From assembly GCF_002008315.2 (NCBI RefSeq), contig NZ_MVDG02000002.1, positions 62,001 through 126,000 of the forward strand: 64,000 nt of DNA. The letters run 5' to 3'. A program made the position numbers and the translations under genes. Positions within the stretch are counted from its first letter, which is position 1; each line of letters begins with the position of its first letter. Under the pieces are notes generated by a model. The model searched no databases. It was not told the origin of the DNA and saw only the letters and a program-made list of their open reading frames with translations. This DNA is from Arthrobacter sp. KBS0703 (GTDB taxonomy: Bacteria; Actinomycetota; Actinomycetes; Actinomycetales; Micrococcaceae). Below, piece after piece: positions 1 to 64,000 of this stretch.

Positions 1-2
1 TC

Positions 3-92
3 GCGCTGGCCGCCGAGCTCGGCCCCGCCGAGAAGCCGCCGCGCGGCGGCGACGGCTCCGGCCGCCGGCAGGTCGGTGATGCCACTCATTGA
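3..92 (+). CDS. C-terminal tail of an upstream protein (partial)
   Basis: An open frame enters from the left edge and ends at TGA 90-92, giving about 29 residues ending VGDATH. The frame carries no recognisable motif. The next small gene starts inside its last codons (ATG 79), a typical translational-coupling overlap, which supports this frame over the other two. The protein cannot be identified from the tail alone. Confidence 0.4.
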   Translation, partial: ALAAELGPAEKPPRGGDGSGRRQVGDATH

Positions 93-348
93 GGTCGCCC
101 GCACCAGGACCAAGCCCGAGGCGCTCGCGGCGCTCGACGAATGGAAGACCCTGCATGCGGACCTCGTCCCGGCCCTACACCCCGCCGACGTGCTCGTCGA
201 CGGAATGCGCGGATCGAGCTCGCTCTGGTACCGGGTGCGGGTGAACCTGCAGCACGTCCCCGAAGCGGAGCGTCCGCCGCAGGAGGAGCTCATCGCCGAC
301 TACGACCCCTGGGCCGGCAAGGAGTGGCCGGGGCGTCCGGCGTCCTAA
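79..348 (+). CDS. Small conserved-looking protein, unknown function
   Basis: An 89-residue soluble protein; GTG 76 immediately before the ATG is an alternative start. It overlaps the stop of the upstream gene by 14 bases, suggesting coupled translation. The C-terminal part (VRVNLQHVPEAERPPQEEL followed by YDPW) is rich in charged residues and proline and looks like a real, conserved domain end. It vaguely recalls extensions found on actinobacterial end-joining polymerase/ligase proteins, but I cannot confirm that. No signal peptide or membrane segment is present. Confidence 0.5.
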   Translation: MPLIEVARTRTKPEALAALDEWKTLHADLVPALHPADVLVDGMRGSSSLWYRVRVNLQHVPEAERPPQEELIADYDPWAGKEWPGRPAS

Positions 349-360
349 CGCCGGCGCCCC

Positions 361-546
361 TCAGCGGATTGCGCGTCGCTCGCGGCCGAAGACCGGCAGC
401 GCCCGCAGCCAGCGGGAGAGGCCGCGGGCCTGGCGGTCGCAGTCGGCCGGGATGTAAAAGTCGGGATCCGTGGCGCCGAACGGCAGATACAGTTCCTGGC
501 CGGGCGCCGGGAATTCCGCGACGTTGTTCTTATCCTGCGAGTCCAT
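361..546 (-). CDS. Small hypothetical protein
   Basis: A 61-residue protein starting MDSQDKNNVAEFPAPG. A strong Shine-Dalgarno sequence, GAGGAGG, lies a few bases upstream of the ATG at 546, which is the main reason to accept this short gene. It is convergent with the preceding small gene (stops 13 bases apart). The product is soluble and ends in a basic stretch (GRERRAIR). I do not recognise a family. Confidence 0.5.
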   Translation of the reverse strand: MDSQDKNNVAEFPAPGQELYLPFGATDPDFYIPADCDRQARGLSRWLRALPVFGRERRAIR

Positions 547-908
547 CTGTTCCTCCTCGTTCTTGTGTTGCCTGCCTTCCGGACTAATTTCACAATCCGG
601 AAAGTATTTTTTGTTATATGGAAAATTCTAGGCCGGCCTGCCGGCGCGGTCAAGACCCCGCAAGGCGACCGGTCACAATCGGATTTTTCAAATTGTGATG
701 TACACCACGGCATGGCTGCGCTACGCTGGAAGGCAATTCGTGGCGCATGTCACGTAACCTGGGAGCAGCAGGCAGGGTCGTAATGAGCTGACATCAACTG
801 ATGTCGGCTCATTTTTTGTTGGGTCGACGGGACAAGAAACGCGTGGGAAACACGCGCTTAATTTCACTGTGGAACTTTGGTTCCACTTACGGAAGTTGGG
901 AACTGACC
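547..908. promoter_or_regulatory. Long AT-rich leader/promoter region before uricase
   Basis: This 362-base interval has no convincing gene. It serves the divergent small gene (-) and uricase (+). It is AT-rich near 600-630. A half-conserved CRP/GlxR-like element, TGTGATGTACACCAC, lies at 694-708 (left half TGTGA perfect, right half poor). Downstream follow an attenuator-like hairpin at 782-817, a short hairpin at 840-856 (CGCGTG, loop GGAAA, CACGCG) and a palindrome at 869-886 (GTGGAAC, TTTG, GTTCCAC) directly ahead of the uricase start. The last could be an operator for the IclR regulator encoded at 3577-4332. These roles are inferred from structure only. Confidence 0.45.
782..817 (+). terminator. 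Terminator-like hairpin in the uricase leader (possible attenuator)
   Basis: The arms 782-796 and 799-813 pair over 15 positions with one G-U, and they run into a T tract ending at 817. No plus-strand gene ends upstream, and uricase begins 92 bases downstream. The hairpin would therefore stop transcripts entering uricase rather than close another gene. Confidence 0.5.
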
Positions 909-1817
909 ATGAGCAACAACATCGTCCTCGGCAACAACCAGTACGGCAAGGCTGAAGTCCGCGTCGTCAAGATCACCCGGGACACGGCGCGCCACGAGAT
1001 TGAAGACCTGAACGTCACCTCGCAGCTCCGCGGCGACTTCGCCGCGGCCCACCTCGAAGGCGACAACGCCCACGTCGTGGCCACGGACACGCAGAAGAAC
1101 ACCATCTACGCCTTCGCCCGCGAAGGTATCGGCTCACCCGAAGCCTTCCTGCTGCGCCTCGGAGAGCACTTCACGTCCAGCTTCGAATGGGTCACCGGCG
1201 GCCGCTGGGAAGCCGAGTCCTACAGCTGGGACCGCATCCAGGCCCACGGCAGCGCGCACGACCACTCCTTCGTGCGCAACGGCCAGGAGGTCCGTACGGC
1301 GGTGCTGGTCCGCGAGGGCTCCACCACCCACCTGATTTCGGGGCTCAAGGACCTGACCGTCCTGAAGTCCACGCAGTCCGGTTTTGTTGGCTACCCCAAG
1401 GACAAATACACCACGCTGCCGGAGACCACGGACCGGATCCTCGCCACCGACGTTTCCGCCCGCTGGCGCTTCAAGGCAGGAACGGACTTCAACTCCCTGG
1501 ACTTCAACAAGAACTACGACGACGTTAAGGCCCTCCTGCTCGAAGGCTTCACCGAGAAGTACTCGCACGCCCTGCAGCAGACGCTCTTCGACATGGGCAC
1601 CAAGGTCCTCGAGGCGCACAGCGAGATCGAGGAGATCAGGTTCTCGATGCCCAACAAGCACCACTTCCTGGTGGACCTCTCGCCGTTCGGCCTGGACAAC
1701 CCCAACGAGGTCTTCTTCGCCGCGGACCGCCCGTACGGCCTGATCGAGGCCACCGTCCAGCGGGACGATGCCGCTCCGGCAGAGATCGCCTGGTCCGGCA
1801 TCGCCGGCTTCTGCTGA
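909..1817 (+). CDS. pucL: Uricase (factor-independent urate oxidase)
   Basis: This 302-residue cytosolic enzyme oxidises urate to 5-hydroxyisourate, the first ring-opening step of purine catabolism. It has the two tandem T-fold halves expected of the family. Active-site elements visible are Lys14 and Thr59-Asp60 (in VVATDTQKNT), and the uricase segment TQSGFVGYPKDKYTTLPET in the middle. It resembles Arthrobacter uricases closely, including the C-terminus SGIAGFC instead of a peroxisomal signal. The ATG at 909 is chosen because the protein then begins at the normal family position; an upstream extension would cover the leader hairpins. It is followed by the purine permease and shares the locus with AllE. 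The transthyretin-like hydrolase and allantoinase needed for the next steps are not in the window. Confidence 0.95.
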   Translation: MSNNIVLGNNQYGKAEVRVVKITRDTARHEIEDLNVTSQLRGDFAAAHLEGDNAHVVATDTQKNTIYAFAREGIGSPEAFLLRLGEHFTSSFEWVTGGRWEAESYSWDRIQAHGSAHDHSFVRNGQEVRTAVLVREGSTTHLISGLKDLTVLKSTQSGFVGYPKDKYTTLPETTDRILATDVSARWRFKAGTDFNSLDFNKNYDDVKALLLEGFTEKYSHALQQTLFDMGTKVLEAHSEIEEIRFSMPNKHHFLVDLSPFGLDNPNEVFFAADRPYGLIEATVQRDDAAPAEIAWSGIAGFC

Positions 1818-1832
1818 CCCGCACCGGCGGCT

Positions 1833-1854
1833 GAGCCTGGCTCCCCCCAGGCTC
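1833..1854 (+). terminator. Hairpin after uricase
   Basis: Perfect 8-bp stem GAGCCTGG/CCAGGCTC with a C-rich six-base loop, 15 bases after the uricase stop. It lacks a T run, so it may be a weak terminator or mRNA 3' stabiliser before the permease. Confidence 0.4.
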
Positions 1855-1948
1855 GGCCACCGGGCAGGCAGTCCCGACAGGGCCCGCCAAGCACCACTGA
1901 TTCAAAACTTGTTAGCCAGACATTGTTAGCCAGACGAAGGCGTCTGCC

Positions 1949-1972
1949 ATGAACCAAGAAAGTCTGCCATGA
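1949..1972 (+). CDS. Seven-codon leader ORF overlapping the permease start
   Basis: ATG 1949 opens a frame encoding MNQESLP and ending at TGA 1970-1972, so its stop overlaps the permease ATG (ATGA). The permease start lacks a good Shine-Dalgarno sequence (only AAGAAAG), so re-initiation after this micro-ORF is plausible. It lies behind a tandem direct repeat of TTGTTAGCCAGAC (1909-1921 and 1923-1935), and GTCTGCCATGAAC is itself repeated (1942 and 1962), suggesting the leader arose by local duplication. Confidence 0.3.
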   Translation: MNQESLP

Positions 1973-3450
1973 ACACCAAGAAAAAAGTCCGCCCAGCGGC
2001 AGCCCGCCCCGAAGACCAGAAACTGCCCATCGGCAGCACCTTCGCCTACGGGTTCCAGCACGTCCTCACCATGTACGGGGGAATCATTGCCCCGCCGCTG
2101 ATCATCGGTGCGGCTGCAGGGATGTCCTCGCAGGACATCGGCCTGCTGATTGCCGCCTGCCTGTTCGTTGGCGGCCTGGCCACAATTCTCCAGACCGTCG
2201 GCATCCGGTTCTTCGGGTCCCAGCTGCCCCTGGTCCAGGGCGTCTCCTTTGCGGGCGTGTCCACCATGGTGGCGATCGTCCACGGCGGCGGTGGCATCCA
2301 GGCGGTCTTTGGCTCGGTGATCGCAGCATCGCTGATCGGCCTGCTCATCACCCCGCTGTTTTCCAAGATCATCCGATTCTTCCCGCCGGTGGTCACGGGC
2401 ACGGTGATCACCACGATCGGCCTGACGCTGATGCCGGTCGCGGCCAACTGGGCCATGGGCGGCAACAGCAAGGCACCGAACTACGGCAGTGTCGCCAACA
2501 TCGGACTGGCCGCCGCCACCATGGCCATCGTCCTGCTGCTGAGCAAGGTGGGCAGCGCCGCGATCTCGCGGCTCTCCATCCTGCTGGCGATGGTGCTCGG
2601 CACCCTGATCGCCGTCATCTTCGGCATGGCCGATTTCTCCAAGGTGGGCCAGGGCGAAATCGTCGCGTTCCCCACGCCGTTCGCGTTCGGCGCCCCCACC
2701 TTTGAGATCGCCGCGATTGTCTCCATGCTGATCGTCATCCTGGTGACCCTCACGGAGACCTCAGCGGACATCATTGCTGTGGGCGAGATCGTGGGCACCA
2801 AGGTGGACTCCAAGCGGATCGGCGACGGCCTGCGGGCGGACATGCTCTCCAGCGCCATCTCACCGCTGTTCAACTCCTTCACCCAGAGTGCCTTCGCCCA
2901 GAACGTGGGCCTGGTTGCCATCACGGGCGTCAAGAGCCGGTTCGTGGTCAGCGCCGGCGGCCTCATCCTCGTCATCCTTGGCCTGCTGCCGGTGCTTGGC
3001 CGGGTGGTCGCAGCGGTGCCGACTCCCGTCCTGGGCGGCGCCGGCGTCGTACTCTTCGGAACGGTAGCCGCCAGCGGCATCCGGACACTTGCCAAAGTGG
3101 AGTACAAGAACAACATGAACCTGATCATCGTGGCTGCATCCATCGGGTTCGGCATGATTCCGATTGCCGCCCCGGCGTTCTACGACCAGTTCCCGTCCTG
3201 GTTCGGCACCATCTTCCACTCAGGCATCAGCTCGGCCGCGGTGATGGCCATCGCGCTGAACCTGCTCTTCAACCACCTCAAGGCCGGCAACTCGGAGAAC
3301 CAGTCGGTGTTTGTGGCGGGAACCGGCCGCGTGGTCCGCGAGGAGGATTTGAAGTGCCTGGCCGACGGCGACCGCTACGAGGGCGGCAAGCTGATCGACT
3401 GCGACGGCAAGGAAGTCCCGGTCCAGTCCTCCACCACCACGGAGCACTGA
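1969..3450 (+). CDS. NCS2 family purine (urate/xanthine) permease
   Basis: A 493-residue polytopic inner-membrane transporter of the nucleobase-cation symporter-2 family with about 12-14 hydrophobic segments. The family motif QNVG is in SAFAQNVGLVAITGV near residues 307-321, preceded by the conserved acidic stretch ETSADIIAVGEI. The ordinary role is proton-coupled uptake of urate, xanthine or uracil. Its position directly after uricase points to urate or xanthine. A hydrophilic tail of about 60 residues follows the last helix. The alternative start codons are discussed under the leader ORF. Confidence 0.9.
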   Translation: MNTKKKVRPAAARPEDQKLPIGSTFAYGFQHVLTMYGGIIAPPLIIGAAAGMSSQDIGLLIAACLFVGGLATILQTVGIRFFGSQLPLVQGVSFAGVSTMVAIVHGGGGIQAVFGSVIAASLIGLLITPLFSKIIRFFPPVVTGTVITTIGLTLMPVAANWAMGGNSKAPNYGSVANIGLAAATMAIVLLLSKVGSAAISRLSILLAMVLGTLIAVIFGMADFSKVGQGEIVAFPTPFAFGAPTFEIAAIVSMLIVILVTLTETSADIIAVGEIVGTKVDSKRIGDGLRADMLSSAISPLFNSFTQSAFAQNVGLVAITGVKSRFVVSAGGLILVILGLLPVLGRVVAAVPTPVLGGAGVVLFGTVAASGIRTLAKVEYKNNMNLIIVAASIGFGMIPIAAPAFYDQFPSWFGTIFHSGISSAAVMAIALNLLFNHLKAGNSENQSVFVAGTGRVVREEDLKCLADGDRYEGGKLIDCDGKEVPVQSSTTTEH

Positions 3451-3472
3451 GCACGGAGCCACTCCACGAAAA

Positions 3473-3532
3473 AGCGCGAACGAACACTTGAGGCCCCTGG
3501 AAAGCGCCGGGCCTCAAGTGTTCTTTCGCGCT
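3473..3532. terminator. Large bidirectional hairpin between permease and IclR gene
   Basis: Arms 3473-3496 and 3509-3532 are 24 bases long with a single mismatch, containing GAACACTTGAGGCCC and its complement. They separate two convergent genes and probably terminate both. The outer segment AGCGCGAACGAACACTTG recurs exactly at 58521. Confidence 0.75.
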
Positions 3533-3576
3533 CCAGTGGCAGCACCAAAAGCAAGCGCGAAGTACGACGGCGGGGG

Positions 3577-4332
3577 TCAGTTTTGGTTGAGCTCGTCCGA
3601 GATCGCCTGGGCTGCTTCGCGGAGCAGCGGCACGGCCCGGTCGGCGAACGACTGGTCCACGCGGGACACCGGCCCGGACACCGAGATGGCCGTGGGCGTG
3701 GGAGCGTTGGGCACGGCCATGGCGAAGCAGCGGACCCCGAGCTCCTGCTCCTCCTCGTCAATGGAGTAGCCGCGCTCGCGGATGCGGTTCAGGTCCGCAA
3801 TGAGGGAATCGAAGTCGCCGATGCTCTTGGGCGTGGGCGTGGGCATTCCGGTCCGGGTGACAATCCCGCGGACCACTTCGTCGTCCAGCTGCGCCAGGAT
3901 GGCCTTGCCCACGCCGGTGTCATGCGTGTGCGCGCGGCGGCCCACCTCGGTGAACATGCGCATGGAGTGCAGCGACGGCACCTGTGCCACGTAGATCACC
4001 ATGTCCGAGTCCAGCACCGCCATGTTGGAGGTCTCGCCCAGCCTGTCCACGAGGGACTTCAGCTGCGGCCGGGCCAGGGCGCCGAGCTGCTTGTTGGCGC
4101 CTTCGCCGAGCCGGATCAGCCGCGGTCCGAGTGCATAGCGGCGGTTAGGCAGCTGGCGGATGTAGCCCAGCGTGACCAGGGTGCGCAGGAGCCGGTGGAT
4201 CGTGGGCAGGGGCAGATCCGTGGACGAGGAGAGTTCACTGAGCGTGACGTCGCCGCCGGCGTCGGTAATCAGTTCCAAAAGTTCAAAGACGCGCTCAACG
4301 GACTGCACGCCTCCGGGGGCTTTTTCAGCCAT
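3577..4332 (-). CDS. IclR family transcriptional regulator
   Basis: A 251-residue regulator with an N-terminal winged helix (residues about 10-70, with VTLSELSSSTDLPLPTIHRL as helix-turn-helix) and a C-terminal effector-binding IclR domain. ATG 4332 is preferred to the upstream start because AGGAG lies just before it. Members of this family next to uricase, AllE and malate synthase commonly respond to allantoate or glyoxylate (AllR-type). Here it sits between the urate genes and the malic enzyme/malate synthase genes, divergent from the latter, so control of the whole block is a reasonable inference. The exact effector is unknown. Confidence 0.88.
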   Translation of the reverse strand: MAEKAPGGVQSVERVFELLELITDAGGDVTLSELSSSTDLPLPTIHRLLRTLVTLGYIRQLPNRRYALGPRLIRLGEGANKQLGALARPQLKSLVDRLGETSNMAVLDSDMVIYVAQVPSLHSMRMFTEVGRRAHTHDTGVGKAILAQLDDEVVRGIVTRTGMPTPTPKSIGDFDSLIADLNRIRERGYSIDEEEQELGVRCFAMAVPNAPTPTAISVSGPVSRVDQSFADRAVPLLREAAQAISDELNQN

Positions 4333-4405
4333 GTAGGAATCTCCTGCTTGCTCGGTTCCGACAACTCTTATCCGCATCGTGAAAAGAACTGCTTAGAAAG
4401 CCAAA

Positions 4406-4474
4406 GATACAGCACCGTATCGCCGGCGTCGATGCACCTTCGGGCTTGTGTTTCCATAAGGTAGATAATAATAT
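4406..4474 (+). promoter_or_regulatory. Operator-like repeat and promoter for malic enzyme operon
   Basis: An inverted repeat GATAC-N6-GTATC lies at 4406-4421 in the divergent iclR/malic-enzyme interval. A sigma70-like promoter, TTGTGT (4446-4451), 17 bases, TAATAT (4469-4474), lies downstream of it and about 67 bases before the malic-enzyme start. The repeat is a candidate IclR operator, by position only. Confidence 0.4.
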
Positions 4475-4541
4475 CCATAATACGAAAACATTCACCGCAA
4501 CGAACCGGCCCAGCGATGGGCCCAAACAGGAGGACCATTCA

Positions 4542-6008
<1,467 letters not shown>

Positions 6009-6033
6009 TTCGCAGCCCTGGAAAGGACCCACA

Positions 6034-7632
6034 ATGGCTATCACAGTCACAGACCCCCGGCCGATCGAACGTGCTGAGGAGATCCTCACCCCCAAGGCGC
6101 TGGCCTTCGTGGAGGAACTCCACAAGCGCTTCGCCGGCACCCGCTCGGACCTCCTCAAGGCCCGGGCCGTCAAGCGCGAGCACGTGGCCAGGACCGGCAG
6201 CCTCGATTTCCTGCCGGACACCCAGGACGTGCGCGACGGCGACTGGAAGGTCGCGCCTGCGCCGGCGGCCCTGCGGGACCGCCGGGTTGAGATGACGGGC
6301 CCCGCCTCCCCCGCGAAAATGGCCATCAACGCGCTGAACTCCGGCGCCAAGGTGTGGCTCGCGGACCTCGAGGACGCGAGCACCCCCACCTGGGCCAACG
6401 TCATCGACGCCATCCTGAACCTCCGCGACGCCGCCACGGGAACCCTGAGCTACACCTCCCCCGAGGGCAAGGAGTATCGGCTCCGCACGGACGCCCCGCT
6501 CGCCGTCGTGGTGGCCCGGCCCCGTGGGTGGCACATGGAGGAACGGCACCTGCTGATCAACGGCGCACCCGCCGTGGGCGCCCTGGTGGACTTCGGCCTG
6601 CACTTCTTCCACATCGCCAAGCAGCTGGTCCTCAACGGCCAGGGCCCCTACTACTACCTGCCCAAGATGGAAAGCCACCTCGAGGCCCGCCTCTGGAACG
6701 AGGTGTTCGTGTTCGCGCAGGACTTCCTGGGCATCCACCAGGGCACCATCCGCGCCACCGTGCTGATCGAGACCATCCCGGCCGCGTTCGAGATGGACGA
6801 GATCCTCTACGAGCTCCGCGACCACGCCTCGGGGCTGAACGCCGGCCGCTGGGACTACCTGTTCAGCATCATCAAGTACTTCCGCGACGCCGGCGCCAGC
6901 TTCGTGCTGCCGGACCGTGCCACGGTGGCCATGACCGCGCCCTTCATGCGCGCCTACACGGAACTGCTGGTCAAGACCTGCCACCACCGCGGCGCCTTCG
7001 CGATGGGCGGCATGGCAGCCGTCATCCCGAACCGGCGCGAACCCGAAGTCACAGCCCAGGCCTTCGAGAAGGTCCGCGCGGACAAGACCCGCGAAGCGAA
7101 CGACGGCTTCGACGGCTCCTGGGTGGCGCACCCGGACCTCGTCCCGGTCTGCCAGGAAGTGTTCGACTCGGTTCTCGGCGACCGCCCCAACCAGCTGGAT
7201 AAGCAGCGCCCCGAGGTCAGCGTGACCGCGGGCCAGCTGCTGGACATCGCCTCGGCCGACGGCCAGGTCACGGAAGCGGGCCTGCGCCTGAACCTGTACG
7301 TCGCCGTCGCCTACACGGCCGTGTGGATCTCGGGCAACGGTGCGGTGGCCATCCACAACCTGATGGAGGACGCCGCCACGGCCGAGATCTCCCGCTCGCA
7401 GGTGTGGCAGCAGATCCGCAACCAGGTGGTCCTCGCCGACACCGGCAACACCGTGACGCGCGAACTGGTCACGACGATCCTGGCCGAGGAGACCGAGAAG
7501 CTGCGCGGCGAGGTGGGCGAGGAAGCCTTCGAACGCTACTACCGGCCGGCCAGCAGCCTGATCGGAGACATCTGCCTGTCCGAGGACTACACGGACTTCC
7601 TCACCACCCCGGCCTACGAACTGGTGGGCTGA
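6034..7632 (+). CDS. aceB: Malate synthase A
   Basis: This 532-residue enzyme condenses glyoxylate with acetyl-CoA to malate. The family signature is complete (RDHASGLNAGRWDYLF, about residues 262-277), as are the catalytic-site regions VARPRGWHMEERH and LMEDAATAEISR, the latter holding the catalytic Asp. The length matches the A isoform. GGAAAGGA precedes ATG 6034. No isocitrate lyase is nearby. Linkage to uricase and AllE suggests the glyoxylate comes from ureide breakdown rather than from the glyoxylate shunt. The next gene starts 3 bases after the stop. Confidence 0.95.
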   Translation: MAITVTDPRPIERAEEILTPKALAFVEELHKRFAGTRSDLLKARAVKREHVARTGSLDFLPDTQDVRDGDWKVAPAPAALRDRRVEMTGPASPAKMAINALNSGAKVWLADLEDASTPTWANVIDAILNLRDAATGTLSYTSPEGKEYRLRTDAPLAVVVARPRGWHMEERHLLINGAPAVGALVDFGLHFFHIAKQLVLNGQGPYYYLPKMESHLEARLWNEVFVFAQDFLGIHQGTIRATVLIETIPAAFEMDEILYELRDHASGLNAGRWDYLFSIIKYFRDAGASFVLPDRATVAMTAPFMRAYTELLVKTCHHRGAFAMGGMAAVIPNRREPEVTAQAFEKVRADKTREANDGFDGSWVAHPDLVPVCQEVFDSVLGDRPNQLDKQRPEVSVTAGQLLDIASADGQVTEAGLRLNLYVAVAYTAVWISGNGAVAIHNLMEDAATAEISRSQVWQQIRNQVVLADTGNTVTRELVTTILAEETEKLRGEVGEEAFERYYRPASSLIGDICLSEDYTDFLTTPAYELVG

Positions 7633-7635
7633 CGC

Positions 7636-8910
7636 ATGGCAGTACCCGAACCCTCGCTTAGTGCCGCTGACCTCGCCCGGATCGACTCCCAGCTGGCGGC
7701 CACCGACCGCCTGCTGGAGCGGAACTACCCCGGCGACGACGGCACCCGCCAGCCAGTTCACACCGTCTACGTCCCCGCGGACCGGTTCACGCCGTCGCTC
7801 GCCGCCGACTGGGGCGCCCAGGCGCTGTCGACGGCGGCCGCCCACGGCGGGCTGGCCCGGCTCGGCGCGCTGCTGGGCCAGGACGGCGACCTGGCCGCCT
7901 CCGTCGCCTCACGGGTGGAGGCGAAGCTGAGCAGCGAACCGATCGAGGACCTCCGGCTCGACTTCGAGGACGGCTTCGGGGACCGGGGCGACGACGCCGA
8001 GGACGCCGCCGCCGTCTCGGCGGCTTCCGCCGTGGCCGCCGCTGTTGCGGCCGGCTCCGCGCCGCCGTTCATCGGGATCCGGTTCAAGTGCTTCGAAGCC
8101 CCCACCCGGGCCCGCGGGCTGCGCACCCTGGACCTGTTTGTTTCGGGCCTGGCCGCGGCCGGCGAGCTCCCCGATGGCCTGGTCCTCACGCTGCCCAAGG
8201 TCACCACGGTGGCCCAGGTGGAGGCGATGGACTTCGCCGTTTCCCGGCTCGAGGAAATCCACTCGCTGCCGGCGGGCCGGCTGCGGTTTGAGGTGCAGGT
8301 GGAGACGCCGCAGCTCATCCTCGGCCCGGACGGCAGCTCACCTGTGGCGCAGCTTCCGCACGCGGTCCCGGGCAGGATCAGCGGCCTGCACTACGGCACG
8401 TACGACTATTCCGCTTCCCTGCAGATCTCCGCCGAATACCAGTCCATGGAACACCCGGTGGCGGACTTCGCCAAGGAAGTCATGCAGCTGGCCGCCGCCG
8501 GCACGGGCATCCGGCTGTCGGACGGCTCCACCAACATCATTCCCGTGGGCGACAACGTGGAGAACGCGTGGCGCCTGCACGGGCGGCTGGTGCGGCGTTC
8601 CCTGGAACGCGGCTACTACCAGGGCTGGGACCTGCACCCGGCCCAGCTGCCCAGTCGGTTCGCGGCGACCTACGCGTTCTACCGCCAGGGGCTGCCCGCC
8701 GCGGCGGCACGGCTGCGTAACTACATTGAACACACCGAGGGCGGGGTCATGGACGAACCGGCCACCGCCCGGGCGCTGGCCGCCTTCGTGCTGCGCGGCG
8801 TCCAGTGCGGCGCCGTAGGTGCCGAAGACGTCCAGGCGCTTGCCGGCGTCGGAATCCCCCAACTCACCGGCCTGGCCCACCCGAGGCTGGCCCACACCAC
8901 TTCGAAGTAA
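7636..8910 (+). CDS. DUF6986 aldolase/citrate-lyase-like protein
   Basis: A 424-residue soluble protein with a TIM-barrel of the HpcH/HpaI-CitE type: RLDFEDGFGDRGDDAED (acidic metal-binding region), GIRFKCFE (Arg), VQVETPQLI and DLHPAQLPSRFAATYAF are the conserved strand ends. It starts 3 bases after malate synthase and precedes AllE, so the three genes are probably one transcript. Proteins of this group are known mainly from actinobacterial purine-degradation loci. Its reaction is not established, and cleavage or condensation of a glyoxylate-related acid is only an inference from fold and neighbours. Confidence 0.8.
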   Translation: MAVPEPSLSAADLARIDSQLAATDRLLERNYPGDDGTRQPVHTVYVPADRFTPSLAADWGAQALSTAAAHGGLARLGALLGQDGDLAASVASRVEAKLSSEPIEDLRLDFEDGFGDRGDDAEDAAAVSAASAVAAAVAAGSAPPFIGIRFKCFEAPTRARGLRTLDLFVSGLAAAGELPDGLVLTLPKVTTVAQVEAMDFAVSRLEEIHSLPAGRLRFEVQVETPQLILGPDGSSPVAQLPHAVPGRISGLHYGTYDYSASLQISAEYQSMEHPVADFAKEVMQLAAAGTGIRLSDGSTNIIPVGDNVENAWRLHGRLVRRSLERGYYQGWDLHPAQLPSRFAATYAFYRQGLPAAAARLRNYIEHTEGGVMDEPATARALAAFVLRGVQCGAVGAEDVQALAGVGIPQLTGLAHPRLAHTTSK

Positions 8911-8917
8911 GGATCCA

Positions 8918-9733
8918 ATGATGGGCAAGTACTACTACCCCCAGGGCGGCCTGCCGCCGCAGACCCACCTCACCACGGAACGGGCCATCGTCACGGAAGC
9001 CTACACGGTCATCCCCAAGGGCGTCATGACCGATATCGTGACCAGCACCCTGCCGGGATTCTCCAACACCCGCTCCTGGATCCTGGCCCGCCCGATCTCC
9101 GGGTTTGCCACCACGTTTTCGCAGCTGATCGTGGAGATCGGCCCGGGCGGCGGTGCTCCCAAGGCCGAGTTTGAGCCCGGCGTCGAAGGCGTCGTCTTCG
9201 TCACCACGGGCAAGGTCAACCTGACCCTCGACGGTGAACTGCACCAGCTTGAGGAGGGCGGCTACGCCTACCTGGCCGCCGGTGCCACCTGGGGACTGGA
9301 GAACGTCTCGGATGACATTGTCTCCTTCCAATGGATCCGCAAGGCCTACGAGCGGCTCGAGGGCTACGAGGCCAAGTCCTTCGTCACCAGTGATGCCGAG
9401 GTGGAACCCACCGCGATGCCGGATACCGACGGCGCCTGGAAGACCACCCGCTTCACGGATTCCAGCGACCTGGCCCACGACATGCAGGTGAACATTGTGA
9501 CGTTCCAGCCGGGCGGCGTCATCCCGTTCCCGGAGACCCACGTCATGGAGCACGGCCTGTACGTCCTCGAGGGCAAGGCCATGTACCTGCTCAACAACGA
9601 CTGGGTTGAGGTGGAGGCCGGCGACTTCATGTGGCTGCGCGCCTTCTGCCCGCAGGCCTGCTACGCCGGTGGCCCCGGCCAGTTCCGTTACCTGCTGTAC
9701 AAGGACATGAACCGCCAAATCCGGCTGACCTAG
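8918..9733 (+). CDS. allE: (S)-ureidoglycine aminohydrolase
   Basis: A 271-residue bicupin enzyme that releases ammonia from ureidoglycine to give ureidoglycolate, late in the allantoin pathway. It has two cupin halves: VEIGPGGGAPKAEFEPGVEG and VNIVTFQPGGVIPFPETHVMEHGLYVLEG, the second carrying the Mn2+ ligands (Glu, His, His). ATG 8918 is immediately followed by a second ATG (8921); AAGTAAGGA lies upstream. It closes the malic enzyme-malate synthase-DUF6986-AllE run. Ureidoglycolate yields glyoxylate, which feeds malate synthase two genes upstream. Confidence 0.92.
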   Translation: MMGKYYYPQGGLPPQTHLTTERAIVTEAYTVIPKGVMTDIVTSTLPGFSNTRSWILARPISGFATTFSQLIVEIGPGGGAPKAEFEPGVEGVVFVTTGKVNLTLDGELHQLEEGGYAYLAAGATWGLENVSDDIVSFQWIRKAYERLEGYEAKSFVTSDAEVEPTAMPDTDGAWKTTRFTDSSDLAHDMQVNIVTFQPGGVIPFPETHVMEHGLYVLEGKAMYLLNNDWVEVEAGDFMWLRAFCPQACYAGGPGQFRYLLYKDMNRQIRLT

Positions 9734-9772
9734 CCTGCCTGCCTTTTAATAGCGACGCCTAATACCCACGAT

Positions 9773-9814
9773 GAGATCGCCGGAAGCCTGCCACCGCAAG
9801 CATCCGGCGATCTC
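9773..9814 (+). terminator. Hairpin after allE
   Basis: Perfect 12-bp arms GAGATCGCCGGA (9773-9784) and TCCGGCGATCTC (9803-9814) with an 18-base loop, 39 bases after the AllE stop. There is no T run. It is the likely end of the ureide/glyoxylate transcript. Confidence 0.5.
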
Positions 9815-9872
9815 CCGCGTTCCGGCAAATTCGGTGCGGCGCTTCCGGCGGCTTGGCGCGTATCCTGATGCC

Positions 9873-11030
9873 ATGCCAGGGCTCCGGTTTCCGGGCTCCA
9901 TCCAGCGATGCGTTGCAGCCGTGGCTGCAGGCATGCTGGCCGTCGCCCTCGGCGGTTGCACACCGGTGCCCAAGCCGCCCGACCGGCAGACGCCGCCCAG
10001 CTGGATATTCGCGGACCTGCTTGATTTCAGCCAGACGATGCGCGAGGAGGGCGCTCCGGCCGTCCTCGTCCAGGCAAGGAACAACGGTGTGGAGTGGAAT
10101 CACGCCGAGGGGGTCCGGACCCTCGACGGGCGGCAGCCGGTGCAGCTGACCGATCCGGTCCAGATGGGCGGGCTCACGACGTCCATGATCGCCGTCTCCG
10201 TGCTGAGGCTCGCGGAGGAAGGGCGCATCACGCTCGACGGCACGGTGGACCAATACCTTCCGGAATTCAGCCGCATCCTGAAGGAGCCTGAGCCGATTAC
10301 CGTGCGCAGGCTGCTGAACCAGGAGTCGGGCATCCCGGACTACGGCGACGAACTGTGGACGTCCGGGCCGCTCCGGCAGGTCTTCAACACGCCCCTGTCC
10401 CTGCGTGACCGGCTCAGGCTCGCCGCGCACCTGCCCTGGGCGTACAAACTCGCCCAGCCCTTCGAGCCTTCCGGATCGAACTTCGTCGCCCTCGCCCTGC
10501 TCATAGAACAGCTCAGGGGACATCCCTTCGCCGAGGTTCTGCGGTCGGAGATCATCGAGCCGCTGGGACTCACGGACACCTTCATGACCGCCGGAGGGCC
10601 TCCGAAAGCGGAGCTCCTGCACGGGTACATCACCGTTGAGGACAGGCAGTTCGATGTCGCCTATCCCCGGGTGTACATCGACGCCCCTGGCGGCATGGTT
10701 TCCACGGTCCGGGATGCCAACACCTACTATGCGGCGCTGCTGCAGGGAAAGCTCCTGAAGCCCTCCACCCTGGCCCAGATGAAGGAAGCGGTGTACTCCG
10801 ATTTCAAACTCGGGATGACCCGGTGGAACGACACCTGCACCAACGACTTCTACTACGGCAACATCGGGGACGTGCAGGGCTACGGGATGGTGGCGATGAC
10901 CAGCGCCGACGGTACGCGGCAGATCTTCATGGCCATGACCTATCCGCCGTCGCCGTTCGTGGCCTTCCTCCACCCGCTCGTCCCGGAGATGGCCGATCTG
11001 GCCCAGCAAACACTGAACGACTGGTGCTAG
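9873..11030 (+). CDS. Beta-lactamase/PBP-fold lipoprotein with degraded active site
   Basis: This 385-residue protein is predicted to be exported and lipid-anchored: MPGLRFPGSIQRCVAAVAAG then a hydrophobic stretch ending LGGC, with Cys29 as the modified residue. The rest follows the class C beta-lactamase/serine hydrolase layout (VLRLAEEGRITLDGTVDQYL, ITVRRLLNQESGIPDY, GGMVSTVRDANTYYAALL). The SxxK motif is replaced by GLTT (residues 100-103) and the YxN motif by GSN (201-203), so normal acyl-enzyme chemistry should be impossible. A binding or structural role is more likely. Start 9873 has no good Shine-Dalgarno sequence; an in-frame start at 9771 would put 34 residues before the signal peptide. 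Confidence 0.75.
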   Translation: MPGLRFPGSIQRCVAAVAAGMLAVALGGCTPVPKPPDRQTPPSWIFADLLDFSQTMREEGAPAVLVQARNNGVEWNHAEGVRTLDGRQPVQLTDPVQMGGLTTSMIAVSVLRLAEEGRITLDGTVDQYLPEFSRILKEPEPITVRRLLNQESGIPDYGDELWTSGPLRQVFNTPLSLRDRLRLAAHLPWAYKLAQPFEPSGSNFVALALLIEQLRGHPFAEVLRSEIIEPLGLTDTFMTAGGPPKAELLHGYITVEDRQFDVAYPRVYIDAPGGMVSTVRDANTYYAALLQGKLLKPSTLAQMKEAVYSDFKLGMTRWNDTCTNDFYYGNIGDVQGYGMVAMTSADGTRQIFMAMTYPPSPFVAFLHPLVPEMADLAQQTLNDWC

Positions 11031-11076
11031 GGCCGCCACCCTTGCATCGGGACAGGGCGCGCGGAAGCATGAAGGC

Positions 11077-11433
11077 ATGCTGACCATCGGAACAACTGTC
11101 CTCGGAGTCAACGACGTCGCCCGCGCCACCGCGTTCTGGTGTGATGCCTTGGGTTACGTCCCCCGGGAGGAGGGCGACGAAACGTGGGTGGTGCTGGTCC
11201 CGCAACGGGGCGAGGGCGCCCGGCTGGCCCTCATGCTCAGCGAGTCGCCCGTGCAGGCACACCCGCGCATCCACCTGGACCTTTACGCCGATGACCAGGC
11301 CGGCGAAGTGGAACGGCTCGTGGAGCTCGGAGCTTCCCGCGTGGACTGGGACCTGTACCCGGACGACCCCGACTTCGTGGTCCTGGAGGACCCGGACGGA
11401 AACCGCTTCTGCGTTGTGGACGCAGGGGCCTAG
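11077..11433 (+). CDS. VOC (glyoxalase/bleomycin-resistance-fold) protein
   Basis: A 118-residue single-module vicinal-oxygen-chelate protein. The beta-alpha-beta-beta-beta pattern is visible: VLGVNDVARATAFWCDALGY at the N-terminus and VVLEDPDGNRFCVVD at the C-terminus, where the last metal-binding Glu of the family would sit. No partner gene gives a substrate. Its last four bases overlap the 3' end of the convergent HAD gene. Confidence 0.8.
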   Translation: MLTIGTTVLGVNDVARATAFWCDALGYVPREEGDETWVVLVPQRGEGARLALMLSESPVQAHPRIHLDLYADDQAGEVERLVELGASRVDWDLYPDDPDFVVLEDPDGNRFCVVDAGA

Positions 11434-12128
11434 CCCTCCAGCAGCCTGCCGATGGCGCTGTCCCTGAGTCCGTCCAGGAGCTCGCCGGGTCCTTCGTAGA
11501 CTTCGACCGCGCCGGCCGCCCGGAGTTCCGCCTCGCTCGTGCCGCCGCAGGTGACCCCGATCGTGGGGATCCCGAGCTTATTGGCGGCCAGCACATCCCA
11601 GACGGCATCCCCCACGTAGACAACATCGGTGGCCGCAAGCCCCAGCGCGTCGAGCGCCGCCACCAAGATGTCCGGCTCGGGCTTGCTTTCCTCGGCATCG
11701 TCGGCGCTCGTGGCCGCATGGATGAAGGAATCGGCGGCGAGGGTGGAGCGGAGGGCCTTAAGGTCCCCGCCCTTCGCGGAGGAGGCCAGCGCCACGGCCA
11801 GCCCGCTCTCGTAGCACTGGGCCAGCAAGTTCCGGGCTCCGCTGAACGCGCGGAGGGACGGCCAGTACGTGCCGAATATTCCCGAGTGCGCCGACAGGAC
11901 AGTGTCGTCGAGGGATTTGTCGCGTTCCTCCGGCAGCAGGCCGTCCACCAGCCGCGGGCCGCCCATTCCCACGCAGCGGTGGATCCGTGCCATGTGCACG
12001 TCAAAGCCGGCCTGGCGGAACGCCTGCCACCAGGCAATCGTGTGGATGTAGGACGAATCGACGAGAGTCCCGTCCACATCGAACAGGACTCCCTTGGTGT
12101 ATCGGCCTTTCAACTGGCGGTTCGGCAT
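11430..12128 (-). CDS. HAD superfamily hydrolase (phosphoglycolate-phosphatase-like)
   Basis: A 232-residue cytosolic phosphatase with the HAD motifs: DVDGTLVDSS (I, nucleophile Asp near residue 17), LASSAKGG (II), KPEPDI (III Lys) and VYVGDAVWDVLAA (IV). A four-helix cap between motifs I and II (about residues 25-90) makes it subclass IA. The substrate is unknown. It is convergent with the VOC gene (4-base overlap of stops) and lies downstream of the YegP-like gene. Confidence 0.85.
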   Translation of the reverse strand: MPNRQLKGRYTKGVLFDVDGTLVDSSYIHTIAWWQAFRQAGFDVHMARIHRCVGMGGPRLVDGLLPEERDKSLDDTVLSAHSGIFGTYWPSLRAFSGARNLLAQCYESGLAVALASSAKGGDLKALRSTLAADSFIHAATSADDAEESKPEPDILVAALDALGLAATDVVYVGDAVWDVLAANKLGIPTIGVTCGGTSEAELRAAGAVEVYEGPGELLDGLRDSAIGRLLEG

Positions 12129-12140
12129 TCCTCCGCGGCC

Positions 12141-12437
12141 TCAGTGCCCGGCCGGCGAGTGCGGATGCGTCAGGAGGGCGGGCGTGCGGGTTGCGCCCGC
12201 GGTTGCCGCCTTACGTGCGGGCTTGGTGCTGTGGACTGCGGGCCGCTTGACTGCATCCTTGCAGTGATCGCGGACCAGTCCCATGCCGGCAATCTCACGG
12301 GCACGCGCCACGCCGGCCACAGCTGCGCGCTTGGTGGGAAAAGTGACGGAGACGGCCATGAGCGCCCCCGATCCGTCAAGCAACCGGATCCTGTAGCCTC
12401 CGTCGGGAGCGTCCACCAATTCGAAATATCCAGCCAT
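12141..12437 (-). CDS. YegP/DUF1508 family small protein
   Basis: A 98-residue protein with one YegP-type repeat (MAGYFELVDAPDGGYRIRLL to about residue 55) followed by a basic, Ala-rich low-complexity tail. AAGGAGG eight bases upstream fixes the start at 12437 rather than at the in-frame ATG at 12473. The family is widespread and small; its function is not established. It is 12 bases upstream of the HAD gene on the same strand. A perfect AT-rich palindrome at 12490-12505 lies just upstream. Confidence 0.75.
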   Translation of the reverse strand: MAGYFELVDAPDGGYRIRLLDGSGALMAVSVTFPTKRAAVAGVARAREIAGMGLVRDHCKDAVKRPAVHSTKPARKAATAGATRTPALLTHPHSPAGH

Positions 12438-12489
12438 CGCGCTTTCCTCCTTCTTCACCATCCGCTTCTTCACGATTCGGCGAGTTATT

Positions 12490-12505
12490 AGTAAGTATAC
12501 TTACT
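12490..12505. promoter_or_regulatory. Perfect 16-bp AT-rich palindrome (candidate operator)
   Basis: AGTAAGTATACTTACT is fully self-complementary and stands out in GC-rich surroundings, about 53 bases upstream of the YegP-like start and between it and the 3' end of the GH15 gene. Its size and symmetry fit a dimeric repressor site overlapping a promoter. The cognate regulator is not evident. Confidence 0.5.
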
Positions 12506-12540
12506 GCCAGCTGCAAGATAAGAGCCAAAAAGGGGCAGCG

Positions 12541-14346
12541 TCAGGCCCTGCCCGCCCTTGACTCCATGGGCTTGTCACTGCGCCGGGGCCGCTGCTGGTG
12601 AAGTTCCAGGGCGCTCGTCACGAGCGCGAAGTGGCTGAACGCCTGCGGCGTGTTTCCCAGGTGCCGCGCACTTTGGACACCCCATTCCTCGCTCAGCAGG
12701 CCGACGTCGTTGCGGAGCGCCAGCAGGCGCTCGAAGAGCTCCGTGGCCTGCCGCCGGCGGCCGGCACCGAGCAGCGCTTCCACGAGCCAGAACGAACAGG
12801 CCAGGAAGACACCTTCGTCGCCGGGCAGGCCGTCGTCGCTTTCCTGGGGCCGGTACCGGAGCACGAATCCGTCCTCGGTGAGTTCCCGCTGGATGGCGTC
12901 GATGGTACCGATCACCCGGGGATCATCCGGCGGCAGGAAGCCCACGCGCGGAATGAGCAGCAGGCTGGCATCCAGCTCGGGGCGGTCGTAGGACTGCGTG
13001 AACGTGTTCCGTTCCGCGTCGAAGCCGTGCGTCATCACGTCGTCGCGGATGGTGTCCCGCAGGGCCTCCCAGCGGTCGGCCGGACCGGGAAGGCCCGAAT
13101 CCCTGACGCCCCGGACCATCCTGTCCGCCGCGACCCAGGCCATGATCTTCGAATGCGTGAAATGGCGCCGCGGCCCGCGCATTTCCCACAGCCCGTTGTC
13201 CGGCTGGTCCCATGCGCCTTCCAGGTATTCCATCAGCGCCACCTGGACATCCCAGGCTTCGTCCGTGTGCTTCAGCAGGGAGTTGCGCGTGAGGGACAGG
13301 CAGTCCAGCACCTCGCCCCAGACATCCAGCTGCAGCTGGCCCGCAGCGCCGTTGCCGATGCGGACCGGCGACGAGCCCTCGTACCCTGCCAGCCAGGGGA
13401 TCTCCATCTCGGGCAGCCGGCGTTCGCCGTGGATGCCGTACATGATCTGCAGGTCCGCCGGATCGCCCGCGACGGCGCGCAGCAGCCAGTCCCGCCAGGC
13501 GGCAGCCTCTGCCGTGTAGCCGGCGGCAAGCAAAGCCTGCAGCGTCAGGGTGGCGTCACGGAGCCAGCAGAAGCGGTAGTCCCAGTTGCGCGGGCCGCCC
13601 AGCTGCTCCGGGAGGGACGTGGTCACGGCCGCCACGATGCCCCCGGTGGGAGCGTAGGTGAGGGCCTTGAGCGTGATCAGCGAACGCTCCACCGCATCCT
13701 TATAGGGGCCGGTCACCTTGGACCGCCCGGCCCATTCCCGCCAGAATTTCTCGGTGGACTCCAGGACGCTTTCGGCGTCCACGGACCGGGGCCGGTGGAC
13801 GTGGCTCGGCGCCCAGGTCAGCACGAACGGCACACGATCGCCGGCCTTTACGGTGAACTCGCTGACGGTCTGCATGTGCTCGCCCCGAAGCGGCGCGTCC
13901 GTCACGAGGTAAGCAGAATCCGGCCCGGCGATGGCATGCAGTCCGCGGCTGTCTCGGCGCACCCAGGGCATGATGTGGCCATAGTCGAAGCGCAGGGCCA
14001 GCTGCCCTTTCATCCTGACCTTGCCATGCAGGCCCACCACAATCCGCACGATGTCCGCCACTTCGTCGCGCGGGGGCATGAAGTCGATGACCCGCACCGC
14101 TCCGTCTTCGGTTTCCCACTCGGTTTCCAGGATCAGGGTGTGCCGGCGGTAGCGGCGGCTGGTACATTCGCCGCCGCCCTCAGGTGCCAGGATCCACCGG
14201 CCCGATTCGGGCGTATCGAGGAGCGCATTGAAGCACGCAGAGGAGTCGAAGCGCGGCAGGCAGAGCCAGTCGATGGAGCCTTCCGTGCTGATCAGGGCTG
14301 CCGTGTGCAGATCGCCCACCATGGCGTAGTCCTCGATGCGTACCAT
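12541..14346 (-). CDS. Glycoside hydrolase family 15 protein (trehalase/glucoamylase-like)
   Basis: A 601-residue soluble protein with the N-terminal beta-sandwich (residues about 1-220, MVRIEDYAMVGDLHTAALIS) and the (alpha/alpha)6 barrel of GH15. NWDYRFCWLRDATLTLQALL is the family's conserved sugar-binding segment, and EIPWLAGYEGSSPVRIGN and DEGVFLACSFWLVEALLGAG are later barrel motifs including acidic catalytic candidates. Actinobacterial members include trehalases. No secretion signal is present, so an intracellular alpha-glucoside such as trehalose is likely. The start at 14346 gives the standard MVRIEDY beginning. Confidence 0.88.
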   Translation of the reverse strand: MVRIEDYAMVGDLHTAALISTEGSIDWLCLPRFDSSACFNALLDTPESGRWILAPEGGGECTSRRYRRHTLILETEWETEDGAVRVIDFMPPRDEVADIVRIVVGLHGKVRMKGQLALRFDYGHIMPWVRRDSRGLHAIAGPDSAYLVTDAPLRGEHMQTVSEFTVKAGDRVPFVLTWAPSHVHRPRSVDAESVLESTEKFWREWAGRSKVTGPYKDAVERSLITLKALTYAPTGGIVAAVTTSLPEQLGGPRNWDYRFCWLRDATLTLQALLAAGYTAEAAAWRDWLLRAVAGDPADLQIMYGIHGERRLPEMEIPWLAGYEGSSPVRIGNGAAGQLQLDVWGEVLDCLSLTRNSLLKHTDEAWDVQVALMEYLEGAWDQPDNGLWEMRGPRRHFTHSKIMAWVAADRMVRGVRDSGLPGPADRWEALRDTIRDDVMTHGFDAERNTFTQSYDRPELDASLLLIPRVGFLPPDDPRVIGTIDAIQRELTEDGFVLRYRPQESDDGLPGDEGVFLACSFWLVEALLGAGRRRQATELFERLLALRNDVGLLSEEWGVQSARHLGNTPQAFSHFALVTSALELHQQRPRRSDKPMESRAGRA

Positions 14347-14495
14347 GCCCTTACAGTGCCACAGCTGACCCCGCGGCACGAGAGGATGCCGGGTGTAGCC
14401 TGAACGCAGGTAAAGCAGTTGCCGTCGGAAGCTGACTGTTGTCCCTGCCGGGCCGTCCTTGGCGAGAGGGCAGGGCAGAACTTTGGAGCCAACTT

Positions 14496-14713
14496 TTGGA
14501 TAGTGACCTGAACGAAACCGACGTGGCGGAGTACGCCCAGGACCTCCTGCTCGGAACCCGGGACGTCGGGGACTTCCTCAATGAACTGGCACGCTACTCT
14601 CCGTGGACTTATTGAAATCCGCTTCCAGCAGCCGCAATGTCAAACTCCGGGAGGTGGCAGCCGCCACCGTGATATCGGCCGGCGGCGGGAGCCTGACAAC
14701 CCACTTCGAGTGA
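14496..14713 (+). pseudogene. Remnant of a GAF-ANTAR regulator with the centre deleted
   Basis: A frame from TTG 14496 (GGAG seven bases upstream) encodes SDLNETDVAEYAQDLLL then GTRDVGDFLNELARYS and stops at 14615. In the next frame 14600-14713 encodes LLKSASSSRNVKLREVAAAT and a short tail to TGA. These match the beginning (ADVEEFLHELARVS) and end (LLRTASSTRNTKLHSVAAS) of the intact GAF-ANTAR protein at 40256-40999. The central GAF and most of the ANTAR domain, roughly 160 residues, are gone and the joint near 14600 shifts the frame. It is therefore a deletion-derived pseudogene between the GH15 and DUF72 genes. Confidence 0.75.
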
Positions 14714-14787
14714 CTGGTGCCCCCGTCGGACGGAATCCGCCGACGGGGAGCACTTTTCGACCGCCATGAACTGAGAACGGGGGCACG

Positions 14788-15519
14788 GTGACGGTGTACA
14801 TCGGCACGTCCGGCTGGAGCTATGACCATTGGGAAAATGTGCTGTACCCGCCCGGGCTGCCCGCCCGGGACCGACTGCAGCACTACGTGGCGCGGTTCAG
14901 GACCGTGGAGCTGAATGCGAGCTTCTACCGCTGGCCGCGGGACACCTCCTTCGCGAGCTGGCGGCGCCGGCTGCCCGACGGATTCGCCCTGTCCGTCAAG
15001 GCCCCGCGCGGCCTGACCCACGGCAAGAAGCTCTACGGCCCGGACGTGTGGATCGAGCGGATCGCGCGGTGCTGGCATGAACTTGGCGACAAACGCGCCG
15101 TGCTGCTGGTCCAGCTGCCGCCGGATCTGGCACGCGACGACGCCCGCCTTGGCTATTTCCTTGCCGCCATGCCGGGCTGGATCCCGGTCGCGGTGGAGTT
15201 CCGGCACCCCAGCTGGGACCACCCCGAGGTGTACAGCATGCTGGAGCGGCACCAGGCCGCGTACTGCGTTATGAGCGGCGCCAATTTGCCCTGCATCCTG
15301 CGCGCCACCGCCCCCTTCGTTTACGTCCGGCTGCACGGTCCGGACCACCAGCACCTGTACGGCGGATCGTACTCGGATGAGGAGCTTGGCTGGTGGGCTG
15401 ACCGGATCCGCGAGTGGCGCGGCGCCGGCAAGGATGTGTACGCCTATTTCAACAACGACGGCGGGGGTAACGCCGTGCGGAACGCGGAGACCCTGCGGTG
15501 GCTGCTGGGGGACGGCTGA
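14788..15519 (+). CDS. DUF72 family protein (YecE-like)
   Basis: A 243-residue TIM-barrel protein of the DUF72 family: YIGTSGWSYDHWENVLYP at the N-terminus, FRTVELNASFYRWP, FALSVKAPRGLTH, VAVEFRHPSWD and DVYAYFNNDGGGNAVRNA are the conserved strands and loops. The family has no settled reaction; nuclease- or glycosidase-like activity has been proposed. The start is GTG 14788 after a G-rich stretch. It is followed 93 bases later by the App1-type phosphatase gene. Confidence 0.88.
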   Translation: MTVYIGTSGWSYDHWENVLYPPGLPARDRLQHYVARFRTVELNASFYRWPRDTSFASWRRRLPDGFALSVKAPRGLTHGKKLYGPDVWIERIARCWHELGDKRAVLLVQLPPDLARDDARLGYFLAAMPGWIPVAVEFRHPSWDHPEVYSMLERHQAAYCVMSGANLPCILRATAPFVYVRLHGPDHQHLYGGSYSDEELGWWADRIREWRGAGKDVYAYFNNDGGGNAVRNAETLRWLLGDG

Positions 15520-15612
15520 TCGGGGCCGGCGCCCGTGCGGCCGTCCCGGTGGCTGAAGGTAACAGAGCATGACGGCGACCCGCCGGACCCCGGCCTGTGG
15601 CAGAGTGAAGGA

Positions 15613-16671
15613 ATGGACACCGCGTCACACCAAACATCCCTGTCAGGCAAGCGCGTCTTCCGCCTGGCCCACCGGCTCTCAGACGCGGTCAACACCGCGC
15701 GCCTGAAACTTGCGCGGCGCTGGAAGTTCGAACCCAAAACCATTGCCTACCAGGGCTACGGCTCGACGGGGTGGGTCCGTGTCCTCGGCAGGGTGGTGCT
15801 GGCCAGCAAACCGGTGCCGGGCAGCCGCGCGGAGCACGCCGCCAAGAACGGCAACGAAAACGTGCGCGGCTGGCGGGCGTTCACCAGTGTGCCCATCCCG
15901 CGGTCCGAGGTGGAGATTGAGATCGGCGGAACGGTCACCAAGGTCACGGCCGACCGGGGCGGACTGATTGACATCGATGTCCAGGTGTCCCTCGCGCCGG
16001 GCTGGCACACGGCCGTCCTGCGTTCAGTCGGCACGGAACCGGCCGAAGCCCGCATCTTCGTCATCGGCCCCGAAACCAACTTCGGAATCGTGTCCGACAT
16101 CGACGACACCGTCATGGTCACGGCCTTGCCGCGGCCCTTCCTTGCCCTGTGGAACACGTTTGTGCTCAGCGAGCGTGCCAGGATGGCGACCCCGGGAATG
16201 GCTGTACTGCTGGACCGGCTGACAGTGGAGCACCCTGAAGCGCCGGTGATCTACCTTTCCACCGGCCCCTGGAACGCGGCGCCCACGCTGGCCCGGTTCC
16301 TCAACCGCAACATGTATCCGTCCGGCGCCCTGCTGCTGACCGACTGGGGGCTCACGCAGGACCGCTGGTTCCGCAGCGGCCAGGACCACAAACTCGGGAA
16401 CCTACACCGGCTCGCCGCCGAGTTTCCGCACATGCGCTGGCTCCTGGTCGGCGACAACGGCCAGCACGACGAGGAGATCTACTCGGAGTTCGCCCAGGAC
16501 CACGCTGACAAGGTGGCGGCCATCGCCATCCGGCAACTGTCCGTCAGCGAATCAGTCCTCGCCGGCGGCCACTCGGAGGACGGCGACCACAGCGCCTCCT
16601 CCGTGCCGTGGATCTACTCCCCCGACGGCGCCGGCATGGCCCGCCAGCTCAGGGAGCTCCAGCTCATCTGA
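15613..16671 (+). CDS. App1-family phosphatidate phosphatase-like protein (DUF2183)
   Basis: A 352-residue protein whose C-terminal half is the App1/DUF2183 catalytic domain: SDIDDTVMVTALPRPF contains the DxDxT motif of HAD-type lipid phosphatases, with VIYLSTGPWNAAPTLARFL and WLLVGDNGQHDEEIY as later motifs. The N-terminal half is a beta-rich domain found in bacterial members. The family dephosphorylates phosphatidic acid in yeast; the bacterial substrate is not known. The start 15613 is the first ATG giving a compact N-terminus; an in-frame start at 15535 exists. Confidence 0.82.
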   Translation: MDTASHQTSLSGKRVFRLAHRLSDAVNTARLKLARRWKFEPKTIAYQGYGSTGWVRVLGRVVLASKPVPGSRAEHAAKNGNENVRGWRAFTSVPIPRSEVEIEIGGTVTKVTADRGGLIDIDVQVSLAPGWHTAVLRSVGTEPAEARIFVIGPETNFGIVSDIDDTVMVTALPRPFLALWNTFVLSERARMATPGMAVLLDRLTVEHPEAPVIYLSTGPWNAAPTLARFLNRNMYPSGALLLTDWGLTQDRWFRSGQDHKLGNLHRLAAEFPHMRWLLVGDNGQHDEEIYSEFAQDHADKVAAIAIRQLSVSESVLAGGHSEDGDHSASSVPWIYSPDGAGMARQLRELQLI

Positions 16672-16705
16672 CCGGCCCTGACCTGACCCATGCCGGCCTG
16701 GCGGG

Positions 16706-18235
16706 TCAGAGCTCGAGTGGCTGCGCGCCGCCGTCGGACTGCATCGCTTCCGGCACCACGGCCGCGGCGATGGCGGCTCCCGCCGAGGTCGCAAGCTTGC
16801 GTTCCTCGAGGAGTTCCTGGAACCAGTAGTAGGACGCTTTCGGCGTCCGCTCCTGGGTCTCGAAGTCCACGTGCACCAGCCCGAAGGGCTGCTTGTATCC
16901 GCCGGACCACTCGAAGTTGTCCATCAGGGACCATACGTAATAGCCGCGAAGGTCGAGCCCTTCCGCCACGCCGCCGGGGGCCGTGGCCGCAAGTGCCGTG
17001 CCCAGGTGGTCCGACAGGTAGCGCAGGCGCCGCTCGTCCGGGATGAACTTGCGGTTGGTCGACTTGTCCGTGACGATGATGTCTTCGAAGCTCGCTCCGC
17101 CTTCGGTGATGATGACGGGCGGGAGGTTGGGATACCGGTCCCGCATCTCCTTGAGTGCGACCGCCATGTATCCCGGCTTGACCGGCCAGCCGTAGGCGGT
17201 GGTCTCCGTGTCCGGCCAGGGCTCGATGTGCAGCGGCGCGCCGGGCGTGGCGGCGCTGAGATCGTCCCCCATGGCCTCGGCCATGGCCGCAGGCACCGGA
17301 CTGTCGCCAGCGCCGGCCGCCACCCGTGTGGGCATGTAGTAGTTGAGCCCGTAGAAGTCCAGCGGCTGGGAGATGACGCCCATGTCCTCGTCCGGATGCT
17401 CGAAGGACGAAAAGAACTTTCCGACCCGCACGAGGTCCGGGTACTTTCCCAGAAGGACCGGGTCCGAGTACAGGCGATTTTGGGCCACGTCCATTGCCCC
17501 GGCGCTCATCCAGTCCAGCGGGTTGCCGGAGTTCGGCACCATGGGTGAGTAGACATTGGTCATGCCGATTTCGCCCGGCACCTTTGCCGCCCGCAGCGCC
17601 TGGACCGCCAATCCGTGGCCCAGCAGCTGGTGGTGCACGGAAGGCAGCCCGTTCGAGAACTCCGCCTTGCCCGGCGAATGCAGGCCGAGTGCATAGCCGT
17701 TGGTGGTGACCGTTGCGGGCTCGTTGATGGTCACCCAGCGGGCCACCCTGTCGCCGTAGGCGGCCGCGGCGACTGCCGCGAACTCGCCCAGCCTGTAGGC
17801 CGTGTCCCGGTTCAGCCATCCGCCGGCCTCGTCCAGGGGCAGGGGCGTGTCCCAGTGGTAGAGCGTCACCATCGGAGAGATCCCGTTGGCCAGGAGCTCG
17901 TCCAGCAAGCGGTCGTAAAAGTCCAGCCCTGCGCGGTTCACCGGTCCGCTGCCGCGGGGCTGGATTCGCGGCCATGAAAGGGAGAATCGATATGAGTCGA
18001 TGCCCAATTCCTTCATGAGGGCAACGTCCTCGGGCATCCGATGGTAGTGGTCACACGCCACCGCCGGGCTGTGGCCGTCCACGATCGCACCGGGTTTGGC
18101 GGCAAAGACATCCCAGCCTGCAGGTCCGCGGCCATCCTCGTCGAGCGCGCCTTCGATCTGGAAAGCGGCTGTTGCCACTCCGAGCGTGAAGGCCGCCGGA
18201 ATCGTGGTGGCCAGCTCTTTGGCGGACATGTGCAT
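16706..18235 (-). CDS. bglB: GH1 beta-glucosidase
   Basis: A 509-residue cytosolic family 1 glycosidase. The order of motifs is canonical: FTLGVATAAFQIEGALDEDG near the start, SYRFSLSWPRIQPRGSG, WVTINEPATVTTNGY with the acid/base Glu, LNYYMPTRV, IITEGGASFED with the nucleophile Glu (ITEGG instead of the usual TENG), and YYVWSLMDNFEWSGGYKQPFG. GAGG eight bases upstream supports the start at 18235; a second ATG is two codons in. The C-terminus carries an Ala-rich extension of about 30 residues. It is divergent from the AAA ATPase gene. No sugar transporter is adjacent. Confidence 0.93.
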   Translation of the reverse strand: MHMSAKELATTIPAAFTLGVATAAFQIEGALDEDGRGPAGWDVFAAKPGAIVDGHSPAVACDHYHRMPEDVALMKELGIDSYRFSLSWPRIQPRGSGPVNRAGLDFYDRLLDELLANGISPMVTLYHWDTPLPLDEAGGWLNRDTAYRLGEFAAVAAAAYGDRVARWVTINEPATVTTNGYALGLHSPGKAEFSNGLPSVHHQLLGHGLAVQALRAAKVPGEIGMTNVYSPMVPNSGNPLDWMSAGAMDVAQNRLYSDPVLLGKYPDLVRVGKFFSSFEHPDEDMGVISQPLDFYGLNYYMPTRVAAGAGDSPVPAAMAEAMGDDLSAATPGAPLHIEPWPDTETTAYGWPVKPGYMAVALKEMRDRYPNLPPVIITEGGASFEDIIVTDKSTNRKFIPDERRLRYLSDHLGTALAATAPGGVAEGLDLRGYYVWSLMDNFEWSGGYKQPFGLVHVDFETQERTPKASYYWFQELLEERKLATSAGAAIAAAVVPEAMQSDGGAQPLEL

Positions 18236-18401
18236 GAGCGGAACCTCTATGGTGTTGTCGGGAAGGCTAGGTATATCAGTGAACTGCGGTATCTTCCAGA
18301 ATGACACACGCCGTGTCGGCTGACGAGGGCATCCCGCTCCGACCGGCGGGCGCGCCCAGGGGGCCGCGGGCGTCGACTGATTGCACTGGTAGGGTCTGCG
18401 C

Positions 18402-19886
18402 ATGGATGAAAATTTGGGGAAGTTCATCGACAATTTTGCCCGGCTGGTGGAACTCGCGCAGTCCGGCCAGCACCGGGTCCGTGCGGGAACGCAGCTGCTG
18501 ACGACGCTCACAGACCATCTGGGGATCCCCGCCGAATCACTGTCCGTGGTGGTGGAGGAAATTCCGCCGCACCGGTTCGTGGATGCGGACATCCTGATGG
18601 CCGAGCTGGCCGGTGCGGATGAGGGATTCCAGCTCGTGGGCATCGGCGGCGGTGACCAGCGCCACCACCAGTCACTCAGCGACATGCTGCAGCAATCCCA
18701 GTTCTTCCCGCAGTTCCCGCTGTCCCAGCCCGATTACACCAACCTCGCCGTGGGGCCGGACGAGCAGCGGCAGGCGGTGGCGCTCGGGCTGTGGCTCTTC
18801 AGGCACGGAGGCAGGCCAGTCGCCGTCCTGCAGCGTGACGCCAACCCCCGGTACGGACGGCAGACCGCCTCCCTCGAAGTCCTGGCAGGCGACACCACGA
18901 ACTCCGCCGGCTTCCTGTCCGATTTCCGCAGGCAGATGCAGCACCCCAGTGTCCTGAAGGGCCAGGTCATATCACTGGTCATGGGCGAGTATGGCCCCAG
19001 CGCCGCAGGAGTCACGTTCCATCCCCGGCCGGAGCTGGCTGCCTCTGATGTCATCCTGCCGGACGGCCTGCTGCAAAAGGTGTCGGACCATGCCCTCGGG
19101 ATCGCCGAGCACCGTGAGTCGCTCAGCGAATACGGGCAGCACCTCAAGCGGGGCATCCTGCTCTACGGCAAACCCGGCACGGGCAAGACGCATACCGTGC
19201 GGTACCTGTTGAGCCAGAGTGACGGCGCCACCGCCATCCTCCTGTCCGGCGGATCGCTGGCCAGAATCTCGGAAGCCGCCACCATGGCCAGGGCGCTGCA
19301 GCCGTCCATCGTGGTTCTTGAGGACTGCGACCTGATCGCCGAGGACCGGAGCTTCGGGCACGGGCCGCAGCCGCTGTTGTTCGAAGTGCTGGACGCCATG
19401 GACGGCCTGGACAGCGACGCCGACGTTGCGTTCGTCCTCACCACAAACCGCGTGGACATGCTTGAACGCGCCCTGGCACAGCGTCCCGGCCGTGTGGACC
19501 TTGCCGTGGAGATCCCCCTCCCGGCCGTGGCGGAACGCACCGAACTGGTGAAACTGTATGCCCGCGGGATCCCCTTCAGTCCCTGTCTCTTATACACATC
19601 TAGATGTGTATAAGAGACAGCCGCCGCGCGCACCGAAGGCACCACGGCCTCGTTCGCCCGCGAGCTCGTGCGCCGGGCGGTAGTGGCCGCCGCGTTGGAG
19701 GGCGTGCCCGTCGCCGACGGGCACCTGGGCCAGGCAGTGGACGGGCTGATGGCCGACGGCGAAGCTGTCTCTTATACACATCTAGATGTGTATAAGAGAC
19801 AGCTCCTCGGCAGTGGCCCCGGCGACGGCGACGGTTTCGGCGGGCCAGGCTTCGGCGCGCAAGGCCCCTTCCACCCCGGGGCATGA
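18402..19886 (+). CDS. AAA-family ATPase, interrupted in this assembly by two sequencing adapters
   Basis: A cytosolic protein with an N-terminal region of about 230 residues that I do not recognise, then one AAA module: Walker A GKPGTGKT (about residues 256-263), Walker B IVVLEDCDLIAEDR, sensor 1 FVLTTNRVDM and the arginine-finger region LAQRPGRVDLAVEIPLP. The reading frame stops inside adapter sequence at 19583-19620. The C-terminal lid continues after it in the same frame (TEGTTASFARELVRRAVVAA, 19621-19764) and again after a second adapter (LLGSGPGDGDGF to TGA at 19886). The real gene is therefore one continuous ORF missing a few codons at each junction. Role unknown. Confidence 0.82.
19583..19620. 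other. Nextera mate-pair junction adapter (artefact)
   Basis: CTGTCTCTTATACACATCT followed directly by its reverse complement: two Tn5 mosaic ends back to back. This is the circularisation junction of a mate-pair library, not chromosomal DNA. It splits the AAA ATPase gene. Confidence 0.95.
19765..19802. other. Nextera mate-pair junction adapter (artefact)
   Basis: Second perfect copy of the 38-bp double mosaic end, 182 bases after the first. It is open in the ATPase frame and adds foreign residues (SYTHLDVYKRQ) to the lid domain. Confidence 0.95.
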
Positions 19887-19917
19887 TGACTTGGGGAAAA
19901 TGACGCTGGCGTAGGGT

Positions 19918-20242
19918 TCAAGCCCAGGGGCCGCTCTCCCACCGGACAGGGCCGACCCACAGCGGCGGATCCGCGTGCGGGATGCGCCGGACGGGGATGT
20001 TCCGCGGGTTGGCGGTGCTGGTGCGGACCGGACTGGTGTCGGCGGAACGGGCGGTTTCCTGGTCATAGGCACTGCGGCGTTCCGGGTCCCTCAGCACGAA
20101 CAAGGCCTGCGTGATGCGCTGCGGTTCGGCGGGCACGGCTTCCCCGCTGTCCAGGTCAGGGTGATGCGTGCGCATCAGGGAACGGTAGGCGCGCGCGGGG
20201 AACGTGCAACACCGCGTAGTGGTCGGGAACGGCGCTGGCCAT
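19918..20242 (-). pseudogene. J-domain (DnaJ-like) protein with an internal deletion/frameshift
   Basis: ATG 20242 (GGGGA upstream) encodes MASAVPDHYAVLHVPR, a typical J-domain helix I start. The next block, RAYRSLMRTHHPDLDSG with the HPD motif and then ALFVLRDPERRSAYDQE, is in a frame shifted by one base from about 20194. The linking residues of helix II (about seven) are missing. So roughly 20 bases are lost within a GC-repeat (CGCGCGC). The C-terminal 35 residues are not conserved. It is either a decayed co-chaperone or an assembly deletion; the adapters 120 bases away favour the latter. The Hsp20 gene lies just upstream on the same strand. Confidence 0.65.
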
Positions 20243-20272
20243 CGGGGGTCCCCTAGCTGGAGGGTACAGGAC

Positions 20273-20311
20273 CGGCTTCCGGTTCCGCCCGAAGCGGGAA
20301 ACCGGAAGCCG
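20273..20311 (-). terminator. Strong hairpin downstream of hsp20
   Basis: Arms CGGCTTCCGGTT and AACCGGAAGCCG pair perfectly with further inner pairing (CCGC/GCGG). It lies 18 bases beyond the Hsp20 stop and before the J-domain start on the minus strand. There is little T tract. Confidence 0.55.
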
Positions 20312-20328
20312 TCCCCGGGGCGACTCGG

Positions 20329-20754
20329 TTAGCTTCCGATTTCGTGCAGCTGGCCCCTGCTCTCAATTTCGATCTTGCGGGGCTTGGCCTGCTCGGCAAC
20401 CGGGATCCGGAGCGTCAGCACGCCGAGATCATAGGTGGCCTTGATGTGCTCGGTATCGAGGGTGTCGCCGAGAATCAGCTGGCGGCTGAAGACGCCGCGG
20501 GGCCGCTCGGCAACCACCAGCTCAACGTTGGGCTGCGTCGGGTCGCGGCGCTCTGCCCGGACTGTCAGGACGTTCCGTTCAACGTTCAGGTCCACGGTGT
20601 CGGGCGTGACGCCGGGCAGGTCAAAGGCGACGACAAACTCGCCGTCCTCCTGCCACGCGTCCATGGGCATCGCGGCCGGACGAGCCGCCGTGCCGAAGAC
20701 CTGCTGGGTGAGCCGGTCCAGCTCACGGAACGGGTCGGTACGGATCAACATCAT
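20329..20754 (-). CDS. Small heat-shock protein Hsp20
   Basis: A 141-residue alpha-crystallin-type holdase chaperone. The crystallin core runs from about residue 35 ([20 protein letters not shown]) to [19 protein letters not shown], with the typical GVLTLRIP end motif. AAGGAG six bases upstream of ATG 20754 decides the start. It is divergent from an HspR-like MerR regulator at 20903, and an inverted repeat between them (20814-20835) is the obvious candidate operator, so heat-shock repression through that protein is likely. Confidence 0.92.
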
Positions 20755-20813
20755 TTCCCACTCCTTCAGCATGTAGGTGTTCATGGCAACCCACCCCGAG
20801 ATCCATGATTCAG

Positions 20814-20835
20814 ATCTATGGTGGTGGATATAGAT
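20814..20835. promoter_or_regulatory. Inverted repeat in the hsp20/hspR-like intergenic region
   Basis: ATCTAT (20814-20819) and ATAGAT (20830-20835) with a 10-base spacer, in an AT-rich stretch between the divergent genes. It differs from the classic HAIR element (CTTGAGT-N7-ACTCAAG) but has the position expected for the MerR-type repressor's site. Confidence 0.4.
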
Positions 20836-20902
20836 TTTTTATAGCATCCGTGACAAACTGGCGCAAGAGACTATTTCGAAAATTTCCAGACCGGGGGAAA
20901 CA

Positions 20903-21214
20903 GTGGCAGATCAGGGCGACGACCGGGGGCTGTACGCCATTTCCGTGGTGGCGGAACTCCTCGGTACCGGCCAGCAGAACATCCGGCTCTACGAGCGGCG
21001 CGGCCTGCTCACCCCGGACCGGACATCAGGCGGAACCAGGCAGTACAGCGAGCAGGACCTGGCGGTCCTGCGCCGGATCGCGGAGCTCCTGGACGACGGG
21101 CTCAACCTGGCGGGCGTGGCCAAGGTGCTTGCCCTCGAGGTGGACAACGCCAGGCTCCGGCGGGAGCTGGAACGGTCCCGGACCCGAAACTCGCGGCGCG
21201 CCACCGGCCTCTGA
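20903..21214 (+). CDS. MerR family, HspR-like regulator
   Basis: A 103-residue regulator with the MerR winged helix (YAISVVAELLGTGQQNIRLYERRGLL, about residues 11-36, then RQYSEQDLAVLRRIAELL) and a short C-terminal coiled coil (LEVDNARLRRELERSR). It lacks the long effector domain, as in HspR. Initiation is at GTG 20903 after GGGGG. Being divergent from hsp20 makes it the probable autoregulated heat-shock repressor. Confidence 0.85.
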   Translation: MADQGDDRGLYAISVVAELLGTGQQNIRLYERRGLLTPDRTSGGTRQYSEQDLAVLRRIAELLDDGLNLAGVAKVLALEVDNARLRRELERSRTRNSRRATGL

Positions 21215-21291
21215 AACACGCGGCACCGAGCTCCCCGCGCCCGGCGCACCACGCTTCTCAACTCCGTGTGCCGCTCAGCTCCGTCCGAATC

Positions 21292-21596
21292 TTAGCTCCG
21301 TCCGCCAGCGAGCATGAATGACTCCTCCAGCAGCTCGGCGAGTTCGCCGCCGTCGAGCCTTTCAAGCCGGACCAGCACCAGCTGCGGCGACCGCTCGTGG
21401 TGCGGCGTCCAAAAGTACGTCTCCGGATCCGTGCCCGCGAGCGCCTCGCGCTCCCCGGTTTTGACGGTCAGCACGCCCTCTTCCCAGATCCGGGCCATCA
21501 GCGTCTTCGCGAACCATGCCGGCTGACCCAGCTGGGACGTTCGGTGACGCCCGGCAGTGAGAGGCAGATGCGGCGGACGTCGGCTTCGGTGACCAT
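21292..21596 (-). pseudogene. MmcQ/YjbR-like protein with a single-base frameshift
   Basis: ATG 21596 encodes MVTEADVRRICLSLPGVTER then PSW, the standard start of a YjbR-like DNA-binding-fold protein. The next conserved block GQPAWFAKTLMARIWEEG and the rest to TAA at 21292 are in another frame. Restoring one G in the run at 21527-21530 (plus strand CCC to CCCC) joins them exactly. So this is a homopolymer deletion: either a sequencing/assembly error or a very recent mutation. The restored protein is about 101 residues. Function of the family: small double-wing DNA-binding-like proteins, role unclear. Confidence 0.75.
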
Positions 21597-21695
21597 GCCC
21601 CACTGTGGCACCGCGCGCCGGCCGCGGCAATATCCGCGCGGACACGCGGCTACCCGGGCGCGCCGCCACCTGGACGCGCGGACACGCGCGCGCCG

Positions 21696-22472
21696 TCAAT
21701 CCGCGGGGGAATCAGCTTTGGACAGCTCGCCGGTGACGGCCTCACCCCGCACCCGGGCAGTCCGCCAGGTATCCACGGCGATCACGGCGCCCACCACCAC
21801 AAGGGAGAGCGCCACAGAGGCCACGGCGTCGCTCACCCAGTGGTAGCCGAGGTAGAGCCGGCTGACCGCCGCCAGGAACACGCCAATAATGGCGAAGACA
21901 AATGCGACGGCGGCCGACTTGGACTTCCGCCGAGAAAACACGAGGAACGTGGTCACCAGCAGAAAGTCCGAGGCACCCAGCACATGGCCGGAAGGGAACG
22001 AAAAGGTGTGGTCGGCCCCGAACAGCATGAGATCCACCGGCGGGCGGTCACGCCCAACGGAATGGCCGATGAGCTGCGCCAGCCCCACACCCGTGAGCAT
22101 CGCAGCCGCCAGCAAAATGGGCCGCCAGGCGTGCTTGGCCAGGATCCCCCACGCGACCGTGACCACCAGGACGATGATAGGCAACCCCACCGGCCCAAAT
22201 ATGACCGCCAGGGCAATCATGACAACGGTCAAGGCACCGGAGCGCAGGGTCAGCAGCCATTGCCGCGCTGCCTCGTCGGCGCTCGCCACTCCGTCGTGCT
22301 GGAGGACTCCGGCCAGTGTCACGAAGAAGACTGCGGCACCCACCAGCACCAGGACCACCGCAGTCACGTAAAGCGCTTTTCTCGCTCCGGCGTCCATGTA
22401 GCGTTCCTCAACCACGAACTTGTCGTGGAATGTCCGCCACCAGCCCGCCTTGCCCGCTGATTCTTCTGCCAT
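21696..22472 (-). CDS. PAP2 family membrane phosphatase
   Basis: A 258-residue integral membrane protein with about six transmembrane segments and the three-part phosphatase motif: GRDRPP (motif 1), PSGH in SFPSGHVLGASD (motif 2), and SRLYLGYHWVSD (motif 3 with the catalytic His). The usual substrates are undecaprenyl pyrophosphate or phosphatidic acid/phosphatidylglycerol phosphate. The N-terminal 30 residues are cytosolic and charged. No neighbour narrows the substrate. Confidence 0.88.
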   Translation of the reverse strand: MAEESAGKAGWWRTFHDKFVVEERYMDAGARKALYVTAVVLVLVGAAVFFVTLAGVLQHDGVASADEAARQWLLTLRSGALTVVMIALAVIFGPVGLPIIVLVVTVAWGILAKHAWRPILLAAAMLTGVGLAQLIGHSVGRDRPPVDLMLFGADHTFSFPSGHVLGASDFLLVTTFLVFSRRKSKSAAVAFVFAIIGVFLAAVSRLYLGYHWVSDAVASVALSLVVVGAVIAVDTWRTARVRGEAVTGELSKADSPAD

Positions 22473-22633
22473 TGGAAGCCTGCCTATACGCCGAGGGGAA
22501 ACTGTCCTCTGATGAGAATATCCCCGTTGCGGAAACGCCGGGCGGAAAAAGCCATGTTCGGCGGCGCCTTACGGAGGAACCGCGCCGCTGTTACCGTGAA
22601 CTACCCAGCCACTACAAGGCCTCAGGAGACAGC

Positions 22634-22795
22634 ATGAGCACTGAAGGAACCGGAACAGGCCAGGACGATCAGCCTGATGCAGCCGCACCAAAGGACGGGA
22701 AAGCGGCACTCCCCACAACCGACCCCCAAGTGGCCACCGCCGAAGAAACTGAAGACGTCGACAACACCCCCGTGGACACCACCGAGCCGGGCTGA
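22634..22795 (+). CDS. Small acidic hypothetical protein
   Basis: A 53-residue, highly acidic, Thr/Asp/Pro-rich, probably disordered protein (MSTEGTGTGQDDQPDAAAPK to TEPG). The start at 22634 is supported by AGGAG six bases upstream. No family recognised. It precedes another small protein 107 bases downstream. Confidence 0.55.
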   Translation: MSTEGTGTGQDDQPDAAAPKDGKAALPTTDPQVATAEETEDVDNTPVDTTEPG

Positions 22796-22902
22796 CACTG
22801 GCGCAGCCCGAATCAGGGCCGCCGAATCCGGGCTCTGTCCCGCAGCAGGACCCCGGTGGATAATGGATTCACAGTGGTGGCGACGCAGCTACGGAGGATG
22901 CC

Positions 22903-23100
22903 ATGAGGATCGTCGGAACGCTATTGATCATCTGGCTCCTCATCGGGGCCTTTGCTGCATTCCAGCGCGGTTATTTCGGCGGTTCCCCTAACTCGTGCGC
23001 CGAGTTCGGCACCGTGGCCGTGACCATCGTCGCCGGGCCGCTGAACTACATGGGCGCCAACCCCAAGATCGCCTGCGAAGTTCCGCAGCCCTCAAAGTAG
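22903..23100 (+). CDS. Small single-pass membrane protein
   Basis: A 65-residue protein with an N-terminal hydrophobic helix (IVGTLLIIWLLIGAFAAFQ) and two Cys residues in the outer part (NSCAEF, KIACEV). GGAGG precedes the ATG. It looks like a conserved actinobacterial small membrane protein; no function is known to me. It lies 78 bases before phoD on the same strand. Confidence 0.6.
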   Translation: MRIVGTLLIIWLLIGAFAAFQRGYFGGSPNSCAEFGTVAVTIVAGPLNYMGANPKIACEVPQPSK

Positions 23101-23178
23101 CCGGACGGCACGATTGCGTTCACTCCCGATTCACGCGCGCGTTCTCGCCTGTCCAAACGGGCTGGCTAGGTTCGGGCC

Positions 23179-24756
23179 ATGGACATTACGCGCAGAACGC
23201 TCATCACCACCGGCCTTGGTGCCGGACTCGTCATCGCCCTGCCCGGAACCGCAATCGCCGACGAACGGAACTCGGAGGCTAGCCTTCCCACAGACCCTTT
23301 CACCCTGGGCGTGGCCTCCGGCGACCCGTGGCCTGACGGCTTTGTGATTTGGACCCGCCTCGCCCTCAGCCCGCTCGCGGAAGACGGCCGGGGCGGCATG
23401 CCGTCGCGCACCGTCGCCGTGGGCTGGGAAGTGGCCGAAGACCCGGCAATGCGGAAGGTTGTCCGGCGCGGGGTCGAGCAGGCCGTGACGGCAGGCGCCC
23501 ACTCCGTGCATGCCGAGCTGCGCGGACTCAAGCCGGGCCGCGAGTATTTCTACCGTTTCCGTGCCGGCCGCCACATCAGCCCGGTTGGCCGCACACTGAC
23601 AAGCCCGGCCTGGAACGAGACGCCCGCGGCGCTGGCCATGTCCTTCGCCAGCTGCGCCCAGTACGAGCACGGCTATTTCACGGCCTACCGGCGCCTCGCC
23701 GAGGACCAGCCGGACCTCGTGCTGCATCTGGGCGACTACCAGTACGAATACAAGAAGGGCTCCTACGTGACGGCGGGCGGCAACCCCCGCGACCACGAGG
23801 GGCCGGAGACTGTGACGCTCGAGAACTACCGCCAGCGCCACGCGCAGTACAAGGCCGACGCCGACCTTCAGGCCGCGCACGCGGCCGCACCGTGGCTGGT
23901 GGTCTGGGACGACCACGAGGTGGACAACAACTGGGCGGATGAGGTGCCGGAGAACACCGACCCGGCCCAGCTGAATGACACCGCCCCCAACTTCCGCCGG
24001 CGCAGGGCTGCGGCGTTCCAGGCTTATTACGAAAACATGCCCCTGCGCGCTCCCACCAGTCCCGCGGGGGCAGACATGAAGATCTACCGCACCGTGCAGT
24101 GGGGACAGCTGGCGAACTTCCACATGATGGACACCCGCCAGTACCGGGACGACCAGCTGGCCGGCGACGGCTGGCGCAGGAACGTGCAGGAGCGCCTCGC
24201 GGAGAACCGGACTATCACGGGCGCGGAGCAGGAACAGTGGCTGCTGGACGGATTCCGGAAGTCCCGTGCCCGCTGGGATGTCCTGGGCCAGCAGGTGTTC
24301 TTCGCCGAACGCGACCGCAACGCGGCCGCGGACATCGACGACATGTCCATGGACGGCTGGGACGGCTACGCCGCTTCCCGCCGCCGGATCACCCAGGGCT
24401 GGGTGGACGCGAAGGTGAGGAACGCCGTCGTGCTTACCGGCGACGTCCACCGCAACTGGGCCAACAACGTCAAGGTCGACTACAAGAACCCGGGTGCGCC
24501 CGTGGTGGGCTCGGAACTGGTGTGCACTTCCGTCACCTCGACCGGCAACGGAACAGGCTCCGTCACAGACCCGACCATGGCCTGGAACGATCATCTGAAG
24601 TTCTTCAACGATCAGCGCGGGTACGTCAGGACCACCATCACCAAGGACTCGATGACGGCCGACTTCCGGGTGCTGGACTACGTGGCGGCCCCCGGTTCGC
24701 CGGTGAGCACCAAGGCCTCCTTCCAGATCCACGACGGCGTTCCGGGACTGCAGTAG
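23179..24756 (+). CDS. phoD: Alkaline phosphatase D (PhoD), Tat-exported
   Basis: A 525-residue secreted phosphodiesterase/phosphatase that frees phosphate from organic esters. The N-terminus MDITRRTLITTGLGAG is a twin-arginine signal with cleavage near ADE. The PhoD N-domain (TLGVASGDPWPDGFVIWTRL) is followed by the metallophosphatase core: SFASCAQYEHGYFTAYR, HLGDYQYEY, WDDHEVDNNW and VLTGDVHRNW hold the Fe/Ca ligands, including the Cys-containing segment typical of PhoD. A near-perfect terminator follows at 24781. No Pho box was identified. Confidence 0.93.
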   Translation: MDITRRTLITTGLGAGLVIALPGTAIADERNSEASLPTDPFTLGVASGDPWPDGFVIWTRLALSPLAEDGRGGMPSRTVAVGWEVAEDPAMRKVVRRGVEQAVTAGAHSVHAELRGLKPGREYFYRFRAGRHISPVGRTLTSPAWNETPAALAMSFASCAQYEHGYFTAYRRLAEDQPDLVLHLGDYQYEYKKGSYVTAGGNPRDHEGPETVTLENYRQRHAQYKADADLQAAHAAAPWLVVWDDHEVDNNWADEVPENTDPAQLNDTAPNFRRRRAAAFQAYYENMPLRAPTSPAGADMKIYRTVQWGQLANFHMMDTRQYRDDQLAGDGWRRNVQERLAENRTITGAEQEQWLLDGFRKSRARWDVLGQQVFFAERDRNAAADIDDMSMDGWDGYAASRRRITQGWVDAKVRNAVVLTGDVHRNWANNVKVDYKNPGAPVVGSELVCTSVTSTGNGTGSVTDPTMAWNDHLKFFNDQRGYVRTTITKDSMTADFRVLDYVAAPGSPVSTKASFQIHDGVPGLQ

Positions 24757-24780
24757 CGCGGCTAACCGCTCCAAATACGC

Positions 24781-24816
24781 GGCGGGGTGCCGGCCCATTC
24801 CGGCCGGCATCCCGCC
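24781..24816 (+). terminator. Terminator hairpin after phoD
   Basis: 15-bp arms GGCGGGGTGCCGGCC and GGCCGGCATCCCGCC with one G-T position and a six-base loop, followed by GTCAAAA. It ends the phoD transcript before the sugar-transporter promoter. Confidence 0.65.
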
Positions 24817-24870
24817 GTCAAAACCGTTACGCTCCTCCCGTGGCACTGCCGGTTCCGGGACGCGGACGCG

Positions 24871-24886
24871 TGTGAGTTGACTCACA
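24871..24886. promoter_or_regulatory. CRP/GlxR-type binding site
   Basis: TGTGA-GTTGAC-TCACA matches the CRP-family consensus TGTGA-N6-TCACA perfectly in both halves. It overlaps the -35 box of the sugar-transporter promoter, so the regulator could repress by occlusion or act on adjacent sites. Confidence 0.7.
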
Positions 24887-24906
24887 GTCGGAAATTGGGC
24901 TATTCT
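24877..24906 (+). promoter_or_regulatory. Sigma70-like promoter of the chvE-mmsAB transporter
   Basis: TTGACT (24877-24882), 18 bases, TATTCT (24901-24906). The predicted start of transcription near 24913 falls inside a LacI-type operator, and the first gene begins at 25026. Confidence 0.6.
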
Positions 24907-24910
24907 CGAC

Positions 24911-24927
24911 TTTGTTAGCGCTCACAA
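24911..24927. promoter_or_regulatory. LacI-family operator
   Basis: TGTTAGCGCTCACA centred on the CG step at 24919/24920, with the AGCGCT core and one mismatched pair. This is the typical LacI/GalR-family palindrome of actinobacterial sugar operons, placed at the predicted transcription start. No lacI-type gene is in the window. Confidence 0.65.
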
Positions 24928-25025
24928 CGTGACCGCAACGCCACCAGCCGGTCCCGTCGGAAGGCGCAGATGCCTTTCGACCCAGCACCAATTCGCGGCA
25001 CGAGTCAGCCGCGGAAGGAGAACAA

Positions 25026-26160
25026 GTGCGTATCAAGAAACTTCTGGGCGCCTTTGCAGTCGTCCTCGCCAGATGTGTATGGGGCAACCGGCTGCGGCAG
25101 CCGGCCCGGCACCGCGGCCCCGTCCGGCAGCGCAGACGCTGCCGGTGCCCTCGTCGGCAGATGTGTATAAGAGACAGCCACGCAGACGTCCGAACGCTGG
25201 ATCGCCGACGGCAAGAACGTCTCCGAGTCCGTAGCCAAGCTCGGCTACAAGGCGGACCTTCAGTACGCCAACGACGACATCCCCACACAGGTCTCGCAGA
25301 TTGAGAACATGCTCACGAAGGGCGCGAAGGCGCTGATCATCGCGGCCATCGACGGCACCACCCTGACGGACGTCCTGGCCAAGGCCAAGGAACAGAACGT
25401 CAAGGTCATCGCGTACGACCGCCTGATCAACGGCACGCCGAACGTCGACTTCTACACCACCTTCGACAACTACACGGTGGGCGTCCAGCAGGCGACGTCC
25501 CTCCTGACCGGGCTGGGCCTCATGGACGCCAGCGGCAAGAAGGTGGACGGCAAGGGCCCGTTCAACGTGGAGCTCTTCGCCGGCAGCCCGGACGACAACA
25601 ACGCGAACTTCTTCTGGACCGGCGCCATGGACACCCTGAAGCCGTTCATGGATGCCGGCACCATCAAGGTGCCCAGCGGCCAGACCAAGTTCGAGCAGGC
25701 AGCCATCCTCCGGTGGCAGGCACCCGTCGCGCAGAAGCGCATGGAGGACATCCTCACCGCCGCCTACAGCTCGGGCAAGAAGCTCGACGGCGTGCTGTCG
25801 CCATATGACGGACTGTCGATCGGCATCATTTCCGCCCTGACCAGCACCGGCGGCTATTCCAAGGGCAGCCTGCCGGTCGTCACCGGCCAAGACGCGGAGA
25901 AGGGCTCCGTGAAGTCCATCATCGCCGGGGAACAGTACTCCACCATCTTCAAGGACACCCGCAAGCTGGGCGAGCAGGCAGTGAAGATGGTCGACGCGGT
26001 CCTCAAGGGCCAGCAGCCCGAAACCAACGACACCGAAACCTACAACAACAAGGTCAAGGTAGTTCCCGCGTTCCTGCTGAAGTCCGTGATCATCACCAAG
26101 GACAACTACAAGCCGGAGCTCGTTGACTCCGGCTACTACACGGAGGCCGACATCAAGTAG
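25026..26160 (+). CDS. chvE: Multiple-monosaccharide ABC transporter substrate-binding lipoprotein, damaged by adapter
   Basis: ATG 25026 starts a signal peptide ([15 protein letters not shown]). After an adapter fragment, the lipobox region [19 protein letters not shown] continues in another frame at about 25085-25150. The mature domain resumes at 25180 ([20 protein letters not shown]) and runs intact to 26160: [62 protein letters not shown]. It is a type-I periplasmic binding fold for pentoses or hexoses, docking with MmsA/MmsB downstream. The break lies wholly within adapter sequence and the joints lack only a few codons. The real gene is surely intact, at about 370-380 residues. Confidence 0.85.
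25071..25177. other. Partial Nextera adapter sequence (artefact) inside chvE
   Basis: 25071-25080 is the first ten bases of a Tn5 mosaic end. 25151-25177 reads TCGTCGGCAG joined to ATGTGTATAAGAGACAG, the Nextera read-1 adapter with six bases collapsed at a CAG repeat. The 70 bases between are genuine chvE sequence. Confidence 0.9.
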
Positions 26161-26258
26161 CCGCCGTGACGGGTGCGGCCGGGCCCCTGCCCGGCCGCAC
26201 TCCCCGGGGGCCCTGCATCAGCAGGAGTCCGGCTCCAACCAATCTGCGGGAAATAAAC

Positions 26259-27788
26259 ATGAACGTACCCATCCTTCAAATGCGGGGAATCACCAAGACT
26301 TTCCCCGGCGTCAAAGCCCTCCAGGACGTCACCCTGGACGTGAACCGCGGCGAGGTCCACGCCATCTGCGGTGAGAACGGGGCAGGGAAGTCCACCCTCA
26401 TGAAAGTGCTGTCGGGCGTGTACCCGCACAACACGTTTGACGGCGACATCCTCTTTGAAAACGAGCCGTGTGACTTTTCCACCATCAGCGACAGCGAAAA
26501 GCGCGGCATCGTCATCATCCATCAGGAACTGGCGCTGAGCCCGTACCTGTCCATCGCGGAGAACATCTTCCTCGGCAACGAACTGGCGACCCGCGGCTGG
26601 GTGGACTGGCGCAAAACCAACCTTGAAGCCGCCAAGCTGCTGGCCCGGGTCGGACTCAGCGAAAACCCGGTGACACCAATCCAGCACATCAGCGTCGGAA
26701 AGCAGCAGCTCGTCGAGATCGCGAAGGCGCTCTCCAAGGAAGTAAAGCTGCTCATCCTCGACGAGCCCACGGCCGCGCTGAATGACGAGGACTCGGGCCA
26801 CCTGCTGGACCTCATCCTGCACCTGAAAGGCCAGGGCGTCACCAGCATCATCATCAGCCACAAGCTCAACGAGATCCGGAAAGTGGCGGACGCCGTCACC
26901 ATCATCCGGGACGGCAGGACCATCGAGACCCTTCGGCTCGACCAGGGGCAGATCACCCAGGAGCGCATCATCCGCGGCATGGTGGGCCGCGACCTCGAAA
27001 GCCTTTACCCGGACCGCACGCCCAGCATCGGCGAAGAAGTCCTCCGGATTGAAGACTGGACGGTGCAGCATCCGCAGGACCACACCCGCACCGTGGTCCA
27101 CAACGCCAGCCTCAATGTCCGCAAGGGCGAGGTCGTCGGGCTCGCCGGCCTCATGGGAGCCGGCCGGACCGAGCTGGCCATGAGCGTCTTCGGCCGGACG
27201 TACGGCCGCGCCGTGTCCGGGAAAGTGTTCAAGCACGGGCAGGAGATCAACACCTCCACCGTGTCGGAGGCAATCCGCCACGGGCTCGCCTACGCAACGG
27301 AGGACCGGAAGCACTACGGCCTGAACCTCATCGAGGACATCAAGCGCAACGTCTCGATGGCTGCCCTCCGGAAGCTCGCCAAGCGCGGCTGGGTGGACAG
27401 GAACGAAGAGACCATCGTGGCCAACCGGTACCGGACCAGCATGAACATCAAGGCCCCCTCGGTTGCGGCCATCACGGGCAAACTGTCCGGCGGCAACCAG
27501 CAAAAGGTGGTCCTGAGCAAGTGGATGTTTTCGGACCCGGACGTGCTGATTCTCGACGAGCCGACCCGCGGCATCGACGTGGGTGCCAAGTTCGAGATCT
27601 ACACGATCATCGCCGAACTCGCCGCCGAGGGTAAGGCCGTCATCGTGATCTCCTCCGAGCTCCCCGAACTCCTGGGCATCTGCGACCGGATCTACACGCT
27701 GTCCGCGGGGCACATCACCGGCGAAGTGCCAATCGCCGAGGCCACCCAGGAAACCCTCATGCACTACATGACCAAAGAGAAGGAATAA
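26259..27788 (+). CDS. mmsA: Multiple-monosaccharide ABC transporter ATP-binding protein
   Basis: A 509-residue protein with two fused ABC ATPase modules, as usual for CUT2 sugar importers. Module 1 has Walker [10 protein letters not shown] (near residue 38), signature-like [14 protein letters not shown] and Walker [12 protein letters not shown]. Module 2 has the degenerate Walker [10 protein letters not shown], signature LSGGNQQKV and Walker [15 protein letters not shown]. One catalytic site is therefore probably weak, a normal trait of the family. It couples ATP hydrolysis to sugar import with the ChvE-like protein upstream and the permease 5 bases downstream. Confidence 0.94.
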
Positions 27789-27793
27789 CGAAT

Positions 27794-29143
27794 ATGTCCG
27801 CCCTACGAGAATCCCTCGGCTTCCTGACAAGCCGCCTCCGCCAGGTTGGCATCTTCGTCGCCCTGATCCTGATCGTCCTGCTCTTCCAGGTCCTCACGGA
27901 CGGGATCCTGCTCCAGCCCCAGAACGTCACCAACCTGGTGGTCCAGAACAGCTACATCCTGATCCTGGCCATCGGCATGGTGATGGTGATCATCGCCGGC
28001 CACATCGACCTCTCCGTCGGCTCCATTGCGGGCTTCATCGGGGCCGTATCGGGCGTGATGATCGTCCACTGGGGCTGGGCCTGGTGGATCGCCATCCCGG
28101 CCTGCCTGCTGGTGGGCGCGCTCGTCGGGGCCTGGCAGGGCTACTGGATTGCCTACGTGGGCATCCCTGCGTTCATTGTGACCCTGGCGGGCATGCTCAT
28201 CTTCCGCGGCCTGACGCTGATCACGCTCAAGAACCAGCAGATCACCCCGTTCCCGGACGAGCTCCGGGCCCTGGGCGGAGGCTTCCTCCCGGACATCTCC
28301 GGCGGCACCTCGGTGCTGGAGTGGCTGACGGTCATCCTCGGCGTCGGCGGCACCGCCGCGATCCTGTTCCAGTCCATCAAGGAACGCCGCGTGCGCCGGA
28401 AGTTCAACCTCGAAAACGAGCCCATGGCCTGGTTCGCCACCAAGACGTCGTTCATCGCGGTGCTCATGCTGACCATCACGTTCCTCCTCGCCAGCTACCG
28501 CGGCACCCCGATCGTGCTGATCGTCCTCGCCGTCCTGGTGATCGCCTACTCGGCGCTGATGAGCAACAGCATCTTCGGCCGGCACACGTACGCGATCGGC
28601 GGCAACCTCCACGCAGCCGAGCTCTCCGGCATCAAGACCAAAGCCGTGACGTTCCGGCTGTTCGTGAACATGGGTGTGCTTGCCGCCCTGGCCGGACTCG
28701 TGTTCACCGCGCGCCTGAACTCGGCGCAGCCGGCGGGGGGCACGGGCTTCGAACTGGATTCCATTGCCGCGGCGTTCATCGGCGGAGCCGCAGTCCAGGG
28801 CGGAATCGGCACCGTGGCCGGAGCCATGATCGGCGGCCTCATCATGGGCGTGCTCAACAACGGCATGTCCATCCTGGGCCTGGGCACCGACTACCAGCAG
28901 CTCATCAAGGGCCTGGTGCTCCTGCTCGCAGTGGGCTTCGACATCTTCAACAAGAACCGCAGCGGCGGCGGACCCACCATCGCCAAACGGTTCAAGTGGA
29001 AGACGGCCCCGTCGGACAGCGCCGAGGAACCCCAGCCGGCAGCCAAGACGCCCGTTGCCGTTGCCGCCAAGCCTGCGGGCGCCGGGCCAGTGGGCGCCGA
29101 GCCGGTGGGCGCGGAGCCGGTGGGCGCGGTCGAAAACCCCTGA
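27794..29143 (+). CDS. mmsB: Multiple-monosaccharide ABC transporter permease
   Basis: A 449-residue polytopic CUT2 permease with about 10-12 helices. The conserved cytoplasmic segment AIGGNLHAAELSGIKTKAVT (coupling region) and VIIAGHIDLSVGSIAGF are visible, and GGAAVQGGIGTVAGAMIGGL precedes the last helices. It is longer than simple permeases and carries a hydrophilic C-terminal tail of about 60 residues with a small repeat (GAEPVGAEPVGA) encoded by tandem DNA. It lies 5 bases after mmsA, in the chvE-mmsA-mmsB operon. Confidence 0.93.
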   Translation: MSALRESLGFLTSRLRQVGIFVALILIVLLFQVLTDGILLQPQNVTNLVVQNSYILILAIGMVMVIIAGHIDLSVGSIAGFIGAVSGVMIVHWGWAWWIAIPACLLVGALVGAWQGYWIAYVGIPAFIVTLAGMLIFRGLTLITLKNQQITPFPDELRALGGGFLPDISGGTSVLEWLTVILGVGGTAAILFQSIKERRVRRKFNLENEPMAWFATKTSFIAVLMLTITFLLASYRGTPIVLIVLAVLVIAYSALMSNSIFGRHTYAIGGNLHAAELSGIKTKAVTFRLFVNMGVLAALAGLVFTARLNSAQPAGGTGFELDSIAAAFIGGAAVQGGIGTVAGAMIGGLIMGVLNNGMSILGLGTDYQQLIKGLVLLLAVGFDIFNKNRSGGGPTIAKRFKWKTAPSDSAEEPQPAAKTPVAVAAKPAGAGPVGAEPVGAEPVGAVENP

Positions 29144-29156
29144 TCCGCCCCGCCAG

Positions 29157-29224
29157 GCCCAACTGGGTAGCAGCACGCGCCGTTCTCAGCGCCCAGAACC
29201 GCGTGTGCTGCTACCCAGTTGGGC
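29157..29224. terminator. Long hairpin after mmsB
   Basis: Arms of 23 and 25 bases (29157-29179, 29200-29224), complementary except for a two-base bulge, with GGGTAGCAGCACGCG as the core. It lies 13 bases after the mmsB stop and ends the transporter operon. Confidence 0.7.
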
Positions 29225-29253
29225 GGGCAGGGCACCGCACGGAAGGAATGCGC

Positions 29254-29451
29254 ATGTCCCACGCCAGCGACGACTGGAACCTGTTGATCGGACGCACCGT
29301 GGAGCTGCGGCGCGACGGCCTGCACGTCCGCACTGCCGAGGTGGAGGATGCGTCCCTGGATTCGTCGGTGATGTGGCTGCGATTCGACGGCAACCACGGC
29401 CGCCAGCTGATCGCGAAGTCGGACGGCTTCGAGGTGCGGCCGGTGTCCTGA
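29254..29451 (+). CDS. Small hypothetical protein
   Basis: A 65-residue soluble protein (MSHASDDWNLLIGRTVELRR to FEVRPVS) with alternating hydrophobic residues suggesting a small beta barrel. GGAAGGA precedes ATG 29254 by six bases; ATG 29248 is too close to it. It looks like a conserved actinobacterial small protein; no function known to me. It stands alone between the hairpin of the transporter operon and the convergent dehydratase gene. Confidence 0.6.
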   Translation: MSHASDDWNLLIGRTVELRRDGLHVRTAEVEDASLDSSVMWLRFDGNHGRQLIAKSDGFEVRPVS

Positions 29452-29527
29452 GCCAGTTCAGGTCACCGGCCGCACGGAATGCCGGCCCGTTCAGGAACTG
29501 CTCGGGCTCAGGGCCTGGCGGCGTTCC

Positions 29528-30757
29528 TCACCAGTCGTGCACGGTGCCGTCGACGAGGCGGTTGTAGGGCAGGTAGGCCTGCTGGTACGGGTAGGCCGCG
29601 GCGGCTTCTTCGTTGAATTCGACGCCGATGCCGGGCTTCTCGCCCGGGTGCAGGTAGCCGTCCACGAAGGTCATGGACTGCTCGAACACGGTGTTGGTGG
29701 CGTCGGAGTGCTGCATGTATTCCTGGATGCCGTAGTTATGGATCGCCAGGCCCACGTGCAGCTGCGCGGCGAATCCGACCGGGGAAATATCGGTCGGGCC
29801 GTGGAAGCCGGACTTGATCTGGTACTGCGCGGCGAAGTCCATCACCTTCTTCAGCGGCGAGATCCCGCCGAAGTGCGTCGAGGCCGCCCGGACGTAGTCG
29901 ATCAGCTGTTCCTTGATGATGCTCTGGTAGTCGTACACGGTGTTGAAGATCTCCCCGATCGCCAGCGGGGTGGTGGTGTGCTGGCGGACCAGGCGCAGCG
30001 CTTCCTGGTTTTCGGCCGGGGTGCAGTCTTCCAGCCAGAACAGGTCATACGGTTCCAGCGCCTTGCCCAGCTTCGCGGCCTGGATCGGGGTCATCCGGTG
30101 GTGCCCGTCGTGCAGCAGCGGCAGCTCCGGGCCGAACTCGTTCCGAACGGCCTCGAACACGGACGGCAGGTGCCGGAGGTAGGCGCGGGTGTCCCAGTCT
30201 TCCTCCACCGGGAACGCGCCGCGCCCGGCGGGTTCGTAGTCGTAGCGTTCGCCCGAGGCCTGCGCCTGGGCCGCGACGCCGTAGACGGCCTTGATGCCCG
30301 GGACGGAGGTCTGGATCCGGACGGACTTGTAGCCGAGTTCCAGGTGCTCGCGGACCGAGTCGAACAGCGACGGGATGTCCGCGCCGGAGGCGTGCCCGTA
30401 CGCGCGCAGCCCGTTCCGCGACGCCCCGCCCAGGAGCTGGTACACCGGCATCCCGGCGATCTTGCCCTTGATGTCCCAGAGCGCCATGTCCACCGCGGCG
30501 ATCGCGGCCATCGTCACCGGCCCCCGGCGCCAGTAGGAGGACCGGTACAGGAACTGCCAGGTGTCCTCGATCCGGTGCGGGTCCTTTCCGATCAGCAGCT
30601 GCGCCACATGCTCCTTGAGGTACGCGGCCACCGCGAGCTCACGGCCGTTCAGGGTGGCATCACCGATGCCGGTCACGCCGTCCTCCGTGGTGATCCGGAG
30701 CGTCACGAAGTTACGGGACGGGCTCGTCACGAAGACTTCCGCGGCAATGATTTTCAC
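29528..30757 (-). CDS. manD: D-mannonate dehydratase family protein (ManD/RspA type)
   Basis: A 409-residue enolase-superfamily enzyme. ManD proteins dehydrate D-mannonate (some D-gluconate) to 2-keto-3-deoxygluconate. The metal ligands appear in order: Asp in LLHDGHHRM, Glu in [10 protein letters not shown], Glu in [10 protein letters not shown]. The family His is in [14 protein letters not shown], and the catalytic Tyr/Arg region is [11 protein letters not shown]. The start GTG 30757 gives the normal [12 protein letters not shown] beginning; no strong ribosome site is present. It is the last gene of the sugar-acid operon, 79 bases after the KDG kinase, and supplies the kinase's substrate. 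Specificity within the family cannot be read from sequence alone. Confidence 0.88.
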
Positions 30758-30836
30758 AACAGGTCCAGGCTTTCTTTCGGTCAACAATGAACGTTCCGGC
30801 GTCCCGGCCGGCACAGGCGTTGGGTGCGGGGTCGGG

Positions 30837-31853
30837 TCAGCGTTGCGTGCTTCCGGCAACGTGGTTGCCGAGCAGTGCGAGTTCCGCGGTGCTCGGGAGG
30901 CCTTCCCAGTCACCGGCGGTGCTGACGGCGAAGGCTCCCGCGAGGGCGCCGCGCCGCAGCCGCCCGGCCACGTCGTCGCCGTCGAGCAGCGCTGAGAGGT
31001 AGCCGGCGGCGAAGGCATCACCGGCGCCGACGGTATCGATACTGGTCACCTGCACGGCCGGCACTTCCCACTGGCCGTCGGCCGTGTAGGCGCCGGCACC
31101 GGCGGCACCGCGCTTGACCACCACCTCCCGTACGCCCAGTTCCAGCAACCGTTTCGCCAGGAGAGCCTCGGCAGCTTCGGATAGTCCCGCTGCCGGGGCC
31201 GCAGCCGGGTCCAAAATCGGTTCGGCGCCCGCAGCCACAATCGAAGACGCCACCAGGTCCAGTTCGTCCTCCGAGGCGATCACGATGGTGGCGTGCCGGA
31301 CGATCGGGGCCAGAGCGGCACGTGCCTCGTCCCGTGACCAGAGCTTGGCCCGGTAGTTGACGTCCAGCGAAACCAGGATGCCTTCCCCCGCGGCGCGCTC
31401 GGCGGCATACTCCACTGCGCGCCGGGCCTCAGGGCTGAGGGCGGCGGTGATTCCGGTCAGGTGGAGCACCCTGGCGCCGTCCCGCAGCGCTGCATCCACG
31501 TCCGGAATGCTGAGCGTGGACCCGGCCGACCCCGACCGGTAATAATATGCGCGGCTCACATCTGCGGTCCGCTGCTCCAGGAACATCACCCCGGTGCTGC
31601 GCGCGGCGTCTTCGCGGTGGTGCAGCCCGATGCCTTCCGAGCGCAGCTGCCGCACGATGAACTGGCCATGCGGGTCACCTCCCACCACGCCCGCCCACGA
31701 CACTCCGTGGCCCAGGCGTGCCACGCCCACCGCAACGTTGGACTCGGCACCGGCCACATGCATCGACAGGCTGCCGCCGGCGGACAGCGGGCCGCCCGAT
31801 CTGAGCGAAACCATGGATTCGCCCAGGGTCAGGAGGTCGACGGCGGCCGTCAC
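30837..31853 (-). CDS. kdgK: 2-keto-3-deoxygluconate kinase (PfkB family)
   Basis: A 338-residue ribokinase-fold enzyme. The N-terminal [14 protein letters not shown] and [14 protein letters not shown], and the C-terminal [18 protein letters not shown] with the catalytic Asp of the GAGD anion hole, are clear. KDG kinase is chosen over other sugar kinases because it overlaps KDPG aldolase by four bases and sits between two sugar-acid dehydratases. It phosphorylates KDG to KDPG in the cytosol. Confidence 0.88.
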
Positions 31854-32539
31854 CGGGAACCTGCCTCAACGGTCCGGCGGCCGAAATCGGCGGCCAGTCC
31901 AACGAAGCTGCGGGCACGCTCCCGCACGGGGGCCAGGTTCCCTCCGGAGCCGGCGTCGCCGAACAGCGGCCCGCCGAGCCCGACGGCGATGGCGCCGGCT
32001 TCCCAGTAGCCCGCCGCTTCGTCGAGCCCCACTCCGCCCACCGCGATGAACGGGATGCCGGGGAACGGATCGCGGAGCGCCTTGAGGTAGCCCGGGCCGC
32101 CGATGGAGGCGGGAAAGAGCTTGACCGCGGTGGCCCCGCGGTTCATGGCGTCGTAAGCTTCGCTGGGGGTGAGGGCTCCGGCGAGCACCGGTATCCCCCG
32201 GCGCGCCGACTCGTCAATGGACTCCGCCAGCGCAGGGGTCACCATGAATTGGCCGCCCGCCTCGGCGACCCGGCCCACGTCCTGGGCGGTCAGCACGGTT
32301 CCCGCCCCGACGAAGCAGTCCGCAGGTGCCGCAGCCCGGACCTCGCGGATTGCCTCCAGGGCGCCGGGCGTGGTCAGGGCGATCTCGACGTACCGGAAAC
32401 CCTCCGCCATCGCGGCCAGGGCCGCCTTCGCGGCAGCCGTTCCGTCCGTGCCGCGCACGATTGCCACCAACCGGGTCTCCCGGATGCCGGCGAGCAACGA
32501 TTCAGGGGTCAGCGATCCGGGCGTGGGGGTGTTCTCCAT
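31850..32539 (-). CDS. eda: KDPG aldolase (2-dehydro-3-deoxy-phosphogluconate/6-phosphogalactonate)
   Basis: A 229-residue class I aldolase splitting KDPG (or its galacto epimer) into pyruvate and glyceraldehyde 3-phosphate. The Schiff-base Lys is in GATAVKLFPAS, the catalytic Glu in YVEIALTTPGA, and the phosphate-binding loop in IAVGGVGLD. GGAGAA precedes ATG 32539. The ATG of the kinase overlaps its stop (ATGA), so the two are co-translated. The upstream neighbour is the galactonate-type dehydratase. Confidence 0.9.
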   Translation of the reverse strand: MENTPTPGSLTPESLLAGIRETRLVAIVRGTDGTAAAKAALAAMAEGFRYVEIALTTPGALEAIREVRAAAPADCFVGAGTVLTAQDVGRVAEAGGQFMVTPALAESIDESARRGIPVLAGALTPSEAYDAMNRGATAVKLFPASIGGPGYLKALRDPFPGIPFIAVGGVGLDEAAGYWEAGAIAVGLGGPLFGDAGSGGNLAPVRERARSFVGLAADFGRRTVEAGSR

Positions 32540-32592
32540 GTCAGGGTTCTCCTTTGTCGGGGCGTTCTGGTCCGGGGTCACCGTTCCGGGGC

Positions 32593-33741
32593 TCACCACT
32601 CTGCGAAAGCACCGTCGGGGTGCCGCCACACGGGTCCGCGCCATGCGTGTCCCCGTTTGTCCGCCGCCCGGACCACCGCTTCGTCGATCTCGATGCCCAG
32701 CCCGGGCCCGGTGAGCCGCTCGATGTGGCCGTTGACGAACTTCAGGGGCGACTTGTCCACCACGTAGTCGAGGACTTCCGCGCCCTGGTTGTAGTGGATG
32801 CCGATGCTCTGTTCCTGGATCAGGAAGTTGGGCGTCGCGAAGCCCACCTGCAGGCAGGCGGCCAGTGCCAGCGGACCCAGCGGGCAGTGCGGCGCCAGCT
32901 GGACCTCGTAGATTTCGGCCAGGGAGGCGATCTTGCGGACCTCCGTGATGCCGCCGGCGTGCGAAAGGTCAGGCTGCGCCACGGCGATTCCGGCCTGCAG
33001 CGCGGGAAGGAACTCCTGCCGGCTGTAGAGCCGCTCGCCGGTGGACACCGGCGTCGTGGTGGAGGAGGTGAATTCGCGCAGCAGGTGGGTGTTCTCCGGA
33101 ACCACCGGCTCCTCGAGGAAGAACGGCCGGTACGGCTCGAGGAGCGGCGCCACACGGCGTGCGTTGGCGAGGCTGAAGCGGCCGTGGAAGTCCACGGCCA
33201 CGTCCCGGTGGTCCCCCAGGACTTCGCGGGCGGCTGCCACCCGGCGGACCACGCCGTCGAGCTCTGCCACCGACGCAACCGGGCTCATCCGGCCGCTGGC
33301 GTTCATCTTGACCGCGGTGAGTCCGACGTCCAGCTGGGCGCTGATCTGGTCGGCCACCTCGTTGGGCTCGTCGCCGCCCACCCAGCCGTACATCCGGATC
33401 CGGTCGCGGACAGGGCCGCCGAGCAGCTGGTGGACGGGCGCGTTGAAGTGCTTGCCGGCGATGTCCCACAGCGCCTGGTCCAGTCCGGACACGGCACTGG
33501 CCAGGATGGGGCCGCCGCGGTAGAAGGAGCCCTTGGTCATGACCTGCCAGTGGTCCTCGATCCGCAGGGCGTCTTGTCCGAGCAACAGCTCGGAGAGCTG
33601 GTCGACGGCGGTGCGGACGGTTTCGCTGCGCCCCTCGCAGGACGCTTCTCCCCAGCCGACGATCCCGCTGTCCGTCTCGATGCGGACGAACAGCCAGCGC
33701 GGCGGGACCAGGAAGGTTTCTATTCTGCTGATGCGAGTCAC
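32593..33741 (-). CDS. dgoD: D-galactonate dehydratase family protein
   Basis: A 382-residue enolase-superfamily dehydratase of the mandelate racemase subgroup. The ligands follow the DgoD pattern: VAVDFHGRF (Asp plus His base), PFFLEEPVVPEN (Glu), PVSTGERLYS (Glu), and APHCPLGPLAL with the second catalytic His. The expected reaction is D-galactonate to 2-keto-3-deoxygalactonate. It directly follows the permease genes (9 bases) and precedes eda, so import and dehydration are on one transcript. Related specificities (gluconate, other hexonates) are possible. Confidence 0.88.
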   Translation of the reverse strand: MTRISRIETFLVPPRWLFVRIETDSGIVGWGEASCEGRSETVRTAVDQLSELLLGQDALRIEDHWQVMTKGSFYRGGPILASAVSGLDQALWDIAGKHFNAPVHQLLGGPVRDRIRMYGWVGGDEPNEVADQISAQLDVGLTAVKMNASGRMSPVASVAELDGVVRRVAAAREVLGDHRDVAVDFHGRFSLANARRVAPLLEPYRPFFLEEPVVPENTHLLREFTSSTTTPVSTGERLYSRQEFLPALQAGIAVAQPDLSHAGGITEVRKIASLAEIYEVQLAPHCPLGPLALAACLQVGFATPNFLIQEQSIGIHYNQGAEVLDYVVDKSPLKFVNGHIERLTGPGLGIEIDEAVVRAADKRGHAWRGPVWRHPDGAFAEW

Positions 33742-33750
33742 GGTGTGCCC

Positions 33751-34632
33751 CTAGCCCTTGGTGGCGCCGGCGGTCATGCCGGACACGATGTATTTCTGCG
33801 TGAAGAGCGCAATGATCATGATCGGGATGGTCACCACGGTGGCGGCGGCCATCAGTCCGCCCCAGTCGATGCTGGCGTAGGAGACGAAGTCGAAGATGGC
33901 CACAGGCAGCGTCTTCGTCTTCGAACCGGACAGGACCAGGGCAAACATGAAGTTGTTCCACGAGAAGATGAAGGACAGGATCCCGGCGGTGGCCATGCCG
34001 GCCACGGACAGCGGCAGGGTGATGCGGCGGAACGCGCCGATCGGCGTCAGTCCGTCCACCTGCGCCGACTCCTCGAGTTCCAGCGGCAGGGAATCGAAGT
34101 AGCTCATCATGATGTACACGATCAGCGGCAGGGCGACAAACATGTGGCTGAGGATCAGCACCTCAAAGCCGCCCACCATCTTCAGGTTGGAGAAGACGTA
34201 GTACCAGGGCACCAGCAGGGAGACGCCCGGGATGACGCGGGCCATCAGGACCACCAGCGCCGAGCGGTGCATGGTGAACCGGCTCATAGCGTAGGCGGCC
34301 GGGACGCCCAGGATCAGCGACAGTGCCGTGGACACGAACGCCACCCAGAAGCTGTTGAAGATGAAGACGAAGTAGTTGTTGCGCTGCAGCACGTTGGCGT
34401 AGTTCTCGCCGGTGGGTGTGAACAGGAAAGACTTGCCGGCGTCGTAGATGTCCACGTTGGTCTTGAAGGAGGCAAGCAGCATCCAGAACAGCGGCGCGAC
34501 GAGGAACAGCACCACCGCCACCAGGGCTGCTACGCGGAAGGTCTTGTAGGCACGGCTGCGCAGCGGCTTCTTGCGGCGTGCCACCTGCGGCCGGTGCCGG
34601 GCCGGTGCCTGGGGTTCAGTCAGGAGGGTCAT
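33751..34632 (-). CDS. Sugar ABC transporter permease (MalG type)
   Basis: A 293-residue CUT1 permease with six predicted helices. The EAA-loop is visible in PLELEESAQVDGLTPIGAFR followed by RITLPLS, and the C-terminus IIALFTQKYIVSGMTAGATKG is standard. ATG 34632 overlaps the stop of the upstream permease (ATGA), which decides the start over an upstream in-frame ATG. Forms the membrane channel with the adjacent MalF-type protein. No ATPase gene is present, so a shared MsiK-like ATPase elsewhere is expected. Confidence 0.92.
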   Translation of the reverse strand: MTLLTEPQAPARHRPQVARRKKPLRSRAYKTFRVAALVAVVLFLVAPLFWMLLASFKTNVDIYDAGKSFLFTPTGENYANVLQRNNYFVFIFNSFWVAFVSTALSLILGVPAAYAMSRFTMHRSALVVLMARVIPGVSLLVPWYYVFSNLKMVGGFEVLILSHMFVALPLIVYIMMSYFDSLPLELEESAQVDGLTPIGAFRRITLPLSVAGMATAGILSFIFSWNNFMFALVLSGSKTKTLPVAIFDFVSYASIDWGGLMAAATVVTIPIMIIALFTQKYIVSGMTAGATKG

Positions 34633-35567
34633 TTGCTTACCGCTTTCTTGCGCATGGTCAGCAGCCACATGGAGCCAACGATGATCATGAAGAACAGGAT
34701 CAGTACGGCCGAGGACAGCCCGTACTGGTTGTAGTCGAAGCTCAGTCCGTAGGCGTAGACGTTCAGGGTCTCCACCTCGTGGAAGGAACCGCCGCCCTTG
34801 CCCTTGGTGGCGTAGAGGATGTCGAAGGTCTTCAGGGCATCGATGCCGCGGAGCAGGATGGCCACGATGACCGTGGGCATCATCAACGGCAGGGTGACGT
34901 AGAAGAAACGCTGGACCGCGGTGGCCCCGTCCATCCGTGCGGCTTCATCCGGCTCCTCGGAGAGGGAGGTGAGGCCGGCCAGGAGAATGAGGACCACCAT
35001 GGGGGTCCACTGCCAGACGTCCATGAAGATGGTGGTGGGCAGGGCGGAGTCCTGCCCGGACAGCCACGGCTGCGGCGGAATGCCCACGAGGCCGAGCAGC
35101 TGGTTGGCGAAGCCGATGTTCGGGTCGAAGATCAGCCGCCACATCATGCCGACCGCCACGGGGGTGGCCACAAGTGGCAACAGAATTGCCACGCGGACCC
35201 ATTTTTCGCCGCGGAACGGACGCCACAGCAGCAAGGCGATGCACATGCCGAGAATAATTTCGCAGGCGAGCGCCACGAGCGTGAACGAGAGCGTTCGGCC
35301 CACGGCGGGCCAGAAGCGCTCGGTATCGGTGAGGACCGTGAAGTAGTTCTCGAGGCCCACGAAGTCCGACGCCGCGCGCACCGACCCCTGGGAGTCGGTC
35401 AGGCTCAGGTACAGGGTCCAGGCGAGCGGAAAGATGATGAGGACGCCCACGAAGATCATGGCGGGCGCTGCGAACAGCCACTTCCGGTGGCGGTTGGCCC
35501 AGGCGGAGAAATTCTCCTGGGCGCTAGCCGGTCGACCGGAGGTCCGGGCAGGGGTCAGTACAGACAT
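34629..35567 (-). CDS. Sugar ABC transporter permease (MalF type)
   Basis: A 312-residue CUT1 permease with six helices. The EAA motif is in EEPDEAARMDGATAVQRFFY, followed by VTLPLM. The first helix follows a 30-residue cytosolic N-terminus. It is 91 bases downstream of the binding-protein gene, with a family-B hairpin in the gap that may give the binding protein higher expression than the permeases. Confidence 0.92.
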   Translation of the reverse strand: MSVLTPARTSGRPASAQENFSAWANRHRKWLFAAPAMIFVGVLIIFPLAWTLYLSLTDSQGSVRAASDFVGLENYFTVLTDTERFWPAVGRTLSFTLVALACEIILGMCIALLLWRPFRGEKWVRVAILLPLVATPVAVGMMWRLIFDPNIGFANQLLGLVGIPPQPWLSGQDSALPTTIFMDVWQWTPMVVLILLAGLTSLSEEPDEAARMDGATAVQRFFYVTLPLMMPTVIVAILLRGIDALKTFDILYATKGKGGGSFHEVETLNVYAYGLSFDYNQYGLSSAVLILFFMIIVGSMWLLTMRKKAVSK

Positions 35568-35601
35568 GGTTCACCTAAGAAGTTGGGGGTGAAAAATCTT
35601 C

Positions 35602-35650
35602 AGCGGACGACGGCGGGACAACAGCCTGGCGGGTGTCCCGCCGTCGCGCT
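35602..35650 (-). terminator. Hairpin between binding-protein and permease genes (repeat family B)
   Basis: GACGGCGGGACA (ending 35620) pairs with TGTCCCGCCGTC in the segment to 35650, with outer AGCG/CGCT pairing. The same left arm, GCGGACGACGGCGGGAC, recurs at 58574 and 61649. Within an operon it may act as partial terminator or mRNA stabiliser. Confidence 0.6.
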
Positions 35651-35658
35651 TTGGTTAC

Positions 35659-36939
35659 TTACTTTTCGTCGTCCAGGAACTTCTGGAACGCGGTGTTGGC
35701 CGTGTCCGCGGCTGCTGAAGCGTCGGCACCGGTGATGGAGGCGACAATCGGGCCGCCGACGATCTCGCGGGCCTTGCCCACGGTGAGGACCTGCGGGCGG
35801 TCGTGGCCCACGCCGTTTTCAGCGCTCACCGCGATGGCGGCGGCGAGGTCCTTCGGGTAGGTGGAGGTTCCGGCGGGGTCGGACCAGACCGAGGCGCGCG
35901 GCCCGGGTACGCCGGCCTTCTGCGCTTCCAGGGTGCGCTCCTTGCTGGTGGCCCACTTAATGAACTTCCACGCGTTGTCCTGGTTGGCCGAGGCCTTGTT
36001 GACCGCGAGGCCCCAGGACGGGATGTTGTACGGCTTGGAACCGGCGGGTCCGGCGGGCAGCGGGGCGAACCCGACGGTGTCGGCCACCTTTGACTTGGCC
36101 GGATCCGTGGCGTTCTTGTAGAGGGAATCCGCTTCGGTGTAGAAGGCGGCCTTGCCCTGGGTGAAGATGGCCATTGCCTCGGGCCAGCTCATGTCCGTGC
36201 TGACGTTCTTGGGGCCGTAGTTCTTGATCAGGCCGCCATAGAAGGCGTAGGCCTTCTTAGCTTCCTCGGTGCCGACGGTGGACTTGCCGTTTTCGTCGGT
36301 GAAGTCGCCGCCGAAGCTGTACAGGAAGCTGGAGAACTGCGTGACCGCTGCCGACTTGCCGGTGCGGGCGACGAACCCTGCGGTGTCCGCGGAGGAAAGC
36401 TTCTTGGCGGCGGCTTCGAGCTCCTCCATGGTCTTGGGAACTTCGATGCCGGCGGCCTTCAGCAGGTCCTTGCGGTAGTAGAGCACTTCGCGTTCGGTGA
36501 TGATGGGGACGCCCGTCACCTTGTCCTCGTAGGTGGTGGCTTTGACGGGGCCGTCCTGGTAGTCCTTCCAGTTCCAGCTGGCGTCTTCTGCGACTTTGCT
36601 GGTCAGGTCCGCGAGGTACCCGTTGCGGGCAAACGCCTTGCCTTCCTGCAGCGGGCGGTACATCATGACGTCGATCTCGTCGCTGCCCGCGTTGAGCTTG
36701 ACGTTGTACTGGTCCGAGAGCTGGTCTTCGCCGAGCTGGGTGAGCTCCACCTTCAGCCCGGTGGACTTTTCGAACTCCGGAATTGCTGCCTTGATGCCTT
36801 CGGTCCACACATGGTTGGCAAGGGTGACCCGGACGGTATCCGAACCCTTGGACTCGCTGCTTCCACCTCCGCAGGCGGTCAGACCCAGCGAGAGGGCCGC
36901 GGCGACGGCCGCATACTTCACTACTGAACGTCGCTTCAT
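35659..36939 (-). CDS. Sugar ABC transporter substrate-binding lipoprotein
   Basis: A 426-residue extracytoplasmic solute-binding protein of family 1. The signal MKRRSVVKYAAVAAALSLG ends in the lipobox LTAC (Cys23). The mature part begins with a GGGSS linker and shows the family pattern ANHVWTEGIKAAIPEFEKST, DVMMYRPLQEG, WPEAMAIFTQGKAAFYTEAD and VNKASANQDNAWKFIKWATS. As first gene of the minus-strand sugar-acid operon it should deliver a hexonate, hexuronate or an oligosaccharide containing it. The substrate is inferred from the enzymes downstream. Confidence 0.92.
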   Translation of the reverse strand: MKRRSVVKYAAVAAALSLGLTACGGGSSESKGSDTVRVTLANHVWTEGIKAAIPEFEKSTGLKVELTQLGEDQLSDQYNVKLNAGSDEIDVMMYRPLQEGKAFARNGYLADLTSKVAEDASWNWKDYQDGPVKATTYEDKVTGVPIITEREVLYYRKDLLKAAGIEVPKTMEELEAAAKKLSSADTAGFVARTGKSAAVTQFSSFLYSFGGDFTDENGKSTVGTEEAKKAYAFYGGLIKNYGPKNVSTDMSWPEAMAIFTQGKAAFYTEADSLYKNATDPAKSKVADTVGFAPLPAGPAGSKPYNIPSWGLAVNKASANQDNAWKFIKWATSKERTLEAQKAGVPGPRASVWSDPAGTSTYPKDLAAAIAVSAENGVGHDRPQVLTVGKAREIVGGPIVASITGADASAAADTANTAFQKFLDDEK

Positions 36940-37062
36940 TACGACTCCCTAAAAATCATGGCCGGATCATCCCCGGCCGCCCGCAAACGCATCGTTGCAT
37001 CTGCTCCGGAAGCGATCATAGGTAAATAAAGCAGACTTAAACAACCCCTTGTGCCCCACCAG

Positions 37063-37068
37063 TATGAT
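37063..37068 (+). promoter_or_regulatory. -10 box placing transcription start at the GntR start codon
   Basis: TATGAT at 37063-37068 is followed after six bases by ATG 37075, and there is no Shine-Dalgarno sequence before that ATG. This spacing is what is expected of leaderless mRNAs, which are common in actinobacteria. Confidence 0.4.
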
Positions 37069-37074
37069 TTATTT

Positions 37075-37824
37075 ATGAAATCTCCAAAGGCGGAGCACCC
37101 GGCGAACCTGCACGCATCGCTCTTGCACCGGCTCGGCCTGGCCATAGCCGACGGCACGCTGGCGCCGAACAGCATCCTCAGGCTCGATGAACTGGAAGCC
37201 CAGCACAATGTTTCCCGATCCGTGGTGCGGGAAGCCGTGCGGGTGCTCTGCTCGATGGGGATGCTCGAGTCCCGGAGGCGCCTCGGGACGGTGGTCCAGG
37301 AAGAGGACTGCTGGAATCTCTACGATCCGCAGGTGATCCGCTGGCGCCTGGCTACGTCCGGGCGGCTTGACCAGCTGCGGGCATTGAACGAACTGCGCGG
37401 CGCGATCGAGCCGCAGGCCGCCCGGCTCGCGGCCAACCGGATTTCGCTGGACGCCGGGAGCGACCTGGTTTTCCAGGCGGCGCGGCTGTGGGCGGCGGGC
37501 CAGGCAGGAAATCGCGAACAGTTCCTGCTCCTGGACATCGATTTCCACGCGTCCGTGCTCAAGGCCTCCGGCAATCCGATGTTCTCGCAACTGCACAACC
37601 TGGTCAGGGAAGTCCTTACCGGCCGCACCGAACACGGCCTGATGCCGCACCTCCCGCACCACGAGGCACTCCAGCTGCACGTGGACGTGGCCAGCGCCAT
37701 CCAGCGGGGCGAAGCCGAGGCGGCCCACGCCGCGATGAGCCGGATCGTGGAGCAGTCCACGGAGGAAATGGGCGATATCTGGTCCCAGAACTACCAGGGC
37801 CCTTCCGCGCAAACGGACACTTAA
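37075..37824 (+). CDS. FadR-subfamily GntR regulator of the sugar-acid operon
   Basis: A 249-residue regulator: winged helix at residues about 10-75 (LRLDELEAQHNVSRSVVREA then VRVLCSMGMLESRRRLGT) and an all-helical FCD effector domain with the metal/ligand-binding D-H-H pattern (LLDIDFHASVLKASGN, HHEALQLHVDVASAI). It is divergent from the sugar-acid operon with a 135-base intergenic region, so it is most likely the local repressor responding to a hexonate or KDG. The start 37075 is used because of the -10 box; GTG 37051 is in frame. The last codons lie in the left arm of a large hairpin. Confidence 0.88.
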   Translation: MKSPKAEHPANLHASLLHRLGLAIADGTLAPNSILRLDELEAQHNVSRSVVREAVRVLCSMGMLESRRRLGTVVQEEDCWNLYDPQVIRWRLATSGRLDQLRALNELRGAIEPQAARLAANRISLDAGSDLVFQAARLWAAGQAGNREQFLLLDIDFHASVLKASGNPMFSQLHNLVREVLTGRTEHGLMPHLPHHEALQLHVDVASAIQRGEAEAAHAAMSRIVEQSTEEMGDIWSQNYQGPSAQTDT

Positions 37825-37896
37825 GCCCCCACCCGCCGCCCAACAGGGCTAGAACCCAAGGGGCGGCGGCAAAGGCCGCAAGTGTCCGTTCGCGCC
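37807..37896. terminator. Large hairpin between GntR and aldo/keto reductase genes
   Basis: GCGCAAACGGACACTTAAGCC at the very end of the GntR gene pairs with GGCCGCAAGTGTCCGTTCGC downstream; an inner GC-rich pairing (CCGCC/GGCGG) extends it. The convergent genes share it as terminator. The core ACACTT/AAGTGT resembles repeat family A. Confidence 0.6.
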
Positions 37897-37905
37897 GGGT
37901 CGCGG

Positions 37906-38937
37906 CTAGCGGCCGCCGGCGATCTTCCTGCTGCGCTGCTCCTGCGCCATCGGCCCGTACGGATAAACGCCGACGCGCGGCTGGCTGGCTTCGGTGAGCC
38001 GCCCGGTCTCCTCCGGGGTGAGTTCGAGGTCCGCCGCGGCCAGGTTATCCGCCAGCTGCTCCGTGGTCCGGGCACCAAGGATGACCGACGTGACGGCCGG
38101 GCGGCCGGCGAGCCACGCCAGCGCAACCTGGGAGGCTGTCACGCCGTGGTCCGCGGCGATTTTCTCGACGGCGCCGATCACCTGCCAGGTGCGGTCGTCG
38201 TCGTTCCTGGCCTGCCAGGCCTCCATGCCCCGCGTCGGGTTTTCGCCCAGGCGGGTGGCTCCGGCCGGCGGCTCGTCCCGCTTGTACTTGCCGGACAGCC
38301 AGCCGCCGCCCAGCGGCGACCACGGCAGCAGCCCGACGCCCGCGTCCAGCGAGGCGGGCACGATCTCCGACTCGATCTCGCGCACCAGCAGGCTGTACTG
38401 CGGCTGAAGCGTCACCGGCGGGCTCCAGCCGTGCGCCTTCGCCAGGTGGACGGCCTTGGTCAGCTGCCAGCCCAGGAAGTTCGAAAAACCGTAGTACGCG
38501 ATCTTTCCGCTGCTGACGGCGTCGTTGAGGAAACGGAGGGTCTCCTCGAGCGGGGTGACGGGGTCCCACGCGTGCATCTGGTAGAGGTCCACCTGCTCCA
38601 CGCCGAGCCTCCGCAATGAATCGTCCAGGGACTTGGTGAGGTGGCGGCGGGAGGTGCCGAGGTCATTGGGGCCCTTCCCCATCGGGAAGCGGCCCTTGGT
38701 GGCCAGGACCACCCGATCCTTGGCTTCCGGCCGCTTCGCGAGCCAGCGCCCGATGATTTCCTCGGAGACACCCGCGCTGTAGACGTCGGCTGTGTCGATG
38801 AGGTTGCCGCTCGCCGCCACGTAGTCATCCAGGATGGCGTGGGAGGTTTCCTCGGTGGCCTCGGCGCCGAAAGTCATGGTGCCCAGCGCGTAGTTGGACA
38901 CGACGGCACCGCTGTTTCCCAGTGTGCGGTATTGCAT
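37906..38937 (-). CDS. Aldo/keto reductase
   Basis: A 343-residue NADPH-dependent TIM-barrel reductase. The catalytic tetrad is visible: Asp and Tyr in NLIDTADVYSAGVSEE, Lys in VVLATKGRF, His in LYQMHAWDP. LPWSPLGGGWLSGKYKRD and the C-terminal cofactor segment SVILGARTTEQLADNL follow. It is similar to the YajO/Tas-like group. It lies just beyond the sugar-acid regulator and before the uronate-dehydrogenase-like gene in transcription order, so a role with aldoses or uronates is possible but not shown. Confidence 0.88.
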   Translation of the reverse strand: MQYRTLGNSGAVVSNYALGTMTFGAEATEETSHAILDDYVAASGNLIDTADVYSAGVSEEIIGRWLAKRPEAKDRVVLATKGRFPMGKGPNDLGTSRRHLTKSLDDSLRRLGVEQVDLYQMHAWDPVTPLEETLRFLNDAVSSGKIAYYGFSNFLGWQLTKAVHLAKAHGWSPPVTLQPQYSLLVREIESEIVPASLDAGVGLLPWSPLGGGWLSGKYKRDEPPAGATRLGENPTRGMEAWQARNDDDRTWQVIGAVEKIAADHGVTASQVALAWLAGRPAVTSVILGARTTEQLADNLAAADLELTPEETGRLTEASQPRVGVYPYGPMAQEQRSRKIAGGR

Positions 38938-38960
38938 GGTTCTCCTCAGTCGTTGGGGTC

Positions 38961-39023
38961 AGTCTTCGGCTGTCAGTCGTCGATTTCAGTCTTCGGCTGT
39001 CAGTCCTCGATTTCAGTCTTCGG
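38961..39023. repeat. 27-bp tandem repeat, 2.3 copies
   Basis: Unit AGTCTTCGGCTGTCAGTCGT plus seven bases, at 38961-38987 and 38988-39014 (one base differs), then a partial copy to 39023. The last copies cover the stop codon of the epimerase gene (minus strand), so each unit re-encodes TAED-stop after the true PTED-stop end. Confidence 0.8.
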
Positions 39024-39885
39024 TGGGCGTGGTGCGGTTCGAGTGGTAGGTCCGCCAGCTGTGCTCGGGTGCGAATCCGAGGAGCCGCTTGGCCTTGTCG
39101 ATAGAGAGCATGGTCTCGTGCTCCCCTAGTTCCTTGGTCACCTTGACGCCGGGGAACACCTCGGCGGCCAGGCTGGCGCTGGAGCGGCTCATCACGGTGT
39201 CCTCATTGGCGATGATGAAGGCCTCAAATCCCGGTTTGCCGAGCTCCAGGGCACGCGCCACCGCCTGGGCACCATCGCGTCCGTCGATGTAGCCCCAGAG
39301 GTTCCATTTGCGCAGCGTCGCGTCGGCGTCAAAGGACGGAAAGTTCTCGTAGTCGCCGGCATCCATGACGTTCGAGAACCGCAGGCCTGTGATGCTGAGC
39401 TCGGGGTCCCACCGTGTCATTTCGATCGCCATCTGTTCCTCCAGGTGCTTCACGAGGGAGTACGTGCTTTCCGGCCTGGCCGGATATTCCTCGTCCACCG
39501 GGATGTAGGGAGGGTCGACGTCGAACGGAAGCCCCAGCACCGTCTCACTCGAGGCGTACACGATTTTCTTGATGCCGGCCCTGCGGGCCGCTTGGAACAC
39601 GTTGTAGGTGGAGAGCATGTTGTTCTCGAACGTGGCGGCGTCCGGCACGAGGCCCGGAGCCGGAATGGCGCCCAGGTGGACGACGGCGTCGAAGCCCTTA
39701 TGCCTGTCATCAAGGCCCAAAATGACGTCCAGCACCTGCCCGTAGTTGCGCAGGTCCACGACCGCCAGTTGAGCGCTTCTCTCCCCCGTTCGGTCAAGGT
39801 TGAGGACGGCGTGGCCGTCCTCAACCAGCCTGCGGACCACGTGGCGTCCAAGCTTTCCGCTCCCGCCGGTTACGGCAATCCTCAT
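39013..39885 (-). CDS. NAD-dependent epimerase/dehydratase, uronate-dehydrogenase-like
   Basis: A 290-residue short-chain (extended) dehydrogenase: Rossmann glycine motif TGGSGKLG at residues 6-13, VVHLGAIPAPGLVPDA, and the catalytic Tyr-x3-Lys in TYSLVKHLEE. GAGGAGA precedes ATG 39885. The overall pattern resembles uronate dehydrogenases (oxidising glucuronate/galacturonate to the lactone), which would match the neighbouring sugar-acid operon, but other sugar substrates are possible. The 27-bp tandem repeat begins at its stop codon. Confidence 0.8.
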   Translation of the reverse strand: MRIAVTGGSGKLGRHVVRRLVEDGHAVLNLDRTGERSAQLAVVDLRNYGQVLDVILGLDDRHKGFDAVVHLGAIPAPGLVPDAATFENNMLSTYNVFQAARRAGIKKIVYASSETVLGLPFDVDPPYIPVDEEYPARPESTYSLVKHLEEQMAIEMTRWDPELSITGLRFSNVMDAGDYENFPSFDADATLRKWNLWGYIDGRDGAQAVARALELGKPGFEAFIIANEDTVMSRSSASLAAEVFPGVKVTKELGEHETMLSIDKAKRLLGFAPEHSWRTYHSNRTTPTED

Positions 39886-40255
39886 GGTGGTCTCCTCTGG
39901 TTGGTTTGGCAGCCTGCCTGACTGCAGCGGGCGGTAGGCGCGCACCGCCCGCAACGTCCTTGTCCAGCCTAGGGGCGGCAGGCGGACTGCGCAGCCCTTT
40001 TGGCAGGCCCTCCGAGTCCTAGGAAAACCGGAGCCACTCGGGCTGCCCGGGCAGAATGCCAGCCATGTTCATTGTTCTGACTTGCTGTCATAATGCCCCC
40101 GAACAGATGTATATAATTTCCCGGTACGGTTTAGCAGAAGGCCGTTGGATAGTTGTTCGATCCGGCTTCTTGCTGCCGCTACCCGTCCCGGTCCCGGGCA
40201 ATCTGCGCTGCGTCCGCCGGCTCGTCTTGACCTGAGCGAAACGGTACCGGGAATC
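39886..40255. promoter_or_regulatory. Intergenic region before the GAF-ANTAR gene
   Basis: No gene is convincing in these 370 bases. A good -10 box (TATAAT, 40112-40117) lies in an AT-rich patch. Near-complementary elements TTTCCCGGTACGGTTT (around 40117-40132) and AAACGGTACCGGGAA (around 40239-40253) flank a 105-base interval that could fold back or serve as paired regulator sites. Confidence 0.4.
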
Positions 40256-40999
40256 GTGGCCAGCGAGTCGACCGCAAAATCTGAAACGTCCATCACAGAG
40301 CACCTGAATGAAACGGTGCTTGCCAGCGCCGATGTGGAGGAATTCCTCCACGAGCTGGCCCGGGTGTCCGCCCGCAGCCTGTCCGAACCGGGGGACGAAG
40401 TCCTATGTGGCATCACGCTGCTGCGGCACCGGAAGGCCGCCACCGTGGCCAGCAGCAGCCCCGCGGCCCAGGCCATGGACGAGATCCAGTACGACTTCGG
40501 TGACGGCCCCTGCATGACGGCATCGCGGGAGCAGGCGACCGTCCACATCACGGACCTCGAAGACAACGAACGCTGGCCGCAATACTCGGCGACGGTCCTC
40601 GGCCACGGCGTCCGGTCCATCCTGGCCGTTCCCTTCCGGCTCGAAGGCGATACGCGGGCAGCCCTGAACCTCTACTCGCACAGGCCGGGCCGGTTCGAGG
40701 GGCGGGTCCTGGAACTGGCCCAGGATTTTGTCAGCCAGACTTCGATGGCGCTGCGGCTGGCTGTCCGTTTCGCCCATTACAGTGACGCCGCGGCGAACCT
40801 GAAGGCCACCCTGGAAACACGAACCGTGATCGACGTCGCCGTGGGGGTCATCATGGCGCAGAACAGGTGCAGCCAGAAGGAGGCCTTCGAGCTGCTGAGG
40901 ACCGCATCCAGTACCCGCAACACCAAGCTGCACAGCGTGGCTGCGTCAATCGTTGCCTCGTTGGGCCAGGGACCGGCGAGGACCCACTACGAAGGGTGA
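40256..40999 (+). CDS. GAF and ANTAR domain RNA-binding regulator
   Basis: A 247-residue cytosolic regulator. A GAF sensor domain spans about residues 20-165 (GITLLRHRKAATVASSSPAA, YDFGDGPCMTASREQ, SILAVPFRLEGDTRAALNLY). The C-terminal ANTAR helices follow (RTVIDVAVGVIMAQNRCSQK then EAFELLRTASSTRN), which bind paired hairpins in nascent RNA to prevent termination. GTG 40256 is preferred by comparison with the related remnant at 14496; in-frame upstream starts exist to 40145. No RNA target is obvious downstream. The Hsp20 gene is convergent. Confidence 0.85.
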   Translation: MASESTAKSETSITEHLNETVLASADVEEFLHELARVSARSLSEPGDEVLCGITLLRHRKAATVASSSPAAQAMDEIQYDFGDGPCMTASREQATVHITDLEDNERWPQYSATVLGHGVRSILAVPFRLEGDTRAALNLYSHRPGRFEGRVLELAQDFVSQTSMALRLAVRFAHYSDAAANLKATLETRTVIDVAVGVIMAQNRCSQKEAFELLRTASSTRNTKLHSVAASIVASLGQGPARTHYEG

Positions 41000-41032
41000 A
41001 GAACACCCGCTAGGCGGGCTATTGCTGCCTGA

Positions 41033-41485
41033 TTACTGACCGGGCGCCTGTTGACCGGCTGACCCCGTGAACCCCGATCCGCGGGAGACATGGATCTTCC
41101 TTGATCCGGCGGCGGGTTCTTCCGGGAGCGGGACGCGGACTTCGAGGATGCCGTCCGTGTACGAAGCACGGATGTCGTCCTGGTTTACAGGAGCGGGGAG
41201 GCTCACGGTCCGGGCAAAGGTGCCATAACGGAACTCGGAGCGGTAACCCTCTTTGTCCTTGTGCTCGGAGCGTTCTTCGCGCCGCACACTGATCTGAAGC
41301 TGATTACCCGCCAGGGTGATGTCAACGTCCCTGTCCGGATCAAGGCCCGGGACCTCGGCCTTGACCACCAGGAACCCGGCCTCACGGTATTCCTCCACTC
41401 GGAGCCAGGTGTCCAGATCGCCTTCCAGGAAGCGCCGGAAAGGCTCCGGAAAGTCGACGCCCGCGCGGCGAAGAATGTTGGTCAT
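41033..41485 (-). CDS. Second small heat-shock protein Hsp20
   Basis: A 150-residue alpha-crystallin protein. The core starts at YREAGFLVVKAEVPGLDPDR and ends TDGILEVRVPLPEE; the C-terminal 20 residues are disordered and Gly-rich. AGGAGGT eight bases before ATG 41485 fixes the start. Unlike the copy at 20329 there is no regulator beside it. The two proteins differ clearly, so they are not a recent duplication. Confidence 0.9.
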   Translation of the reverse strand: MTNILRRAGVDFPEPFRRFLEGDLDTWLRVEEYREAGFLVVKAEVPGLDPDRDVDITLAGNQLQISVRREERSEHKDKEGYRSEFRYGTFARTVSLPAPVNQDDIRASYTDGILEVRVPLPEEPAAGSRKIHVSRGSGFTGSAGQQAPGQ

Positions 41486-41823
41486 CGCTGTTACCTCCTG
41501 ATTGCTTCCGGCCCTTTTTGGCCGATTCGCCCGGGGCCGGGGATGGCTTCCAACACCACCAAAGCTACGCCCCCGCCACCATGTTGTTAAGGCCGCGAAA
41601 CAACCATGCGAGCGTTTGGGACCTGTGGGTTTTCCTATGAAAACCCCGGAACTTTCTGGTGGAATCCCTGCCCGCGGGGGCTGCGGCGGCCTATCCGTCA
41701 CACCAGTCCCCCATTACCCACCTTCCTCACCGGAACGAGGGGTTCGCAAAGCGAGGTTTTCACAGGAGACGCACAGGATAGTGGCGGAGTGCAGACATTC
41801 GAGCCGTCTTATGAGGAGCCCTG
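41486..41823. other. Non-coding interval
   Basis: This 338-base divergent promoter region lies between hsp20 (-) and the secreted-protein gene (+). I see no gene with coding character, no clear HAIR or other heat-shock operator, and no strong hairpin. Confidence 0.4.
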
Positions 41824-42297
41824 ATGAAAAAGTTGTTACTCCTTGGTATTCCGCTGGTTACACTCGCAGGGCTCAATGTTTGGAGTCAGGCGGTGGCGGA
41901 GCCGGCCAATTTCCGGGGCCCGGGCGTGGTAGTCGGGGACGGCGGGGGCCCTGACCTCGCAGCGGACGTGCAGGGGGCAGAGATCCCCGAAGCCGCCGCA
42001 GCGAAGAGCGTCTCAAGCACAACGTTCAAGCCCGCAGCGAAGACCACGGCGAAGGGCCCGGCGGTGACCCGTGCGGCTGCCCCCTCCGCCGTTCAAGAAC
42101 CGTCGGCGGTGCCACCGGAGCTCTTGGATGCAGGATCCCTGGACCGGGTCACGGTCTTGGTACCGGCCGCCGAGATCGTCATCAGCAGTCACGAGGCCGG
42201 GGACGACGGCGGCTCGCGGGGCCGAGGGCGGAGCAGGCAGAACGGGAAGTCCGAAGACAGCCGCAGCGGACACCACGGCGGCCGCCATGCCAACTGA
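41824..42297 (+). CDS. Secreted, low-complexity hypothetical protein
   Basis: A 157-residue protein with a clean signal peptide (MKKLLLLGIPLVTLAGLNVW, cleavage near AVAEP) and GAGGAG before the ATG. The mature part is Ala/Pro/Val-rich, then charged, ending in a Gly/Arg/His-rich tail (RGRGRSRQNGKSEDSRSGHH). There is no recognisable domain. Composition suggests a flexible extracellular or wall-associated protein. Confidence 0.6.
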   Translation: MKKLLLLGIPLVTLAGLNVWSQAVAEPANFRGPGVVVGDGGGPDLAADVQGAEIPEAAAAKSVSSTTFKPAAKTTAKGPAVTRAAAPSAVQEPSAVPPELLDAGSLDRVTVLVPAAEIVISSHEAGDDGGSRGRGRSRQNGKSEDSRSGHHGGRHAN

Positions 42298-42739
42298 TTT
42301 CCAGGGCCCGCAGGACCCTGCAATGCCGGCAGGCGCCCCGGCCGTCCGAGCGCCCGCCCTCGACGGATTCGACGCCACCGCCCCCGACGCCGATGCCTTC
42401 AAGAGCCCCTCCGCGTTCTTCGCTTGGCTGGGCGTCACCGAACGGACAGTGATGCGCCACCAGGTGGTCGAAGTCATCCTCGATATCCTTGGCGCCACCG
42501 ATCAGGAGTCCGAGGTGCGGCTGAGGCTGCTGCGCCACCTTGCCGCCCATCCGGGCTGCCCCGAACAGGCACTCCTCTCCCACTTGAGGGAGAACGCCCG
42601 GCTTTCAACGGTGCCCGGTTTCACCCCGGCCGAGAGCTCCGACGCCCGGAGCGCAGATGCGTTCGGGGGCTGGAGCCCCGGCGGCCATCTCCGGGAATGC
42701 GCCGGTTCGCGGACGGACCTGTTCGGACTCCCGGAATGA
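42287..42739 (+). CDS. Hypothetical protein overlapping the preceding gene
   Basis: A 150-residue soluble protein. It starts 11 bases inside the 3' end of the secreted-protein gene in another frame and has no ribosome site of its own, so translation would be coupled. Its middle (SPSAFFAWLGVTERTVMRHQ to ATDQESEVRLRLLRHLAAH) looks like a folded helical domain. No family recognised; moderately likely to be real. Confidence 0.5.
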   Translation: MPTDFQGPQDPAMPAGAPAVRAPALDGFDATAPDADAFKSPSAFFAWLGVTERTVMRHQVVEVILDILGATDQESEVRLRLLRHLAAHPGCPEQALLSHLRENARLSTVPGFTPAESSDARSADAFGGWSPGGHLRECAGSRTDLFGLPE

Positions 42740-42854
42740 GCGCTCCCCGAATGAAGCTAAGTAGGCTTATGATCTATGGGTTGCCGTTGTACGACGGCGG
42801 CACTGGCACCTGACACGGTGCCGGTGCGTCACCCGGTAAAAGCTTGGAGGAACG

Positions 42855-43397
42855 TTGGTTTTGCTAGGCGGAAGGCCGGGCCGGGGGCGCGGAACCGGCA
42901 CCATGCTTATTGCTGGATGCCTCGCCGCCGCCCTGGCGGGCTGCGCGCAGTCAGCCCCGGATTTGGATTCCAAGACCGGCAAGGAGCTGCAGGCGCAGGT
43001 GCTTGTAGTCAGCGCGGCGGCGGCCGCGCAGGACCCCGCTGCGGGGCTGCGGTCCCTCGATGAGCTGGTCGGCCATGTGACCGGCGCCGCCGCCAATGGC
43101 GAGGTGTCCTTCAAGCGCCACCAAAGCATCATGAAAGCAGTAGAGGCGGTGCGCGCCGACCTTTTGGCGGCCCAGGCCGCGAAGGCAGCGGCAGCCAAAG
43201 CCGCAGCAGAACGGGCCACAGCGGCGAAGGCGGCGGCGGCCCGGGAGGCGACTGCGAAAGCCGCGGCTGAGAGCGCTGCCGCAGCAGCCGACGTCGTCAC
43301 TCAGGCACCTGCCACGGCGCCCCTGCCCGCTGTTAACAAGCGGCCCGGCGGCGAAAGCAAGGCCAAGGGCTCCAACAAGGGCAAGGGCGGCGGGTAG
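42855..43397 (+). CDS. Ala-rich coiled-coil lipoprotein
   Basis: A 180-residue predicted lipoprotein starting at TTG 42855 behind GGAGG. The signal ends LAGC (lipid Cys30). After a short folded part comes a long Ala/Lys/Glu stretch (about residues 105-145, repeated AAKAAAE-type heptads) resembling a TolA-like helix, then a basic Gly/Lys tail. Probably a cell-surface stalk protein of unknown role. Confidence 0.65.
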   Translation: MVLLGGRPGRGRGTGTMLIAGCLAAALAGCAQSAPDLDSKTGKELQAQVLVVSAAAAAQDPAAGLRSLDELVGHVTGAAANGEVSFKRHQSIMKAVEAVRADLLAAQAAKAAAAKAAAERATAAKAAAAREATAKAAAESAAAAADVVTQAPATAPLPAVNKRPGGESKAKGSNKGKGGG

Positions 43398-43426
43398 GAC
43401 GACCACCGCGCACAAGCCGGCCGGCC

Positions 43427-44041
43427 CTAGTTCCGGTGGTGGTCGATCAGCCAGCCGGCCATCTGCTGGGCCCGCTTGGACGCCAGGAAGTCACCTTCCG
43501 TCGCGGAGATGATGGAGCCCTTCATCAGGATGTGCCAGGAGCGGGCAAAGTCGTCGGTGCGCTGAAGGCCAGCTTCTTCGGCGAGCGCCTTGATGTGCCC
43601 GCGGATCCTTGCGAGGTAGCCGATGCTGGCTTCCCCGAGCGGATGCTCCGGGCCCATTTCCAGGAGGACGTTGATGAAGGTGCAGGCCTCGAAGTCGTCA
43701 CGCTGGAACCAGTCTCCGAACACGTCAAAAACGGCCAGCAGCTGTTCCGCCGGCGTGTTTCCACGGCGCCTGGCTTCCGACACGATGAGGTCCACCGTCC
43801 AGACCTGGTCGCGGAGCGCCAGGAAGGCAAGAACCAGCGCATCCTTGGACGGAAAATGACGGTAGAAAGTCGACTTGGCCACACCTGATCGATCGATTAG
43901 CTCGTTGATCCCGACGTCGCGAATACCGCGGCGGGAGAACAGCTCGTAGGCAGTGGAAAGTATCCGGTCCACTGGTTCGCTATGGCCGGTACGCACCTCG
44001 CTAGGCAGTAAGGCGTCCCCGGTCGAATCAGGTGCACTCAT
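43427..44041 (-). CDS. TetR family regulator
   Basis: A 204-residue repressor: helix-turn-helix in DVGINELIDRSGVAKSTFYR (near residues 42-61) and an all-helical ligand domain. It is divergent from the small gene at 44206, and a perfect palindrome 32 bases upstream of its start (44073-44088) is a probable autoregulatory operator. The regulated target and ligand are not obvious. Confidence 0.88.
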   Translation of the reverse strand: MSAPDSTGDALLPSEVRTGHSEPVDRILSTAYELFSRRGIRDVGINELIDRSGVAKSTFYRHFPSKDALVLAFLALRDQVWTVDLIVSEARRRGNTPAEQLLAVFDVFGDWFQRDDFEACTFINVLLEMGPEHPLGEASIGYLARIRGHIKALAEEAGLQRTDDFARSWHILMKGSIISATEGDFLASKRAQQMAGWLIDHHRN

Positions 44042-44072
44042 TAAGGAAATAGTCTACCTTGGGACTGGCAGA

Positions 44073-44088
44073 GACAGACTTGTCTGTC
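44073..44088. promoter_or_regulatory. Candidate TetR operator
   Basis: GACAGACTTGTCTGTC: seven-base arms around TT, in the intergenic region just upstream of the TetR gene. Size and symmetry fit the family. Confidence 0.6.
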
Positions 44089-44153
44089 CTATTCTTTTTA
44101 TCAACAAGACGCACGCAACTTCGGGGACAGGCAGTCCCCGGCGTCGCTGGCGC

Positions 44154-44191
44154 TACTGCAATGGAGCAGAGGTTACTGCAATGGAGCAGAG
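44154..44191. repeat. 18-bp direct repeat before the small gene at 44206
   Basis: TACTGCAATGGAGCAGAG at 44154-44171 and 44174-44191, a 20-base period. Each copy contains an in-line ATG, but the second is out of frame with the gene. Confidence 0.75.
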
Positions 44192-44205
44192 ATGGGAGTG
44201 CACCG

Positions 44206-44442
44206 ATGGACGATGACGACATCCGCGCTGTGGAGGAAGCCGTGGCGACCCTGGAATCCGCAAGCGAAGAGCACGAGCCTGCGGCGATCAGCCTGCAGAC
44301 CGCGGTGGCGGCAGCCGTGACCCACGGGAAGCCGATCCGCGACGTGGCCGCAGCGGCCCACATGACTGCGCTGGAGGTCCTGGACGCAGCCGATGCCGTC
44401 ATGTACCCGCGGCAAGCGCTTCAACCTTGGTCTGTGGCCTAG
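44206..44442 (+). CDS. Small hypothetical protein
   Basis: A 78-residue soluble, acidic protein (MDDDDIRAVEEAVATLESAS to LQPWSVA), mostly helical. GGGAG before ATG 44206 supports this start; longer in-frame starts run through the direct repeat. The segment GKPIRDVAAAAHMTALEVLD could form a helix-turn-helix. No family recognised. Confidence 0.5.
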   Translation: MDDDDIRAVEEAVATLESASEEHEPAAISLQTAVAAAVTHGKPIRDVAAAAHMTALEVLDAADAVMYPRQALQPWSVA

Positions 44443-44609
44443 TAATCCGCACCATCCGGCAAGGGCCCCGCGCGGGAAACTTGATCGGATCCTGAGGAAA
44501 AGCCGCGGTAAGCCTGATCTGCCCGCGCCACTCTTAAGTGCATCAGCCCGTGGGGGGAGCGATCCTTCCGGGGAAAGCATGCAAGAGCGGCCAGGAAGCG
44601 GGAAGTGCC

Positions 44610-45053
44610 ATGACCACGGCAGCAACTCTCGAAGAAGTCACCGACGTCGGTGGCGTGATCACGGATCACCAGCCCGTGGACTTCCACCGGCTGGGGCTTG
44701 CCGGATGCATCGACAGGCTGACGGCGCCGTTGCGCAGGCAGGGAACGTGCGTTCACTGGGAGACGCCGCACCACGGCCTTGAGATCTCCTCCAGTTCTGC
44801 ATCGCTGCTGTACCGGACCGCGCAAGAGGCCCTGAGTAACACCTTCAGGCACGCGCATGCCACCGACGTGACAGTCCGCCTGTGCGCGGTGTTCCACGGG
44901 ATCCGCCTGACCGTCGCTGACAACGGCACCGGATTCGGGGGCGGGGGGCTCCGCACCATGTCCGCCGCGGTTCAGGAAGCCGGCGGAACCATGGCCATCG
45001 ACTCCACTCCCGGCAGTGGCACCGCAGTCACCGTCACCATCCCGCTGGACTGA
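44610..45053 (+). CDS. Stand-alone histidine-kinase-type ATPase domain
   Basis: A 147-residue protein consisting only of a GHKL/HATPase_c domain of the NarL-kinase type: N box QEALSNTFRHAHATDVTV, G1 VADNGTGFGGGGLRTMSAAV, and SGTAVTVTIPL at the end. No dimerisation/His phosphoacceptor helix, sensor or membrane segment is present, and no response regulator is adjacent. GGGAAG precedes the ATG. It could be a truncated kinase or an anti-sigma-like ATPase. Confidence 0.75.
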   Translation: MTTAATLEEVTDVGGVITDHQPVDFHRLGLAGCIDRLTAPLRRQGTCVHWETPHHGLEISSSSASLLYRTAQEALSNTFRHAHATDVTVRLCAVFHGIRLTVADNGTGFGGGGLRTMSAAVQEAGGTMAIDSTPGSGTAVTVTIPLD

Positions 45054-45148
45054 ACTTCCACCAGGACGCTCCCCGCGGAGCAGGCTGATTCGCTGCCGGC
45101 GCCGGACACGCACGGTGCACGCCGGGCGGACTCGCCTAGGATGCTTTC

Positions 45149-45814
45149 ATGACAGTTCGCGACGTCCGGCCCCTGGCGGTCCGGGCCTTTGAATCCCCGG
45201 ACACTCAGCAGGCCCTTGCCGGGCTGCGCAGCAGACTAGCCACCGGGAGCCGGGTACTCCTCGGCGTAGCCGGCGCACCGGGCTCCGGAAAGTCCACGTT
45301 CTCTGCCTGCCTGGCGGAAGCCCTGAGCCCCGGATCTGCCCTCGTGGTCCCGATGGACGGGTTCCATCTGGGGAATGCCATCGTTGACGGCACCCCGCTA
45401 AAGCAGCGCAAGGGCGCTCCGGACACGTTCGACGTCGGCGGCTACCTCTCGCTGCTGCGGCGGCTCGCGCAGCGGGACGAGGAAGTTGTCTACGCACCGG
45501 ACTTCCGCCGCTCCATCGACGAGCCTGTGGCCGCGTCGATTGCCGTGCCGGCCGACGTGCCGCTGGTCATCACCGAGGGAAACTACCTGCTGGCCGACGG
45601 CCCGCAATGGCAGCAGGTGAGGTCCCAGCTGGACGAGGTCTGGTTTGTTGACACTCCCCGGGAGCTTCGGCTGACCCGCCTCGTGGAACGGCACATGCTC
45701 TTCGGCATGGGCCGGCCCGCCGCCGAGGCTTGGGCCACGGGGTCCGACGAAGCCAATGCCCGGCTGATCGAGGCCACCCGCCACCGGGCGGACCGGATCA
45801 TCCGCTGGGGCTGA
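45149..45814 (+). CDS. P-loop nucleoside/nucleotide kinase family protein
   Basis: A 221-residue cytosolic kinase of the uridine kinase/phosphoribulokinase group. Walker A GAPGSGKST (near residue 42), substrate-binding VVPMDGFHLGN, GAPDTFDVGGYL, EGNYLLAD, and the lid region RLVERHMLFGMGRPAAEAWA. This matches the FrcK/PanK-like family that often phosphorylates a sugar or nucleoside; the substrate is unknown. Confidence 0.85.
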   Translation: MTVRDVRPLAVRAFESPDTQQALAGLRSRLATGSRVLLGVAGAPGSGKSTFSACLAEALSPGSALVVPMDGFHLGNAIVDGTPLKQRKGAPDTFDVGGYLSLLRRLAQRDEEVVYAPDFRRSIDEPVAASIAVPADVPLVITEGNYLLADGPQWQQVRSQLDEVWFVDTPRELRLTRLVERHMLFGMGRPAAEAWATGSDEANARLIEATRHRADRIIRWG

Positions 45815-45997
45815 GGCGGGCAGCTGCGGCGCTGGGCCCCTACCGGTCCTCCGCGTCCCACAGACCGGAGTCATCCGCGGCTTCTTCCGGTTTGTGGCCG
45901 TTGTCCGGCGCGCCGCTCCCCACATAGCTCGCCGGCACGGTCCCGCCGGCCTGCTGACTGCGCAGTTCCGGCTCCGCAGGCCGAGCGAGCTCCCAGT

Positions 45998-46840
45998 CTA
46001 TGCACGCCAGTGGTCGAGTGCCCGGACCCGGTCCGGCCAGAACCTGCGCCAGGAGCTTCCGAGCAGCCAGATGGTCCAGACCAGGATGAGCACAATGCCC
46101 GCGAGCGTCGGCACGGTGTTGCTGCCCGAAAATCCTTCCGTCCCGATCACCCAGCCCTGCACGAGATGCGACACCCCGGACAGGCCCATGAGGTAGCCGA
46201 CCGCACGCGGTATCCCCCGCGCCGTTCCCACCGCGACGCCGAACAGGACCAGGGCGGCACCCAGCACGAAGCTCTGGTAGCTCCGCATGCCCCACTCCAG
46301 CCAGCGCATGTCCTCCGCCGCGGCAAAGCGCACGGCTTTCTCGGCGTCGTCGGCGGCTGCCCACGCATCGACGGAGTGTTTGAGGGCTACTCCGTCCACA
46401 GCCTGCAGGCAGCCGTAGAGTGCAAGGGCGGCAGCCGCTGCCAACTTGCCGAGCCGCGCCGCCCACGCCGACCGGCCGGGCACGCCGGCGAGCGCCGACC
46501 CCAGAACATACAAGCCCGCAGTGAGGATGGCCATGCCCGCGAACTGGCCCAGGTGCACGCCAATCCAGAGTTCACTGCCCGCATACTCGGTGAAGGCGGC
46601 CACGTGGTCATTCGCGTTGGCCCGCTCCGGATGCAGGATCCCGGCCACGAGGGAAACCACCACGCCGGAAAAGAGAAGGGTGGCGGCCAGCCGGTACGGC
46701 GCCCCGTCCAATGCCTGCGGTCCGGCGGTTCGAGGGTCACCAGTTTGCGGGTCACCCTCCCGGGCAGCGTCCGTCCCCGAATCCATGGCCGGACGCCTGT
46801 GTCCACGGTGCGCGCCGTCGTCGTACTGATTCTCTTTCAT
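45998..46840 (-). CDS. Multi-pass membrane protein of unknown function
   Basis: A 280-residue protein with an acidic/hydrophilic N-terminus of about 45 residues and six to seven helices (LAATLLFSGVVVSLVAGIL, FAGMAILTAGLYVLGSAL, SFVLGAALVLFGVAVG, LAGIVLILVWTIWLL). Resembles DUF4386-like bacterial membrane proteins, which is not certain. The start 46840 is the first ATG that avoids a long upstream extension; the ribosome site is weak. Confidence 0.65.
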   Translation of the reverse strand: MKENQYDDGAHRGHRRPAMDSGTDAAREGDPQTGDPRTAGPQALDGAPYRLAATLLFSGVVVSLVAGILHPERANANDHVAAFTEYAGSELWIGVHLGQFAGMAILTAGLYVLGSALAGVPGRSAWAARLGKLAAAAALALYGCLQAVDGVALKHSVDAWAAADDAEKAVRFAAAEDMRWLEWGMRSYQSFVLGAALVLFGVAVGTARGIPRAVGYLMGLSGVSHLVQGWVIGTEGFSGSNTVPTLAGIVLILVWTIWLLGSSWRRFWPDRVRALDHWRA

Positions 46841-46928
46841 GGAAATCGCCCCGCTCGCAGGAACCGCACGATGCCAGTAGGTTACGCCCGTTGGACCCAA
46901 CAAACCATTGGCCGGGCGGCTCCCGGGG

Positions 46929-48987
<2,059 letters not shown>

Positions 48988-48999
48988 CCCGGCAGTCCG

Positions 49000-49042
49000 A
49001 AGGGCGGCCGGCGGCGGTACTTGCCGCCGTCGGCCGCCCTTT
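49000..49042 (+). terminator. Terminator hairpin after the alpha/beta hydrolase
   Basis: AAGGGCGGCCGGCGGCGG (49000-49017) pairs with the segment 49024-49042 with one mismatch and a six-base loop, ending in CCCTTT. Confidence 0.7.
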
Positions 49043-49108
49043 GCCGTGCCGAGTGGCCAAAACAACCAAAATCGGTGGAAAAAAGGGCACACAACCGGAC
49101 CCGAGGCG

Positions 49109-49193
49109 TAAGATAGTGAGGTACCGGATCCAAGGAAATGCCTCGAAAACGAATCCGGCTCCAGGTCTCCCGCTCATCACGGGAGCCTTTTTT
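49109..49193 (+). ncRNA. Candidate small RNA or structured leader
   Basis: A -10-like TAAGAT (49109-49114) is followed by about 73 bases with internal pairing (CCGGAT with ATCCGG; GAGG with CCTC), ending in a classic intrinsic terminator: CTCCCG (49167-49172), seven-base loop, CGGGAG, then CC and six Ts to 49193. No protein gene lies between the preceding terminator at 49042 and the terminator here, and the next gene starts at 49280. So it is either an independent small RNA or an attenuated leader of the secreted-protein gene. No known RNA family is clearly matched. Confidence 0.45.
49165..49193 (+). terminator. Intrinsic terminator with T tract
   Basis: GGTCTCCCG, loop, CGGGAGCC followed by TTTTTT. 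This is the most canonical rho-independent terminator in the window. Confidence 0.8.
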
Positions 49194-49279
49194 AATACGG
49201 GCGGAAGTGGCTGACTAAGCCTGCCAAACGCAACGTGATCGGCCAGGGCTGCCCGAAACGCACAATCGCGGGAGGAAAA

Positions 49280-49828
49280 ATGACTATGACTCCGCCAACA
49301 CGGCCCCGTCGTTCCCTAGCGGCAAGGGTCGCGATGGTTTCCACAGTTTCACTGGGGCTGCTTGCCGGCCCAATCGCCATGGCCGGGCCAGCCACGGCAA
49401 TGCCCAATCATTCCAGAAAAGCCGATTGTACCGTCACGGCTCTCGACCCCTACGCTTCTAACCACGGCAGGGAAGCCATGAGGGGCGATCCCCGCAACGG
49501 TAACCGCAAATCCGTGAGGGTTAGTTTCCCGTTCAGGATTCACTGCGACAAGGACGCCCAGGTTCGTTACAACCAAAGGATGTTCCAGAAGCACGACCGT
49601 TGGGACACCGAAGAAATCGGGAATGCCTGGGACACCGTATGGGTTTCCGGTCACGACAGAATCGTCAATGTCGAGAGGGTGACTGCCGACCGGGGCGAAA
49701 GGTCGGTAACGGTGTACCACACCGTCAGGATCCGTGTGCAGGACGACCGGGGCGGTCACAGGAACGGGTCGTCCGATTTTGACAGGAGCAACACCGTCAC
49801 CATCTGGGTTTCGAACAACCACAGGTAA
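49280..49828 (+). CDS. Secreted hypothetical protein
   Basis: A 182-residue exported protein. GGAGGAAAA directly precedes ATG 49280; the signal peptide (RRSLAARVAMVSTVSLGLLA, cleavage near ATAMP) may be Tat-like because of the paired Arg. The mature domain is charged and polar with two Cys (KADCTV, IHCDKD) that could form a disulphide, and ends in beta-rich SVTVYHTVRIRVQD. Unknown family. Codon use is somewhat less GC-biased than its neighbours. Confidence 0.65.
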   Translation: MTMTPPTRPRRSLAARVAMVSTVSLGLLAGPIAMAGPATAMPNHSRKADCTVTALDPYASNHGREAMRGDPRNGNRKSVRVSFPFRIHCDKDAQVRYNQRMFQKHDRWDTEEIGNAWDTVWVSGHDRIVNVERVTADRGERSVTVYHTVRIRVQDDRGGHRNGSSDFDRSNTVTIWVSNNHR

Positions 49829-49871
49829 CAGTCTGGAATGGCCATGCAACTGAGTGTTTAACGACTGGGAC

Positions 49872-49903
49872 GCCGGCGGCGGCACGAAAGTGCCGCCGTC
49901 GGC
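49872..49903. terminator. Convergent-gene hairpin
   Basis: GCCGGCGGCGGCAC, GAAA loop, GTGCCGCCGTCGGC: 14-bp arms with one mismatch between the convergent secreted-protein and protease genes. Confidence 0.65.
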
Positions 49904-49928
49904 CTCTGTTTGCCAACAGCCACCTGAG

Positions 49929-52130
49929 TCAGAGGGACCCGGTGGTGAATGCCCAGCTGGAGGACGCCAGACTGTTCCCTGCGAGGTCCCGGATGGCCGC
50001 TGTGCCGCCGGTGACGGTCACGGTGTAACCGGTCCTGGCGGCCAGCGTCGCGGTGGGGTCGAGGATCCACTGGTTGGTGGTGCCGACGCGTGACACGGTG
50101 GCGGCTATCTTCGCGCCGGTGGCCGTGGCCTTCAGGACGACGGTGCCTGTACCTGCGCCCTGGATCGCTTCGCTGAATGTCACCGCCACGTTGTTCGCGC
50201 GCCTCACCAGGGTGGCCCCCGGCCGCGGCGTCATGGCCGTGATGACCGGGGCCGGCCCGCTGGTGAACGTCCAGCTCGATGTGGCCAGCGGGGTTCCTGC
50301 GGCGTCGCGGACGGCAGCCGCTCCGCCGGTCAGGGTGGCGGTGTACTTGGTGTCGTTGGCGAGGTTGGCCGCCGGATTGAGGGTGGCCGTCCGGGTGGTG
50401 GCGTTGTAGCTGACCGCCGCGGGGACCGCGGCACCGCCGGGGCCCCGCAGGAGGAACGTGCCGGCGTCCAGGCCCTGGACTGCGCTGTTGAAGGTGGCGG
50501 TGATGTTGCTCCCTGCGGCCACGCCGGTGGCGTTCGCGCCGGTGTCTCTTATACACATCTAGATGTGTATAAGAGACAGGTCACGGTGGGGGCCGCCGCC
50601 GTGGTGAAGCTCCAGCCCGTCGTGACCAGCGGCGTGCCCGTGGTGTCACGGATGGCTGCCGTCCCGCCCGTCAGTGTCGCCGCGTATTTCTGGGATGCGG
50701 CCAGGAGGGACGACGGCTTCAGCGTCGCGGTCCGCGTTGCCGCGTCGTAGGTGACGGCGGCCGGGACGGCGGTTCCGGCGGCGTTCTTCAGGACGAAGGT
50801 GGAACCGCTGACCCCTTGGACGTTTCTGCTGAACGTGGCGGACACGCTGCCGGCCACTGCGGCGCCTGCGGCATTGGCGGCCGGGCTGTTGCCCGTTACC
50901 ACCGGCGCGGTGAGGATTCCCGCGGACGGATCCGAAAACAGCAGCCGGTTCGGGGTGCCTGCACCGGAGGCCGTGACCACGCCGGGGGTGGAAGCGGAGA
51001 GCAGCTTAGACGCCACGGCAGCGGGCGTGAGCTCTGGCGACCTCGACAGCACCGCGGCAGCGGCGCCGGCCACATGCGGAGTCGCCATGGACGTTCCGCT
51101 CATGGAGGCAGTCGCCGTCGTCGAAGCGGAGCTGGCGGAGGTGATGCCCACGCCGGGAGCGTACAGGTCAACGCAGGTTCCGAAGTTGGAAAACGACGCC
51201 TGCCTGTCAGAGGAGTCGCTCGCGGCGACGGTCAGTGCGTCCGGCACCCGGGCCGGGGAACTGTTGCACGCGTCGGCGGCAGCGTTTCCGGCGGCGACGA
51301 CTGTGGTGACGCCGTCGTTGACGAGGCCCTGCACGGCAGCGTCCACCGCCGCGCTGGTGACGCTGCCGAGGCTCAGGTTTGCGACGGCCGGCGTCCCCGC
51401 CTGGTGCTGCGAGGCCACCCACTCCAGGCCTGCCACCACGTCCGAGTTGAAGCCCGAGCCGGTGCAGTCCAGGACGCGCACAGGAACAATGGTGGCCGCC
51501 TTGGCCACGCCGTAGGTCTTGCCGGCAATGGTTCCGGCGACATGCGTGCCGTGGCCGTTGCAGTCGCCCGTTCCCAGGCCGTCCGACACGGCAGTCCATC
51601 CTGCGGCAACGCGGCCGCCGAATTCCGTGTGGGCAGCCAGCACGCCGGAGTCTGTCTCTTATACACATCTAGATGTGTATAAGAGACACCCCGCCCCCCG
51701 ACGACGCCGAGGTGAAGGAGCCGGACAGCGGCAACGCGCGCTGGTCGATGCGGTCCAGTCCCCACGGCGCGGGCTGCTGGGTTTCCGCGGCTGTCACCCG
51801 CGCATCGATCTCGACGGCGGCCACCCGCGCCGAGCGCTTCAGCTCTGCAGCCTGGGCCGGCGTCGCCGTCACCACCGCACCGCGCAGCGCCTTGGAGAAC
51901 GTGCGGCCGACGGCGATGTTCCGGGAACGCAGGCTACTCACCTCGGACGGAACATCAGTGCCGGCGGCGTACCGCACCAGGTACCGGGCAGTTGCGCCGC
52001 CGGGTGCTGCTGCTTCGGAGTTCGTGGCGGCCGGCGATGCGGCGCCGGCCGCCACTCCGGCGGAGGTGGCGGCCAGGGCGGTCAGCAGCAGCGATGCCAG
52101 TGCGGGACGGAGAGCGGACAGGGCACGAAT
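49929..52130 (-). CDS. Secreted subtilisin-family (S8) protease with Ig-like repeats, interrupted by two adapters
   Basis: Three segments form one gene. 52130-51689: signal peptide (ALRPALASLLLTALAATSAG), then an I9-type propeptide (ARYLVRYAAGTDVPSEV). 51651-50580: catalytic domain with His in NGHGTHVAGTIAG and Ser in SGTSMATPHVAGAAAAVLS, Asn in VVAAGNAAAD, then an Ig-like repeat. 50542-49929: two further Ig-like (Big/SbsA-type) repeats with recurring TATLTGGTAAIRD. The catalytic-Asp motif is cut at the second junction: the reading resumes at (?)AC-TCC-GGC, consistent with Asp-Ser-Gly-Val. No ATG/GTG lies near the signal; ATT 52130 is eight bases after AAGGA and is the best-placed start. The protein is about 730 residues. 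Confidence 0.8.
50543..50579. other. Nextera mate-pair junction adapter (artefact)
   Basis: Double Tn5 mosaic end lacking only its first C, inserted between the first and second Ig-like repeats of the protease gene. Confidence 0.95.
51652..51688. other. Nextera mate-pair junction adapter (artefact)
   Basis: Double Tn5 mosaic end lacking its last base, inserted between propeptide and catalytic domain of the protease gene, at the catalytic-Asp motif. Confidence 0.95.
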
Positions 52131-52711
52131 TTTGGGGTTCCTTCGGGTGTGAGGACCGGCGAACGGAAGCCGGAATCTGGCTAGTTCCAGTGTATTTTCG
52201 GTCGTCCCGGGAAGTCCCCCGGCTGTCCATAACCTTCGGTGAACCTTCGGACGCTGGGGAAAAGCTGGCGTAATCCTGCGCTGGGCGGGCTCATTCATGC
52301 CAGGTCCCGCCGGGAATCCCGGGCGGTGGACCGCGGGCGCTGTCATTGCCGCTGCCCCATCAAACCAAGCCTGAGCATTTCCCTGCTGGACGCCATTGTC
52401 TTCTCCAGATTTTCGGTCATGTGGATAAAGAGGCAGGCCTGTGGCCGAACGGGCCACAGGCCTGCCTTTCCCCTGAAACGCAGATCCCGAGGGTCACCCG
52501 GATGCCTTTGGAACGCATGTCCGGACCCGGTCATCTGCACCACTGCCGCAATGAGGAAGGAACAGCCCCATCATCAGCGGGGCGGCTCCAAAAAACCTTG
52601 GAGCACGTGCCGTTTCGGCTCGCTGCCCACCCAAATTGGGCGTTGACGGCCACGCCCCCGGGGCATTCGCGCTCAGGAGTGCCGGCGGCGCGCTCAACGC
52701 CGTCCGGCGGG
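52131..52711. other. Non-coding interval between protease and corA
   Basis: No convincing gene in 581 bases. It holds the protease promoter side (AT-rich TGTATTTTC near 52190), a strong 16-bp hairpin at 52431-52467, and a looser hairpin near 52495-52525 (CCGGATGCC against GCATGTCCGG). Apparent ORFs here lack ribosome sites and coding character. Confidence 0.45.
52431..52467. terminator. Strong hairpin
   Basis: Perfect 16-bp arms AGGCAGGCCTGTGGCC and its complement around a five-base loop, followed by TTCCCC. It lies 240 bases beyond the 3' end of corA (which is read from the right) and could terminate corA transcription. Confidence 0.6.
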
Positions 52712-53728
52712 CTAGATCCAGTTATTGTGCTTGAACGTGGCGTACAGGATCAGTCCCATGCCGACCATCAGGCTGATGGCCATGGGGTAGCCGAACACCC
52801 AGTCGAGTTCGGGCATGGTGTGGAAGTTCATGCCGTAGATCGTGCCGATGAGCGTCGGTGCGAAGAGGATGGCTGCCCACGAGGAAATCCTCTTGACCTG
52901 CTCGTTCTGGGCGAAACTCGATTCGGTGAGGCGGCGCATTTCATCGTTCTGGCGCTGGGCCACGAGGGCAGCATTGACCGCAAGGGCATTCTGCAGCAGG
53001 GCGCGGAATGACGCGATCCGGTCATTCAGCCGCAGGACGTGGTCCTGGACGTCCCTGAGATGGTCCTGCAACTCCGCGTCGGGATGGTGGTCAGGCGTTC
53101 CTGTCATGAGGGCCTGTAGGATCCCGGCCAGCGGCCCGGTAGCGCGCTGGACCGTAATGACCTGGCGGGAGAGCTCGTAAATCCGGCGCGAGACCTCCGG
53201 ATCCGCACCGAAGAGCTCGTCTTCGATCTCATCGATGTCGTTCTCGAGGCCGGCGGCCACGGGCTCATATTCGTCCACCACCTGGTCGAGGATGGCGTAC
53301 AGGACCGCGTCGGGCCCCAGCGCGAGGAACTCGGGCTCGGACTCCATGCGCCGGCGGACCTTGGCCAGGTCCGGGGACTCGGCGTGGCGGACGGTGACCA
53401 CGAAGTCGGGGCCGATGAAGATGTGGATCTCACCGAACTCCACCTTTTCCACATCGTCGAGGTACCGGGCGGGGCGCAGCACCATGAAGAGGGTGTCGCC
53501 GTAGTGCTCGACCTTCGCCCGCTGGTGTCCGGTCAAGGCATCCTCGACTGCCAGCGAGCTCAGGTCAAACTCGTCAGCCACAGAGCGCAGCTCCCGCGCA
53601 TCCGGCCGGTAGAGCCCGATCCATGCCATCCCCTGCCGCTGCCGCAGGAGGAAGTACGTTTCCTCCAGGCCCTCCGGATCCGCCGTCCGGCGGCCTGCCA
53701 CATACACGGCATTGTCGACAATGGTCAT
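52712..53728 (-). CDS. corA: CorA family magnesium/cobalt transporter
   Basis: A 338-residue protein with the CorA plan: N-terminal cytosolic alpha/beta domain, long stalk helix (about residues 215-275), and two C-terminal transmembrane helices. The pore signature YGMNF lies at the end of the first (GTIYGMNFHTMPELDW), with the MPEL periplasmic loop. The C-terminus is basic. It forms a homopentameric Mg2+ channel in the inner membrane. Monocistronic. Confidence 0.93.
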   Translation of the reverse strand: MTIVDNAVYVAGRRTADPEGLEETYFLLRQRQGMAWIGLYRPDARELRSVADEFDLSSLAVEDALTGHQRAKVEHYGDTLFMVLRPARYLDDVEKVEFGEIHIFIGPDFVVTVRHAESPDLAKVRRRMESEPEFLALGPDAVLYAILDQVVDEYEPVAAGLENDIDEIEDELFGADPEVSRRIYELSRQVITVQRATGPLAGILQALMTGTPDHHPDAELQDHLRDVQDHVLRLNDRIASFRALLQNALAVNAALVAQRQNDEMRRLTESSFAQNEQVKRISSWAAILFAPTLIGTIYGMNFHTMPELDWVFGYPMAISLMVGMGLILYATFKHNNWI

Positions 53729-53988
53729 GGCAGCGACTCCTTCGTTGAATCGGGCCTCCTGGCTGTGACGTTAGCCCTTCCCCGCCGCTGTGCCAACACC
53801 TGCCGGTGTATCCGGGAGGGCGCAGCACCCGAGCGGTAGCCGCGCGTTAAGAGAACGCTAATTTCATTCCTCGCGGCATATGGAAAGCGTTAAAACAGTC
53901 CCGGAAACGGCCCTGCCGGTGGTGTCATGGAACCGTGGGACCCGCGGCCACGGAGGTCGCGGCCGAATCCTCCGATGGAGCATGCGAA

Positions 53989-54606
53989 ATGAATTCCACG
54001 TCCCGGCTCCAGCCGCATCCTCCGGATGGCCCGCCCCCTGCCGGCGGGGACTACGTCACTGTCGACGATACCGGCGACTTTGGCTATCACCGGTCAGCTC
54101 ACGAGCTGCTCGCGGCATTTGAATATTCCGGCGAGGCCAGGAGCGTCATCGACCGCAGGGGCAATGACTATCTTCTGGTTATGGATCCGGACCGCCGCCT
54201 GGTCCTCGGACCGGCACTCGGTCCGGTGGAATTCCATTGGCTCGGCCAGGCGTGGCAGGCTGCCCAGAACCTGCACGTCGAGCGGCACCGGCTTCGTCGC
54301 TTCCACCCCGGCACCCGTGACCAGCTGCTGCGGGACCTTTTCGAAATTCTCCTCCTCGAACAGGGCGCCGACCCCGCGGCCGGACAATGGACCCTGGAGT
54401 TCGGGGGTGTCACCACGCGCCTGCACGACCTGCGGGAAGTCGACCGCCGGCTCTCCCGTCAGATCCGCCTGGAGCAGGCCCGCGTGCGGGACCCCTACGG
54501 CCGCGCCTACCGGCCGGTGCTGCACCGCCGGCACTGGTACCTGCCTGCCGCGGCAACGTTGATCGTCTACGTTGAAACCCCGCCGCCCGGCGAAGTTCCC
54601 GCATAG
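53989..54606 (+). CDS. Hypothetical protein
   Basis: A 205-residue soluble protein starting at ATG 53989 (GGAG nine bases upstream). The pattern [20 protein letters not shown] and [19 protein letters not shown] followed by a helical, Arg-rich second half suggests a folded two-part protein. No family recognised. It lies 146 bases before the APC permease on the same strand. Confidence 0.6.
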
Positions 54607-54752
54607 CGCCTGGCCGGACCCGACGCCCACGCCCCGTTGGCGCCACCGCCACGTTAAGGATGCGTCAGGATTGCGGAGGCACCGGGAGCACGGCGGCCGG
54701 CCGCTGTTATCGTCGGCAATGGAGCGGTGCTGCGCATCGCGGAGAGGCAGAC

Positions 54753-56729
54753 ATGACCACGCTGAGCAGGCCTCCGGCTGATCCGTCCGCCGCACGGCCC
54801 GGGGCCAGGGACAGATTCCGGAGCTGGCTGCTGTTCGGCCTTCAGGATGCCAAGGGCACCCACCAGGGTCCCGGCGCTGTGGGCGACGCGCACCTCAAGA
54901 AGCATTCGTGGTGGCAGGTGATGTGCCTGACAGGCGTCGACTACTTCTCGACCCTCGGTTACCAGCCGGCGATCGCCGCGCTTGCCGCCGGGGTGATCTC
55001 CCCGCTGGCCACGCTGGTGCTGGTGGCCGTCACCCTGTTCGGCGCCCTGCCCGTCTACCGCAGGGTTGCGGGCGAAAGCCACCGCGGCGAAGGATCCATC
55101 GCCATGCTTGAGCGGCTGCTGCCCCGCTGGGGCGGCAAGCTCCTCGTCCTGGTCCTTCTGGGCTTCGCGGCGACGGACTTCATGATCACCATGACGTTGT
55201 CGGCCGCCGACGCCACAGCACACGCGATCCAGAACCCCTTTGCGCCCGGCTGGCTGCAGGGACAAAACATTGTTGTCACCCTGTTCCTCCTTGCCCTGCT
55301 CGGAGCGGTGTTCCTGCGCGGATTCAAGGAGGCTATCGGCGTAGCCGTCGCGTTGGTGGCACTCTATCTGGGACTGAACGTGATCGTCGTCGCCGCCACG
55401 GTATTCGAGGCAGCAGCCCACCCGACGGCTGTCGGGGACTGGTGGCAAGCCCTGACAACCTCGCACGGAAGCCCCTTCATGGTGGTCGGCATTGCTCTGC
55501 TGGTATTTCCCAAACTCGCCCTTGGCCTGTCCGGCTTCGAGACGGGCGTCGCGGTGATGCCGCAGATCCAGGGCCGGCCCGGCGACACGGACGAGTACCC
55601 GGCAGGCAGGATCGAGGGAACCCGGAAACTGCTGACCACGGCCGCCGTCATCATGAGTTCGTTCCTGGTGACCACGAGCCTCACCACCGTGATCCTGATC
55701 CCGGCGCAGGAATTCGAGCCCGGCGGGCAGGCGAACGGCCGCGCCCTGGCGTTCTTGGCCCATGAATACCTGGGGAATGGCTTCGGCACCGTCTACGATG
55801 TCAGCACCATTGGCATCCTCTGGTTCGCCGGCGCCTCCGCGATGGCGGGACTGCTGAACCTCGTCCCGCGGTACCTGCCCCGGTACGGCATGGCGCCCGA
55901 ATGGGCCCGGGCTGTCCGCCCGTTGGTGCTGGTGTTCACGGCGATCGGGTTCCTGATCACCTATCTTTTCAACGCCGACGTCGATGCCCAGGGCGGCGCC
56001 TACGCCACCGGCGTCCTGGTGCTGATGACTTCCGCAGCGGTTGCCGTGACACTGTCGGCCCGGCGTCAGCAGCAGCACCGGCGGACCGTCGGCTTCGGGA
56101 TCATCGCAGTGGTTTTCATCTACACGACAGTCGCCAATGTCTTTGAACGGCCCGAAGGCCTCCGGATCGCGTCGTTCTTCATCCTGGGCATCATCGGGAT
56201 CTCCCTGCTCTCCCGTATCCTCCGTTCCTTCGAGCTGCATGCCACCCACGTCCACCTTGACCGGCAGGCGCTGGAATTCATGTCCTCGAACCTGGAGGGA
56301 CCCATCTCCATCATTGCCCACGAACCGCTCCGACTCAGCGCGCAGGCCTACCGGGACAAGCTGACATCGGCCATCGAGGTCAGCCATCTCCCGGTGGACT
56401 ACCAGGCGCTGTTCCTGGAAGTGATCGTGGACGATTCCTCCGATTTTGAAACAGCCTTGGAGGTCACCGGGGTGACCCGGCACGGCTACCAGATCCTGGA
56501 AGTGCACGGACCCGTGGTGCCCAACACCATCGCCTCCGTGCTGCTGCACATCCGGGACGTCACGGGGCTCATGCCGCACATCTATTTCCGCTGGACCGAG
56601 GGAAATCCAGTGGTGAACCTGCTGCGCTTCCTGTTCCTGGGCGAAGGCGAGATCGCACCGGTCACCCGCGAAGTGCTGCGCGAAGCCGAGCCTGACGTGT
56701 CGAGGCGGCCCTGGGTCCACGTGGGCTGA
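54753..56729 (+). CDS. APC-superfamily permease with C-terminal soluble domain
   Basis: A 658-residue membrane protein: a cytosolic N-terminus of about 50 residues, about 12 transmembrane helices (beginning [20 protein letters not shown], which matches the first APC helix), then a soluble region of about 150 residues after position 500 ([20 protein letters not shown] onward). Amino acids or potassium are the usual substrates. The tail of this class may regulate transport. GAGAGG precedes ATG 54753. No linked enzyme indicates the substrate. Confidence 0.82.
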
Positions 56730-56780
56730 CCGCCCGCCGCACTGGGTCCGCGCGACTGATCCGAGGTCGGCTGATCCGAG

Positions 56781-57179
56781 TCAGATCTTGGCGTGCTGGC
56801 CGCGGCTGACCGGCCGGCCAAACGACGCCGCGCCCAGGAATTCCACGGCCACGAACGGCTCCGAACCCACCACCCATTCATTGTGGCCCGGCGGGATGGC
56901 GTACGTGTCGTTGGCGTGGATCGACGAGCGGACACCTTCCGGCGTTTCGACCTCCATCACCCCGGACACGCAGAAGCCGAGGTGGTTGTGCTGGCAGAAT
57001 GGTGTTTTTTCGGTGGGTTTAGAGCACTCGGACCACCGCCAGCCGGGGGCGAGGATGAGCCGCGCAACGGAATAGTCGTTCACGCTGACAAGGTCCACTT
57101 CGGCCTTGTCCGGGTAACGCTTCTTGTCGGGGACATCGAAGGACTTGACGGCAAAGGCGGTGACGATATTAGCGGTCAT
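56781..57179 (-). CDS. Single-domain cupin protein
   Basis: A 132-residue cupin. The two cupin motifs are HNHLGFCVSGVMEVETPEGV (metal-binding His/His) and YAIPPGHNEWVVGSEPFV (His). Likely a metal-binding small enzyme or binding protein; function unknown. A set of overlapping inverted repeats (57328-57355) in its upstream region is a candidate operator. It is convergent with the APC permease gene. Confidence 0.8.
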   Translation of the reverse strand: MTANIVTAFAVKSFDVPDKKRYPDKAEVDLVSVNDYSVARLILAPGWRWSECSKPTEKTPFCQHNHLGFCVSGVMEVETPEGVRSSIHANDTYAIPPGHNEWVVGSEPFVAVEFLGAASFGRPVSRGQHAKI

Positions 57180-57510
57180 GGGACGGCACCTGGGGCTAGG
57201 GTGAGACCTGGAATCAAGACATGAGGGCGCTGGCGTGAACCAGCTTGAGGAGTTGCGGCTGCCGACCGAGGCCTGTGTGTGCGAACAATCTGCAATTGCG
57301 CCGCCGCCCCCTCAGCGCACGTGCGTACAACAGATCCGTGTTGACGTAGTTCAACGTTAGCCGTCCTCCGGCCGAAGTCAATGGGCAAATGGGGCCCCCG
57401 CCGCTGCGGGGAGCAGGCAACTGCCGAACCGCGTTAAGCCGCCCGTCGCTCCCGGTTCATGACCGGCCCGTACCGTCACACCGGTCCGAACCAACGAGAG
57501 GGCCATCCCC
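57180..57510. other. Divergent intergenic region
   Basis: 331 bases between the cupin (-) and the DUF6454-like gene (+). No gene seen. Contains the three-half-site operator-like element at 57328-57355. Confidence 0.4.
57328..57355. promoter_or_regulatory. Overlapping inverted repeats (three half-sites)
   Basis: CAACA-N6-TGTTG (57328-57343) overlaps GTTGA-N6-TCAAC (57340-57355). The shared middle half-site makes a regularly spaced triplet, as expected for cooperative binding of a dimeric repressor. Confidence 0.45.
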
Positions 57511-58512
57511 ATGAAATCACTCCGCACCCGCAGCCTGGCCAAAGCCGTCATCGCGGCGGCCATTGCAGCGACAGCCATCGGCGGCGCCGCAGTCGCACAG
57601 GCGTCCCGGGACACCGGAAACGGTGGTGACCACCGCACGGCGGACACCGCCGTCGCAGACGCATTCACCGCCGTCGACCGCAACACGGCCTGGCAGCTCA
57701 CCAGCAGGCTCAAGCTGGACTTCCCCACCTTCCACACCGAAGGCATCGCCTTCTCGGAGGACCACATCTTCCTGTCCTCTGTGGAAATCCTCGAGCCAAC
57801 GGTGAAGTTCCCCAGCCCGCAGGGCGGCTACGACCGTACGGCCGGCAAAGGCAAGGGCCACCTGTTCGTCATGGACAAGGCGGGCAAGCTCCAGAAAGAC
57901 ATCGTGCTGGGCGAAGGCGACATGTACCACCCGGGCGGCATCGACTTCGACGGCACCAACGTGTGGGTCCCCGTGGCACAGTACCGGCCCAACAGCAGCT
58001 CCATCGTCTACCGGGTGGACGCAAAGTCCCTGGACGTGCGGAAGCAGTTCGAAGTCAAGGACCACTTCGGCGGCATTGTCATGGACAAGCAGTCCGGCCA
58101 CCTCATCGGCAACAGCTGGGGCTCACGGCGTTTCGCCGAGTGGACCCTGAAGGGCAAGGAGCTGAGCAGCTGGCAGAACCCGGACAACTTCATCGACTAC
58201 CAGGACTGCCAGTACGCGGCGGACTCCAAGATGCTCTGCGCCGGCGTGGCCAGCCTTCCGCAGATGCCCGCCGCGGGCGGTCCAGCCGCGAAGTACGATC
58301 TGGGCGGCATCGCCCTGATTGACAGCAGGACGCACGCCACGCTGCACAGCGTCCCGTTCCAGCAGTGGTCCGCCGACGGCCACGTGGCATCGCGCAATCC
58401 GTTCAAGATGACCGCCGCCGGCAACCACCTGACCATGCGCGTCGCACCGGACAATGCCGGCATGGCCACCGAGATCCTCACCTATGAGGCGACTGTGACG
58501 CCCGCCCGCTAA
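57511..58512 (+). CDS. Secreted DUF6454-like protein (beta-propeller)
   Basis: A 333-residue exported protein: signal peptide MKSLRTRSLAKAVIAAAIAA with cleavage near AQASR, then repeated beta-strand blades (FHTEGIAFSEDHIFLSSVEI, HPGGIDFDGTNVWVPVAQYR, DHFGGIVMDKQSGHLIGNSW) resembling a six-bladed propeller. GAGAGGG precedes the ATG. No enzymatic residues can be assigned. Family A and B hairpins follow. Confidence 0.75.
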   Translation: MKSLRTRSLAKAVIAAAIAATAIGGAAVAQASRDTGNGGDHRTADTAVADAFTAVDRNTAWQLTSRLKLDFPTFHTEGIAFSEDHIFLSSVEILEPTVKFPSPQGGYDRTAGKGKGHLFVMDKAGKLQKDIVLGEGDMYHPGGIDFDGTNVWVPVAQYRPNSSSIVYRVDAKSLDVRKQFEVKDHFGGIVMDKQSGHLIGNSWGSRRFAEWTLKGKELSSWQNPDNFIDYQDCQYAADSKMLCAGVASLPQMPAAGGPAAKYDLGGIALIDSRTHATLHSVPFQQWSADGHVASRNPFKMTAAGNHLTMRVAPDNAGMATEILTYEATVTPAR

Positions 58513-58520
58513 CCGCAGGC

Positions 58521-58610
58521 AGCGCGAACGAACACTTGGGCCCCCTTTTCCCAGGGGACTGGCCCAAACAGAAGCGGACGACGGCGGGACGCACCCGCCG
58601 TCGTCCGCTT
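58521..58610. terminator. Compound hairpin region (repeat families A and B)
   Basis: AGCGCGAACGAACACTTG at 58521-58538 is identical to the outer arm at 3473. It is followed by GGGCC/GGCCC pairing. Then GCGGACGACGGCGGG (58574-58588) pairs perfectly with CCCGCCGTCGTCCGC (58594-58608). It ends the DUF6454-like gene. Confidence 0.7.
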
Positions 58611-58808
58611 CCGTTTGCCCGCTTCCGTTCGTCCGGTTCCGTGCGTGCGGCGCCGACAGTTCTGCCGTTGTCCCTGGGGGCGCGTCATGATGACGAAATC
58701 TTCGATGTGAGCCGCTTCACACTGTAGCCTCGTGACAAATGTAGCCTAATCAACAACTTGTGATGCCCTCTTGGCAACACAGGATGGATCAGCCAGAGGG
58801 AGACCAGT

Positions 58809-60461
58809 GTGAAAAATGTTCAGCAAAAGGCCAAAGCCGGCCGAACCGGCCGCGTCAAGGTGACCGAGGTGGAAGCGTTCGGCATCGAACAAATTCCGGA
58901 GAAGGACCGGAACGCAAGCCCCTTTGACCTGTTCAGGGTCTCGTTCGGCGGCGCTAACACGTTTTCCACAGCGTTCCTCGGAGCGTTCCCCATCCTCTTC
59001 GGCCTCTCGTTCTGGCAGGGTCTGGCAGCGACAGTCCTCGGCCTGGTGGTGGGCGCGCTCCTGCTGGCGCCGATGGCCGTCTTCGGACCCACGAACGGCA
59101 CGAACAACGCGGTATCGTCCTCGGCCCATCTGGGCGTCCACGGCCGGGTCGTCGGCTCGTTCCTTTCGCTCCTGACCGCCACGGCCTTCTTCTCCATCTC
59201 GGTATGGAGCTCCGGCGACGCGCTGGTGGGAGGCCTTAACCGCCTGGTTGGCCTGCCCCAGGACATGGGCTCCTTTGCCGTGGCCTACGGGCTCTTCGGA
59301 GTTCTGGTGCTGGCCGTCTGCATCTACGGGTTCCGGTTCATGCTGCTCGTGAACAAGATCGCGGTAACGGCGGCCACCCTTCTGTTCGTGATCGGATACA
59401 TCGCGTTCGCAGGGGACCTGGACCTGAACTTTGCCGGCTCCTTCGGGGTGGGCCTGGACGGCCTCGGCGTAGCCGGTTTCATTCCTGCCTTCATCGGCGC
59501 CGCCCTCATCGTGATGTCCAACCCGATTTCCTTTGGAGCCTTCCTCGGCGACTGGGCTCGGTACATTCCCACGAACAAGCCCAAGCGCAAGGTCATGGGT
59601 GCCGCCCTCCTCGCGCAGCTGGCCACCCTTGTGCCGTTTGTCTTCGGGCTGGCGACGGCGTCCATCATCGCCACCAAGGCACCGGAGTTCATGGATCCGG
59701 CGGCCCCCAACTATGTGGGCGGGCTCCTGGCTGTGTCCCCCTCCTGGTACTTCGTCCCGCTCTGCGCGATCGCCCTGATCGGCGGCATGTCCACGGGCGC
59801 CTCCTCGCTGTACGGAACCGGACTGGATTTCAGCAGTGTCTTCCCGCGCTTTAACCGCGTGCAGGCCACTGTGTTCATCGGCGTACTCGCCATCGCGTTC
59901 ATATTCGTGGGCCGCTTCGCCTTCAACCTCGTCCAGAGCATCTCCACCTTCGCCACGCTGATTGTCACGTGCACGGCCCCCTGGATGGTGGTGATGATCA
60001 TCGGCTTCATTACCCGCCGGGGCTGGTACGACGCCGACGCCCTGCAGGTGTTCAACCGCCGCCAAACAGGCGGCCGCTACTGGTTCAATCATGGCTGGAA
60101 CCTGCGTGGAATGCTGGCGTGGCTGCTCAGCGCCGCGGCAGGCCTGTGCCTGGTCAATATGCCGGGACAGTTCCAGGGCCCGCTGGGCAACCTCGCCGGC
60201 GGCGTGGATATCAGCCTCCCGGCCTCCCTCGTCCTTGCCGCGGTGCTCTACGTGGGGATGCTGTGGATCTTCCCCGAACCCCGCGCCGTGTTTCCGGAGG
60301 CCGGTCCGCGCTGGATTCCCAGCCGGAACGTTGCCGTGCCGCCGGTGATGGACAGCGCCGGGCGCGCCGTTGCGCCGGGGCAGCCGGACCCGGGACTGCA
60401 GGAGCAGCCGACGCCGGCGGAGGACGACCGGGCGCTTACGAGCTCGGCGGTCCGGCCGTGA
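58809..60461 (+). CDS. NCS1 family purine/cytosine permease
   Basis: A 550-residue transporter with about 12 helices. The NCS1 N-terminal signature (ASPFDLFRVSFGGANTFSTA), MSNPISFGAFLGDWARYIP in the middle and the hydrophilic 60-residue tail are typical. Substrates of the family are cytosine, purines, hydantoin or thiamin precursors. Starts at GTG 58809 after GGGAGA. The cyclase-fusion gene overlaps its stop (GTGA), so the transported compound may be the cyclase's substrate. Confidence 0.88.
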   Translation: MKNVQQKAKAGRTGRVKVTEVEAFGIEQIPEKDRNASPFDLFRVSFGGANTFSTAFLGAFPILFGLSFWQGLAATVLGLVVGALLLAPMAVFGPTNGTNNAVSSSAHLGVHGRVVGSFLSLLTATAFFSISVWSSGDALVGGLNRLVGLPQDMGSFAVAYGLFGVLVLAVCIYGFRFMLLVNKIAVTAATLLFVIGYIAFAGDLDLNFAGSFGVGLDGLGVAGFIPAFIGAALIVMSNPISFGAFLGDWARYIPTNKPKRKVMGAALLAQLATLVPFVFGLATASIIATKAPEFMDPAAPNYVGGLLAVSPSWYFVPLCAIALIGGMSTGASSLYGTGLDFSSVFPRFNRVQATVFIGVLAIAFIFVGRFAFNLVQSISTFATLIVTCTAPWMVVMIIGFITRRGWYDADALQVFNRRQTGGRYWFNHGWNLRGMLAWLLSAAAGLCLVNMPGQFQGPLGNLAGGVDISLPASLVLAAVLYVGMLWIFPEPRAVFPEAGPRWIPSRNVAVPPVMDSAGRAVAPGQPDPGLQEQPTPAEDDRALTSSAVRP

Positions 60462-61633
60462 CATGGATGGATCTGAGCGTCCCGCTCCGGACAGGCATGC
60501 CCGTCTATCCCGGCGACCCGGAAGTGCGGATCTCGCCGGCGCTGACAGCCGACGGCGACGGTGCCAACGTGTTGTCCCTCGCCATCGGCTCCCACTCGGG
60601 GACGCATGTTGACGCGCCGTTCCACGTCCGGAATTCGCTGGCGGCACTCGACGCGCTGCCGCCGGCGCAGTTCAGCGGGCCCGTGGAGCTGATTGACGTG
60701 CGTAGCGCCGGTGCCGGCGGCGCCATCACCGCGGAACACCTGTCCGGGCTCGCGCCGGCCACGGCCGGGAATGACCGGCCCGGTCAGCCGGAGAGCATCC
60801 TGCTGCTCCGGACGGGGTTCGCAGAGCACTGGGGCTCCCCCGCCTACCTGGACCACCCGTGGCTCGACGCCTCCGCCGCCCAGCTGATCGTGGACCGCGG
60901 CTACCGAGCCGTCGGAGTGGATGCCCTGAGCGTGGACAGAACCGGGAGCCTCGCCGAAGACCAGGCCTTTCCGGCCCATCACATCCTCGCCGGCAACGGT
61001 TGCGTCATCGCCGAGAACCTCACCGGGCTGGACCAGGTCCAGCGGGCGCTGGCCAGCGGCACCGGCGTCGAGGTTTTCCTCTTCCCGCTCAGCATCCCCG
61101 ACGCCGACGGGGCACCGGTCCGGGCCATGGCGCGGACCGGACCGGCCAGCTTCGGGCACGAAGCGCCGTCCCGGCAGCCCGGTGCGCCGTCCCGGCAGCC
61201 GGAGAGCCGGGACCTGAGCCGGGCGGAGGTCCAGGAGGCCGCGGACGGGCTGATCGCAGCCTTCGCCGCGACGGACACGGAACGCTACTTCGCCGCCTTC
61301 AGCCCGTCAGCCACGTTCATTTTCCATCCCGAGCCGGAGGCACTGGGTTCCCGGAGCGAGTACCGGCAACTTTGGGACATGTGGGTCGGCTCGGGGTGGA
61401 AGGTGCTCGATTGCCGCAGCAGCGAGCAGAACATCCAGTTGCTTGGCTCCGCTGCCGTCTTCACGCACCGGGTGGCCACGGTGGTCCGGACTGGCCCGGA
61501 CGGCAGCACCCTGTCCACTGACGAACGGGAGACCATTGTGTTCACCCGGACCGGCGGCGGCGAGGTGGTTGCCGTCCACGAGCACCTCTCGGCAGTTCCG
61601 GGCCCTTCCGCGGACCCGGCCCTGCCGGGATAG
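60458..61633 (+). CDS. Cyclase family (kynurenine-formamidase-like) fused to a SnoaL/NTF2-like domain
   Basis: A 391-residue two-domain protein. Residues about 1-215 are a metal-dependent cyclase/amidohydrolase: DLSVPLRTGMPVYPGD and the metal motif HSGTHVDAPFH (HxGxHxDxPxH) are complete, with VFLFPLSIPDADGAPVRAMA closing the fold. A short linker with an internal duplication (PSRQPGAPSRQPES) leads to a C-terminal NTF2-like domain (LIAAFAATDTERYFAAFSPS to VVAVHEHLSAV). GTG 60458 overlaps the permease stop by four bases. Substrate unknown; hydrolysis of a cyclic amide imported by the NCS1 permease is a fair inference. Confidence 0.82.
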   Translation: MTWMDLSVPLRTGMPVYPGDPEVRISPALTADGDGANVLSLAIGSHSGTHVDAPFHVRNSLAALDALPPAQFSGPVELIDVRSAGAGGAITAEHLSGLAPATAGNDRPGQPESILLLRTGFAEHWGSPAYLDHPWLDASAAQLIVDRGYRAVGVDALSVDRTGSLAEDQAFPAHHILAGNGCVIAENLTGLDQVQRALASGTGVEVFLFPLSIPDADGAPVRAMARTGPASFGHEAPSRQPGAPSRQPESRDLSRAEVQEAADGLIAAFAATDTERYFAAFSPSATFIFHPEPEALGSRSEYRQLWDMWVGSGWKVLDCRSSEQNIQLLGSAAVFTHRVATVVRTGPDGSTLSTDERETIVFTRTGGGEVVAVHEHLSAVPGPSADPALPG

Positions 61634-61646
61634 CCGCCGGGAACGC

Positions 61647-61686
61647 AAGCGGACGACGGCGGGACGCACCGCCGTCGTTCCTTTCC
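61647..61686. terminator. Convergent-gene hairpin (repeat family B)
   Basis: AAGCGGACGACGGCGG pairs with CCGCCGTCGTTCCTTT, near-perfect in the inner 10 bases. It lies between the cyclase fusion and the amidotransferase stop codons. Confidence 0.6.
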
Positions 61687-61694
61687 GTCCGGGA

Positions 61695-62426
61695 CTACTT
61701 GCCGTAGACCTTCACGAAGTTCCGCAGGATCTTCATCGGCTCTGTTGCCGTGAACGTCCGGGCGGCCTCCATCAGTTCTTCGGCGGATTCCGGCGGGAAG
61801 TACCCTGCGTGACGGTAGATGTCGATCCTGGTCACCAGCCCTTCGGCGTCGAGTTCAGGATGGAACTGGGTGGCGTACAGGTTCTTCTTGATCCGGAACA
61901 TGTGCACCGGGCACGCGGCCGAGCTCGCGAGCAGCACGGCGTTCGGGGGCAGCACCGTGCACGCTTCCTTGTGGCCGGTGAAGGCTGTGAATTCGGCGGG
62001 CATGCCCGCCAGCAGCGGATCGTCCAGGCCTTCCGGGGTCAGGGTGATGGTCACGCCGCCCAGCTGCTCGCCGTAGGTCCGGTCGATGACCGCCCCCTGA
62101 TGCAGCCCCAGCGTGCCCACGCCGTAGCAGGCACCGAAGAAGGGGAAGTCCGTCGCAACGATCCGGTCCAGCAGCTTGGACAATTCCCGCTCCACGCGGT
62201 GCTGGGTTTCAGTCTTCTTTTCGGGCGGATCGCTGGACGTGAACGGGCTGCCGCCCACGATCACCCCGGAGTAGTCGTCCAGCTCCAGCTCAGGCAGCGG
62301 GGCCTGCTCCATCCGGATCCGCCTCAGCTGGCTCGCGTCCAGCCCGCCAAAGCGCAGGTAGGCCTCGTACTCTTCGTCCGCCGCGGTGTCCTCGGCCCGC
62401 GACGCGAGCAACAGAAACGGTTTCAC
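61695..62426 (-). CDS. Class I glutamine amidotransferase (GMP-synthase-like)
   Basis: A 243-residue single-domain GATase. The catalytic Cys is in FPFFGACYGVGTLG (about residue 100) and the His in ATQFHPELDAEG (about residue 190), with the acidic partner two residues later. The core VIVGGSPFTSSD is preceded by an N-terminal strand-helix unit. Annotated homologues are called GMP synthase-like but lack the synthetase; the ammonia acceptor is unknown. It lies 4 bases downstream of the FadR-type regulator on the same strand, so they are cotranscribed. Confidence 0.88.
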   Translation of the reverse strand: MKPFLLLASRAEDTAADEEYEAYLRFGGLDASQLRRIRMEQAPLPELELDDYSGVIVGGSPFTSSDPPEKKTETQHRVERELSKLLDRIVATDFPFFGACYGVGTLGLHQGAVIDRTYGEQLGGVTITLTPEGLDDPLLAGMPAEFTAFTGHKEACTVLPPNAVLLASSAACPVHMFRIKKNLYATQFHPELDAEGLVTRIDIYRHAGYFPPESAEELMEAARTFTATEPMKILRNFVKVYGK

Positions 62427-62430
62427 GGGC

Positions 62431-63132
62431 TTACTTCAGCAGTGCGACGTCGGAGACAAGGGTGATGTGGTCCAGCATGGCCGCCGCGGCGGCGTCGGCA
62501 TCCCGGGCCCTGATGGCGTCCGCAATCTTGCGGTGCGAGGCCAGCGACTGCTCCGGCCGGCCGGGCTGGCCGAGCGACTCGAGGCGGGTTTCCAGGATCA
62601 TCCCGGCAATGAAGGACATGAGCTGGGCCAGCACCGAGGAGTGCGCCGCTGCGGTGACAGCCTGGTGGAAAAGTTCGTCACCGTGCGCTCCCTTGGCGCC
62701 CGAGGCCACTTCCTCGGCCATCGCGTCGAGCGCCTTGTCGATGGCTTTCATGTCCGCGTCGGTCCGCCTTGCGGCAGCCAGCTCGGCAAGCTTGACCTCC
62801 AGCGTGCTGCGGGCTTCAACAATCTCGGGGAGCCTGCTGCTGTGCTCGCGCAGGCCCTTGATCACGGACGGAACATTCGGCCGGTAGACCAGCACCGCTC
62901 CGGTCCCGTGCTGGACGTCGATGACGCCAAGGACTTCCAGCGCAACCAACGCCTGGGCCAGCGTGGCCCGCGAGACGCCCAGCCGTTCGGCCAGGTCCCG
63001 CTCCGCGGGCAGCGTGTCCCCCGGTCCCAGCTCCGCGGCCTCAATGAAATCCATGAGCTGCTCCACCAGCTGCTCATAGAGGCGCGGCCGCGAGACGCGG
63101 GAAATCTGCTGCGTTGCTGTCTTCTTGGGCAT
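62431..63132 (-). CDS. FadR-subfamily GntR regulator
   Basis: A 233-residue regulator: winged helix (LPAERDLAERLGVSRATLAQ, near residues 41-60) and FCD domain (ELFHQAVTAAAHSSVLAQLM, SHRKIADAIRARDADAAAAA). It is divergent from the MatC-type carrier gene. The palindrome at 63192-63204 in the intergenic region is the likely operator, so control of the carrier and of its own operon is inferred; the effector may be a dicarboxylate. Confidence 0.88.
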   Translation of the reverse strand: MPKKTATQQISRVSRPRLYEQLVEQLMDFIEAAELGPGDTLPAERDLAERLGVSRATLAQALVALEVLGVIDVQHGTGAVLVYRPNVPSVIKGLREHSSRLPEIVEARSTLEVKLAELAAARRTDADMKAIDKALDAMAEEVASGAKGAHGDELFHQAVTAAAHSSVLAQLMSFIAGMILETRLESLGQPGRPEQSLASHRKIADAIRARDADAAAAAMLDHITLVSDVALLK

Positions 63133-63191
63133 GCAAGTCCTTCCGGCGACGTCGTCGGCACTAGCTTAGCGGAGAACTATTGACAAAGTCA

Positions 63192-63204
63192 CCTAGTGTC
63201 TAGG
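63192..63204. promoter_or_regulatory. Candidate GntR operator
   Basis: CCTAG-TGT-CTAGG, perfect arms, within 65 bases of both divergent start codons and next to TTGACA (63180-63185), a -35-like hexamer for the carrier gene. Confidence 0.55.
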
Positions 63205-63268
63205 AGGCTAGGCCAGTGAGCCAGTAATCCACATCACACCACCAATCTCTTGATCCGGAGGAACAAAG

Positions 63269-64000
63269 ATGTCCGCTCCCGTCCTGTCCATCATCATCCT
63301 GGCGGTGATGTTCCTGCTCGCCACGGTGCTGCCCCTCAACATGGGCGCCCTGGCCTTCGTGGGAGCGTTCCTGCTGGGCGCCGTAGTCCTCGGGATGTCC
63401 ACCAACGACATTCTGGCCAACTTCCCCGGCGGCCTGTTCTTGACGATCGTCGGTGTCACCTACCTCTTCGCCATCGCGCAGAACAACGGCACCATTGACC
63501 TGCTGGTACGGGGCGCTGTCCGCCTGGTGGGCAGCAAAGTGGCACTCATCCCCTGGGTCATGTTCGCCATCACGGCTGTGATCACCGCGGTGGGCGCACT
63601 GTCCCCGGCCGCCGTCGCCATCATTGCGCCGATCGCGCTGAGCTTTGCCGCCAAGCACAAGATCAATCCGCTGATGATGGGCATGATGGTGGTCCACGGC
63701 GCCCAGGCCGGCGGCTTCTCCCCCATCGCCGTCTACGGCGTCACGGTCAACGGCATCATTGCCAAGACCGACCTCGAGGCCAGCCCGATGGCCATCTTCC
63801 TGGCCAGCTTCTTCTTCAACCTGGCCATCGCCGTGGTGCTCTTCGTGGTCCTGGGCGGCAGCAAGCTGCTCAGCACCAAGACCGGCCGTCTGGTAGAGAA
63901 AGCTGCCGAGTCGCGGATGGCCGTCAGCGTCGGCGCCCGGGCGGCTGGCGTCACCCTTCAGGGCTCCGGTTCGGACATTTCGCCCTCCGGCGTCTCCGCT
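63269..64000 (+). CDS. MatC-type dicarboxylate carrier (5' part, continues beyond window)
   Basis: The frame is open to the window edge; 244 codons are present. CGGAGG precedes ATG 63269. The N-terminus (SAPVLSIIILAVMFLLATVL PLNMG, FPGGLFLTIVGVTYLFAIAQ) and the loop VVHGAQAGGFSPIAVYG match the MatC N-terminal domain of SLC13/DASS-like malonate/dicarboxylate carriers, with about six helices in the visible part. A hydrophilic loop follows (STKTGRLVEKAAESRMA). Controlled probably by the divergent GntR protein. Confidence 0.85.
   Translation, partial: MSAPVLSIIILAVMFLLATVLPLNMGALAFVGAFLLGAVVLGMSTNDILANFPGGLFLTIVGVTYLFAIAQNNGTIDLLVRGAVRLVGSKVALIPWVMFAITAVITAVGALSPAAVAIIAPIALSFAAKHKINPLMMGMMVVHGAQAGGFSPIAVYGVTVNGIIAKTDLEASPMAIFLASFFFNLAIAVVLFVVLGGSKLLSTKTGRLVEKAAESRMAVSVGARAAGVTLQGSGSDISPSGVSA

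Follow-up and report, generated by a model that had tools for sequence, protein, structure and literature searches.

Transposon Tn5 is used in vitro with a synthetic mosaic end that supplanted the less active wild-type ends, as stated in a passage of one paper that also gives the oligo letters (PMC4248319); in a passage of another, the mosaic end is credited to Zhou et al. 1998 (PMC2229646). The NextClip paper describes, in its account of the junction, how tagmented fragments are circularised, which leaves two 19-bp junction adaptors joined into 38 bases that are to be trimmed (PMC3928519). A further paper prints, as the sequence of a circularisation adapter, exactly the 38 letters reported below (PMC7357533).

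Here, we analyzed a window of 64,000 nucleotides from the assembly of Arthrobacter sp. KBS0703 and conclude that the palindromes in it are almost certainly untrimmed Nextera mate-pair junction adapters, an artefact of the assembly and not biology. Two identical 38-bp palindromes lie at 19583-19620 and 19765-19802, exactly where the original prediction had placed them. Each consists of the 19-mer CTGTCTCTTATACACATCT followed by its own reverse complement, with the 19-mers exact in both orientations, and the chance expectation of 19-mer or palindrome is zero (100 dinucleotide shuffles of the window, three mismatches allowed). The 19-mer is the synthetic Tn5 mosaic end, in agreement with the oligo printed in the cited passage of PMC4248319. 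The head-to-head pair, of which the assembly holds 251 exact copies, has the length of two 19-bp ends described in the corresponding part of PMC3928519 and the letters given in that of PMC7357533, and the identification as Nextera mate-pair junction and Tn5 mosaic end is thereby borne out. The artefact is, however, not confined to the ATPase gene in which it had been noticed. It recurs at about 430 sites in the assembly, and the window itself contains three more full or half copies and a stub:

18402..19886, + strand: AAA ATPase gene, split in the assembly into ORF 18402-19613 (403 aa) and ORF 19668-19886 (72 aa)
19583..19620, no strand assigned: 38-bp junction adapter; replaces 17 real bases and carries a stop in the frame of the ATPase gene
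19765..19802, no strand assigned: 38-bp junction adapter; replaces 14 real bases, is open in the frame of the ATPase gene and codes for VSYTHLDVYKRQ
25071..25080, + strand: truncated adapter stub of 10 bases; replaces roughly 9 real bases (net change +1) close to the start of the periplasmic sugar-binding protein gene
25159..25177, - strand: half junction of 19 bp; replaces 10 real bases in the periplasmic sugar-binding protein gene
50542..50579, no strand assigned: 38-bp junction adapter with the outer C reading G; replaces 12 bases in the subtilase gene (- strand)
51652..51689, no strand assigned: 38-bp junction adapter with the outer G reading C; replaces 19 bases of this subtilase gene

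The closest relatives by the ATPase gene, identified in a search of 206 genus genomes, are G171 (94% identical DNA) and G105 (92%), and the alignment to each covers most of the window. In a scan for shorter pieces, the stub at 25071-25080 was the sole additional run of at least nine adapter bases in the window. Both relatives have other letters there, and runs of at least nine adapter bases were absent from their corresponding stretches of 64-65 kb.

The ATPase (match to PF00004, E 3e-17) illustrates how the adapter affects gene calls. ORF 18402-19613 (+ strand) ends in adapter-coded residues (...CLLYTSRCV) and ORF 19668-19886 (+ strand) is adapter-coded inside; the false peptide SYTHLDVYKRQ, which had been anticipated, occurs in the latter and in two ORFs of the - strand (19163-19645 and 19600-19884). 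Relatives have sequence without the palindrome across the site, as a comparison suggested by the original prediction revealed, and the ortholog in G171, the closest of them, is a single unbroken frame of 475 codons, in support of a gene that is whole in nature. The proposal that the frame continues after each palindrome was right in part. The frame is kept beyond both, because 38-17=21 and 38-14=24 are multiples of three, but it meets a stop inside the first palindrome. As 17 and 14 bases were replaced, cutting out either palindrome would shift the frame. Less survives of the claim that a conserved AAA lid follows each palindrome. On the relative's protein, the palindromes correspond to positions near residues 393 and 447. 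AAA family matches to this protein, all of which score below the curated cut-offs, extend no further than residue 444, and no Pfam lid domain was found at E values up to 0.1. A lid-like segment, with family matches below cut-off, could thus lie only between the palindromes, while a short glycine-rich tail is all that follows the second.

The other affected genes show the same pattern. One 774-aa ORF of G171 spans both subtilase sites, whereas the gene in the window is broken at both and its fragment matches PF00082 and PF13205. Downstream of 25159-25177, the periplasmic sugar-binding protein is reduced to a 283-aa ORF (PF13407), as compared to a 374-aa ORF that spans the site in G171. All three genes, for the ATPase, the sugar-binding protein, and the subtilase, are presumably intact in the organism itself, as in the relative. 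The letters TCGTCGGC immediately ahead of 25159 might be taken for a remnant of a Nextera i5 tail but were dismissed as coincidence: the relatives' differences there resemble, by eye, those of third codon positions, and no i5 tail adjoins any mosaic end in the genome. Elsewhere in the window, a segment of about 3 kb (58616-61641) is unmatched in the syntenic regions of both G171 and G105; by eye, its ORFs resemble a permease, a cyclase-like protein, and a SnoaL-like domain. The front part of a PhoD phosphatase gene (23179-24756, PF09423) is for the most part unaligned in G171 but aligned in G105 (23124-24207).

Comparison with relatives shows what the adapter did to the underlying sequence. 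At 19583-19620, 17 bases are missing relative to both G171 and G105. Against 18 other loci, in alignment coordinates, the loss is 17 in 15 of them and 14 in three (L041, L042, and L047), which may differ from the other loci by a codon. At 19765-19802, 14 bases are missing relative to G171 and to L034, the only one of the 18 loci with its right flank aligned beside this palindrome. The gap of 424 (111 unaligned bases) relative to G105 is read as divergence of the tail. The losses relative to both G171 and G105 amount to 10 bases at 25159, 12 at 50542, and 19 at 51652.

A wider sample comprised 48 sites (41 palindromes and seven halves), 32 of them on contig C1 (30 loci) and 16 on contig C2 (186 kb, with a 2-kb hole). 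Both flanks aligned to stretches of G171 at 32 sites, i.e., 27 palindromes and five halves; the remaining 16, with no aligned pair in the stretches fetched, were dropped. Edges were considered clean with at most 8 and at most 10 unaligned bases, and a further filter on gap size (1 to 59) excluded a single palindrome with clean edges, C1:106697, which has a gap of 265 and a left identity of 75%. Clean edges were thus obtained for 20 palindromes: C1:106697 lacks 265 bases, and the other 19 lack between 7 and 40 each (median 18; individual losses of 7, 9, 12, 14, 15, 15, 16, 17, 17, 18, 19, 20, 21, 23, 24, 27, 30, 35, and 40). None of the 20 is a pure insertion, and no clean site has a gap of zero or less. 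Gaps at the other seven aligned palindromes, with unaligned edges, are 1, 10, 13, 38, 44, -29, and -29, and those at the five aligned halves are 8, 10, 234, -5, and -3628. The 548,568 bases fetched from G171 contain no exact mosaic end. By these alignments, the adapter stands in place of real sequence and is a replacement, not an insertion; given the short losses, excising a palindrome would not restore the gene.

Throughout the assembly (4,860,540 bases in 37 contigs), the exact 19-mer occurs 342 times in forward and 339 times in reverse orientation, and a reversed control pattern does not match at all. Counting each exact 38-mer once, this yields 342 + 339 - 251 = 430 sites, or about one per 11 kb, a figure that takes in exact 19-mers only. 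The sites are clustered, with 16 of 99 neighbour distances below 500 bases as compared to 3.8 expected (first 100 places listed on C1). One sampled palindrome (C2:43570-43607, locus L214) differs from the adapter at one internal base, which is what a sequencing error within it would produce. Beyond this genome, the 38-mer was found in 2 of 396 phylum genomes (own included), in 5 of 72,556 plasmid records (NZ_CP032357.1, NZ_MT039157.1, NZ_KY978628.1, NZ_MF589339.1, and NZ_MF918372.1), and in seven viral-contig stretches; it was absent from 50,697 phage records and 20,395 E. coli records. On NZ_MT039157.1, it sits at the extreme end of the record. A species-representative collection contains at least 120 stretches with the exact 38-mer, 80 of which belong to 17 named organisms from several phyla.

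Ordinary paired-end Nextera adapters, left by read-through and concatenated at contig ends, might be put forward as an alternative source, as the mosaic end is used in both kits and single mosaic ends are present at contig starts in other genus genomes. However, no mosaic end of this genome is flanked by an i7 or i5 tail, with two mismatches allowed, so that a mate-pair library fits better. The 251 exact head-to-head 38-mers and one backward jump of 3.6 kb likewise point to mate-pair, and we consider a paired-end origin very unlikely. A natural dispersed palindromic repeat or a mobile element related to Tn5/IS50 would be in keeping with some 430 dispersed, near-identical copies in one genome, but is extremely improbable on several grounds. 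The sequence is that of the in-vitro mosaic end, while the wild-type outside and inside ends have no match within the window at up to two mismatches. The sampled palindromes are exact in 33 of 41 cases, with seven changed at the outer base and one inside (the search pattern allowed few changes). Only 6 of 198 genus genomes, own included, contain the 19-mer; the other five have 1 to 14 copies each, and 9 of these 34 places are at base 1 of a contig. The same 38-mer appears in several phyla among the matches listed. Moreover, bases are lost and not duplicated at the clean sites, with no 9-bp target-site duplication, and the flanks of the 20 clean palindromes are at least seven bases apart in G171. 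Mini-Tn5 type elements carry mosaic ends, as real transposon insertions in an engineered strain would, but the 251 exact copies here consist of two abutting ends without cargo, and bases have been lost at positions that should show a 9-bp duplication, which makes this explanation even more improbable, to the point of being negligible.

In the preparation of a Nextera mate-pair library, Tn5 cuts the DNA and adds a 19-bp mosaic end to each fragment end, and circularisation joins both ends into the 38-bp palindrome (PMC3928519). Such a junction is recognizable at the start of C2, where C2:1-981 is a 99.5% copy of C2:3616-4592 and is joined by a half junction to C2:1001 (locus L212). The resulting backward jump of about 3.6 kb at C2:982 is as a circularised fragment gives; on this sequence evidence, the start of C2 is a chimeric contig end and the fragment extended from approximately C2:1001 to 4592. 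Genuine mate-pair junctions jump back by kilobases in this way, whereas the 20 clean palindromes join forward neighbours and thus cannot be simple junction reads. Where GC-rich gaps were poorly covered, contig ends may, we infer, have been extended by reads running into the junction, and an assembly or gap-closing step may then have fused each contig with its true neighbour over the shared 38-mer, with the uncovered bases being lost. This fusion of contig ends across the palindrome is a guess. GC content within 100 bases of 19 clean sites is 0.724, as compared to 0.663 in 2000 random controls, and the 274,570 bases of this genome that were examined, a total that includes overlapping loci, are free of N, as after gap closing. 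Hairpins were also considered as the cause of the gaps. Folding of the 70-mers around these sites is slightly more favourable than that of random 70-mers (p 0.018) but does not exceed that of GC-matched ones (mean percentile 0.53), and GC content is therefore preferred. Two of the seven viral-contig stretches stop at a contig end 6 and 9 bases beyond the palindrome and might resemble contigs before fusion.

Gene calls, pseudogene counts, and protein families derived from this assembly are unreliable near the approximately 430 sites, a problem that its completeness score of 99.99% does not reveal. Masking or deleting the adapter leaves short deletions, so re-assembly from trimmed reads is needed, and stubs as short as that at 25071-25080 slip past a screen for the full adapter. 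Whether mate-pair scars that overwrite short GC-rich stretches at hundreds of places are a recurrent class of error, common to other public assemblies, is in our judgement an even bet, with the overwriting itself demonstrated in this one genome. If so, adapter-coded peptides and false gene breaks pass into protein databases. Among publications on adapters in assemblies, no title concerned such a replacement, on the basis of titles and the starts of abstracts, which is no proof of absence.

Other public assemblies share the exact 38-mer, among the matches listed, e.g., those of Enterococcus sp. 10A9_DIV0425, Collinsella ihumii GD8, and Scytonema tolypothrichoides VB-61278, and one such stretch (L101) has four copies within about 500 bases. 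The likeness to the junction adaptor as described in the NextClip passage (PMC3928519) lies in the two 19-bp ends joined into 38 bases, for which single 19-bp and degenerate copies are also expected, and in the one kilobase-scale fragment at C2:982 that is joined from its end to its own start. In contrast to that adaptor, the clean palindromes of this assembly link forward neighbours over lost bases, without a kilobase backward jump, which suggests that adjoining contigs must have been fused at a later stage of the assembly.
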